Assembly: GCA_016647705.1 (NCBI GenBank)
Contig: CM028338.1
Coordinates: 12,244,240-12,308,239 of the forward strand
Direction of reading: 5' to 3'
Source: Eucommia ulmoides
Lineage: Eukaryota > Streptophyta > Magnoliopsida > Garryales > Eucommiaceae
DNA: 64,000 nucleotides
Shown here: in pieces, positions 1 to 64,000 of the stretch
Layout: the number at the start of each line of letters is the position of its first letter
How positions within the stretch are numbered: position 1 is the first letter of the stretch
Notes under the pieces: generated by a model
Told to the model about the DNA's origin: nothing
Databases searched by the model: none
What the model saw: only the letters and a program-made list of their open reading frames with translations
Made by a program: the position numbers and the translations under genes

Positions 1-197
1 CTTGTTTATCCACCATAACTTCAAACCGTTTTGATTCGATCTCATCGTTTTCGCTCCAGTTTCCTATCTTTTTGCCCCCACACACCTGATTTATACAAAA
101 ATAATAAAAATATATTAAAGCATATAAAAATAACTATAAACGTACTCGAAAACTAACAAATTCGGATTGAAAATATGTAGGTAATTTACACCTATCA
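1..197 (-). repeat. Partial 3' LTR of element A1
   Basis: Nearly the same sequence as 3690-3893, ending in the LTR terminus at 197. It is preceded on the - strand by the purine-rich run GAGTTTGGGGGTATT (212-198), which is the expected polypurine tract. Confidence 0.85.
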
Positions 198-2071
198 AAT
201 ACCCCCAAACTCAGAATTTAGCTAGTCCTCGAGCCAAACACACACACTAAAATAAAAAATACAACAAACTGAAATAAATGACAAACAACCTAAAAACAAT
301 CTAAACATGTCAACATGCAAGTTTTGACTTCTTCTAACGGCCTATTTATTTTTCCCTCAACAACCGCCAGTAGTATCGAGTTCAGGCGATAACACACAGC
401 ATGTAATGTTCTAGATTTTCAACATGTAATAATGGTGAACGCTATTCTAGATCCTGTAAATGTGTTAGTGCGAGACTCAATAATATAACTATACAACGAT
501 CGGATTAGATTATCCCCCAATAAAATTCATGAGTTAAGGATTACTATAAGTAGGATTGGGGTCCACTGTCCACTAATATAGGCTTGGAAGTTCATAGAAA
601 TCATTAGGACTTGGTTCGATTTAGGAATATTTGGCCAAGGGTAATTCGAAATAGAAAACGGGTTAATGTTGTTAACATAACGTTACCCAAGGCTCAACGC
701 TTGGCACATTCACTCTAGAACCCCCATAGAAAGATTGGAAAACAATCTTGAATATGCATTTAAGACCGACGTACTCACTTGTCAAAAGAAACGAAAATAA
801 AAACCGTATTTACATTTGATTTTTTTTTTTCTTTTCTATTTTTTTTTTTATTTTTTTTTCAACGAACACACCACCAAACTTATTTGATTGTTACAATTGA
901 AGAGGTGTATGAAATACAAATAAAAAATGACAAATGAGTACTAAAATACTGAACCAATTAGAAATTTGCCCTAAACCCAACCGCTCAAATCAAGTAGCAT
1001 TTACTATTGCTAACTTGATTCAGTCAAATGTGCCTTTAAATTCAGCGATTTAGGTTTGGAAAAAGTCCACTGGCCAGGGTATTAGTTTATGTATTCAGAA
1101 TTGAATTTGCATTTAGGCTTCGACAGGGTAACGAGGGATAAACATATAATAAGGTAAGCTTAAAAAGGCTCAAGCGACAAAGAGAATGCCTAAATCACGT
1201 CTCCTAAACTACCTCGCCTAGGATTTCGCCTCAAGCTTCCCCTCAATCAAGTTCTAGAATCCTTAGTGTGTCATGAATTTGGTTAATTGATAATCGCCCT
1301 CAAATCAATTGAATAAAAATACATTGAGTCTATGTGCCCATGTAAATTAGGATCTACAATAATTTTTACCAAAAAACATAGTCAAGCACACAGAATCACA
1401 CATGCATGGGTATTACCCTTGACTTTGAAAACAACCAGGGGTAATTTTCATCATCGGGTGACGGCCCAGATGAATACAAAACTCAACATGAAAACAACAA
1501 CACAAAAACATAAACACATTCTAACCTAAACACACATGCAATACGAAAAAACGATAACACATAAACTAACATACTACTACATACTAAACATCACTTCGGA
1601 ACTCAAAGTGGACAGCGTCCTCAGCGAACCCAATCATCATTCTTCAACATATCGAATTAAAGCATGCTGACAAAGGGTGTTTAGAACACTTACCTGGGAG
1701 GCGAGAGGATCTCGCCTCCGATTTAAGTCGGATGGGATGGATCAAAAAGAATTGCTTGGGTTGCCTCCTAAGAAGCGCGTGGTTTAATGTCCTCGACCCG
1801 ACATTCAGAATGCCCTCAAGATTGGAGAGATTTTGCTTTGAATGGATCGATCTTTCAACAAAATGCCTCACCGGCTTATGTGCTTGGCCAAGCACAATAA
1901 ACGGCTTGGAATCCCGTCGAAAGGGATGCATCAATACCCATCGATCTAATATCGCCAAGTACCCTGCATTGGAAACAAAAACAAAACTACAAACAAAAAT
2001 TATATACAAAGAAATACCTAATGTAAAATTAAGTCATTTATACACAATATCAATACGGACGAAATCGCCAG

Positions 2072-2214
2072 TCCCCGGCAACGGCGCCAAAAACTTGGTG
2101 CGTTGACAGGACTAGAATACAATACACTTTCATCTCCTATCTAAAACTTAAGTCTCCGGCCGTTACCGCGTTTCTCCGACAATAACATCAAAACAATCCC
2201 CGGCAACGGCGCCA
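2072..2214 (-). promoter_or_regulatory. Duplicated tRNA-Asp primer binding sites
   Basis: TGGCGCCGTTGCCGGGGA, the exact complement of the 3' end of plant tRNA-Asp(GUC), occurs at 2214-2197 next to the LTR and again at 2089-2072. Both copies are followed on the + strand by AAAACTTGGT. Only the copy beside the LTR is in the functional position. The second may mark an older LTR junction or a local duplication. Confidence 0.8.
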
Positions 2215-2220
2215 AAAACT

Positions 2221-3893
2221 TGGTAGGGCGTGAAACACGCCGCTACTTATACTCGCAAGTATACGAGGTCTAAGTTTTAGTATAGTGTGATCGTTAAGAT
2301 TGGGTTATCGTATCCACAGGGATTGGTGGCATTACTATTGAATACCGCGTTTGTCGTGACCTAACTTTATCTAGGCAAAAACAAATGTATTTAATTAATA
2401 AACTAATACTAATATAACCTAAATAAATGACACTAATATGCTAATATGTTTTAGGGTCAAGAATTGCCTAGGGATTAACGTGTTGACAAATACGTGTTCG
2501 ATCTCGATTTACTCACGTTTATGGTGTTCGACCTATTTGACAATCTTGATACGTAAACTACACCGCCACCTCTCTCAAGTGTAAGACTAGGGAATACATG
2601 ACTTCAAGTCAACGAAGAAATCCCCTCAATGTCTTAATAACCCTAGGTCATGTGAGTCTCACCCAGCGTCATTGATTACACACAATCCAACTCCCTCCTG
2701 GGTTCTTGGATCGTCGCGTTGTATTTACCCTATCGACAATCTTCGTTCCAAAAATCCTTCGTCACCTCTCCCAAGTGTAAGACGAGGGATATAACACAAC
2801 TTCGAGTCAACGAAGAAGTCCCCCTCAATGTCTTAACGACCCTAGGTAGCATGAGTCTTACCCCAACATCATCAATTGTCCACGATTCAAACCCCGACCA
2901 GGTTATAGAATCATGGCGTTTGTTTACCCTAATCCGAATCCGGGGTTTGTCAAAACCCCATATTATCCATTTACCATTCTAAGAATAATAAACAAACAAT
3001 GCGATAAACACAATCAAACTACGAAGAACAAACATAAACGCAACACCGAAATCATCCAAACAAACATATTTATAAATAAACCGTTAATCCCTACTACAAT
3101 CCATATTTAACTCATGGCCATAGCTGCATAAATATATAAATCAAGATAAACAAGCTCATATTATCCTAAGATAAAGAAATAAGGAAAAACAATCAAAGAA
3201 CTTAACCTCGTCCGAAGATAAACCGCTAAGAACGCTCAACGATCGATTCGCCGTCTTCTCCACTTCGGGATGTGAGATCCATCTCTAAAACTCCTAAATA
3301 TACCCTTAGATATAGCCTAAGGGGCTAAAACAATCCAAGAGAAAGCGGATAAGGGGGTATTTATAGCCAAAATATCCTAAACATATCTCATGACTGTGCA
3401 GGAGAAATCCGCCTAGGCAAAAAACACTTCGCCTAGGCGAATTTAAGGCAATTCGACTGATCGCCTAGACGGTGAAGTAGGCAGTGGACTGGGAGAACAT
3501 TTTGTTGTATTTTCTCCTAGGCAAGCGGCTGTTAGTTGCCCATCTTCGTCTTCTACTGGATTTCCGCCTAGGCGATGGAGATTTCGCCTAGGCGGTCGTC
3601 CGTCAGTAACATATTTCTCTTTTCTCAACTTCTTCACCGCCTAGGTGGTGGTACGGATGCCTAGGAGGTGGGCCTGTTTCATCTTTTAACCTCCGAGCTT
3701 GTTTATCCACCATAACTTCGAACCGCTTTGGTTCGATCTCATCGTTTTCACTCCAGTTTCCTATCTTTTTGCCCCACAAACCTGATTTATACAAAAAGAA
3801 TAAAAATATATTAAAACGTATAAAAATAACTATAAACATACTCAAAAACTAACAAATTCGGATTTAAAATATGTAGGTAATTTACACCTATCA
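2221..3893 (-). repeat. 5' LTR of element A1
   Basis: The LTR is bounded by TGATAGG at 3893 and by a CA end at 2221, which on the + strand reads TGGTAGGG. The + strand reading of 3690-3893 closely repeats window positions 1-197, which identifies the opposite LTR of the same element. A TATA box lies at 3365-3358, about 530 bp from the LTR start. Confidence 0.85.
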
Positions 3894-4397
3894 GAGCTAG
3901 AATTTTATAAGATACCAATTTGAAAATATGCAATTACACATATTTAAGCGTACATTAGAGTTATATCAATTAGTTTAAAAAAATATCTATATCACTATGA
4001 TTAATATGCTCGATGTCCTAGTGAATCAACAGATATATATATTTTGACTCTATCTAAAGGAAAGATGTCAAAGGGTATATCATGAAATATTTTGTGTTGC
4101 CTTATTTGAAATTATACTTGATCCTATGAATTACGAAACTTATTGGTTGATTTTGTTGATACTCCCCCACTTTTTGAGATGACAAAGGGGGAGAAATGGT
4201 ATGATATTTTTCAATAAAAAAGGTATTAAAGTTTAAAAATTCTTTTTCGTACATGAAATTTGCACTTTAAAGGTTCATTATATTGTTTGGCATTCACACT
4301 TGGTAATTCTCATTTTATTGCTAAAAGAACCGTTCCTACATTTAGGGAAAGTTTGCTTATATATTTTATAAAATAAGAAAAATATAAAGAAAATTGT
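3894..4397. other. AT-rich stretch, possible copia tail remnant
   Basis: No gene is visible. The run GATGACAAAGGGGGAG near 4180-4193 resembles sequence close to the polypurine tract of some plant copia elements. That is the only recognisable signal, and the rest is unassigned AT-rich DNA. Confidence 0.3.
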
Positions 4398-5752
4398 TGT
4401 AGACACCGCATTTTATCCCGTCCATTTTGCATAATAAAAAAGTTTCAAGTCTAAAGTGGAAATTTGGAAAAACTTTAAACTGATGTTTAAAGAGACAAAT
4501 TTGCACCTTAGATTCTCATATTTAATGTTTTCATAATGTCTTAAATAGGGGGGGGGGGGGGGGGGAATCGTCAATTTGGTGGAATTTTGGCAAAGAAATA
4601 AAGTTTCGGGCAAAAATTGCAATTTCTAAAGGTTAATTGGCCAAATTAATTAAATTGAAAGTGGTTTTTCATAAAGTTAAAAAACTTTTAATACAGTTAA
4701 TTTTGGGATTCCACCCTTTGATTTTAAGAAGTTTTGTCAATACACATATTTTACTTTTTGGCCTCAAAACTATATTTTTTTTGTCAGTTTCATCAAATTG
4801 ACGACCAATTGCATATATTTTTCGAAACTAAGCATTCAAATCATAAATTAGATATTTTAATTTCATGTTTTTTCATTTTTAGTTCATGAGAAAACATAAA
4901 AAAATGTATTTTAATAATAATAAGTGCACAAAGCACTAATTTCACCTCATATCCACCACTCAGGAAAACGATGGAGCATACGATGCTTGGGAGTTGCGAT
5001 ATCCCCTTTGGGAGTGGCCCAAGCCTTTACCATAAAATGGTAAAAATTAAGTAGGTTGAAATTATAATTCAACTACTCAATTCCCAATTTAGGGGGCTAA
5101 ATTGCACATTTACACAAAATAGGGATAGCCACCTATCATAGGACAATTGTCCAGCAGCCACAAGGTTAGCGCGTGCCCTAGTGAATGCACCAAGTCTGGC
5201 TACCAATAAATAGACAGCCTTGGCCACCTCATTTCACACACACAAGCATTCATACATGCTAGGACTCTCTCTGTCTTTTTAAAATATTCTCTTAAAGCTA
5301 GATTTAGTCACAAAAATCCTCCAGAAAAAACTCTTCATGCAGGAGATAAAAAAAAATCAAAAATAAAAGTAGAAGAAAGAATAAGAAGAAGAGGAAGAAG
5401 TAACAAAGGTGAAGAGATTTCCTCCATAGCAAGGTAAGTCTTCTAAACCCCCTAGATACTTTTATTTTATTTTTACTCATCTAAAGAAGGACCTAAAACG
5501 ACCTAAGAGGATGTACTCAAGTGAACGCTAAAAAACAAGTTTATTTTTTTACATTTTATTTTCAGTCATTTACATTCCCGCACTTTGTTTTCTTACATTT
5601 ACATTTATGTTTTGTGTTTTTCCGTGCTTTACATATCACACTTTATTTTCAACCATTTACATTTTCGTATTTAAATTTAAGTTATGTATATTTTTTTCAT
5701 ACTGTGTCTTTCCACGCTTTAAATTTCTATAATTTTTCTTTCCTTCTTCTTT

Positions 5753-5785
<33 letters not shown>

Positions 5786-6046
5786 CCTATAAATTTTAAA
5801 GGGCGGGTTTTCTATACCCCATTTAGAGGTTTTTCGATTTTGAGATAAACTTTAAATGGTGAGTCAAGGAAAACTTTTCCCTCAAACGGTTTTTTAGTCA
5901 GGGTCGTATTGGCAAAAAAATATGTATTCTTCATTTGCATAAAGAACCTAATTTATATTAAGAGGTTTTTATTTTTATTTTTATTTTTTTTTAAAAAAAA
6001 AAAAAAAACTTACTTTCCAAGTTTTCTTCATAATAAGAGACACTAA

Positions 6047-7186
6047 CCCGTTTGGTAACCACTCCCATCCCAAAAATTTCCATCCCATTCCCACTTTTTT
6101 GGGATTTATTTTTTGGCATAGCGTTTGCTAATCCATCCCACTTTTTGTTTCCGTTTCCATTCCATTCCCATCTCGGAATCCTTCCTACTTTTTGTGAAGA
6201 AATAAGAAATAATTTTTTTTTGTTTCTACCTATTCCCATCCCATTCTAAACTGAAAAATGAACAAAAAAAAAAAAACAATAACAATGATTTGCTCAACCG
6301 TGTTCTTCGCTATCACCTTCACCTTCGTCATCCACCTCCATCACCTTCACCTTCGTCGTCCTCCATGATCACCGCCATCACCTTCGTTGTCGTCGTCGTC
6401 GTCCTCTTCAACCATTCTCCTCTGGTTCGTCGTCTTCTTCAACCATCAAGTTCGTCGTCATCTTCACCACGTTCGTGGTCGTCGTCTTCTTCGTGTCCTC
6501 CGTCATCGTGGTCGTCTGTCCATCCGCCGTCGTCGTCGTCATCTTCGTCCGGTGCTTATAAGGTTTCGATTTCGAAATCGAAATCGAAACCCTATTTCAA
6601 TTTCAATTTCAATTTGGAAATCGAAATCGAACTAGGTTTCGATTTCGATTTCGACAACGATTTCAAAATCGAAACAAGAAACAAGGTTTGGATTTCGAAA
6701 TCGTCGTCCGACCTCCTCATCAATCGAACTCTTTCTATTTTGATTTCAATTTCGTTTTCGAAATCAAAATCAAACAACATGTTCGATTTGTATTTTGAAA
6801 TCGAATTTCAATTTCCATTTCGAAACCCAAATCGGATTTCAATTGTCAAAATGGTTTTGATTTCAATTTCAATTTCAATTGAATTTTAGGATTTCGATTT
6901 CAATTGGGGTTTAGGATTTCAATTTTTATTTCGATTGGATTTTAGGATTTCAATTTCGATTGGACTTTAGGGTTTGATTGCATGATGATTTCTAGATCAT
7001 GGTTATGGTTTATTCTTGATTTCTTGAATAAAATTGTTACTAAACGAGATTCTGTTCCCAAGAAAAAAAAATTGTCGTTACCAAACGCAATTCTGCTCCT
7101 AAGAAGAAAATAAAATTCTCATTCCATCCCATCACATTCCCATCCCACTGCAAGGGATGGGCACAAGACGGTTACCAAACGCCACC
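6047..7186. mobile_element. PIF/Harbinger-like MITE with AATCGA-rich core, copy 1
   Basis: The ends are inverted copies sharing CGTTTGGTAACC (left 6049-6060, right complement near 7170-7182). TAA flanks both sides (6044-6046 and 7187-7189), as expected for PIF/Harbinger elements. The interior is low complexity: TCGTCG/TCACC runs (6300-6560), then irregular repeats of ATTTCG/AAATCG (6565-6960). No transposase is present, so it is non-autonomous. The long open frames here come from the simple repeats and are not genes. The superfamily call rests on the 3-bp target duplication and the GTTTGGT termini only. Confidence 0.6.
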
Positions 7187-7189
7187 TAA

Positions 7190-8340
7190 GTTCTTTTTGC
7201 ACTTCTATAAATTTTCTTCATAAAAAGAAAGCAAAAATCTCTTATTTTACTTTAAACATTATTTTTCTTCATAAAAAGACATGTTCTTACTTTATAGTAA
7301 GCTTCTTTGTCAAAAGAAGAATTTTTTCTTATTCTTTAAAATGGTTTCCTTCATAATTAGAGTTTTTGTTTTTTTACTTCTTCATGAAAAAAGGAAAGAA
7401 ATTTTAAAAGTCCTTTGTTTAAAGTATTTTCTTCATAATAAGAAACCTAAATTGTTTATTTTCTTAAAAATATTTTTTTATTCATAAGAAGAAAACACAA
7501 AATATTTTTTCTTTACAAATGTTTTCCTCATAAAAAGAAAAATATTTTTCTTTACTTTGAAGTAAACTACTTCATAAAAAAATAAATGTTTATTCTTAAA
7601 ATGTTTATTCATAGTAAGAAACATAAAATTTCTCACTTCCTTCATAAAAAGATTTTTTTACATTTTTACTTAAAAGTGTTTTTCTTCATAATAAGAAAAC
7701 CTAACAAATCTTTTCTTTTCTTAAAATAATTTTCTTTTTAAACATTTTCATAAACTTTCTTCATAAAAAGAAAACAAATATTTTTAAGAGAACTAAATAA
7801 GCTTCTTTTACATTAAAAATAAACTTCTTCATAAAAATAAAAATCCTTTTGTAAGTCAAGAAACCAAACCCTTTTATTTTAAATTTATTTTCTTCGTAAA
7901 AGAAAACAAAAAATATTTTTCTTTATAATTAATATCCTTTTTTATTTTAAGTTATTTTCTTCATAAAAAGAAAACAAAAATGTTTTGTGTTACATTTAAA
8001 ATCTCTTTGCTTTAAAATTATTTTCTTCATAAAAAGAAAAAAAAAAAATATTTTTTCCATCCTTCATAAATCTCTTCATAAAAAGAACCAAAGTCATTTA
8101 TTTTGAAATTATTTTCTTTATAAAAAGGAAACATAAAATCTTTTAAGAAATAAAGTTTCTTCATAAAAAGAAAAATCTTTCATTTTCTCTTCACAAAAAG
8201 AGACAATATTTTTTTAAATTAGATTCTTCATAAAAAGAACATAAAGTTTTACTTTAAAAGAAAATTCTTCATAAAAAGAATTATAAGATATTTTACTTAA
8301 GTTTTATTTTAATAAGAAACTTTATAAAAGGGATCAAGTT
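7190..8340. repeat. Irregular array of CTTCATAAAAAGAA motif
   Basis: More than 20 copies of TTCTTCATAAAAAGAA or close variants are spaced about 40-70 bp apart across this stretch. The same motif ends at 6040, just left of the MITE, so the MITE landed inside the array. Each copy is a small imperfect inverted repeat (TTCTT...AAGAA). The array lies within the long Tat/Ogre-like LTR. Confidence 0.75.
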
Positions 8341-8850
8341 TTCTTCGTAATTAATAAATTTAAATTTTATTTATTTATTTATTGTACTTTTTATTTACAT
8401 GCATAAGTTTTGCCAAAATAAGCTTAAGCTAAAAATCACAGCCCCCTCCCCCCCAGGCCAAACTTGTCGATTCGTCCATAATCAATAGGTTGTTTAAAAG
8501 GAGAATATTTGTCTTTTATTTACTTTCTTTTATTTACTTAAAATTTTGCCTTTTGCATGAATAAAAGATCATGTTAACCAAAAAAAATTACTGGGACTTA
8601 GTTTAATTAAATTATTTGGACTTAGTTCAATTTAAAAATATTTAGAGATGAGGTGTTGTTTTTGAACGGGTGGCTTGGGATGCCTAAAACCTTCCCCAAG
8701 TATAATCGACTTACAAACTTTAAAGAATATTCTAGTTAAGACCTAATTTTTTAATCAAATTTGGTTTATTTAAAAATATAAAATGGTTAATTTTTTAAAA
8801 AAATAAAAATAAAAACTGGGTGACCTAGCACATATTTTAAAACCCAATGC

Positions 8851-9226
8851 TAGATGGAGACTCTATATTTTAAAGAAAATCATTGCAAAGAAAAATATTT
8901 TCAAAATCGACGCCTCGAAAAGTCCCTAAATTGTTTTTTAAAAGTTTTTTGTTTTCAAAAATAAGTTTATCCAAAAACATTTAAAAAAAGGATAAGTTTG
9001 CTTTCAAAAAAGAATGGATTAACATGAAAACACATGACACATAAATATTTTTCTAGGGTTCGTCAATTGTCATCATCAAATAGAGGAAGATTGATTATAA
9101 CAATAACTTTATGGTTTTCAAACCAATTTGTTTATAATATGAGATAAATTTAATGATGTGATAATGAACCAAGTGCATGACGTAATTATGATAAATCCAA
9201 ATCGATCATGCTAAGCAAATGGATTG
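8851..9226 (+). other. Tat/Ogre-like leader remnant and first copy of a host duplication
   Basis: A degraded TGGCGACTCC-like primer site (8855-8864) is followed by about 280 bp without coding potential. The part from about 9143 to 9226 is repeated at 11339-11427 plus 13505-13515. Shared marks include GATAATGAACCAAGTG, GACGTAAT and CATGCTAAG. Confidence 0.5.
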
Positions 9227-11338
9227 TGTTGGCCCAATAGAATACCCAAGATGGGGGATGAATTGGGTAATTAAAAATTATCAGAATAAACTTCAATAAA
9301 TCAAATAATTATTTTAATCCTAAATTAATTATTATCTTTATATCACAGCGGAATAATATAATCAACTAAGTGCACACTCAAACAACAAAAATTAGCAAAA
9401 TAAATATAGCAGCATACAAAGGATTTATACTGGTTCACCAAGCTATTCTTGGCTAATCCAGTCTCTCGAACTCCATGGAGGTCGCACCCACTAAAACCAA
9501 GATTCTTTTAAAGGTAAGAACCAAACCCTTACACCGATTCTTTTACAGGCTTAGAATCAACCTTTACATTATCATTTTCCCAAGCTAAGGAAGAACCTCT
9601 ACTTTTTACAGGCTAAAGAATAACCTAATTCTTTTTAACACTAAGGCTCAAGAATCAAAACCTCACAAAACACTCCAATTATCTTTTTTCCAAGTAAGGA
9701 TGAAACCTTAACAAATTACTCAAGTCGTAATTCTATCCAGAAAGAATTACTACCTTAATCTCTTTACAAGAAGAGACTGAAATACAGCTACCCTTAATTA
9801 AATACCCCAGCAGTATTTAACCCATCACACTACTCACCAATACAAAATGATAAGCAAGAAATCTCACTTGGAGCTTCTACCACCCCAGATAAATAATAAC
9901 TCAATTAATATCTCAAGTCTAGTAATAGAAAAATGTGAGATAGAAAAATTTGGTTTTAACAAGATATGGGTAACAAATTGGAGCACGTAATCAGATTCAA
10001 TAAATTGTTTATAAAAATATTTTCTTCAAAAATTAGAAACAATTTTTAAGATCAATTTCCAAATAATAATCAAATAATGCAATGAAAGAATATAATTGAA
10101 AATATCTCACTCAAAATCCACAGAAAGAATGATTAGAACAATGTAACTTCAAATCCGGTAGCAACTAAGATTAATAGCAATTGATCTTCAAGATCATCTC
10201 TCAGAAAAGCTCACAATATTTCAATATGATGACTCTTATAAAAGCTAAAGAATGATCTTAACATTTTTGCTCTCTCAATAATGATTGGATTTTAATGTAA
10301 GAAATACGCAGGTTAATATATAGGATTATGAAATCAGTCTTCTAAACAGGTAGTTTACATGTGTCATGACAATTAATAGCACATATAGACCCCTTATATC
10401 ATAATGATATTTAGGTTCAATTAACTTAAAAATAGCTTTCAAATCTCTCAATTAAACCCCCCAAATATTTCTCAATCTCCGTAAATAAGAATAGAATCAA
10501 TTTTAAGTATCAAATTGAGAAACATTAATATTCAATGAGTTATATTAATAGGATTTAATTAATATGTAAACCATATCTTAAATATAGAAAATATCCACGA
10601 AATATCTCTCAAATTCCAACCAAAAACGGCTACTTTTGGATATAATCTCAGATAAATCAGAATCCTGAAACAGCGCGTCTGGTCGACCAACCAGTCGACT
10701 AGTAGATTCAGGTTGTAGCCCAAGGCGTTCATCGGTCGACTTGCCTGTTGACCTGTAGATTCAGAGAGTTTGTTTTTCTTTCACTGGTCGACCTATCAGT
10801 CAACTTATAGATTTAGAGAGTTCAACTCTCTTGGCCGGTCGACTTGTCGGTCGACTTAGAGATACATGATCTTTCAGTTGCTTGGTCCAGTTGACTTATC
10901 AGTCGACTAATGTCTTCTAAATCTCTTCTATGAACACGTTTTTAACTTATTTTCTTTTACATTTTCACCTCTTTAACCATTTTCTCATCTAAATTAGTTC
11001 CACTAATATTCTTATATTCCATTTTAGTCATTTAATTTATTTTTTAAATCACACAAGAGCAAATAATTTTACTTAATCAAAACACACATAAATAATAAAA
11101 TACATTTTATCCCATGTGTGTGTTCCTAATTGGGATAATAAGAGTTAAGATTCACCTGAGTTGTTTTCTCTAATTTCTTCAAACTCTTATTTCTTCAATA
11201 TCTTCAACATCAACATTTAACATCCATTTAATTTGCATCTTCATTACTGGAACTATAAATCATTAAAACACTCCACTAAAACGTTAGTTTCACCAAAACA
11301 TCAATGCTGAATTATTCATCAAAATCTTAGGATCAACA
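9227..11338 (-). mobile_element. Solo copia LTR, copy F1 (fossil)
   Basis: A 2112-bp LTR starts TGTTGATCCTAAGATTTTGA on the - strand and ends GGGCCAACA. Perfect 5-bp target duplications GATTG lie at 9222-9226 and 11339-11343. The orientation comes from the related LTR at 39167-41073, where the primer site follows the GGGTCAACA end. There is no internal region, so this is a solo LTR left by recombination. It holds a TATA-like TATATAT near 10318 and a cluster of GTCGAC palindromes at 10675-10905. Confidence 0.85.
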
Positions 11339-11427
11339 GATTGGATAGACTTGATTTAGTGACATGATAATGAATCAAGTACACGACGTAATGATGATGA
11401 ATCTGGATCATTCATGCTAAGAAAATG
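11339..11427. repeat. Second copy of duplicated target segment
   Basis: Closely matches about 9143-9226 (TGATAATGAATCAAGTACACGACG compared with a near-identical stretch at 9159) and continues after the next LTR at 13505 with AAATGGATTGG. The two copies therefore form a tandem duplication of about 85 bp that has been split by two LTR insertions. Confidence 0.75.
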
Positions 11428-13504
11428 TGTTGGCCCAGTAGAATACCCAAGAGGGAGGTGAATTGGGTAATTAAAAAATAATCAGAATAAAATTCAATAA
11501 ATCAAATAATTAATTTTATGCCTAAATTAATTATTATCTTTATATCACAGCGGAATAAATCAATTAATTAGGTATACACCCAAACAACAAAGATAACAAA
11601 GTAATAATGCAGCACACCAAGATATATCTTGGTTCACCAAGCTACTCTTGGTTAGCCCAGTCCTTCGAGCCTCACGAAGATTCGCATCCACTAATTCTCA
11701 AGATCCCTTTAAAGGTAGGAACCAATCCCGTACATCGATTCTTTTACAGGTTTAGAATCAACTTTTACAATTTCCTTTTCTAAGACTAAGGAATAACCTC
11801 TACTTTTTCCAAGCCCAAGAATAACCTATCTTTTTACAGGCTAAAGATTAACCTAATTCTTTTTATCACTACGACTTAAGAATTAAAACCTCACACAACA
11901 CTCCAAGTATTTTTTTCACAGGTAAGGATAGAACCTTTATAATTCACTCACAACGCAATTCTTATCTAGGAAGAATCACTACCTCAATCTCTTTACAGGA
12001 AGAGACTGAAACCTAGTTAGCCTTGATTAAATATCCCCAATGATATTTAATCCGTCACAACTCACCAATACACAAATTGATAAGAAGTAAATCTCACTTA
12101 GGAACTTTTACCACCCCAGATAAATAAGAACTCAATTAATATCCCAATTAGTGATAGAAAAATGTGAGATACAGAAATCTGATTTTAACTAGATTTGGGT
12201 AGCAAATTGGAGTATGTAATCAGATTTAAGAAATTGTTTTTAAAAATATTTTCTTCAAAAATCATAAATAATTTCTAAGATCAATTTTCAAACAATAATC
12301 AAATAATGTAATGACATAATATAAATGGAAAGATTTCACCTAGAATTCACAGAAAGAATAGATAAAACAATATAATTTCAGATCCGATAGTAACACAAAT
12401 TAATAGCAGTTGATTTTCAAGATCGTTTTTCAGAAAAGCTCGTAATATTTCAGATGGATAACTCTTATAAAAGCTCTCAATATAATATCATATGATTTTT
12501 CTCCTTAGTTAAATCATAAATCCGCAGGTCTATATATAGGGATATGTAATCAGCCTTCCAACGGCTAGTTTACAAGTGTCATGATAATAAAATACTCTTA
12601 TAGACCCCTTATAACATAAAGACTTCATCTAGGTTCAATATCACTTAATAAAAACTTTTAAAACTCTCAATTAAATCCCCAAAGTATTTCTCAATTTCAA
12701 TTAATAAGCATAGAAACTATTTCAAGTGTCAAATTGAGAAACATTAATATTTAATGTACCAAATCAATAGGATTTAATTAATATATGAACCATATCTTAA
12801 ATATCATCAAATCCCTTAAATCTCTCTCAAATCTTAACAAAAAACGACTATTTTTGGATATGATTTCGGATCAAATATTATCCTGAAATAGAGTACTCAG
12901 TTTACTACCCAATCGACTAGAAGATTCTGGAAGTAGCCTGTTACGTTCATTGGTCGACCGCTCGGTCGACTCACAGATTCAGAGAGTTCAGCCACCATAT
13001 GTCGGTCGACTCCTCAGTCAACTTTTTCCTTCTGAATCTTTTCTCTGATCTTATTTTATACTCTTTCTCTTTTGCATTTTCGCCCATTTAACTAATTTCT
13101 TTTATCAATAAGCTCTACTAACTTTCGCAAGTTCTATTTTAACTATTTATAAATATTTCTTTTCAAATACACATAGGAGCAAATAAATTTATCTTATCAA
13201 AACACACATAAATAATAAAAATATTTTGTGCCGTGTGTGTTCCTAAATGGGATATTAAGAGTTGAAATTTATTTAAGTTGTTTTCCCTAATTTCTTTAAA
13301 CTCTTAAATCTTCAACTTCATCATTTCGCATCCATTTAATTTGATCTTCGGTATCTTCAACTCATCATTTAGCATTCATTTAATTTGATCTTCAATATCT
13401 TCAACTTCATCACTGGAAATTTATATCACTGAAACACTCAATCAAAACATTAATTCCACCAAAATATCAATACTTAATTGTTCATCAAAATCTTAGGATC
13501 AACA
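11428..13504 (-). mobile_element. Solo copia LTR, copy F2 (fossil)
   Basis: A 2077-bp LTR of the same family and orientation as 9227-11338. The 5-bp duplications AAATG (11423-11427 and 13505-13509) are perfect. A TATA box CTATATATAG lies near 12521-12532, and GTCGAC-type motifs lie at 12905-13025. No internal domain is present. Confidence 0.85.
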
Positions 13505-13519
13505 AAATGGATTGGAAGA

Positions 13520-15350
13520 TAAAGATCTGTTGACAAATCATTTTTTGTAGTTTCTAAGAGAAACAACATTTATATTTGTCAAATTTGTTTCATCCTAATT
13601 AGGATCACACACTACACTTAAATATGTGTTAAACACTACTGTGTATGATTAAGTGGCAAGTATATATGCATGAATATTTAAATATGTTAAGATTTTTTCT
13701 TTTCATGTTTAGAGGTTTTGGGTTCAAATTAGTCAACTGGTGTTAAGAAAATTTGAAAATTTGTGTTATACTTAAACCAATGTTAAAAGTCGTTATTTTT
13801 GGGGCACTCTATGAAAGACCATTATGCACTCTTTGAGTCATAACTTTTTATGAAGTTGAAATTTTGAGCTAAAAAAGTTTCATATGAAAATAGATTCTTT
13901 AAGCTTTCCAAGGAGTGATCATATAATTAAATCGATGTTCAGACAAAAGAGCTATGCACATTTGAAGATTAAGATAGTTTGTTGTAAATTTCAGTCATCT
14001 GAATTTATAATCAGTCGAGCAAATGGTACAGAGAGATGATTTTTTAGGGTTTTCAAATGTTTCAATCGACCAATTAGATAAAATAGTCAACTGGTTGAAT
14101 CAGGTTTCCAGAACCTTTGAAACATTACTCCAAACAGTCGACTGAATGATTGGATAGTCGACTGATATATTTTGTTTTTCCAAATTTTGTAAACGTTTTT
14201 TGAAAATATTTTTGTCTCAGCTTGAACGTTAAATATTTATAAATTATTTTTTAAAAATATTATGAAATGATTATAATTTATTACAAATGATTTGAAATAG
14301 ATTTTTATGTAAAACATTTTTAAAATTAAGGATTTTATCAGAAATTCATTTAGGTCCTTAAATTTTTGATTTCGTAACTTGTTCAGTAAAACTTTTTGAC
14401 CTATATTTTTTTCCAAACATTTAAATTTCTTTAGAACTTGAATCTGGACATAAAAATGGATGGATTCATAGTCAAAATGCCTGAAAATCTTTGGGTCAAA
14501 GGTGTTAGGGTTTAAAGGAGAGAATCAAGAAAAATCTCACTAAAACTAGTTATTAAAGATGATATGATTTTGTGCTTAAAATAGCTAGGTTTTTCCATTA
14601 AACATTCACATATAAAATGTGAAAGTTTTGAAATTGAAGTGTTACAAGAGAGGGAAAAAAAATAGAAAAGGCAAAAAAATTGAAAAATTCTTAAAACTTT
14701 TAAGAGAAATCAGAGATAGTTTTTCTGTGGAAAAACTCTTGATCTTTGAAGTTGATTTCATACAGTGGGCAACATTACTCTGAATATTACTATCTACTTG
14801 AAATATGGTAAGATCGTTCCTTGATATTACATTCTCTCTATGACGTTGCTTGTTGATCTTCTCTATGCATTACTTGGAAATATCATTGGATTAGATCTAA
14901 AGTGAATTGAACATTGTTTCTGAATTTTTTTTATTTATTTTTATTTTTTGAAAACTCATAGATCTTAAACTTGGAAATTACTTCTATTACAATGAGCTAA
15001 ACGATTTGATAAAATTTATCTGTACTATCTTTTTCTGTGTTACACTTGTTTTAAATCCATAAAGAATTAACATGATTGTAAATTGAATATTCTATAATCA
15101 TGTCCACTATAACACTTAGAATCGGGATAAATTTTGAATTTGATATTTGTAAATGTTGGTAGAAGCTCTTTGTAAGAAAAAGAAAGATTGTTTTTTGTTT
15201 GTGCGAGGGTGTAACTTAGATCTAGTGTAAATGGTCTGAATGAGTATAAAGAGAATTTACTTAATCGGGATTGTAAGGGGTTTAATTTTCACTTGGTGAG
15301 AATCAGAAAGGTTTTAGTGTATTGAATTTCCTGCCCGACCGATTTTCACC
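13520..15350 (+). mobile_element. Degraded copia-type LTR (fossil), + orientation
   Basis: It shares landmarks in the same order as the LTR at 36697-38903: CCTAATTAGGATCACACAC near 13597, GTCGACTG clusters near 14130-14165, and the TTTTCACTTGGTGAGAATCA region near 15290. Neither terminus is clear, so the boundaries are approximate. It is an old, truncated relative of the F family. Confidence 0.45.
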
Positions 15351-16300
15351 CTCTTATGCATTAATACCCAGATCTGGGATTTGCGTAATACCCAAATCTG
15401 GGTTGTGCTCGTATATTAGGGTGGAGGGACTGGTGGTTGTGGGGATGGTGGCAGCGGTTGCAACAACAAAGGTGACATGAGATCATGGTGGTAGTAGTGG
15501 TGGTGATGATAACGTTTCTGTCCATTGAGTTGGACATAGAGAGGGAGAGGGAGAGGGAGAGGGGAGCAGAGAAATAAATAAATAAAATAATAATAATAAA
15601 AATAAAAAAGAGATAAAAAGTTAATCATCAACATAATTGAATAAGGTAAAATTGTAATTGTATTTTTTTCATTTTTATTTTTCGAGGGTAAATTTGTAAT
15701 TGTATTTTTTTTTTAATTGTTAAAAGAAAAAGTTTAATACGTAATCGAACACTTTTTTTTTGACAAGATCTTCCGGGTATCTTTTTCTAATAAAAGATAA
15801 TCCCTTATGTGATAAAAGATAGAAAATTATCAATCATGGTCTCCAATCATCATTGAGAATTTTTTACTATGAACCTTCCATGGTTGCTCTTGGTCCAATT
15901 AGGATATTGCCTTTTTCATTTTATTTTTTTACGATAAAATGTTATCTGGATAAATTTAAGTGTATCTTGACTAATCACTTCTCGAACGATTTTTAGAGTG
16001 TACTCTCTCATATCATCCTAGCGCCTTCAAGATTAAATTTGAGATTTAAATTCGGAATATTCTTTAAAATAGTCGAATTTTGATTGACAAGAAAATGAAA
16101 CATCTCATTTTACCAATTGACTAACGCCCTGGGATAGTTATTGTAATTTTCATTCCTGCAATTATGCCTTCTCAATTTTTTATTTTTTATTTATTTTTTA
16201 GTATAGTAAACTGATCGTTCGGCCCTACATTGATGAGGTTAGTTTTCTTTTGGCAACTAAGCCCGATCGGCCCATATCTGTACCACCAACCACCAAATTG
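15351..16300. other. Intergenic region upstream of CPN60A
   Basis: No gene is supported. A GGAGAG purine run (15540-15570) and A/T-rich stretches are present. Two direct copies of TTGTAATTGTATTTTTTT occur near 15651 and 15697. The weak open frame near 15416-15634 is a product of GGTGGT and purine repeats. Confidence 0.5.
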
Positions 16301-16328
16301 CAGGCCTCCTCTCTCTCTCTCTCCACGG

Positions 16329-16355
16329 TTCCGGAAGCAGAAGAATCTTCTGGAA
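16329..16355 (+). promoter_or_regulatory. Heat-shock element upstream of CPN60A
   Basis: GAAtcTTCtgGAA at 16343-16355 is a perfect three-unit HSE (nGAAnnTTCnnGAAn). A further two-unit block TTCcgGAA lies at 16329-16336. They sit 12 bp and 31 bp upstream of the putative TATA box at 16368. This is the binding pattern of plant heat-shock factors, and it would make this chaperonin gene heat-inducible. Function is inferred from sequence only. Confidence 0.7.
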
Positions 16356-16367
16356 ACTCCTTCTCTC

Positions 16368-16374
16368 TATATTA
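16368..16374 (+). promoter_or_regulatory. Putative TATA box of CPN60A
   Basis: TATATTA follows a CT-rich patch. Transcription would start near 16400 and give a 5' leader of about 145 nt, with a telo-box AAACCCTAA at 16489-16497, a leader motif common in plant housekeeping genes. Confidence 0.5.
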
Positions 16375-16546
16375 CCCCCACGAAATGGCCGTAATTACTT
16401 ACTCACGCTACATCATTACCAACTCCTTATCCACACGCACACACAAGCGCGAGAGTACGAATACAGCAGCCAATACATCCACACCCAAAAACCCTAAATC
16501 CCATTTCTCATCCTCTTCAATTGTTCTTACACTGATTTAGCGGAAA

Positions 16547-19500
16547 ATGGCATCAGCAAATGCCATCTCTACTGCTTCAATCCTAGCTTCTCCTAAACAA
16601 GTACTTCCTGCTACTGCTCTGAGCTATAATTTCTCCTGTTCTCTTTTTTAAACTCCTGATTATTTTTTGGGGTTTTCGATTGTGATATTATGTGTTTATA
16701 CTAATTGTTTGTGTACGGATTTGCAGGGGAGTTTGAGGGGTAGGAGGGTGAATCAATTGCAGGGGCAGAAGCTGAATTACAGACCATCGAACAGCAGGTT
16801 TGCGGTCAGAGCGGCTGCCAAGGATATTGCATTCGATCAGAACTCGAGGAGGGCGCTCCAGGCCGGCATTGATAAGCTTGCCGATGCCGTTGGTCTTACT
16901 CTTGGTCCCAGAGGTAAAATCATCTCCTTTTCTCTCTCTAGATTGTTGTGCTGTCGTCGGAGCTTGTATGTTGGTTCTCCTTCCTTTTTCTTTTTTCTTT
17001 TTTTTTTTTTTGATGTAGGTTTTTCCCAAATGAAATGTTGTGAAAAAAGTCCGATTTTATTCAGACTGTTAAGCGTCTAATTGTCTAACACCATTTTCCA
17101 ATGGGAAGGGAGATGTAATTATATGTGTTCCTCCCTAAAGAAATGGTTCCAATTGTATTCCCTATCATATTTTGAAAGAGAAATAAGGAGAAAAGGGGAG
17201 AAATTTATGTTAAAATTTGAAGCATCGTTTCTCCCCTAATTTTGTGAGATTTGGGTGTGTGAAAGAAATGGTGAGAAAAGACAAACTTAACCTCGTAAAA
17301 TTTTATCATCTAATATAAACAAGGGATTTGATGAATTTATGAAATTTGTAAATGATGGGGCTGAGTGTTTGAATTGGTCGTTAATCAAGAGAAAAGATGT
17401 GGAGAAATAAAAAAAACCGGGGAGGTAAGCAGAAATAAAGATTGGGGAAAAGAAGGTGAAACATTGAAGTTAACAGAAGAAAATATATTTTTTTGGTTAA
17501 CTAAATGGAAAAGGCAAGAGGAATTGGAATTTCTCCTCTTTCTTTGTTTTCTGATCCTTAACCCCCAAATAAAACACTCCTAAGAGTTTGAAAGAGGTTA
17601 ATCAACAAGTGACTGATGTAATTACTGCACAAACTTTAATCATTCTTAAGTGGTGGGATGTCAATACTTTGAAGTATAGTCTATATGTTTGGCAAAATGG
17701 TTTGTGTCACAGCCAGGAGACAACAATCGGTATAATTGCTTTTGACGTCCGGGGGGAAGAAGCTGGTTCTTTATGTTTTAGTAATGTGGGTAACGTTCAA
17801 GTAGGATGCTGCTTATTCACTGTCCGTCTATGTTCCTTGAGAAAAATCTGAGCTGCTGTTCTTGTTTTGCTTTCCTTTTGATTTGTTGAAGATGATTATC
17901 ACCGATCATAAAGTATTTCACGTTCTTTTCCTATGCCACAGGTAGGAATGTTGTCTTGGATGAATATGGAGCACCGAAGGTGGTCAATGATGGGGTGACA
18001 ATTGCCAGAGCTATAGAGCTTCCTGATGCCATGGAAAATGCTGGTGCTGCTCTCATCAGAGAGGTTGGTCTGTTTATCTTCTGTTTCGTCCTCATGCTTT
18101 GTTTTACCATTTGCTCGTTTACTTACGCAGCATTGTCACTTTTTGTCATTGACAAAAAGCTTAACTTGGGTTCCTATTGTTTGAAACATTGCAACTTGGG
18201 TTAGGTCGCAAGCAAAACAAATGATTCAGCCGGTGATGGGACAACAACTGCGTCAGTCCTTGCACGTGAAATTATTAAACTCGGTCTTCTTAGTGTCACT
18301 TCTGGTGCAAACCCAGTGTCGGTGAAGAAAGGAATTGACAAAACTGTACAAGGATTAATCGAAGAGCTAGAGAAGAAAGCTAGACCTGTCAAAGGTCGTG
18401 AGGACATCAAAGGTATCCTAATTTTCATTTGTTAACTTGTCTTTTGTTACTTTAGAAATGTTGTTAGATTTCCGAGTGCATTATTAACCAACAATATCTG
18501 TACTCTAGCCATTGCTTCCATCTCTGCTGGAAATGATGAGAATATTGGAACCATGATTGCTGATGCAATCGACAAAGTTGGACCTGATGGTGTTTTATCG
18601 ATCGAGTCATCATCTTCTTTTGAGACAACTGTGGATGTGGAAGAAGGAATGGAGGTCCTCTTATTTCGAGTTTCATAAGCCTGTATTGTTTACTTTTCAT
18701 TTTGGGAAGTGTTTTTTTTTTTTTTTTTTTTTAATTGCTGATGTCTACCTGCTTGATTCGTTTGTTGTTTCTCATTGGTTTTCAGATTGACAGAGGATAT
18801 GTCTCCCCGCAATTTGTCACCAACCCGGAGAAATTGCTTGTTGAATTTGAGAATGCAAGAGTATTGGTTACTGACCAGAAGATATCAGCCATTAAGGACA
18901 TAATTCCTTTGCTTGAGAAGACAACTCAATTAAGAGCTCCTCTGTTGATTATTGCTGAAGATGTCACAGGGGAGGCTCTTGCCACTCTGGTTGTGAACAA
19001 GTTGCGTGGAATCCTGAATGTTGCTGCCATAAAGGCACCTGGTTTTGGTGAGAGAAGAAAGGCTCTTCTCCAAGATATTGCCATCATGACAGGTACATGT
19101 CGTGGGTCTCTTATTTATCATGCTGTTTGGTTTACAGTTTTGAATATATGCACCGCTTGGTAATGCTTTTTTCAACTACTTTTTTATAATAAAAAGGTTA
19201 ATAAAACCACAAAATTCTTTGCCTCAAGAGTTCAGAGCAAAGCTAAAGAATCAAAAGTGTGTTTATATCTTAAAGTAGTAGAATGGTATCTTAGTGTTAT
19301 CTATATGAGCAATTTCTTAATCCCAAAAAACTTTTCGGAGGGTTGACAAAATTTGGATAGAGAGGCCCCAATCCACCAATCTCTTCAAATATAAAAATCG
19401 AAGAAACAAAGCATAATTATTTTTTACTTTTTTATACAGAAATACTTTTTTTTTGGTTCTAGAAACATCGTTTTTTATTGATTGCAAGACGAATATTGCT

Positions 19501-22440
19501 TTTATTTATTAAGTACTTTTTTGCTTAAAAGCCATGAAGTACTTCACAAACCTCTTATCAAATGGTTACTTTAATTATTTGAATATGAAATGGGATGTAA
19601 AGATTTGAAGAATACTGCTGAGGATGTCCTAGTTAAAGACTTGGTGTAAAGTTCATTAATCATAGTTGATGATTTCCTAGTTAGCCGTCAAGTCGGGTAG
19701 GTGGCTATAATAGTATAGGCAGATAAAGCAAGCATTTCCGGTTCTTGAATGAATATGTCTAGTAGGCAAGCTACCTCGAAAGTAAGAAAGTCAAAAGCAT
19801 CAAACTTGCTTTGTAGAAGTAGTAGTGCAAGAAGCATTAGGGTTTGCACTTAAGAGTATATATGCGGGAAATCTTAAAGGCAAGCAGCTTTCAACTTCTT
19901 GTGCGGTATTTTTTTCCCCCTGAAAAACTGATTTGATCAACTAGAATAACTTATTGGTATCTGAATGGACTAACTGTAGTCTCTCTTTTTTTAACTTGTA
20001 CAATCCATTTGATTCAATTAATTAACATGATGATGCTGAATCTCTGTTATTGTCCAGGAGCTGAATACCAAGCAAGTGACCTGGGTTTGCTAGTGGAAAA
20101 TACTTCAGTTGAGCAGCTTGGTTTTGCTAGAAAGGTTACCATCAGCAAGGACTCCACAACAGTTATTGCAGATGCGGCATCTAAAGATGAGATTCAGGCT
20201 AGGATTTCCCAGATCAAGAAGGAATTGGCCGAGACTGATTCTGTGTATGACTCTGAGAAACTTGCCGAGAGAATAGCCAAATTATCAGGTGGAGTTGCTG
20301 TGATAAAGGTTGGGGCTGCAACAGAGACAGAGCTGGAGGACAAGAAGCTTCGGATTGAGGATGCCAAGAATGCAACATTTGCAGCCATAGAGGAAGGAAT
20401 TGTTCCTGGCGGCGGTGCTGCATTGGTTCATCTTTCATCTCATGTCCCTGCCATTAAAGAAAAGTTTGAAGATGCAGATGAGCGATTGGGTGCAGACATC
20501 GTGCAAAAGGTAATAGTTGAAATTTTCGTAATGTGGAAATTGTCGTTCTTGCGAATATTTTCTCTCGTTCATGATATTATTGTGGGTCATAGACCCATAT
20601 ATGTGTATTGTAGGAGGTGATTTCGTCATTTTTGGCTTCTTTAGTTGCAATTTTACACGTACACGTTATAATTTGGGCTAACTGAATTGGTAAGGGCTTG
20701 GAAACCTGTTTTCTGTTTTTGAAAATACAGCAACTACAACTATTTTTAACACAACTTGAAAATAAATTTGCGAGACAATTTTCATGGTAGTCATTATATT
20801 ACATCACCTAATTTTAATATCATTTTTATTATTTTATAAATTGACTTCTTGACTCTTCCTTTTTCAAATTTCTATACAAATTATCTCTTCCACACATTAT
20901 AACCATTTAAAAAAAATAAAATAAAAAATCATATTTCTAGCAATCATGGTACTTTTACTTTTAAAAAATTTGATACATTATTAATAAATATTTGTTTGTT
21001 TATAACTTTTTTAGAACTAATTCGAACATCTAATTTACAATTTTCAAAATTTGTCTAAAATTTTTTTGAATGTTGTTTTCAATAAACGTAACCAAACAAG
21101 CCTCTGACTCGTTAGGTTACACAGAATGAAATGAGGGTAGAATGGAATGGAATAAGTAATAGAATGAAAGAAGAAATATAATGAAATTGTCAATAGAATC
21201 ACTATACCATTATCTTGTTTGGTTAGTATGGAATGAGGGAAAGAATAGAATAATGAAATATTGTAAAATTCCTATTATGCCATTATGTAATTATTATTTC
21301 ATTCTCTTGTTTGGTTGGTATGAAGTGAATGAAGGAATGCAATGAAATATAATAAAATTCTCATTATGTCCTTATTACAAAATTTTATTATATTTCACTA
21401 TTCCATTCAATCCCTCATTTTGTTATATTTTACTATTCAATTTAATTTTCAATTTCTGTTCTCAATTTTCAGTTTCTATTTATCTAATTTCTGTTTCTGT
21501 TCTCAATTTTTAGTTTTTTCTCTAATTTCTGTTTTTGTTCACAATTTTCAGTTTCCGTTCTCAATTTACCGTTATCTAATTTTCTGTTTTTGTTATAAAT
21601 TTTCAGTTTATGTTCGCAATTTTTTGTTTCTGTTCTCAATTTTCTGTTTCTGTTTTTAATTTTTAGTTTTTGTTCTTAATTTTCAGTTTTCATTCTCTAA
21701 ATTTCTTTTTTTTTTTTTCTTAATTTTTAGGTTATGTTATCAATTTTCTGTTTTTGTTCTTAATTTTAATTTTTTGTTCTCAATTTTCAGTTTTCGTTTT
21801 CAATTTTATGTTCTCTAATTTTATGTTTTTATTCTCAATTTTCAAATTATGTTCTTAATTTTCTATTTCTGTTCTCAATTTTCTGTTCTCTAATTTTTGT
21901 TTTTGTTTTTGTTTTTGTTCTCAATTTTCAAGAGTTTAAATATAAGAGTTATTATGTAATTTAGGATGTCGATTCCATTAGATTGGAATTCCATTCCATC
22001 TCATTCCGCTCTATTTCATTCTAATGAAATCACAAAAGTGATTCTGTTGGATAACCAAACAACGGAATAAGAATCAAGAGCGGAATGAAATCTATTCCGT
22101 CCAACCGAACTTGTCGAGTTTCAAATGCTGATTCGTTCTTTGGTGGTTGCAGGCACTGGTGGCGCCGGCAGCATTGATAGCCCAAAATGCAGGAATCGAG
22201 GGGGAAGTGGTGGTGGAGAAGGTGGCTGCAAGGGAATGGGAGGTTGGTTACAACGCAATGACAGACAAATACGAAGACTTGGTGGCGGCTGGCGTTATAG
22301 ACCCAGCCAAGGTTACGAGATGTGCCTTGCAGAATGCAGCTTCTGTTGCTGGAATGGTCCTCACCACACAGGCCATTGTCGTGGAGAAGCCTAAGCCCAA
22401 GACGCCTGCCCCTACTGCTCCTCAAGGTCTTGCTGTGTGA
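16547..22440 (+). CDS. CPN60A: Chloroplast chaperonin 60 subunit alpha (Rubisco large subunit-binding protein alpha)
   Basis: Eight coding exons: 16547-16600, 16727-16913, 17942-18063, 18205-18412, 18509-18654, 18786-19092, 20058-20509 and 22153-22440. All introns are GT-AG and the frame is continuous, giving 587 residues, about the length of Arabidopsis CPN60A. Residues 1 to about 47 (start MASANAIS, basic and Ser-rich) form the stromal transit peptide. The chaperonin fold follows, with TLGPRG (76-81) and DGTTT (132-136) in the ATP site, the catalytic Asp at 443 in RIEDAKNAT, and the Cpn60 signature ending GGG at 459-461. The C-terminus [23 protein letters not shown] and ADIVQKAL match the alpha rather than the beta subunit. 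It acts in the stroma in mixed alpha/beta rings with Cpn20/Cpn10, folding Rubisco large subunit among others. The start is the ATG at 16547, in context GGAAAATGG. Nothing in the coding sequence looks broken. Confidence 0.97.
16914..17941 (+). other. CPN60A intron 2 (1.03 kb)
   Basis: Bounded by GTAAAATC and CCACAG. It carries a T-rich tract near 16990-17010 and purine-rich, MITE-like sequence (17150-17580). Open frames inside it have no recognisable product and are treated as intronic noise. Confidence 0.85.
19093..20057 (+). other. CPN60A intron 6 (965 bp)
   Basis: Bounded by GTACATGT and TGTCCAG. No known element is recognised. Bases 19680-19910 are less AT-rich than the surroundings and may be an old insert of unknown source. 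Confidence 0.85.
20510..22152 (+). other. CPN60A intron 7 (1.64 kb) with MITE-like insert
   Basis: The longest intron, bounded by GTAATAGT and GTTGCAG. Its second half (about 21100-22110) is bordered by ACCAAACAAG and ATAACCAAACAACGG and is rich in GGAATGGAATG-type sequence, like common plant MITEs. Inside are two diverged copies of a CTTGTTTGGTTRGTATG block (21214 and 21304) and a long T-rich tandem array (21430-21935). The insert does not disturb the flanking splice sites. Confidence 0.75.
21430..21935 (+). repeat. Tandem array of about 21-bp units in intron 7
   Basis: Degenerate units close to TTTGTTCTCAATTTTCAG are repeated roughly 20 times or more. The sense strand is pyrimidine-rich and several units end in TTTTCAG (near 21465, 21545, 21600, 21685 and 21787), which resembles a 3' splice site. 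Confidence 0.75.
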
Positions 22441-22690
22441 CGATGATCTCCAGAATTTTAGTGGCTAGGTTTTTTCCCTTCCCCTTTTCTCTTTCTGGAT
22501 ACGGGTTTTCAAAACAGAGGTGGATTGAAAAAGGAAGGTCCTGCATGAGATGTGTCTTTGTCGAAGCAAATCTAAATTATTTTCACGGATTCGTTTGTTG
22601 TAAGAAATTTTGAAGCCGATGTCTGTGCTAGTTCTTCCTATTCCAAGTAATGGAATTTAGATTTTTGGCTTCCTTTTGTTCGGATAAAAA
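22441..22690 (+). other. Probable CPN60A 3' untranslated region
   Basis: About 250 bp of moderately T-rich sequence after the TGA at 22438-22440. No canonical AATAAA is seen. TTTGTTGTAAGAAATTTTG near 22592 is the sort of T/G-rich region where plant transcripts end. The exact end is unknown. Confidence 0.4.
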
Positions 22691-23094
22691 AACACCAAAA
22701 ACAGAACTCTTGCCCAACACTAGCCGAGGAAACTACCATGTGAGAAGTAACTGAATTACAACCCTAATTTGCTTAAAAAAAAATGTAAATTTAATCAAAA
22801 AAAGCAGCAGGCGATTAACATTTGATTTTAAATATTTTATATGTTTCAAGTGAAAGTAAAAAATATCATTAAATAAAAAAATTAAATATAATTTCACATT
22901 AAAAAAATAAAAATAAAGGTAGTTTTATCATACAAACTCTTATCAATTAAAAAAAATTTCTTCTTGACTTTTAAAAAATATTTTTAAAAGTAGTCTACAA
23001 AAAATAAAGTACACTAGCAATTTCTCTAAAAGACATTTATTGCATTTATATCGATTTCTCGTTTTAAAAAAGAGAATCGTCCTAAAAGAACACA
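22691..23094. other. AT-rich intergenic spacer
   Basis: Nothing recognisable is present: A-rich and T-rich runs without coding potential, between the end of CPN60A and the LINE fossil. Confidence 0.6.
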
Positions 23095-23646
23095 TTAAAG
23101 AGAATCCAACATTTCGAACAGCCGAACCTCAATCCTCGTCCCATAACTCCTAGGAGGGTTTGAAGAGGGCAGAAGCATGATACCCTTTCTTTGCTTCCAG
23201 TTGAGAAAAAATAAGCCTATTAGAAGGCCAGCCCAGAAAGGCAGAGGATTAGTAGATAGTCTCCATACTTCCTTAGTCAAAAGGGCCAAATTGAAATCTT
23301 CGAAATCCTTTAAGCCTTTATCACCCAAAATTTTGCTGGACGATATTACCTCCCATCGCCTTCAGTGTGAATGCTCAAGCCCCTTCTATTGTTGTTTTAG
23401 CCCCACAAAAAATCAGCCAACTTGGAGTTAAGTTTGGATCGTCATTGCACAAGTCCGGATCGCTTGACTCACTGCTTTCATGAGCATCTCATTTGCTTGA
23501 TTCAGAAATTTGTCTTTCCACCAAGAAAGCTTTGCCAACACTTTGAGCAATCTACTCAAGAGCCGAATGCCTGCTGAGGGGTATCCACGGTGAAAAAAAG
23601 TGCCGATATCTTGAAATCCATCTATTGGCCAGAAGCAAGACAATAA

Positions 23647-24345
23647 GGTGGCGTATGGTTAGTGTTCCCACTTTTCTCAATACAACTAGAATGGAGTTGG
23701 GTTGAGTTGGGTTGAGAATTATGTTTCCTTCTGAGAATAGAATTGCGTTTGGTAACGATAGAATTTTGTTTTGTGCTGGGAACAGAATCGCGTTTGGTAA
23801 CCACATTATTCTGAAATTGTTTTCTCATACAAACAAAAATCATCAAAACAAAAAAATCATCCAAAATTTTTTTAGTAACGAAATCGATTTCGTGATCGAT
23901 TTTAATAACGAAATCAAAATTGAACCCCAAACCAAATTCAAAAACCAAACCCTAAATCGATTCGAGCAAAATCGAAATCAAAATTAAACCCCAAACCACC
24001 AACAATCAAAATTGAAACCCCAAACCAAATTCAAGAACAAAATTGAAATCGAAACCCCAAATCAATCGAAAATCGAAATTGATTTTATTAACGATTGCAC
24101 AGATGATTTCGATTTCAAGAACAAAACCCTAAATCGATTTCAGTAATGAAATCAAAATTGATTTCGTGTTCGAAACCCTAAATCGATTTCAAGAAACAAA
24201 CCCTAAATCCATTTCAGTAACAAAATCATAATCGATTTCGTGTTTGAAACCCGAAATCGATTTCGTTTCGCTTCTTCTGTGTCGAAATCGATAGCGATGG
24301 CGACGGGAGGAATCGAAACCTAGAACAACGACAATAGCGATGGGA
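23647..24345. mobile_element. MITE with AATCGA-rich core, copy 2
   Basis: Starts GGTGGCGTATGGTTAGTG after TAA, matching the inverted right end of the MITE at 6047-7186, and has the same core of AAATCGATTTCG-type repeats (23877-24300) in the opposite orientation. It interrupts the LINE. Its right end is not clear, since no matching terminal repeat is visible, and is placed where LINE coding sequence resumes. Confidence 0.6.
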
Positions 24346-24464
24346 GGAATAGAAGAGCCAGGCATTCAGCTTTAGAACCTTTGGCAAAAAAGATGGAATC
24401 ATCAGCATACAACAAATGCGTATGCACAAGATAATCTTTAGGCAGCTGAATACCATAGATGTAG

Positions 24465-25649
24465 GAACCCAATGAGCGTAACTCAACCTCAAACCTCTAT
24501 GAATCCAATGAGCCTAACTCAATCTAGTTAATGTTATTTTTTTCCTTCTAGCCGTACTGTGACATATAATTGTTATGGCGTGGTCTTCAACATCAACATA
24601 CTTTTTGACAAAAGACATCTTGTAAGATGAGGATTGCCCTAGGTTTTATATATAGCTTAGGATGAGGTAACACAAGCGATGTAGGATTCAACACGCATCC
24701 TCATACGTAAGGTGGACTTTTGACAAATCACTGCAAACGAATATTGGGGGAATGATCTAATATTGATGTGATTTTCAATATACACCCTCAGCGCAGGGTG
24801 GACTTTTTGACAAACCACAACGAACAAATATCGAGGGGCCAACTTCGATGTGGGATTCAACACACCCAATATCAGGCAAGTCTTGCCTATGATACTATGT
24901 AAAAATCCAATGAGTCTAATCCATTCTCAAAAGATGCCCTATAAGATGAGGATTGCCCTAGATTTTATATATAACTCAGGATCACGTACCACAAGCAATA
25001 TGAGATTCAACATGCCCCCTGACCCACAAAGTGGACTTTGCCAAACTACTACGAATGGATATCAAGAGGTCCAACATCAATTTGGGATTCAATAACGCCC
25101 CTTCACGCGAAGGGTAAACTTTGACAAACTACTTCGAATGGATATCAGGGGGCCCAACATTGATGTGAGATTCAACACGCCCTACATCAGTCAAAAGGTT
25201 GGCTCTGATACCATGTAAGAATCCAATGAGCCTAACTTATCAATCTCAAAAGGCTCCTTGTAAGATGGGGAACTCCCTAGACTTTATATATAGCTTAGGA
25301 TTAGGTAAAACAAGTGATATGGGATTCAACACGCCATCCTTAGGCTTAGGGTTGACTTTTGACAAACCACTTTAAATGGATATCAGGGGAAGGACCCGAT
25401 ATTGATGTGATTTTCAACACGTCTTCTCATACGTAGGTTGAACTTTTTGACAAACCACTATAAATGGATATTAGGAGGCCAACATCAATGTGGGATTACC
25501 CAACATCATACAAGAGTTTTGCTTCTGATACCACGTATAAAATTCAACGAGTCTAACTCATTCTCAAAAGACACCTTGTAAGATGAGGATTGTCCTAGAC
25601 TTTATATATAGCTCAGGTTCAGATAGCACCAGCAATGTGGGATTCCACA
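24465..25649 (-). mobile_element. TRIM element as head-to-tail array
   Basis: Four copies of a 115-120 bp LTR lie at about 24465-24693 (interrupted), 24898-25012, 25214-25331 and 25534-25649, with a period near 316-320 bp. On the - strand each LTR runs from TGTTGAATC through a TATA box (GCTATATATAAAG) to GGATTCTTACA. It is followed by TGGTATCAGAGCC, the initiator tRNA-Met primer site, best preserved at 25213-25201. A short internal region of about 200 bp ends in a purine tract before the next LTR. No protein is encoded. This is the structure of a terminal-repeat retrotransposon in miniature, multimerised. Confidence 0.75.
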
Positions 25650-25797
25650 AGAGATGATCTGATCTGAGCATGCTCTGACAATGAGAACCAAAATAGTGTT
25701 GGCCAATATTTTGCATCCACTCTATACAAGAAGTTGCAAAGGCTAATGGACCAGAACTAAGAAAAGTTCTCAGGATATGGTGATTTGGGATCAAAAC

Positions 25798-27953
25798 TGT
25801 TGGCCCAGTAGAATACCCAAGAGGGGGAGTGAATTGGGTAATTAAAAAATATATCAGAATAAAACTTGATAAATCAAATAATTAATTTAAAGCCTAAATT
25901 AATTATTATCTTTATAATACAGCGGAATAATATTATCAATCTAAGTGCACACCCGAACAACAAAAAATAAACAAATTAATAATGCAACACACCAAGATAT
26001 ATCCTGGTTCATCAAGCTACTCTTGGCTAGTCCAATCTTCCGAGCCCCACGGAGATTCACACCTACTAATTCTCAAGATTCCTTTAAAGGTACGAACTAA
26101 ACCCACACACCGATTCTTTTATAGGCTCAGAATCAACATTTACAATATCATTTTAACAGGCTAAGGAAGAACCTCTACTTTTTACAGGCTCAAGAATAAC
26201 CTATCTTTTTACAGGCTAAAGATTAACCTAATTCTTTTTATCACTACGGCTAAAGAATCAAAACCTCACAAAACATTCCAACTATCCTTTTTCCAGCTAA
26301 GGATGGAACCTTTACAAATCACTCAAACTAATTCTATCCAGGAAGAATTACTACCTCAATCTCTTTATAGGAAAAGACTGAAACCCGACTACCTTTGATT
26401 AAATACCTCCAACAGTATTTAATCCGTCACAACTCACCAATACAAAAATTAATAAGAAGGAAATCTCATTCAGAGCTTCTATTACCCCAAATAAACAATA
26501 ACTCAATTAATATCCCAACTAGTGATAGAAAAACGTGAGATACAAAAATCTGATTTTAACAAGATATGGGTAGTAAATTGGAGTACATAATCAGATTCAA
26601 GAAATTGTTTGTAAAAATATTTGCTTAAAAAATCATAAACAATTTCAAAGATCATTTTCCAAACAATAAACAAATAATGCAATAAAAGAATATAATTGGA
26701 AAGATCTCATTTGGATACCACTGAAGAATAATAGATTGAAATGTTGGACAGCTCAAATCGGTGACGCTTACACAATCATCGCTTTATCTCAAGAACACAT
26801 CAATAATTGATATCACAATATGATCCCTCAAAATAAATATTAGAATGATGACTCTTATAAAAACTTATAAACTGAATAGTTCTTGATATGGTGTTACTTT
26901 ATTATGAAATCCACATGTCTTTTTATAGGTATATGAAACAAGCCCTATAACGGCTAGTTTCCACAAGATATGTCTTCTAATATCACTTAAAGACCCTATA
27001 TATTAATGCCTTTCTTTTAAGGTATATTTCACTTAATAATAACTTTTAAAATATTCAATTTAGTCCCATAAATGAATTTTCAAACTTAATTCCAAAAGAT
27101 AGGAAGTATTAAAAGGTCCAATTTGAAAAACACTTTAATTCAAAGTACCAAATCTATACGAATTAAACAATAGATGAACCATATCTTAAATATCACCAAA
27201 TCCCTTAAATCTCTCTCAAATCCTAACAAAAAATGACTACTTTTAGATATGATTTCGTATCAAACAATATCCTGAAACAAAGCACTCAGTCGATTGCCCA
27301 GTCGACTGGACGATTCAAGGAATAACCTATACAGTTCATCAGTCGACTGCTCGGTCGACTCTTCGATTTAGAGAGTTTGTTTATCTTTCATCAGTTGACT
27401 TGTCAGTAGACTCTTCGATTTAGAGAGTTCAGCCTCCATTGGCCGGTCGACCTGTTAGTCGACTTATCAATTCAGGATGTTTCAGCTTCTTTCTTCGGTC
27501 GATTCCTCAACCGATTGCTACCTTCTGCATCTATTCTCTAATCTCATTTTTAACACATTTTCTTTTATGATTTCGCTCCTTTAACTAATTTCTTTTCTCA
27601 ATAAGCTCCATTAACTTCCTCAAATTCCATTTTAACAATTCATAAATATTTCTTTTCAAATCACATATTGGAGCAAATAATTTCACTTAATCAAAACACA
27701 TATAAATAATAAATTTTTTTTTGTGCAATGTGTGTGTTCCTAATTGGGATATTAAAAGTTGAAATTTACCTGAGTTGTTTTCCCTAATTTCTTCACACTC
27801 TTAAATCTTCAATATCTTCAACTTCATTATTTGGCATCCATTTAATTTGTCATCTTCATCACTGGAACTTTAAAGCACTGGAACACTCAATTAAAACATT
27901 AGTTCCACCAAAACATCAATACTTAATTGTTCATCAAATTCTTAGGATCAACA
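25798..27953 (-). mobile_element. Solo copia LTR, copy F3 (fossil)
   Basis: A 2156-bp LTR of the same family as 9227-11338 and 11428-13504, with perfect target duplications AAAAC (25793-25797 and 27954-27958). It lies inside the LINE fossil. The GTCGAC motif cluster is at 27285-27465. Confidence 0.85.
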
Positions 27954-28168
27954 AAAACAATGTGAGTTTTGTTGAAATCTCAAAGAAGAGAATCAAATTG
28001 CAGAAATTCCCTCAACGACAATAGACACATCGTATTCGACGATATTAATATTTTTGAAACAAGAGATGAAAAAACGTCAACTGGAACCTTGAGAGCTCCC
28101 AAAGAAAATACTACTTTTCCTACCTCCAACTTGGAGAGATGGTGAATGAGCCTTATTTGCTTCATTAG

Positions 28169-28393
28169 TGTTAAAATTAAAAGTCTTCTCCATTAACACA
28201 ACTACTCAACCACTATTGATCTTCATTAATAACACTCATCTTCAATAATACCATCAATCCATCTGGTATCCACCTTCATTAATACCATCCACCTATTCAC
28301 CTTCATTAACTGTTGTACTTCACTGGTATATATATACTTGGTATCGTCAATGTAATGTAGACATCAATGATAATATCATTCTAATTTTCTAAA
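28169..28393 (+). mobile_element. Short LTR followed by tRNA-Met primer site (fossil)
   Basis: The stretch starts TGTTAAAATTAAAAG and is followed at 28394 by TAGTACCAGAGC, one or two bases from the usual copia primer site TGGTATCAGAGC. A TATATATAC run lies near 28327. The 5' truncation of the neighbouring LINE coincides with its left edge. Confidence 0.45.
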
Positions 28394-28439
28394 TAGTACC
28401 AGAGCTACTTTGGCGTTGTTGGTTTCTCTCTGACATAAG

Positions 28440-28950
28440 AGTCTCCTCCCCCACACCTAATGTTCTAAATTGTGACAACCGAAGTGCATTCAAATTGCTC
28501 ATAATGATTTTTTATGAGCACACCAAACACATTGAGATTGATTGTCACTTCACCGTCATCACATTCTCCAGAGTACTATTTATCTCCATCTTTCAGTTCG
28601 GCCGATCAACCAACATATATTTTCACCAAGGCACATCTACCCAGACTCTTTCACACTCTAACTGTTAGAATTTTTAGCTACATTAATTATTTAATTAAAG
28701 TGGGACCTATTAATTAAATTAAGTGGGTTAGTATTCCAATGCGTTCCTTGTCGTTTGGGTATCTACATAGTATATTTATACCGCAAAAATGATTAAGATT
28801 TGAATGAAAATTTTATTCTAAAAATACCCACTCGAGGTTGGTTGAAGAGTATAATGGACAAACTTTCCAAATTGGTTATGGAGGAAGAACTTGAGCATCA
28901 TATCAAGTTATAAGTTGAAAGTAAACACCAAGCCATTGGGTATACAATCT
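28440..28950 (+). mobile_element. Copia RNase H remnant and start of another LTR (fossil)
   Basis: 28510-28660 encodes a piece resembling the copia RNase H end (SSADQPTYIFTKAHLPRLF; the family norm is like SSADQLADIFTKAL). TGTTAGAATTTTTAGCTAC at 28663 looks like the start of an LTR related to the one at 62247. Its right end is not identified. Broken. Confidence 0.5.
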
Positions 28951-29239
28951 TTGTTCATTGTAGGGGTTCTATATTCAACCATACAAGCTGCCATCGCTTG
29001 ACTACCCAACCAAATTGGGCCAGACTCGATTTATGTTTGGGTTTAGGTCGATTCGATCTGATCCAGACCCAATTCGATCTGATCCAAGCTTGGGTCGGGT
29101 TAGGTCGGGGTTGGATATGGGTTCGGTTTGGTCGGATCTTGACTTGCCAAGACAAAGTTTATTTAATACTAAATATAAATATTTAAATAAAAGTGACAGT
29201 TAAGTAGTTAATTAATTTTTGGACAATTATGCCCGAACC
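28951..29239. repeat. GATCTGATCC / GGGTCGG short-repeat patch
   Basis: TTCGATCTGATCCA occurs twice in 29050-29090, followed by GGGTCGGGTTAGGTCGGGG. Overlapping open frames on both strands arise from this repeat and are not genes. Confidence 0.5.
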
Positions 29240-30958
29240 AATACCAATGACATACCTTGGAATTCGATAGTGGAAGAAGTAGAGAATCGGGAAGAGGATG
29301 AAAACAAGTTTCATCCCTTCCTTTCTAAGTCATCCAAATCCATTCATTTTGAACATAGTTTTTCTAGGGATTTTCTAAGCGTCGATTTTAAAAAACTTCT
29401 TGGGCCAAGATATTTTGTTAAAAATGGAGTCGCCACCTAATATGGGGTTAAATAGTGTGCTAGATTACTGGGATTTTGGAAATTCATTTTTCCTATTAAA
29501 ATAACCCAGCTTTCAACTTAACAATGATGAGCTATATTTTACCTGATCTTTGGTAACCACCCAAAGTACATGGGCAGCCTAGGATACAGGTTTGGTTACC
29601 TTACACAATCAAAAATAGTCTTTATCTTAATCAGAATGAACTACGCTTAACCTGGTTTTTGTCAACCACCCAAAATACGTAGGCAACCCATAAGGGTTCA
29701 TTTACACCTTTAACCATATCCTTTAACCTAACACAAACTAACTAAGTAAAGACTTGATTTTTATTAATCCGAGATACGTAGGAAACACACATGCGGGTTC
29801 AGTCGCATATCCAAACAATTTAGTCTTTATTTGCATTTCATTTAGTATAGCTTGCATATTTATATTTTTGTTTATATAAACTATTATTGGGTGTCACTGA
29901 CTAGTAGTAGCTGTAGCGTTTACATGCTTTCCATAATATCATATAAAAATTTGTAAAAAGAGGAAAACTTTAAAAAAGTGAATTATTCATATTTAATTAA
30001 ATTAAAGAAAACTGTTGGATATGTTTAACAGTGAATATCTTTTTAGACCAAGGTACCATTTAGGCATGTGTGTCTTGGGGTGCATAAAACCTTACCCAAG
30101 CATAATCTACTACCGAACTTAAAGAATATCTCTAGTATACAGACCATTGGAAGTTAAAACACGGGCCTTTTTAAAAGGAAAAATGAATTTCCATAATCCT
30201 AGTGACCTAGCATACCATTTAACCCAATGCGAGGTGGTAACTCCATTTTTAATATAAAATCTTAGTCCAAGAAGTTTTTTTGAAATTGACACCTAGACAA
30301 GACCTTGAAAAACCCATTTTAAAAAATGAACGGGATTGGACGACTTAGAGAAAAAGGGATGAAACTTGTTTTCATCCTTTTCCCGATTCTCTACTTCTTC
30401 CGCAATCAAAATCCGGGGTGCATTATTGATTTCGAATTGAGTCCTAATCCTTAGCTACTTTGGGTAACTTGGATTTGTCTTGGCAATTTCTTGGTCTGAT
30501 CAAGGATTTTGGCTTGATTTTTTAAAGGATTGATACCTTAAATGAAAAATTGGAAAAGTATTTGTGGTGACAAGAAGGCAAAACCGGTGGTAGTAATAGT
30601 TTCAGGGGTCAACATGGGTAACAAAGGTAATTGACTAAATTTCCTTAAGCTAAATTGTAGTAACTAACTTTGTTCATATTAAAAGTGATTTCATAACAAA
30701 TAAACCTTTAATAATTTCATTTTATCCCCATTTAACTTTAGGAAATTTTGAGGTTGACCCAAAATATTTACTTATACTAAATTCAGTCAAATTGACAATT
30801 TTATGATTTCTTGTGTTTTTGGGTTTTTGTAGTATTTAATGTAATCTAAGGTGGAAATTTGTTCCCTTTAAACACTAGTTTAAATTTTATCCGAAATTAC
30901 ATTTTAGACTTGATACTTTCGCAAATTTAAATAGGCGGGTCAAAATAGGTTGTCTACA
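29240..30958 (-). mobile_element. Tat/Ogre-like LTR with internal inverted repeat (fossil)
   Basis: On the - strand the LTR starts TGTAGACAACC at 30958 and shares its first 150 bp pattern with the LTR at 4398 (TTTCAAGTCTAAA, GTTTAAAG, CACCTTAGATT). TGGCGACTCC, the Ogre/Tat-type primer site start, lies at 29433-29424 on the same strand. Between them, motifs like ATACGTAGG recur three times (about 29555, 29675 and 29766). A segment at about 30168-30418 is an inverted copy of about 29262-29533. Rearranged and non-coding. Confidence 0.6.
29262..30418. repeat. Inverted repeat, arms about 250-270 bp
   Basis: The left arm (29262-29533) and right arm (30168-30418) are reverse complements with moderate divergence. 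For example, GGAAGAAGTAGAGAATCGGG on the left is matched by its complement near 30391-30405 on the right, as are GGATGAAAACAAGTTTCATC and the primer-site region. A loop of about 630 bp separates them. Confidence 0.75.
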
Positions 30959-33900
30959 TTCGGCAAACCTGATATACTTACATAGTCCTCAAAATGTGTC
31001 ACGAAAATATACTAGGTAAAATATGTTTGAAAAATATATTATGCCCCGTTTTATTATATAGATATATTATCAAGATTCAATTTTAAAAATATTCTATCTA
31101 TTCTAAGCAAACATTATTATGCCTAGCCATTTCTAAGCCCCGAATGAATTTTGAAAATTGTTCTTCTACCAAAGTTTTTATGAATATTTCGGCCAATTGA
31201 TATTGTGTGTCAACATATTCAAGATGAATATAGCACTTTTTCTTAGTACGTGAGTGTTCTGTAGGAGTTTTACTGAAACATATAGCATTTGTGTTATCAC
31301 AACAAATCTGAACTCCTTTCATGCAGACACCAAAATTATGAAACTGTTGGTTTATATATTGAACATATGTGTAACACTATCAGCTTCCATATACTCAGCT
31401 TCAGTAGTGGATAAGGCTATCATGTTTTGTTTCTTACTTGACCAAGAAAGGAGTGCATGACCTAGAAAATGACATGACCCACTAGTGCTTTCATGCTCAA
31501 CTTTGCAATTGACAAAATCAAGGTCAAATTAACTACAGTAAAATTACTCCTCCTAGGATACCATAATCCTAGATCACATGTTCCTTTTAAATATTTTAAA
31601 ATTTATTTAACAACAGTAAAATATGAATCTTTTGGACAAAATTGAAATCTTGTACACAAACAAACACTAAACATGATATCAGGTCTAATAGTTGTAAGAT
31701 ATAAGAGACCACCAATTATACTTTGGTATGTCTTTTCATTCACACTCTTACCTTTGTCATCTTTATCAAGTTTAGTTGTCATCACCATGGGAGTTTTGTA
31801 TTCTTTATCATTTTGCAAACCATACTTTTTAAGTAACTCTTTAACATATGATTGGTTGAAAACATCGATCCCTTCTTTAGTTTGCTTAATTTGAAGCCCA
31901 AAGAAAAATGTTAACTCTTCCATCATGATCATTTCAAACTCAACCGACATTATCTTGCAAACTCTTGGCAAAGATCTTCATTGGTGGATCAACAAATAAT
32001 ATCATCCACATAAATTTAGACTAATAGGATATTTGTAGCAATTTTTTTTTTTAATAAAAAGAGTAATGTCACTAAGTCCATGTTGAAAATATTTCTCAAT
32101 TAAATATTTGTTTAGTCTCTCATACCAGGCTCTAGGAGCATGTTTGAGACCATACAACACTTTACGTAATTCAAAAATATTATCTGGAAGTTTATCATTT
32201 TCAAACCCTAGTTTTTGTTTAATGTAAACATATAAATTTTTTAAGAAAAACACTTTTGACATCCATTTGAAACAATTCAAATTCACAAAATAAGTAAAGG
32301 CCAATAACATTCTTATAGCTTATAATCTAGCAATAAGTGCATAGGTTTCATCATAGCCAAAAATTGCCCTCTTACGAATTATAGCCTTGTACTACTAATC
32401 TTTCTTTGTTTCTAATTACTATTCCCATTTCATCCTTTTTATTGTGATATACGTATTTAGTCCTAATAATAGATTGAAATTCGCGATTCATTGTTTAAAG
32501 CTTCATCAATATTTTTAAGATCAATTTGAGAAACAAATGCAAGATTAATAACATCTCTAAGAGAAGACCTAGTACTTAAACCCTTTTCGAAGCTGCTAAT
32601 AATTTCTTTTACTAAATGACTTGGAATAGTCTTTATAGCTTGCGGACTAGTCAATTCCTCATCTGCTAGTATTTTTTTAGGAGTATCGTATGACTCTTTT
32701 CTAGATTCAATTCCTCGATCCTTCCATTTTGTTATTATACCTGTACCATAATCTAAATCCTTTCTCGACACAAATTGATTAGCCTCTTCAAAGACAACAT
32801 GTACAGATTTTTCTACAACTAAATATCTTTTATCATATAATCTATATACTTTACTATCTGAAGCATATCCAAAAAAAATACCTTGATTAGATTTGGAATC
32901 AACCTTCTCCAAATTATCTTTATCATTTAAAATAAAACATTTACAAACAAAAATTTTGAAATATGATATATTTGGAGTTTCTTCATTCTAAATCTCATAA
33001 GGAGTTTTGTTAAAATCTTTTTGAATAGAAACACAATTTTTGACATAACATGCAGTACTTATCGCTTTGTCCCAAAAATATTTAGGAAGATTGTTTTCAT
33101 TAAGTATAGTCTTGGTCATCTCCCGAAGTGTCCTGATCTTTCTTTCAACAACTACATTTTGTTGGATTACTAGGAGAAGAACAATTATTAGAGTATCCAT
33201 GTTTATCTCAATAACTAAAAATCTAATAATTTTGTAACTCTCTACCACTATCACTATAGATGCTAATGATGCAAGACATTTTTTTTATTCTGAGCACGTT
33301 TGCAAAACTTTGTGAATGCAGATGCCACATCACTTTTCTAAATTATGAAAGCACCCATGTATATTTGAAAAAGAATCTACTATGACAAACACATAATACT
33401 TTCCTCTCAAACTAGTAATAGAATTAAGACCAAACAAATCTAAATCTTGCAATTCAAGAGGCCTACATGTTGATGTATGTAGTTTCTTCTTAAAAGAAGA
33501 CCTAGATTGCTTACCTAGTTGACATGCGACACAAATATCATCCTTAACAAATTTAATATCAAGAAGACCACGAACAAGATTTTTCTGAGATAAACAAGAA
33601 ATTAATTCCATGTTTGCATGCCCAAGACATCTATACCACAACCAACTATTTTTTGATAAAAGCATTTGAGCAAGATAAATTTTGAGATGTAAAATCATTA
33701 AATAAACAAGTATGAACATTTTGAAAATATGATGAAACAAGTAAGATACTACCATTATTACCTTTCTTAATAATGCATTTACTATTATGAAGGATGATAT
33801 TATAACCTCTAGCACATAGTTGACTTATGCTAAACAAATTACCTATGAGACCCTCAACTAATAAAACATCTTCAAGAATATTAGATAAATAATCAATATT

Positions 33901-34264
33901 ACCTATACCGACACTCTTGCTCTTAGCATCATCTCAAAAAGTCACATGACCTCCGTCTTTAGGTGTTAAATATGCAAATTTAGTTTTATCCCTCGTCATG
34001 TGCCGAGAACAACCACTATCTAGGATTAACTTATCCTTGCTTACAAATGCTTTGAGATTAACCTGCAATGACCATCTAAAATAGTTCCGAGGTGGTACCC
34101 AATCTATGTACGTCCAACTTGTTAGCTGGATCTATATTTATTTCTTTAGGAACCTATACTTTCTTATCTTTCGGTTTAGGTTGAAAATAGTTTCTCACAA
34201 TGTGCCCCACAATGTTACAGTTTATCATAGTATGCCCTACACATAAAAGTAATTTGGAATATTT

Positions 34265-35889
34265 GAAATATGATAATAAGTTATAAATTTAAGTGTCCAA
34301 ATAATTTTTCAAAAATCTTGATCGAAGATAATTTTTGAAAGTGCTAATAATTTTGTTTTTTTGCTTGAATGGTCGACCGACAAAAGGAGAAGCGTTTTAG
34401 GATTGTATTTTCTGGAATTTTGGATAATTGGTTGAACGCATGGGTGAATGACTTAGGTTCTAAACGGTTGAGTGATCGATCGACCGACCTAGGCTACAAT
34501 TGCTAGAAATCTAAATGTTAGAGGTCAAGCGGTCAACCGAATGGGTAAACTTTAGATCTTTGACTAGATAGTTTTAAAAGCTATTGTTCCTACTTTTCTT
34601 GGATTAAAATATTTATATATTAATTTAAATGGGTTTTGACTTATTTTTCAAAGATACATCTTAGATTTTGAATATCTTATGATTTAATTAATATATTATT
34701 TGATTATGTGATTTTTACCAAAAAATTTTCTATCTTTATGGGGTTTAAATTAAAATCTTTTTAGGCCTGTATCACGAGTTTTAAAAGTTCATTTCTGGGT
34801 CAAATATTACTGATTTATTAGATTTCGACATATAGGGTATATATATGCTATTCTTAGGCATATCTTTTTAAAAAAAATAGCGTTATAGGCATGGTTCAAT
34901 ATATATATATATATATATCTAAAACTACGGATTTATACTAAAATGTATCAAGAATGCATAGTATTTCAAAGTTTCAAAAGAGAGAGATCATATCTTATTT
35001 TGAAATATTTTTGAAAGAAAATTTTATAACGTATTCTTGATTAAAGAAAGTGTTATTATTGCTAACACCAAGTTTGATTCTTGTGTTTGATCTTCTAAAG
35101 AAAATCTCAATGACATTGTTCTTATTTTTACTTGTTCAAATTTATATGCTGTAATTGATCAATATCTTTTGTTTGACCATGTAGTATTTTTTGAAAAATC
35201 TTTATTGAATATCCTGTAAATCTTGTAAAACGATCTTTTCCTAAAAATTAGATTTCTATAATCCTTGTGATTTAATTGTTAATAATCAAATTTCCATTGT
35301 CACATATTTCTATCACTTAGTATCGGGCCATTAATTAAGTATAATTGGATTTGAGGTGGTAGAAGCTCTTGTGAGAAGAAATAATTTTTTTTTTTTGAGT
35401 GAGTTGTAGCTTGGACCTAACATACTTGGTTTGAGTGAGAGTATATTAGGCTTAAAGAGATGTTATCTAATCAAGGGTTAATCTTCAGACTGGGAAAAAG
35501 ATAGAGTTAGTCTTTAGCTTGGAAAAAAAAATAGATTTAATTCTAAGTCTATAAAAGTATTAGGTTATTCATGCACCTATGAGAAGGAAATTGTAAAGGT
35601 TTTGGTTCCTACCTGGGAAAGGGATAAGATTTTGTGGATTGTGAAATTCCTGCGGGAGCTTAGGGGAATGGACATAGGTAAGGGTAGCTTTCTAAATTAA
35701 GATAAATTTGTGTGTCAAATTTTTCTATCCTTATATGTTTGGTTGTGCGCTTAGTGGAATATGTTTTTGCTTAACTTAAGATAACATATGGTTATGGAAA
35801 TTGGTAATTTAATTAATTGGTAAATTATTTGTTTAATTTTTAAACTACCCAATTTACTCCTCCCTCTTAGATAAATCTATGGGCCAACA
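34265..35889 (+). mobile_element. Copia LTR G inside element J (fossil, incomplete at left)
   Basis: The right end GGGCCAACA at 35889, preceded by TTTACTCCTCCCTCTTAGA, matches the end of the F/H LTR family. GGTCGACCGAC near 34372 matches their internal cluster. The start motif TGTTGATCC is not present, so the left edge is uncertain. It separates gag from integrase sequence of element J. Confidence 0.6.
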
Positions 35890-36696
35890 ACAAGAACTAG
35901 AACATTTAGGTATCTCATTCCAAATATCCATTAGGGAAAGCATTGTTGATTCTTCATTATTACTTGATGTTTCGGAGTTACTTGAATTCGAATTATCCAA
36001 TGTTGCGTTCATGGATTTCGTTCCTGTAAATACCCTATTTTATGACAATTGAAAGATTTAACATTACTCATATTGAAGTACCTTCTTCTACGGAAAGTAC
36101 ATCAGATCATCCTATTGAAATTTCTTGTAACAATAGATACATCAAACTCTTTTTCATTATTGAGGCTTAGGTCATCACTTTTGCCATTGTCATCAACTTT
36201 ATGAGCTTTAAGTGCTAGGGATCTTCGTTAGTAGTACTTGCTCCTCCTTCCTATCCTCATATAGATGACTCGTGAGTTTTTGGGTTTCCAATGAGTTCAT
36301 CCATGGTATACTTGTTTAGATCATTGGCTTCTTCAATGGCCATCACCCTGGGTTCCCTAACTTTGGCTAAGGACATCAGAATTTTCCAGACTCTCTTCGT
36401 TATTGAATATGGCTCTCTGAGCACGGTAAGGCTGTTATAGATATTGGTGAACCTAGTGTGTATGTGCTGGATATTCTCTGTATGGCTCATTTTGAAAAGC
36501 TCAAACTAGTTGACCAAGACAATGATTTTTTTTTTTTAATTTTTCACCTAATTTATCCTCTTCTGTGTAATATGAAAGGTATCCCATGTTTCTTTTGCCA
36601 ACTCACAACCTGATATCCTATGATATTCATTGACATCTAATACATAGAACATGTTAATAGATTGGGCATTTGTGGATAACGTTTTAAAATCATCCT

Positions 36697-38903
36697 TATT
36701 GATCCTAAGATTTTGATAGACAATTAAAGGTTGATGTTTTTGGTGGAACTAACGATTTTATTGAGTATTTTAGTTTATTAGTTTCAGTGATAAAAATGAT
36801 CATGAAGATATTGTGGCAATGCTAAAGATGATGACAAAGATGATGAAAGATTAAGAGTTTGAAGAAATTGAAGAGCCTAGGAAAAATAACTCAGGTTAAA
36901 TTCTTACTCTTAATATCTCAATTAGGATCATACACGACACAAAATAATTTTTATAAATATGTGTGTTTTTTATTGGATCTTAATTAATTAAATTATTTGC
37001 TTCTACATGAAATTAAAAAAAATATTGATAATTAATTAAAATTGAATTTAAGAATTTAGTGGAGCTAACTGAGAAAAGAAATCAATTAAAGGGACAAAAA
37101 CGTTGAAGAAAATGGATTAAAAATAAATTTAGAAGAGGTTCCCAGTATTGATAAGTCGACAAGTAAGTCGACCGGAGTATAGAAGGTGAAGTTGTTGAAT
37201 TTCTCGATCGACAGGTAGGTTGACCTGAGCTTAAATGGTGAACTCTCTGAATCGATCAGTCAACAGAGAGGTCGACCTATGACCAGAAGTGAAACTCTTT
37301 GAATTTCAAGGTCGATAGATAGGTCGCCCGATGGGCAAAGAATTTTTGGCTTGGCTACATCCTGAATCGATCGGTTGATAGGTAACCACTGGTCAGTCGA
37401 CTTATGTGACTGTTTCAAGATTTTGTGGAATTCTGGATTTTATTCTAAAAGTAGTTGTTACTAGTCGATTTTTTTTTTTTTTTTAGGATCTCTGAGATAT
37501 CTTAGTAATATGAAGTTTTTTTAGTTATTTAAATGATATCTAAGTATTCCTATAGATATGGTTCAAATATTTTTTATGTTTCTCAATTTGGTACGTATAA
37601 TTCTTTCAATTCTATTCAATTGTGTTTGAAGAAAAAAATTTAGGGATTTAATTGAAAGTTTTAAAAGATATTTTTGAGTGAATTATATAAAAAATGAATA
37701 ATTATGATATAGAGGGTCTATTGGTGCAATTAAATGTCACGATTCATAGAAACTAACCGTTGGAGGACTTGTTTTACTCCCTTTTAGAAAAACCTGCGTT
37801 TTTTCACATTGGTGAGAGACACATCTAGAGAATTATTCTAAGCTATTTAACTTTTGAGATTTTTAAAAGTTATCATATTGAGTGTATTGTGGAATCTTTT
37901 CTGAGAGTTATTCTTGAAAAATATTTGCTATGGATTATTGCTACTATCGATTTAAAGTTTCATTGGTATCTCTAATAATTATTTTTTTGATGGAATCCTG
38001 GTGAGATCTTTTCAAATTACTTTCTATTAGTTATTGCTTAATTATATTTGTTATTTGGAATTTGATCTTTGAAATTGTTTTCTGATTTTTTATTGAAAAA
38101 TATTTTTGAAACAATTTCTTGAAGAAATCTGATTACATGCTCAATTACGTGCTACCCAATTTTTGTTTAAAATCAGATTTTAAATATCTTATTTTTCTAT
38201 CCCTAGTTTTGGAATATTAATTGAGTTTTAATTTATCAAAGGTGGTCGAAGATCCGAGTGAGAAAAATCGCTTATCAATTTGTAATTGGTGAGTTGAGTG
38301 ACGGATTGAATACTATTGGGGGTATTTAATCAAAGGGTAGTTGGTTTCAGTCTCTTCCTGTAAAGATATTGAAGTAATAATTTTTCTTTGATTGAATTAA
38401 TTTGTGAGCAATTTTGTAACGGTTCAATCTTTACCGGGTAAAAAGATATTTGGAGTATTTATGAGGTTTTGATTCTTTAGCCTAAAGTACAAAAAGAATT
38501 AGATTATTCTTGATCATGTAAAAAGTATAGGTTATTCCTGAGCCTAGAAAAAAGAATTTGTAAAGGTTAGTTCTCAACCTGCGAAAAGAATCATTGTGAG
38601 AGTTTCGTTCCTACCTTTAAAGGAATCTTGAGTTTAGTGGGTGCGACACTTTATGGAGCTCGGGGCACTGGATTAGCCAAGAGTAGCTTGGTGAACCAAT
38701 ATAATTTTCTAGTGTGCTGCTAGTTTTCATTATTTATTTTTGTTGTTTGGTATGCACCTAGTTGATATTATATTTCCGCTGTTATATAAAGATAATAATT
38801 AATTTAAGATTAAAATTAATTATTTGGATTTTTGAATTATTTTCTCTAATAATTTTTTATCTACCCAATTCACCCCCCTCTTAGGTAGCTCACTAGGCCA
38901 ACA
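36697..38903 (+). mobile_element. Solo copia LTR H inside element J (fossil)
   Basis: A 2207-bp LTR beginning TATTGATCCTAAGATTTTGA and ending GGCCAACA, with perfect target duplications ATCCT (36692-36696 and 38904-38908). It is in the opposite orientation to its host and to F1-F3. It lies within the gag region of element J. Confidence 0.85.
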
Positions 38904-39166
38904 ATCCTCATCATTCTTATCATTTTTCTTTGGAGTAACATGAATAGAAGGAACAAAATGATCATTTTTAATCACTAACTATGCATCATAGTTAGTAGTT
39001 TGTAAGAAATCAGTCATTGTAGCCTCTAGAAAATATAGTTATTGCCTATGAAAAATGGAGGATGGTGCATAAATTGTCTTTCAAGTAATGAATTCATGTG
39101 ATATGCCATGTGATCGTGTTAGTTAGGATGTAAAGCCTATTCAGCTAATCTAGGTCTGATACAAAT

Positions 39167-41073
39167 TGTTGACCCAAAGATCTACCCAAGAGGGGGGTGA
39201 ATTAGGTTGTTAAAAAAATTAAACAAATAAATTCTCAAATCACTCAATTTCCATAAGTAGTTATTATCTTGATATTTAGAGAAAATGTGTTTTAACAAAG
39301 TGCACAACCAAATAGATAAAGGTAAACAAAGTGACATAAGATTTATTAAAGTTCGGTAAGCTATTATTGCTTACGTCCTCTCCCCAAACCTTACGCAAGG
39401 AATTAACAATCCACTAATTTTGATCTCTTTCCCAGGTACGAAGAAAACCTTTACAACAATCCGTTTAACAAGCGCAGATTAACCTAATTCTTTTTACAGA
39501 CTCAGAAACAAACCTATCCTTTTTGCTTTTTTTTAGGCGCACAATTAACCCTAATTAGAAAATGTCCCTTTATGCCTAACCAACTCTAACTTAGACCAGT
39601 TATAGTTAGTTCATAGCTACAACTCACAAATACATAAAATTAAACTCAATTAATATCCCAATAGGCTACTGATACAAATTATGTGAAATATTAAACTTGA
39701 TTTTTTAACGATTAAAGAACAGATGTTCTCTTAATTAGATTTCCCAAAAAATCATTTTAAAAATATTTTCAACATATTTGAACAAAATGATCTTCGATCG
39801 GAAATATTACAAGCTCAAATATTCAGAATATATATGAATCACGAAAAACATAATTAATTTGAGAAAGTAAATATAATTAGAGTGATCTCACTGGGATTTT
39901 ATTTAAAAAGGTGTAAATAATAATAATAATGTAGAATCAAACCAGGTATTTTTGAAAAGATAGCCTTTTTCACAATCAAGAATCTCTTCAAATGTTTATC
40001 CTAAGAATATATTTAAGAAAATAAACACTCTCTCTTAAAACTGATTTGATATGAATTTTTAATTTATTTGAAAATGAAATTTGCAAGTCTACGTATAAGG
40101 GACTTATACAATGCTAATAAGAGCTATTTTTTGAAAGATATACACAAAGATGGCATATATAGACCCCATATATAAGATGGATTCAAATTAGTTTTGTTTG
40201 ACTAAGAATATAAAACTTTTAAAACACTCAATGTAGTCCCAAAAAAAGAATTTGATTTAAAACCCAAAAGGATAAAAATAATTTTACCTGGTTTAAATCA
40301 CCAAATCAAGAAATATATCAAATTAAATCAAAAGATCTTCAAAATATATCATATATCTACGAAATATTGTCAAAACCCATTAAAGTAATATATTCCAACA
40401 TTCAAATGCTTAAAAAAAGGGGTGGAAGATCTTTGAAAAATATTCTGGTCAAATGCTAAAAAAGGACTCAGTAGGTTGATCGGCATATCAAATAGTGTAT
40501 CAGTGAACCTGTAACGTCTAAAATTCTAGATGTTGCACAACAAGTCGGTCAAGCAGGTGGTCAACCATTTTAGGCTTTAAATCAACGATTCAAGCCCATC
40601 GGTCAACCAGATAGCCTAAAACTCAAAAATATTACCACCCTGAATTAATCATTCGACCAGTCCATGGTGTAGTCGACCGTCTAGACCAAAAAATTAATTT
40701 TTCAAAATTTTGAAACAACTTCTTGATTGAGTACTTAGGAATATCATTTGTTCACATAACTTCATCACTTATGATCATTTAAAAAAAAAAAATTCAAGTT
40801 AATTTTGAGTGTCATGCATGATCCTAATTGGGTTGCATTAAGAGATTAATAAGAATTGAGTTGTATACTTAGAAATACAAAAAAAAATTATTCTCCCTCA
40901 AAAAGTCTTCAATGTTTTTATTGCAACCATCTCGATCTTTCTTATTTTTCATCATAAAAGCCAATTTCTTTCTCATTGAATCATTGGAACTAAAAATCTG
41001 AAATACTGAATAAACGCATTAGCTCTTTAAAATATCCAAGTTAATTGGTTCATCAAAATATATAGGGTCAACA
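39167..41073 (-). repeat. 5' LTR of copia element J
   Basis: Runs from TGTTGACCC at 41073 (- strand) to GGGTCAACA at 39167, followed directly by the primer site. The LTR ends form an inverted TGTTGACCC / GGGTCAACA pair. It is related to, but clearly distinct from, the F-family LTRs. Confidence 0.8.
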
Positions 41074-42036
41074 GTAGTGCTTATTGATTTTTAGTTCACA
41101 AGTCTGAGGTTGAAGATGTACGTGAGAATACAATAGTGGAATCCATAAATTCATTCTTTTGTAAGGATATATTTCCTTGTAAAACTCTTCAAGAGTCATG
41201 TTTTTCAAAAAGAACATTTGATACTACAATTAGTGGAGTCCAAAATAAAATATCTTTGGAAGCTAATGAACCTAGACGTAGCAAGACGGCTAAGACGACA
41301 AAGTCATTTGGTCGTGACTTTGTTACCTATACGATAAAAAAATGATCTCAAGAGTTTAAATGAGGCAATATTAACTCTTGAAGCACTGGTAGCGAATTTG
41401 TTTCATCGCTATAATATCGCAAGTATATAAATCAAGTATTAATAGTATAGGAAGAGTAGGGTTGTCGTATCCCCAAGGATTTGTTTAGGTCGTCATTAAC
41501 TACTACAATTGTCGTAATCTAACTTTATTTAGGCGTCCAAATTTTTGGGTTTTTAAATTAACAAATCTAAAGGACCTAAAATAAATATAAATACAAAAAT
41601 AAAATAAAATAAAATATGGATTATCTATGCACAAATGTTCTAGGAGTTTGATTTCATCTCGTTATTCTAATGTTATCTTATTAAGTAATTATTAGTTAAT
41701 TTCGTTGATTCACTAATCAAGGTCCTCATGTTGTTGCTCTCTCACTACCTTTCTCGAATGTCAAGTGAAAGAATATGTAATCACTTCAATACCTATATCC
41801 CTATCTCATACTTAGTTGAAAACATTTATTATATCCGACCTTATAGATTACGCAAGCTTTAAATATCTCCTGATCTATTAAAACTTGCATTGTATTTACC
41901 CTAAGTTTGAACCTGAGATTACTTCTCCCGAATGTCAAATCCCAAGTTCTCAAGTCATCTAAAATATCATGTGGAAGCATAAATTGGAAGCATTATAAAG
42001 ATAAACACAATTGAATAGAGATTCTAATTGATGAAT

Positions 42037-45000
42037 TGGTGGCAGCAAATAATGTGCTGCCACTTTCACCGCAAGCGTACAGATCAAGTTTTAGTATAGT
42101 GGACCTTTCGGTCGGGTATCGTATCCACAGGGATTGGTTTTATTACTATCGAGTATCGCGATTGTCATAACCTGAATTTATCTAGGCGATAAAAATGGAA
42201 TTTAATTTAATACTAATACTAAACTAAATTACTAATTAAGTTAACTATACTATAAATACAAATTTAAGATTGTTTAGGGGAGTAGATTGCCTAGGGATTA
42301 ACTTTATTTATTTAAATACGTTTGATTTCATTTTAGTTAACATTAACGGCGTTCGGCGTATCCGACAATCTTGGTTTGTAAACTCCCTCGCCACCTCTTC
42401 CGAGTGTAAGACGGAGGAATACGTGACTTTGTGTCAATGCCGAAGTCCCCCTCAACGTCTTAATGACTCTAGGGCACGTGAGTCTCGCCCCAACGTCATC
42501 AATTGCACACTTTCTAACACCCTCCCGGGATGTTAGATTGTCGTGTTGTGTTAACCCTTGTCCGAATCTGGGGTTACCTCTCCCGAGTATCAAACCCCGT
42601 GTTCTCAATATATCTAAACTAGCATATAAACATAGAAAACACGGAAACACAATCAACATACGAAGAACAACCAAGAACGAAACACAAATTCAACCAAAAC
42701 AACATTTTCATAAATAATACATTAATTCCTATTACAATCCATGTTTAACTCATGGCCCTAACCATTTATACAATGTAGAATGAGATAAACATGCTCAATA
42801 ATTACCAAAATAAAGAAAACAAAGAGAGGAAACAAAAGACTTAGCTGATATCCGAAGATTTGCCGCTAGAAACGTCGATTGATCGCTTTCTCGTTGATCC
42901 TCCACGTCGGGTTGAGAGCTCTCCATCCAAAATCCCTAATTATACCCTTAGATATAGCCTAAGGGGCTCAAAAATGCAAGAGAGCAAGAGAGAGACTGGA
43001 GAAGGGGGAGGAGAGAGGGTATTTATAGCCAAAATATCCTAAAAATATCTAAAAATATCTCAAGACTGTGTAGGGGAAATCCGCCTTGGCGAAGAAAACT
43101 TTGCCTAGGAGAAATTAGGTCGGTTAGGATGATCGCCTAGGCGGTGAAGTAGGCAGTGGATTGGGAGAACATTTTGTTGGATTTTCGCCTAGGTGAAGAA
43201 AACTTCGCCTAGGCGAGTGGTTGTCAGTAGCCCATCTTCGTTTTCTATTGGATTTCCGCCTAGGTGAAGGAATCTTCGCCTAGGCGGTCGTTCGTCAGTA
43301 ACATTTTGCTCTTTTCTCAACTTCTTCATTGCCTAGGTGATGGTCTGGACACCTAGGCGGTGGGCCTGTTTCATCTTTTAGCCTCCGAGCTTGTTTATCC
43401 ACCGTAACTTCGAACCGCTTTGGTTCGATCTCATTGTTTTCGCTCCAGTTTCTTATCTTTTTGCCCCACACACCTGATTTATACAAAAAAGAATAAAAAC
43501 ATATTAAAACATATAAAAATAACTATAAACGTACTTGAAAATTAACAATTTCTGATTGAAAATACGTAGGTAATTTATACCTATCAAATACCTCTAAACT
43601 CAGAATTTTGCCAATTCTCGAACAAAACACCCACACAATATGAAAAAGTCTACAAACTAATTACGAAATTAAAAACTATAAACGAAAAACATTAAAAAAA
43701 AATGTGTAAGTTTTGATTATCATCTACCGGCCGAAAGATTTTTCCCTCATCGGCCCCCAATCCTATCAAGTTCATAAATCACACCATGTGATGTTCTAGA
43801 ATTTTAACATTCAAAAATAGTAAGCGCCATTCTAGATCCTGTTTAAGTGTGTGTGTGATTAATCTCAAATATACTACTATCCGTTGATTAGATGAGATTA
43901 TCCCTAAATAAAGATCATGACTAAAACCTTTAAGGTATAGGGAATCCATACGCCTGACCTAGGATCTATTCTCCACTAATGTAGGCTCGGAGGTTCATGA
44001 ATATCAGTAGGGCTTGGTTTGGTTTTGGGAAAATGGCCAAGGGTATTTTGGAATTGAAAACAGATTAACGTCATTAACTTAACGTTACCCGAGGCACATT
44101 GCTTGGCACACTCACTCTCGAAACCTCATAGTTATAATTGAAACAACCCCGAAAATACGTTTAAGAACGTCATACTCACTTGTCATGTCAAAAAGTTTTT
44201 TTTTTTTTTTTTTAAAACACACCCCCAATCTCATTCGAATTTCTATAATTTTAAGAGTGTGCAAAAATTGTTAAAGTAACACACCCCAAAACGTATTCGA
44301 ATTCTTATAACCTTAGGAATGTTCAAACAATATGAACGACAAACAACAAATGAGTACTCAAATACCGAACCAAATTAGAATTTCGGCCTAAACCCAACCA
44401 CTCACATCAAGTAGCGAAATGCTAACTTGATTTACTCAAATTGTGCCTTCAGTTTAGCGATATAGGTTTGAAAAAAGTTCAATCGGCTAGGGTATTTGTT
44501 AAGTGTTCAGAATTGAAACGGTTATTAGGTTTCGACAGGGTAACGAGGGGTAATGATTTATCAGGCTAAGCTTAAAAGGCTCAAGTGATTAAATGATTGC
44601 CTAAATCATATCTCCTAAATAACCTCGCCTAGGATTTTACCTCGAATTTCTCCCAAATCAGGTTCTAGAATCCCTATTGTCATGAAATTGATTGACGGAT
44701 AATCAGTTTCAAATCAATAAGATAGTGCTATATTGAGTTTACGTGCTCGTGCATTTAGGGTCTACAATAAATTTTACTAAACGATACGTTAAGCACACAG
44801 AACACACATGAATGAGCGTTACGCTCGACCTCAAAACAATCAGGGGACAGAGTTATCATCGGGTAAAGGCCTAGATGACGTCAAAACGTAGCACAAAACA
44901 ACATCTAAACTAACAAACTAATCCTAAACAAGCATGCAAATGATAAAACAGTAAAATTTAACTAAAAATATAAACATATACTAAAACATACTACACATCA

Positions 45001-47211
45001 CCACCAACTCTACACAGGTGATGTCCAAAACGAGCCGTCAGCAATCCCAATGACAGTTTATAGCATGATATTGAAGACGGGGGTTTAGAATACATACCTG
45101 GGAGGCAAGAAGATCTCGCCTCTGACTCAAATTGACGGAGACGTATCTAACTTATTTGTGACCCTGGGTTGCCTCCCAAGAAGCGCTTGGTTTAATGTCC
45201 TCAGCCCGACAAATGCCCTCAAGACTGGCGAGATTTTTCAATGAACGAACACAAGAGTACCTGTTGATCTAATATCTTCAAGCATCCTGTAGGAAAACAA
45301 AAACAAAAACAGAACTACAAACGAAAATTCTTCTTTCTTCCTCTCTTTCTCATGACGACTAGGAACAGGCAAATCACAAATTTTACTTCGAATTTCGGAC
45401 CTCAACATCCTGCTGCTCATGGTGTTTCACGATCAGTATTGGAAATGAACGGAGAAGTGGTGGAACGTGCGGAACCACATATTGGATCACTCCAGTGTGG
45501 CACGAAGTCGCTGATGCCGAGTCGGCTCCTATGCCCTGCTTGGTCCCCCGGCACGGTAGAGGTTCCGTAGCGCGTCATGAGCATCGGGCTAAGGGGCGGT
45601 TGAGCCTAGATTAAAATCAAGTTATTTATTCCCAATATTGATAGAAATCAACAAGACAATCCCCTGTAACAGCGCCAAAAAACTTGGTAGCCGCAAATAA
45701 TGCACTGCCACTTTCACCGCAAGCATACGGTTTAAGTTTTAGTATAGTGGACCTTTCGATCGGGTATCGTATCCACAGGGATTGGTTTTGTTACTATCGA
45801 ATATCGCGATTGTCATAACCTGACTTTATCTAGGCAATACAAATGGAATTTAATTTAATACTAATACTAAAATAAAATACTAATTAAGTTAACTATACTA
45901 TAAATACTAATTTAAGATTGTTTAGGTGAGTAGATTTCCTAGGGATTAACTTTATTTACTTAAATGCGTTTGATTTCGTTTTAGTTAACATTAACGGCGT
46001 TTGATGTATCCGACAATCTCGGTTCGTAAACTCGTTTGCCACTTCTTTCGAGTGTAAGATGGGGGAATACGTGACTTCGTGTCAACGCCAAAGTCCCCCT
46101 CAACGTCTTAACGACTCTAGGTCACATGAGTCTCGCCCCAACGTCATCAATTGCACACTTTCTAACGCCCTCCCAGGTCGTTAGATTGTCGTGTTGTGTT
46201 AACCTTTGTCCGAATCCGGGGTTACCTCTCCCGAGTGTTAAACACCATATTCTCAATATATCTAAACTAGCATATAAATATAGAAAACACAGCAACACAA
46301 TCAACATAAGAAGAACAACCAAGAACGAAACATAAATTCAACAAAAACTGCATTTTCATAAATAATACGTTAATTCTTATTACAATCCATGTTTAACTCA
46401 TGGCCATAACCGTTTATACAATGTAGAATGAACTAAACATTCTCAACAATTACCAAAATGAAGAAAACAAAGAGAGGAAACAAGAGACTTAGCCGGTATC
46501 CGAAGATTTGCTGCTAGAAATGTCGATTGATCGTTTTCTCGTTGATCCTCCACCTCGGGTTGAGAGCTCTCCCTCCAAAATCCCTAATTATACCCTTAGA
46601 TATAGCCTAAGAGGCTAAAAAATGCAAGCGAGAAAGAGAGAGACTGGAGAAAGGGGGAGAGTGGGTATTTATAGCCAAAATATCCTAAAAATATCTAAAA
46701 ATATCTCAAGACTATGCAGGGAAAATCCGCCTAGGCGAAGAAAACTTTGTCTAGGCGAAATTAGGTCGGTTTGGCTAATCGCCTAGGCAGTGAAGTAGGC
46801 GGTGGACTGGGAGAACATTTTGTTGGATTTTCGCCTAGGCGAAGAAAACTTCTCCTAGGTGAGTGGCTGTTAGTAGCCCATTTTCGTTTTCTGCTGGATT
46901 TTTGCCTAGGCGAAGGAATCTTTGCCTAGGCGGTCGTCCATTTGTAACATTTTGCTCTTTTCTCAGCTTCTTCACTACCTAGGCGGTGGGCCTATTTCAT
47001 TTTTTAGCCTCCGAGCTTGTTTATCCACCGTAACTTCGATCCGCTTTATTTCGATCTCATCGTTTTCGCTCCAGTTTCCTATCTTTTTGCCCCACATGCC
47101 TGATTTATACAAAAAGAATAAAAACATTTTAAAACATATAAAAATAACTATAAACGTACTTGAAAACTAACAAATTCGGATTGGAAGTACGTAGGTAATT
47201 TACACCTATCA
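42037..47211 (-). mobile_element. Athila-like LTR retrotransposon A, nested in B (fossil)
   Basis: The 5' LTR is 47211-45685 (1527 bp). A tRNA-Asp-type primer site lies at 45676-45659, followed by an internal region of about 2.1 kb, a purine-rich tract near 43601-43587, and a 3' LTR at 43586-42037 (1550 bp). The target duplications TGAAT (42032-42036 and 47212-47216) are perfect, so both ends are intact. The first 165 bp of the two LTRs differ at about 14 sites, which suggests an insertion age of several million years. There is no gag or pol; the interior carries a mitochondrial nad7 fragment. TATA boxes lie near 46676-46669 and 43030-43023. It is closely related to element A1 at 1-3893. Confidence 0.9.
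45330..45605 (+). pseudogene. nad7: Mitochondrial nad7 exon 1 and intron start, nuclear copy (NUMT) inside element A
   Basis: 45353-45510 encodes [18 protein letters not shown] and continues with HPAAHGV and [15 protein letters not shown], the N-terminus of NADH dehydrogenase subunit 7 of plant mitochondrial complex I. Sequence after about 45510 no longer matches the protein and looks like the start of nad7 intron 1 (GC-rich, group II). TCA codons stand where the edited mRNA reads Leu (HGVSRSVLE compared with HGVLRLVLE), so the source was mitochondrial DNA and not edited RNA. The block is absent from the otherwise similar element A1, where the flanks join near 2010. It is only a fragment of a protein of about 394 residues and is not functional. 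Confidence 0.85.
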
Positions 47212-49052
47212 TGAATCTAAAATTTGATTACCTCCCGATCTCACAAAATCCTAAATTCCCAACTCAAATACCTAGGTGTTGATTTTCTCCCGGACTCACA
47301 ACATTCTATGTTATGCACTCCCAAATCCGGCTACGAATTCAACCTTTCATGAGTATAAAATTTGCAATCTAAAATCGTCTAACTCATTAACCACATGAAT
47401 CAAACACATTAGGCCTAAGAGATGTATACAATGAAATTAAATCTAAAAATTAACGAAATAATCTAAACATGGTTAAAACGAAATTAAATCAAGCCCTAGA
47501 TTAAATTATGAGCACAACATAGATAGATCTATAGCTAATTTTCTCAATAAATTCATATATGTTAGCATGTTCAGCACAAAATTACAAATACAAACTTAAA
47601 ATAAAAGATTAGGGAGAGAGAAAAGAAGAGAAAATGCTTATTGTGGGTTTAGGCTCAACATCTTCAATCCCAAGTTCCACCAATGGTGTTTTCTTCTTCA
47701 ATCTCACATCAAAACGCCATCATCTGGTGTTTTCTCGCCCAAAATCGCCGGTTGTCTCTCCCAAAATCGCCTCCTCTTCTTCCTTTTTTGTCCTCTTCTC
47801 CTAAATGAGCCAAAATGGCCTTAAGAAAGGGAAAAAACATAATGTTGGCACTGCAGCGTGCATTTTCGCGTTGTAGTGCCGTTTCTAGCACATTAGGGTT
47901 CATAGGATTTGTGTTGTAATGTCACTTTTTTGGATATGCAATGCCAAATAGCGTTGATTCACACTGCAGCGCGGGTCTTTCCCTCTACAACACAAGGCTT
48001 CCTGAAAAATGGCCATAACTGTCTCATCCAAACTCAGATTGAGGTTATTCAAAACGATTTGGAAAGCTAAGACCGATATCTATAACTTTCATGTTTTGAA
48101 ACTTTCCAAAATTGGATTGAATCTTTGTCGAAATTGGCCTTGAAGTTAAAGTATTTGCACATATTTTTCTCCTTTTCTCCCATTTATTTGTAAACCTACA
48201 AAACAATACAAAAACACATTAAACTAACAAAAATACTTGACATCGCACAAATATTTGAATATAAAAGTACTTGATTTATTGGTAAATAAATCACTAATCA
48301 AATACCCCCAAACTCAAATGTTTATTTGTCCTCAAGAAAAAGAAAATAAAATAAAAGACAAAACATAAATCAATTATTAAAACACTAACAAAATAAAATA
48401 AAATAGGAGTTTCGTATTGAATCAACAACAGTGCAATAATCTCTTCAACCACAAAATACTCCAAACTGAAATAAAATGTACACGTTGAGATAATCTAGAA
48501 TTTCGAATTTAAGTATTAATTTCAACCCACTCAAGATTCTAGAAATGTCATTTGGTGCACAATCACTCTCATCCAACCATCCTAGCCTTGGATATATTTA
48601 TATGCTAATGGGGCAATGAACAATCTCTAGATAAAGAATGCAAGAACAACCATAAGCCCATTTTTTGTGTCACTCTCCACTAATTGTGTAGGTATATATG
48701 TCATTAGAGATCAAAAGGACTTTGAGGGTTGTAATGTATGTCTAGGGTAAAAGGTAGATGGAAATATCATTTTTAGGCTCAAATCACCATAGGCATGTAT
48801 CACAACTCATGGATCATACAAGATTTCCGAGAAACATTCACCGACTCCCTCTTTCTTTACATGTATTCTTTCAATCAATCCCACAAGGTATTATTCATAA
48901 AACAAACTAAAACATTTAATTTTTTTTTATTATTTGTTTTTTTTACAAAATAGGTGAAAACCACACCCCCAAACTCAAACTTAACATTGTCCTCAATGTT
49001 GCACGAAAAATATAAGGTGGAAGACAGGAATACTCACCACTATACTATAACT

Positions 49053-49055
<3 letters not shown>

Positions 49056-49110
<55 letters not shown>
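49056..49110. repeat. 55-base T run
   Basis: An uninterrupted run of T (A on the strand of element B) in the non-coding part between the gag remnant and the 3' LTR of B. Its true length may differ, since such runs are prone to assembly error. Confidence 0.9.
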
Positions 49111-49113
<3 letters not shown>

Positions 49114-52100
49114 TAAACAACTAAAATAAACAAAATAAAAAACACAACCCGGTCCACCAATGACTTTCAAAACACAACCCATTCTATTCCTTACACTCAA
49201 TGATCCATGTTACATGCCAATTCATGATGGGTTTAGGCAGTGGAAATACATTTAGTGAGGTGGATGCAAAAATGTAGGTAGTGAAAGAATTAGACAATAA
49301 GGCTCAACAGGGGTAACGACAAATAAACAATTTTCATGGGTTAGCTTCAAAGGCCCAAATGATCTAAAGAATGCCTAAATCATTTCTCTAATAACACATA
49401 AGCTAGTATTTTGCCTCAAGCTTCACTCAAATGGATTCTAGAATTCATGAGATGTCAAAGCCTACCTAAAAGCACATAAATGTTCTCCGAATACCCAAAA
49501 GGCCAAGTGATCGTGATTCATGGTTCTCAAGTGTAACTAATCGAGATTGAATTTCAATTAACACAAGTCAAGCATAGAGAAATCTCAAGTCAATACATTT
49601 CAAACGACCTAAGAGAACATCAAGTGTTTATACTCATAATCGATATCTGGTCATATCATCTCAACAAAACTCACAATTTATTTAAACTAACCTAAAAAAA
49701 AAAAAAAAAACTAAAAATATGGCCACAAGAACATAAGTTATACACAGAAAAGTCACACACACAAGCATACCCTAACCCAAATCCACATATGTATCACCCC
49801 AAAACTTAAAGTAAAGCATGTATTCAAATTAAGCACAAGGGAATAGAACATGTACCAGGTCCGGGCAAGTTGATTGGTGTGGGGCTTTCTTCTATCGCTT
49901 GCATCCTTAGGCTCAATTATTTTGAAACTTGGGTTGTCTCCCAAGAAGTGTTTGGTTTAATGTCCTCGTATTGACACGGAAAAGGGCTTGTCAAAGAGCG
50001 GTTTCCGCCCATAATATATGTCATATAACACAACGTGTGGGTCTTGGTTCAAAACGCCCTCCAACTTAGCGAGATGTAGCATTAATCGACACATACTCTC
50101 AACTTGATTCCGTTCTATCTCATGTGCTTGGCGGGTGTGAAAGAACGAAGTTAAAGGTCGGGGAGGATGGGAGAGCCACATCGGATGTTCATAGATGTAA
50201 TCGTCATCGATCGGTGGTGGCATCAAAATCTGGATCTCGAACGGTGAAGATTCACAAATGTCATCTTGTGATTCTTCATCGTTGATCCATTCCTCATTCA
50301 AATCATTTCCATTGAACATACCCAAGTTTCTCCCGCTCGTATTTGGTTCCTCATGGTGGCTTTCACATATGGATGTGCCTTGTACGTCTCTCAGTGCCAC
50401 CATTCCTAACTCGGTCTCAATGTAGCTAACTAGTTGACCGATTTGCATCTCAAGCAACTTTATGATCGTGTCAATTTCAGTGCAGGTTCTCTTAATATTG
50501 TCAAGACAAACCTCATGCTCATTAAGACGTTCATGAGTTTCCATCCAAAAAACCTGAGTCTCCTTCATAAATACAGCGAACATCTCTTCCAGGGTGATGG
50601 AAGACTCTACAAGTTGGTCTGGGGTGTCAATTCGTGGTGTTGAAACATTGGAACTATCCCCCAAGTTTTGGTAGCTTGTTTAATAATTCCAACTCTGACA
50701 GTCAAACTCCGCCATGTCTTCCAACAACCAATAGGCTTCGTCCACAGTTAGTTGGAAGAAAGATGTGGTACCATTTTCTCCTTCCACCCAAATTCTTGTT
50801 GCGTTTTATAACCCATCGAAGAAGTTCAGTAATTGATACTTCTTAAGGAAATGATGAATGGAGAATCGAATGAGCAACTCCTTGTATCTATCCCAAGCAC
50901 AATAGAATGGCTCAGAATCTCATTGAGAAAAACACATGAGGACTTGTTAATGAGGCATCTCTAAGTACCTTGCAAAACAAACAAAACTAACAACAAAAAT
51001 AAAAAATAAAACAAATGCCTAAATTAAAATTAAGTTACTTATTCACAATATTAACAAAAATCTAAAATGGCAATCCCCAGAAACGGCGCCAAAAACTTGG
51101 TAGCAAATTTGTTTCATTGGTATAATACTGCAAGTTTACGAGTCAAGTTTTAATAGTATAGGAAAAGTAGGGCTGTCGTATCCACAAGGATTGGTTTAGA
51201 TCATCGTTAAGTACTACAATTGTCGTTACCTAACTTTATATAGGCGTCCAAATTTTTTGGTTTTTAAATTAATAAATCTAAAATAGCTAAAATAAATATA
51301 AATATGAAAATAAAATAAAATATGGATTATCTATGCACAAATGTTCTAGGGGCTTGATTTCATCTCGTTATTCCCATGTTATCGTATTAAGTAATTATTA
51401 GTTAATTCCATTCATTCAATAATTCCGATTATGAATTCAACCTCTCCTGAGTATAAAATTCACAACCTAAAATCGTCTAACTCATTGGCCACAATAATCA
51501 AACACATTTGGCCCAAGATATGCATAAAATGGAATTAAATTTAACAATTAACAAAATAATCTAAACATGGCTCAAACGAGATTAAATCAAACCCTAGATT
51601 AAATTATGAACACAACATAGATAGATCCATAGTAAATATTCTCAATAAATTCATATATGTAAGCATGTTCAGCACAAAATTACAAATAAAAACTTAAAAT
51701 AAAAGATTAGGGAGAGACAAAGGAAGAAAAAATACTTATTATGTGTTTGAGCTTCAAATCTTCAATCCCAAGTGTCACTAATGGTATTCTCTTCTCCAAT
51801 CTCATAACAAAATGTCACCATCTAGTGTTTTCTCACCCAAAATCGTCGGTTGTCTCTCCCAAAATCGCCTCCTCTTCTTCCTCTATCGTCATTCTCTCTA
51901 AAATGAGCCAAAATGGCCTTAAGGAGGGGGGAAAAAAAAAAACGTTAGCGCTGCAGCGTGCAGTGCGTATTTTTGCACTGTAGCGCCTCTTCTAGCACAT
52001 TAAGGTTCAGAGGATTCATGTTGATTCTAGTCAAATAGCACTAATTCATGCTGCAGTGCGGGTTTTTCTCACTACAGCCTGAGATTTCGAAAAAATAGCC

Positions 52101-53307
52101 ATAACGTTTTCATTCGAACTCCGATTGAGGTGATTCAAAATGATTTAGAAAGACAAGACTGAGATATACAACTTTAATGTTTTGAGGGTTTCCAAAATCT
52201 AATTTCATCATGGTCCACATTGGCCTTGAAATTACAGCATTTGCATATATTTTTCTTATTTTCTCCCATTTATTTGTAAACCTACAAAACAATACAAAAA
52301 CTCATTAAAATAGAAAAAATGCTTGAAAAACACACAAATATTTGAATCTAAAAGTACTTGATTTGTTGGTAAATAAATCACTCATCAAGCACTATTTGGA
52401 AAGAAACTGTAAATAGTGAATTGGAATCCAATTTGCAAAATCATACATAGGAACTAGTGAATCTCCCATCCGATTCTAAATCCCTTTTTTATAAGTGTAT
52501 ATTCAACAAGAAGATTAAAGAATATGGATCAATCGATAAATACAAAACTATACTTGTAGCTAAAGATTGCAAGTAAAGAAAATGTGTTAATTTCTTTGAC
52601 GCGTACTTATCGATTACTTGAATAACATCCATCAGAATGTTAATGGCCATTGCAGCTGTACATAATCTTTAGATATATCATATGGGTGTTAGGATAACTT
52701 CCCTAAATGGTGAACTAGATGAAGAAATCTACATAGAATAACCTGAATGGTTTGTTGCTGCTAGTAGAGAGAATAAAGTTTTTAGACTGGTTAAGTCTTT
52801 ATATGGACTTAAACAAGTACCAAAACAGTGGCATGAGAAATTTGATAAAGTTAAGATGTCAAATAGATTTTAAAATCAATAAATGTTACAAATGTGTCTA
52901 CATCAAATATAATGAATCCTTATATGTCATTGTATACCTTTATGTAGATGACATGCTAATTTTTGGTAGCAACATTGACATCATTAAGTCTACCAAAAAG
53001 ATTCAAATTATTAAGTTCGATATGATAGATTTAGGTGTTTCTAATGTAATTCTAGAAATTAATTTTTTTAGATCAACTGAAGGACTAGTATTGTCACAAT
53101 CTCATTATATTGAGAAGACACTTGAGAAACACAACAACTGTGATAATAGATTAGCTAAAACACTTATTGATAATCATCTGACTAAGAATACTAATGAAAG
53201 AATCTCTCAGTTAGAGTATGTTTGAATAATAGGCAGTCTAATGTAGGTAATGAATTGTAATAGACCATATGTTTCCTACATCGTGAGCAAACTGAGAAAT
53301 ATACTAA

Positions 53308-54114
53308 TGTGGGTGTGGGTGCATAAAATCGGTACATACCTCGAGTATGGTCCAGTAGGATGACAGGTGGGCCCTCTTGCTGAGGTAAAGTTGTCGGTTA
53401 AAAAGTCCTCAAGTGACATGTGTTGGGCCCTAGGAGGACTGACCTGCTATGCCTAGAGTCATGTTCCTTGGGGAGTGTACCTATAGAAGGATTAGACCAG
53501 GGTTTGTCCTGGTGAAGCCTCTCCGGTGCGGTAATTAGTGCTCAGAGAGAAAAGATACAGTAATACTGCAAGTAAACAAATGAATTCGCGCGTAATGTAA
53601 AACATATTCAAGAATACCTCAAGCTTGTAGAACCCCCGATATATATAGGAGTTGAAGATGATTAGTCGGGCCTAAACACGGTTAATTAGTCGAAACCCAG
53701 TGTTTAGCCGATAATCCGAGGCGTTTTAGGAGATAATCGTTGCGTTTGTGCTTTTGGACCCATTTGGCGAAGCTTGTGGGCCTTTGCCAGGCCTACGGCG
53801 GTGAGCTGGTGGAGGATAGCAGAGATCCGCGGAGTCATAGAGAAGAAACGAGCTAGAAGATGGAGTCGGTCGAGATGAACAGCTGAGTCCCTGAAATTTA
53901 TCGTCCAGGGCATGGCACAGAACTTAGAACGACACATCCCAGTAGGACTCCTCACTCCTCCCTAGGCACAAATGAGATTCCAGGGAGGATCCGTGGTCGG
54001 TGTATGCTTTAGCATAGCGTTTTGGATTTCAGAATGTGTCCCTTTCACTACCACGATGGACACATGGTTGGGTCCCAAGTACTGACTCAGAGATGCCGAA
54101 AAATACATTCATCA
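53308..54114. mobile_element. Solo LTR D in copia C (fossil)
   Basis: An 807-bp TG...CA unit (TGTGGGTGTGGG ... ATTCATCA). The flanking ACTAA (53303-53307) and ACTAG (54115-54119) agree at four of five bases, as an aged target duplication would. A TATATATAG run near 53640-53650 suggests transcription on the - strand. The family is not determined. Confidence 0.6.
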
Positions 54115-54132
54115 ACTAGCAATAACATGAAA

Positions 54133-54451
54133 TGTAAGACCCTAATCTTCGTCATATGTGTAATTTAAAGTCGCGTTTTAAAATATTTCAAAAAAAATAA
54201 AATACCGGGGTAAATGATGTGAATTATTATTTGAATTGAAATTGAAGGGGTTAAATTATAATTTCAAAAAAAAAAAAAACATTAAAAATAGAATGGGTTT
54301 AATATATATCCTAGTAAAATAAAGGGAGGCTTGGTGCAATTACCTATTATATATGTATATATATATTACGGTGGGAAATGAGTAGAGAAGGAAAGGGCCA
54401 CTTGGCTGGCCCTTGTTTGATCACATAACTCACTCACACACACACACACAC

Positions 54452-54482
<31 letters not shown>

Positions 54483-57123
54483 CGGGAAGAAACGGAGAAG
54501 GATCCAAAAAAAAATAAAATTAGAGAGAGATGAGAACCGGTAGAGAGATAGAGAGAAACCGAAGAGAGAGAAAGAGAAAGAAGGAAGAGAGAGAGAACCA
54601 GAGGAAAGGGGGGTCGTCGGAGGTTCGTGATTAGCCGACGGTGTGAGCAGCTTGTTGGTCTGGTGAGTGTGTGATCAGTGTGTGTGTGGCTTGGTGTGTG
54701 TGTATATGTGTGTGATTAGTGTTTGTATGGCCTGACATGTGTGAGTGTGTATGTTCTGAATGTGTTTGTGTGCGTGTATAACATTCATTAGTTTTGTAGC
54801 CGGTGGGATTGTGTGTTGTATCGTTGTTCAAATTGGTCCGACGGTGGTTGGTTGGTGTGGGTATGCATGTTGGTTTTTATGGGATGACTGATTCATGGTG
54901 AGTTCGGTTCGTCCAGTCGACGGTGGTGGCGGCGTGAGTTTGGCCGACGGTGGTAGCGGTGATCGATCGTGTGTGTGTGTGTGTATGTGTGCGTGTTTTG
55001 TTCTGTAGTCTGGTGGTGTTAGGTAGTTGACTTCGCGTGTATGTAGGATGATCGGAGTAGCAATCGGAGAGAGTTAGTGAGAGAGAGAGAACGTCGGTTG
55101 TGTGCATGTGGGTCTCCGTTCTGGTCCGACAGTGCTGTTGCTGTGCGTGTGTGGGTGTTCGTCACGCCGATGTGTCTGTAGGTGTGCAGTTTAAACGCCG
55201 CTGGGTATATGCGAGGGTGATTGCCGGCGTGTGGTGCGTGGTCAGTCGGCGGGGGAACCAAATTAGAAACAAGAAACACAAAACAGAGAGAAAAAATGAA
55301 GAAGAAGGGGAAAAAGGAAAAAATGCACAAACCACCCCAATAAAACCTAAAACTCATTTCGTGGACCCGTGGAAAATCCGTGGAAGGTAAAATTCTGAAC
55401 TCTCTTAATATATGTATTTAATTGTCCCGTGGCTGATTCTGAAACTAATTATTAGCATTGAAAATGTCGAAATGGCGATAATAAATAATGAGACCGTTTA
55501 TATGAACAAAGTTTATATAGTAAACCATAACAGAATGATATTAATTAAATGATAATATTCCAAAAGAAAACACGGGGAATAGAAAATTACGAAAATTAGG
55601 ATTTCATGGCATGGTTAGGTTATTTCTATATAAAATATTAATTTAGGCCTTGTCACTACTAGGTTCACAGGCACCGGAGTACCGGGTGAGGATAGTCGAT
55701 AAAAGTCTTCGGAACGGATAACCAGGTGAGTGTACTGTCTTCTTACCAAAAATCTATTTTTATATATCTGATGGAAAAATGTGTTTACTTAAAACCTGGA
55801 TGAATTTATAATTTATATGGATCAAGCGGATTTGGGTGACTTGGAAATATGGTTTTCGCCGGTTTTTAAAGAAAAGTGGAAAGAAATGATTTGTTAAATC
55901 TAGTAGGTTTTAAAAGAAAGTAAAAAATATGATCTTCGGATTAAATTGGTTTTGGAGATAGAGGTCGATGTTATGGATTTATAGTTTGACGATGTTGTTA
56001 TTGATTTGACGATTTTGTTGATTTTATTTGCTTCGGCAGAGCGTTGATTATTTATTTAGTTGTAATTTGATGATGATATTATTGATTTGATGATGTGGTT
56101 GATAGTGGGCGGAGTTGTTGTTGTTGAGGTGAGGTGAAGATTGGTGGTAGATATTTACCCGCTTGGCATAGTCCAGCGGAACGGTGTTTTACCCGTCTGG
56201 TATAGTCCAGCGGAGCGTTGTTTCACCCGTCTGGTATAGTCTAACAGAGCGTTGTTTCTCCCATCTAGCATAGCCCAGCGGAGCGTTGTTTCACCCGTTT
56301 GGCATAGTCCAGTGGAGCATTGTTATGTCCCGCTAGGAAGGCATATCCTACGAGGTACGGTACCGTTGCAACTCCCGATCGTGAGGTTAAAACGATCACA
56401 TGGCTAGCCGAGGTGTGGTGTAATGTGGTCTGGTGTGGTATGGAGTGATGTGGTGTGGTGAGGAGTGGTGTGGTGTTTGAGAGGTGGTGTTTTATCGTAT
56501 TTGGTATTTTTATCATATATGGTGATGTGGTGTTTTATTTTATCGTCTTTGGTGTTTTATCATATTATCTTATGCTGATAGTTTGGATGGATTTTATATA
56601 TTTAATATATATATAGATGATGATTCTGAATGGTAGGAAGAAGGAGTTTTCTTGTGGTATATGATTTTTATACTACTGTTAAAAATGTGTTTGTTTATAC
56701 GCGTTTTGCTTGATCCATTTAAATATGATATTACTTAGAATGAATTATTATATTAAAAATGTTTCTACTAAGAAGACAGTACACTCGTTGGTGAAATAGC
56801 TAGGAGTCGGTCGGTCCCCTACTGGTTCTAGTTAGAGTCATGCGCATCGCGTGACGGAGTTGTGTGAGGGTTTCTTGATGAGCTGGCTGAGGTGAACCTA
56901 AGAGAGGTTCACAACGTTTGATTTGTCGGTTATTATTATTATAAGTTTGTAGGGACGAGTCTGTCCCCAAATGAAAGTGTGTATGTATATACATGTCAAC
57001 TTTAGTGGTTGCGTATTTAAAATGTATTTATTCTCGTATTCTAGATTGGATTGGCATTCAAGTAATATCGTGTCAATGTTACGCTGGCCCCAGGATGATG
57101 GGTGTCCAGGGTGGGGTGTGACA
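54133..57123 (+). mobile_element. Long solo LTR E, Ty3/gypsy type (fossil)
   Basis: A 2991-bp unit beginning TGTAAGACCCTAATC and ending GGGTGTGACA, termini common in plant gypsy LTRs. The flanks TGAAA (54128-54132) and GGAAA (57124-57128) agree at four of five bases. A TATATATATATTA run near 54355-54368 fits a + strand promoter. It contains CA and GT microsatellites (54430-54478 and about 54970-54990), purine-rich sequence and a minisatellite at 56156-56325. The open frames inside come from these simple repeats. Confidence 0.65.
56156..56325. repeat. Minisatellite of about 41 bp, four to five units, in LTR E
   Basis: Units resemble ACCCGTCTGGTATAGTCCAG followed by CGGAGCGTTGTTTC, starting near 56156, 56200, 56226, 56262 and 56292 with some variation. 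A GTGGTGT-rich tract follows at 56409-56480. Confidence 0.7.
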
Positions 57124-57650
57124 GGAAATGTTTACTACAATGCAATAGTCAGGGTTCTCATATAGTTAAGCTATACCCTAAACTATAGATTGCATTACAC
57201 CAGATATCCAGTTGTACTTGAAGGTTATAGTAATGCTAACTGGATATTTAATTATAACAATACTAAATCCACAAGTGGATACATCTTTACACTTGAAGGT
57301 GGAGCTGTCTAATGGAAATCCTCCAAACATACGTGTATTGTAAGATCTACAATGGAATTTGAGTTTATTGCTTTAGACAAAGCAAGCGAAGAAGCATAAT
57401 AAATTTGCCAATTTTTAGAAGATATTCCAATGTGGACGAAACCTGTGTCAACTATCTGTATACACTATAATAGAAAACGTATAATGGTAAGTCTCAAAAC
57501 ATACAACGTAGACATAATACCATTAGACAGTTACTCTCAAATGGAGTTATCACAATTGACTACGTAAAGTCAAAGATAACGTTGCGGACCTACTAACTAA
57601 AGGATTAACTAATGACAGCGTATACTGCTTATCGAGTTGAATGAGTTTAA

Positions 57651-60245
57651 AACCATCAAATCTTTGCAGATTCCCATCTTCTTGTGTAGTTCATAGGCTC
57701 CTACAAATTAGGTAAGTTTATTTCCCAAACTTACAAAGAGTTAGATGCTTTTGTTTATTTTTTTCATTGATATTGTAATATTTTTATATTTATAATTCTT
57801 TTTCATGTTAATAACGTCTCCCTCCACTGCGGTTATTCCAAAAATAAATAAATAAATGAAATAAATAAATAAATTGCGAGTCCCTTTAAGCATAATAAGT
57901 CTTGATTACTCTTAATTTGATGACTTGATTCCTGCAAAATACTACTAGTGGAAGTTAGATTAAACATATTGTCATTCACATGGCATGCTTCATTACTGGC
58001 TTCTGTGGGAAGGAAATTTGAAGGTTAAACTATGTAATGAAACAGGAAATATATCATGCAGGACCCTTATTGTTCATACTGCAGTGCTCTCCACTCAATA
58101 TCTAACTATTATTTCATGAATTATAAACTGCAGCCAATTGGAGTTTTTCATCCTTAGCCTTCATTCGACAAACGTAGCATGTAAATATTTGAATATGGCT
58201 CATAATTATTTAACCGCCCCCAAGAAGTCCTACAGCTGTATTATTCAAAGACAACAGGGGTGATTTTGCAACGGAACAGAAACATATGTTAAAAGTGATT
58301 AAATGAAAAAAAATTGAAAAAGAAAAATCAAGGAAATCAATAGGACGATGTTATCTACATTGCCCCTTTAATTCGACAGTAATCCCAGTTGTCTGTAAGT
58401 AAAATGTATAATACATTGCCTATTACATGATATGAAGATGCTAAAAGCAGTGTACGTACATGAACATTACATGAAATAATAAGCTAGATCAAGTGGAATG
58501 AAATCTCAAAGAAGAAACAGCCTTTAGAAAGTAAAGCCATTTACCAATACTCAGAAATTTCTGTGGGAGGAGGAGAAATAATTGCTAGCTATTGAAAATA
58601 ATCCATTTGCCAATGTCTTCAACAACGATGTAGCTGTTCCCTTTCTGTCATAGCTTCACTCTTTTGGGAAACTCATGTCTACAGTGAAAGTCCAAATCAA
58701 AGTACTTCTTTCTTTGATTCTTTGTTAGAAAATCAAAGGGAAAAAAACTGAAGTTTACTTAAATGAGGCTCTTTATAATGCAAAGCATAGGTAATTAGAA
58801 GAGAAGAATCACCCCGAGAGAGGTGAACAAGTGTGCAGACATGGTGACCAAGAAAGGAGTGGATGGTAAAAATGAGCTGAGGCTCCTTGAACCCCAATGC
58901 AAGATCTGATTGATTTTATTTTTTTGTAAATGGATAAGAGAGCTTTTGATCTATGCCCGCAGTTTGCGTGTTGTAATATTCTTAGCTACAGAACAAAAAA
59001 AAAAAAAAAAAAGAGAAGAAACTGAGAAGCCACCACTTAATTTGTGCTAAAGGATTAACAAGAGAAAAACCAATAATGGAAGAATGCTTGGATCTAAATC
59101 TAGCGACACAAAATTGTGTCGTCTTAATCAAAAAGTTTATTAAAAACAATTGACAATGACTGAGAAACTAGATCAATCTTTTAGGGGAAAATGAGTAATT
59201 GGTCATTGTATCTTATTCTCAATGCCCAAATAAAGCACACATTGAGTAAAACAAGATGACCGGACTTTATTTAGTGGCAACCCAGAATCCCTAAAACAAG
59301 ATTTGGATAGTGATAAAGGCACACAGATCTCTATAGACAAGCTATAAAATGACTGAATTATCACTGTCGTAAATGGTGAAGCAAAAATAGTGAACTATAC
59401 TTTTTAGAATCTCAGGTACCATTATTGAAGGAGAGAGAGACTGAGAGAAGGGGACCAAGTAAGCAGGAAGATGTCACTTAGGGTTGGTCCACCAACAAGT
59501 AATGTGTGACAAATTAATGTTGTATGACAGCTTCCCAGAAAAGGTTTTCATTCAAAAGTTCTCATATTTCACTTCCAAATTTCAAGATTTCTGTATAAAA
59601 AACAAATAAAAAATAAAAAATAAAAAAAGATCCATAAAATGTCCGATATTTATATATGTATATTTCAAGTATGAGTTGAAGTGTAGTGCCTCATCCGAGA
59701 AACACAAAAGCGTGATATCTGTATGGAAATTGAGTTCATAGCATCAAATCCCATAAAGTACTTGGAAGTTCAGTTCTGGTTTTCTCAGTCATAAGAACCC
59801 AGAAGGCAAAAAAAAAAAAAAGGTATAAATAAATAAATAAATAAAACCTCCAAATAATTAAATAAATAGATAAATATATTGGTTTCTTAAATATCCACAA
59901 ATGAATCTTCTATTACAAACATAAATGAAAGAAAATAAATAAATGTTACCTGTTCGTTGACTGTGTTACTGTTCGACGAACCCTAATCGCAGTTTTTTTT
60001 TTGTCAAAAAGTTATTTTGTTTTGAGATCTCTAAACTGTTATTTGAGACACAATCACTTGATATTAATCATAGATCTGCGAAAGCCTGCCTTTTCTTCTG
60101 GAGAAGAAGAACAATAAAAACAAAGATATACACAACTATGAAATATCTGCAGAATCCATTAAACCAGTCAGAAACCCACCTGTCAAAAACATGAAAAAAA
60201 TAGATTCACCCAACTCCTCAATTTCTTCCCTCTGTTCAGTAGATC
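57651..60245. other. AT-rich region downstream of MIR172, no protein gene seen
   Basis: No open frame with a recognisable product. Scattered A-rich and AAAT runs occur (57841-57870, 58995-59012 and 59809-59840). The left part may include the tail of copia C. The right part, transcribed leftwards, could hold the 3' portion of the MIR172 primary transcript. A possible internal exon is bounded by TTTTTGACAG (about 60190) and CGAACAG followed by GTAACA (about 59949), but this is weak. Confidence 0.4.
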
Positions 60246-60377
60246 TAGTAGTCGTCTATTGCCGATGCAGCATCATCAAGATTCTCACTACAAAAAAGGC
60301 TCTATTAGAGAGAGAGAGAGAGAGAGCATTTTTTCATGTGAATCTTGATGATGCTACATCCGCAAGCAACGACTGAC
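60246..60377 (-). ncRNA. MIR172: MIR172 precursor hairpin
   Basis: On the - strand the 3' arm carries the canonical miR172a/b mature 21-mer at 60285-60265 (AGAATCTTGATGATGC and onward, ending GCAT). The 5' arm carries the star at 60357-60337 (GTAGCATCATCAAGATTCAC). The bases after the mature sequence, CGGCAA, match known MIR172a precursors. The lower stem (AGTCGTTGC.TTGC with GCAATAGACGACT) pairs nearly fully. The upper stem closes with AAAAAATGCTCT and AGAGCCTTTTTT around a CT-repeat loop. miR172 is loaded into AGO1 and represses AP2-type mRNAs (AP2, TOE, SMZ), promoting phase change, flowering and floral patterning. The - strand is preferred because its 3' arm is the exact canonical sequence. 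The family call is firm; the paralogue number is not. Confidence 0.95.
60265..60285 (-). ncRNA. miR172: Mature miR172
   Basis: A 21-nt sequence identical to the miR172a/b form of Arabidopsis and many angiosperms. It sits on the 3' arm, opposite the star at 60337-60357 with short 3' overhangs, as in typical DCL1 products. Confidence 0.93.
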
Positions 60378-61119
60378 AATCAATCCATGCACATTTCTTC
60401 AAAGGATTTCAAGAGGAAAAAACCTAGAACAGAAAAGGAAAAAAATTTCATTAGGGAGCAAAAAAAGTATAGAAATGCAAAGACCGCAAATCATGTACAG
60501 TATAAATCATAGTTTTTGTATGAACAAGGCCACGAGCGTATGCTGACGTGGCATACTATGACTGGTTAAAGAAAATAAACAAAGGATGACGTGACTGTAC
60601 CACGAAAAGAATCTATGTGAGTCGAACTCATTTTCATCCAGCGGAAGGGAACAAAACCAAATCCTATTGTTCTTCGTCTCCTTAATTATTATATTATATA
60701 TTTGAATAAAGCCATACTAAAATGGATATTAATTACTATATATTCAAATGGTAGAATAAAGGAAAAAGAAGACAAAAACTAACGTTTTAATAAAATTAAC
60801 ATGTGATATTAAAATAAATTTTGGAAATATAATTTAGAAAAAAATCTATTGATTAGAATCTGAATATAACTTCAGAGGACTGATAAATAAAATAACATTT
60901 TGCTATTGTAAACCAAATAATATCCAAAGAATTGAAATAAAATCCATATCGGTAAAAAAAAGGAAACTCAAAAATTGATTACTAAGAGCAAGGACCTTTG
61001 ATTTCACTAATATTACTATAGTATCAAAAGGAATTAATAAAAATTCTTATCGAAAAAAATATTAGCCGAAAACAAATCATCAAGTACAAAATTATAAACC
61101 ATCACAAGTAAAAAAATAA

Positions 61120-61167
<48 letters not shown>

Positions 61168-61440
61168 GGACAAACAACACGAGGGAGAGTTGATACCCAT
61201 GCTTCGGACTGAAATTAGACGCGAGAGAGAGAGAGAGAGAGAGAGGTGGGAGGTGGGTAGGCAATCTATGGGGTTTGAAAAAATTAATATAGAATATTAT
61301 TTATTTATTTACTATTTAATTTTCTTTGATTTCCTATATTTGAAATTTATATGGGCTCATGCTTAGCTGTATGATAGTGTGTCAATATGAGTGCTGCTGT
61401 ACACAATATGAGTACTGTAGTAAAGCCGTCGCTGTCTTTT
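60378..61440 (-). promoter_or_regulatory. Probable MIR172 upstream and promoter region
   Basis: On the - strand a TATA box (TATAAAT, 61351-61345) is followed about 100 bp downstream by a pyrimidine tract (CT repeat, 61245-61224), a common plant start-site arrangement. A TA microsatellite (about 61124-61164) follows. A start here would place the hairpin about 950 nt into the transcript, which is plausible because MIR172 primary transcripts are often long and spliced. A nearer start around 60500 is an alternative. Confidence 0.4.
60543..60595 (-). promoter_or_regulatory. Two ACGT-core bZIP-type sites upstream of MIR172
   Basis: GCCACGTCAG (complement of 60543-60553) and GTCACGTCAT (complement of 60586-60595) lie 170-220 bp upstream of the hairpin on the transcribed strand. 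Such sites bind bZIP factors of the ABF/TGA kind. Whether they lie in the promoter or in the primary transcript depends on the unknown start site. Confidence 0.4.
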
Positions 61441-61933
61441 AGGGTGCATTTGGTTAGAAAAATGGATGGATGAAGAAATGAAAGGAAATATAATCTAAAA
61501 GGGAAAAATGCTTATTTAGTATAAGAGAATATAAGAGAAACTTAGAGGGAAAGGAAAATAAGAAGTGATTTTGCCAAAACAAAATCGTCAGAAAGGACCC
61601 TTTTAGATTTGGGATTTGGTCCTTTTTAGCTTTGTCTTCGTGCAAAACTATGCGCATGTTGGTTGATTTGCCAACATTGCACCGCCTGCTTGAGAATCGG
61701 TAGAGTATTAGGAGAATATTTTTGTATAGTAACGACTAGGATAAGTGAACAGACCTTTACTAGACCCTCATTATAGTAATTATAGGAGATGCAAGATGTT
61801 GGTGTTGAAATATGGTAACCCCCGTCGTTGGTCTGGTCAGAGTCTGAGTAGATTTTCTTTATCAAGGTAGAGTTCTTTTGTTCGGCGGGCATTGGTAAGT
61901 GAGCGGTCCACAGTCAACAGTCTAAGTCCTCAG
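61441..61933. other. Unassigned intergenic DNA
   Basis: Begins with GGGTGCATTTGGTTAGAAAA, which resembles the end of a plant MITE. No inverted partner was found. No gene is visible. Confidence 0.4.
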
Positions 61934-62186
61934 TGCGGTCAATTATCATAATCCAGCATGGGGAGAATGAGAAGGGGCATGGCATGACTTAGGCTCATGG
62001 GTCATGTGTTTTGACCCTCCAAGAGGAACTCATGGGCTACCCTCCCCCCCTCTCCCCCCAAGTTATGGCCCTTAGTGTGGTTAATTGTCATAATCCGGCA
62101 CGAGGACAATGAGGAGGTGCATGGTATGACTTAGGCTCATGGATCTTGCATTTCGACCCTCCAAGAGGAACTCATGGGCTGGCCCA
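61934..62186. repeat. Tandem duplication, two units, period 142 bp
   Basis: 61934-62044 and 62076-62186 share TCATAATCC, ATGACTTAGGCTCATGG and GACCCTCCAAGAGGAACTC followed by ATGGGCT. A C-rich linker (CCCTCCCCCCCTCTCCCCCC, about 62041-62060) lies between them. Confidence 0.75.
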
Positions 62187-62246
62187 AAGGATGAGGAGGT
62201 AGGGCTCAGCCCACAGATGCGCAGGAGATCGATTGGTGGCTTAGTA

Positions 62247-64000
62247 TGTTAGAATATTTTTATCGGCTGACATTAATTGAATTAATTGTTTTACAAAAAT
62301 GGGTTAATAGATAGTCTATTATTTAAACAGCCCAAATAATCAGTGATCATATTTTAATTTGAGTTGTGGCGTCTTTTATGTAGAAGCCCAGTTAAATGGC
62401 AAGTGCAAATTTAGACTTTCGTTGAAGCCCATTGTGGGAGGACCCAACGAGAAACCCTAGTATATATAACTAGGTCCCCTCCCTAATTTAGATTAAGAGG
62501 TTTCTTCCCATTGAGAGCCGCCACCATGAAATCTAGATCATAGGGAGGAAGACCTAGTTAGTAATCCGCTGCGACAGATTCAATCTCTAGTGATGGACGA
62601 GACGTATATGTTTTCAATCACCATTCTTCATTGTTGTGTCCTATAATCATGTACGGTTTGGATTATTTATCAATTATGTTTTGTTTTGATTATGAGATAT
62701 AATCTACATGTGGTATTAGAGCCTACGTATATGATTTAGGATCGACAAATGTTTTTTAGAATTTTTTATTTTATTTTATTTTCGGTTCTTAAATGAATAG
62801 AAACTTTCGAGCTTGATTTCGCATGTTTTTTGGTTTCGATTGACTATGAAACATTGGGTTTTTTGTTCATCTTGTTTTAAGTTTTAATTATAGATTAAAC
62901 ATGCTATTTGGTTGTTTAATTAAAGAGTATTTTGTGGTTAGAGTTTCCGTCACGAACTCTAGAAAACTCCCGAAGCCGAAACTTGGGGTTGTGATTTCTT
63001 GTAATTTTTTGCTTCGATTGACTATAAAACCTTATGGTTTTTATTCCTCTTGTCTCAAGATTTAATTTTATATATCATACATGTTATTTTGTTAAGTAAT
63101 CAGTGAGTATTTGAAAGCCGAAACTTCTGCTACGAAACCTTTAAAAAAATCAAAATTTACTTTTAAGTTTGGAGAATATTGACTTGTTCTTTCTTCAATT
63201 AAACATCATATAGATGTTTTAAATGAGTATTAGGCATGAACCCATATGATATTCAGTGAAAATAATGGTGAATTTTGACTTTTATAATTTTGGCTATGGA
63301 GGAGTGAGAAAACACGAAGCCACGATTTGTTCTTAATATTTGGTGATGTTTGACTCAATTTTTCTTTAATTAATTGTTATAGTAGTGTTAGAAATGCATA
63401 AATATACATAAACCCACAAAATAATTGGAGAAAACGGCATGATTTTTTGGGTTTTGAGCAATTGAGTCAAAATCGGATCTTACGCCCGGTTCAGACAACC
63501 TCCAGCCACGGTCCCCATATCCCATGCTCGTGGGGAGGCGCGTGGGGCGCGTGCAGCCAGATTAAGGGCCCGTTTTGGGTCCTGTTTTTTCCTGTGCACT
63601 TGTTTTTCTGTCCTCTATTTTTCTGTAAAATTTATTTTATTTTTTGAATATTAAAAATAATTTTTAGCTAATTATTACTTATTATGTTATTTAATTAGCT
63701 TAAAATTATTTTTAGGCATGATTTTCTATTAAACATTTTATAGAAATTATTTTAGATAATTTGGAATATGATTGCAGTACTCACTCTCCCTAGATTAAGA
63801 TTTATTGATGTATACTCTTCTAATTATTTTTAAATCGTATAAAACTAGTTTGATAATTACTTCAAAATATAGAAAAATTATTTTCTATTTCTATTGTGAA
63901 TTATGATACACACTGGCTCTTTTGGGGTGCTAGGATTTCATGCGAGTATATATACATATTATACATACATATATGTATCCACATCTATATGGATCAATTT
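62247..64000 (+). mobile_element. Copia element O, 5' LTR and leader, running off the window (fossil or partial)
   Basis: The 462-bp LTR (62247-62708) starts TGTTAGAATATTTTTATC, has a TATATATAA box at 62461-62469 and ends CTACA. The primer site TGGTATTAGAGCC follows at 62711-62723, as in copia elements primed by initiator tRNA-Met. The leader carries a tandem duplication (about 62810-62985 and 62988-63150). A GC-rich patch (63482-63570) follows, and no gag frame is visible before the window ends. Whether the element is whole cannot be judged here. Confidence 0.65.
62810..63150 (+). repeat. Tandem duplication of about 180 bp in the leader of element O
   Basis: Two diverged copies share TTTCGATTGACTAT.AAAC, TTAATTATAGATTAAACATG compared with a similar stretch near 63060, and AAGCCGAAACTT. 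They lie just downstream of the primer site. Confidence 0.6.

Follow-up and report, generated by a model that had tools for sequence, protein, structure and literature searches.

A small NUMT carrying nad7 exon 1 inside an old LTR retrotransposon of Eucommia ulmoides, most probably laid in by end-joining

When a piece of the mitochondrial gene nad7 lies inside a nuclear LTR retrotransposon, did the element take it up as cargo or was it laid into the element afterwards? An initial annotation of a 64,000-nucleotide stretch of Eucommia ulmoides DNA (contig CM028338.1; the whole stretch is referred to here as the window) left both histories standing. We analyzed the host element, the extent and source of the nad7 block, the related copies of the element and the other nad7 fragments in the genome. 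The host, element A, has the following parts.

42032 to 42036, no strand: left target-site duplication TGAAT, 5 bp, flanking element A
42037 to 47211, minus strand: element A, a non-autonomous LTR retrotransposon, from the LTR pair, the target-site duplication and the list of open reading frames
42037 to 43586, minus strand: 3' LTR of element A (left on the plus strand), from LTR comparison
45660 to 45677, minus strand: PBS-like sequence adjoining the 5' LTR, reverse complement TGGCGCTGTTACAGGGGA, counterpart in the related element A1 TGGCGCCGTTGCCGGGGA
45685 to 47211, minus strand: 5' LTR of element A (right on the plus strand), from LTR comparison
47212 to 47216, no strand: right target-site duplication TGAAT, 5 bp, flanking element A

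Two LTRs, a target-site duplication and a PBS-like site, the marks of an LTR retrotransposon, were thus all found in element A. Because the PBS-like site stands beside the right LTR, the reading direction of the element is that of the minus strand, which leaves nad7 in antisense. The PBS type of A and A1 presumably pairs with tRNA-Asp. The two LTRs were 8.4% different over 1527 aligned sites (K2P 0.090), and no stop-to-stop frame of at least 120 aa was listed within the element. In its LTRs, target-site duplication, PBS-like site and want of a long frame, element A is like LARD-like elements (large non-autonomous LTR retrotransposon derivatives), a label that we assume for its family; TRIM elements have far shorter LTRs than the ~1.5 kb found here. 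Element A is itself nested in an LTR of an outer repeat, of which 41387-41717 and 47323-48301 align to 51098-52388, while ~420 bp of flanking sequence (41718-42031 and 47217-47322) gave no alignment with the second LTR of that repeat. In A1, two PBS-like copies about 125 bp apart were observed at 2065-2230, adjoining its right LTR.

Several features of the window lie apart from this element. At gathering thresholds, an Rfam search of the whole window returned MIR172 alone, a precursor at 60255-60369 scoring 93 bits on the minus strand and 71.7 on the plus strand. A Cpn60_TCP1 chaperonin fragment at 20009-20617 (E 1e-14) seems to be a nuclear-gene exon read together with intron sequence. Copia-type fragments occur at 33333-33815 and 52752-53222 (gag_pre-integrs, minus strand; RVT_2, plus strand), and an array of ~20-base repeats rich in TTTCTGTTCTCAATTTTCAG-like units occupies 21414-21941.

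The nad7 block sits in the leader of element A, close to the PBS, and was divided as follows.

45330 to 45604, plus strand: NUMT block, antisense to element A, in place of 12 bp of the element
45330 to 45351, plus strand: 22 bp preceding the nad7 start codon, common to the NUMTs L002 and L008
45352 to 45494, plus strand: nad7 exon 1, 143 bp, with unedited codons, from the Nad7 match and the exon end
45495 to 45604, plus strand: probable start of nad7 intron 1, 110 bp, from its GTGTG start to the right junction

A search of the E. ulmoides genome across the block placed its break points at query positions 50 and 325, corresponding to 45330-45604. The presence of a nad7 exon inside an LTR retrotransposon was confirmed, in a block of 275 bases that is one base shorter than the 45330..45605 of the initial annotation and whose ends are each uncertain by a 2-bp microhomology. 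The frame at 45352-45495 was similar to residues 1-47 of mitochondrial Nad7, the 49-kDa subunit of complex I, with 6x89_S2 as the best PDB chain (E 3.9e-23); the five top-scoring chains are presumably all from plants. This frame diverged from Nad7 after the 143-bp exon, at GTGTG. Exon 1 of angiosperm nad7 is 143 bp long and group II introns begin GUGYG. Two bacterial nuoD alignments (L034 and L043) ended exactly at the exon end, and where the presumed intron of A starts GTGTG, the version in the NUMT L003 reads GTGCG. The exon end, the GTGYG start and the flanking sequence common to other NUMTs together suggest that 45495-45604 is the start of nad7 intron 1. A permissive Rfam search of 45480-45660 gave no match, so the intron is without covariance-model support, and the 48-aa exon product matched no Pfam family at E values up to 1. 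The same permissive search of the NUMT region of L030 returned no intron model and one weak plant-virus pseudoknot match (E 3.8; 15.8 bits, where the gathering score is 39), which was dismissed as chance. The exon-intron junction had 0 matches in viral contigs, and six DNA words from the block had 0 matches in papers.

Two codons in the stretch HGVSRSVLE of the block read TCA (Ser), whereas Leu occupies one or both of these places in the five solved chains shown, indicating that the source was unedited at the TCA sites, as originally noted. The unedited codons, together with sequence that runs past the exon end, support unprocessed mtDNA as the probable source, with unprocessed precursor RNA as a less probable alternative; the genomic mtDNA origin first proposed thus gains support. 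A mitochondrial origin is further indicated by other nuclear copies that share the block and continue past both of its ends, and a nuclear location by the 61.2-Mb contig and by the position inside a retrotransposon nested in another repeat.

We searched the genome (946.7 Mb, 391 contigs) with the block and its flanks, scoring 40 of 753 candidates, for which 54 matches were stated. Among the matches listed, the right flank alone (query 325-381) matched at 30 places, at 14 of which the left flank also matched, some 12-15 bp away. Twenty family copies were fetched out of these 30 listed right-flank matches. In all 20 the leader was without nad7, mostly reading cgaaaattatatacaaaaatgCCTAGATTAAAATC, with the flanks of the block contiguous apart from 12 bp in most, and the nad7 piece matched none of them. 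Relative to these empty copies, which are paralogous and not an empty allele of this locus, element A had lost 12 bp. The outer element was likewise without nad7. The earlier reading that the bordering blocks join directly in A1 held in part: A1 is without nad7, but its flanks are about 15 bp apart and it is only 70-75% alike, so that it is a rough comparison only and the closer family copies elsewhere provide cleaner empty sites. When the element sequence cgaaaaTTatatacaaaaatGCCTAG and the NUMT sequence ..TTCTTC / GAGCaac were set against the joins in A, cgaaaaTTCTTC and GAGCCTAG, 2-bp microhomologies were apparent (TT left, GC right), with other NUMTs standing in for the mitogenome on the mtDNA side. 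Two-base microhomologies, taken singly, are weak evidence; the junctions as a whole fit end-joining.

A genome search with the block alone identified 12 candidate nad7 places, all of which were scored; none of the matches looked like the mitogenome, and only one of the 12 places, the block in element A, lies in this element. The other 11 showed 78-95% identity, L002 being nearly full-length, and within roughly 3 kb of each there was no element A, A1 or outer-element sequence (0/11). The genome therefore yielded no second copy of element A with nad7 at the same junctions, and the suggestion that the element had captured nad7 and could copy it onward went unsupported, the block also being antisense. 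Five of these loci were compared with longer flanks. L002 and L003 had 462 aligned columns in common, reaching ~300 bp past the right join of A, and L005 has most of the stretch that these two share there, while L002 and L008 had common sequence upstream of the left join. These shared flanks in other NUMTs indicate that the block in A is one section of a longer run of mitochondrial sequence. Between positions 45534 and 45536, where a repeated CTATGCC adjoins in the presumed intron, A and L002 are missing 12 bases (GCTAGCTATGCC or similar); L003 and L005 carry such a stretch, and L006 carries part of it. This difference may go back to two mitochondrial versions from different times, or to slippage that recurred.

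An exact 26-base word from the exon was found in 15 genome_contigs entries, 14 titled Alphaproteobacteria or Pelagibacteraceae and one Flavobacteriaceae MAG; the stretch is identical in 14 contigs (L034-L047), presumably within nuoD. A blastn of the block against the 15 contigs gave matches of 36-115 bp that ended at or before the exon end in all but one, L041, where the match extended 9 bp beyond it, and the presumed intron piece from L030 matched none of the 15. Plant mtDNA was rejected as their identity on the strength of this missing intron match and of blastn alignments that stop near the exon end, and the contigs were taken as probable bacterial nuoD relatives.

The relative age of block and element was assessed from substitutions. 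We counted derived sites in A against seven other NUMTs, the four smallest or later-found (L053-L056) being left out, with the ancestral mitochondrial state inferred from these NUMTs and not from a mitogenome. The block in A had about 4 derived changes over ~273 sites, all C to T, at 45384, 45498, 45508 and 45584; at 45508 and 45584 the others were unanimous against A, and at 45384 and 45498 the majority was. At three further sites the state in A was taken as ancestral although A sided with the minority (45472 and 45536) or shared a three-way tie (45377), so the count could perhaps reach ~7; at many split sites, A was backed by one other copy only. For the element, an LTR tree was built from 15 of the 20 fetched copies and both LTRs of A, five copies with broken or partial LTR matches being omitted. 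The LTRs of A were sisters with an SH-aLRT of 98 (first 816 bp of the 5' LTR and the corresponding piece of the 3' LTR), on branches of 0.040 and 0.053, and in a tree of the internal region (18 of the 20 copies and A) the terminal branch of A was 0.056. From the two LTR branches, 11.0-14.6 changes would be expected in a block as old as the element insertion, and the Poisson probability was 0.015 to 0.0012 for at most 4 changes, 0.08 to 0.01 for at most 6 and 0.23 to 0.05 for at most 8, on rates that may differ between C-rich mtDNA and LTR. With moderate strength, these counts argue against an insert at least as old as the element insertion. A direct comparison that needs no reconstructed ancestor also shows little divergence, A and L003 differing at only 3 of 147 aligned sites on their two branches combined, one 12-base gap aside. 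As ~4 (perhaps up to 7) changes stand against the 11.0-14.6 expected, the nad7 block appears to have arrived after element A had settled, judged from an ancestor reconstructed from NUMTs.

Uptake of nad7 by element A before or during its last transposition, for instance by template switching, would account for a block that adjoins the PBS and is enclosed by an element whose target-site duplication is clean, and organellar DNA has been proposed to co-amplify with nearby retrotransposons (PMC7037861). We consider such uptake very unlikely. No second filled copy turned up and all 20 fetched family copies were empty; the substitution count makes the block younger than the element insertion, a point that weakens if the true count is 6-8; and the 12-bp loss with short microhomologies suits end-joining better. 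The block is antisense, unedited and extends past the exon end, and is not the processed, sense-oriented sequence that mature RNA would give; copying of nad7 RNA in the minus-strand synthesis of the element would leave the opposite orientation. Uptake beside the PBS in the last replication cycle itself, with the low divergence being merely that of a slow-changing stretch, is equally improbable; if true, element A would be a carrier that, by chance, made no further transposition.

The filler could instead have been donated by a NUMT already elsewhere in the nucleus and not by fresh mtDNA. The 11 other nad7 fragments in the genome speak for such a two-step origin, as does L003, which differs from A at 3 of 147 aligned sites, both branches together and a 12-base gap aside. 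L003 starts at block position 129 and has 12 bases that A lacks, however, and for these reasons it cannot as it stands have donated the whole block; L002, the sole other copy of near-full span, has many changes absent from A. We regard donation from within the nucleus as very unlikely, although a donor NUMT since lost could still have served. That the assembler joined mtDNA reads into element A is exceedingly improbable: with ~4 changes from the inferred mtDNA, the block probably matches no present-day mitochondrial read, the window contains no N, and a 12-bp loss with 2-bp overlaps would be unlike an assembler overlap.

The block is therefore best read as a small NUMT, very probably laid into an already old element A by end-joining with mtDNA as filler. 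This reading is favoured by the single filled copy found, the 12-bp loss, the apparent microhomologies and the fewer block substitutions than the LTRs predict, and it supports the proposal that mtDNA had patched a break inside the element. Element A would have transposed and then aged; a double-strand break would have arisen in its leader, close to the PBS, and been closed, presumably by end-joining, with a stray mtDNA fragment as filler, the immediate source probably being DNA rather than RNA. Filling of double-strand breaks by mtDNA through end-joining is the usual account of NUMTs. Published NUMT joins have microhomology of 1-7 bp or are blunt (PMC7037861). Among primate numts, 8 of the 71 for which both sides were analyzed had microhomology at each side, and deletions occurred in 41/90 (PMC2567098), patterns that the element A locus fits.

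With known NUMTs the locus shares a short unedited mtDNA fragment, a small target loss, short microhomology at the joins and a single copy at the site; there is no difference of substance, the host sequence happening to be an LTR retrotransposon. In some plants, transposable elements accompany a considerable fraction of the NUMTs (PMC7037861). The papaya NUPT co-amplification proposal (PMC7037861) is alike in that organellar DNA is physically tied to an LTR retrotransposon; in the present case, mtDNA lies inside the element and apparently arrived later than transposition, and the searches of this genome turned up no amplified copy. A maize NUMT is described as having received retrotransposon insertions (PMC4632043), and the order is reversed here, the NUMT entering the retrotransposon. 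PMC6852956 and PMC11792336, in their available portions, deal mainly with transposable elements in mitogenomes. Among the papers listed in literature searches on NUMTs, retrotransposons, capture and repair filler, none was seen to report this locus.

The NUMT at this locus is real, well defined and of an ordinary kind, its host is an old retrotransposon, and the locus is a minor annotation. Organellar DNA near retrotransposons has sometimes been read as spread by the elements (a proposal in PMC7037861). Here, empty paralogous sites, a genome-wide search with the block and the age of the insert relative to that of the element together point to repair filler, and the same three checks can be used for sorting other cases of organellar DNA with retrotransposons. 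The locus thus offers a clean worked example of an ordinary event in plant genomes.
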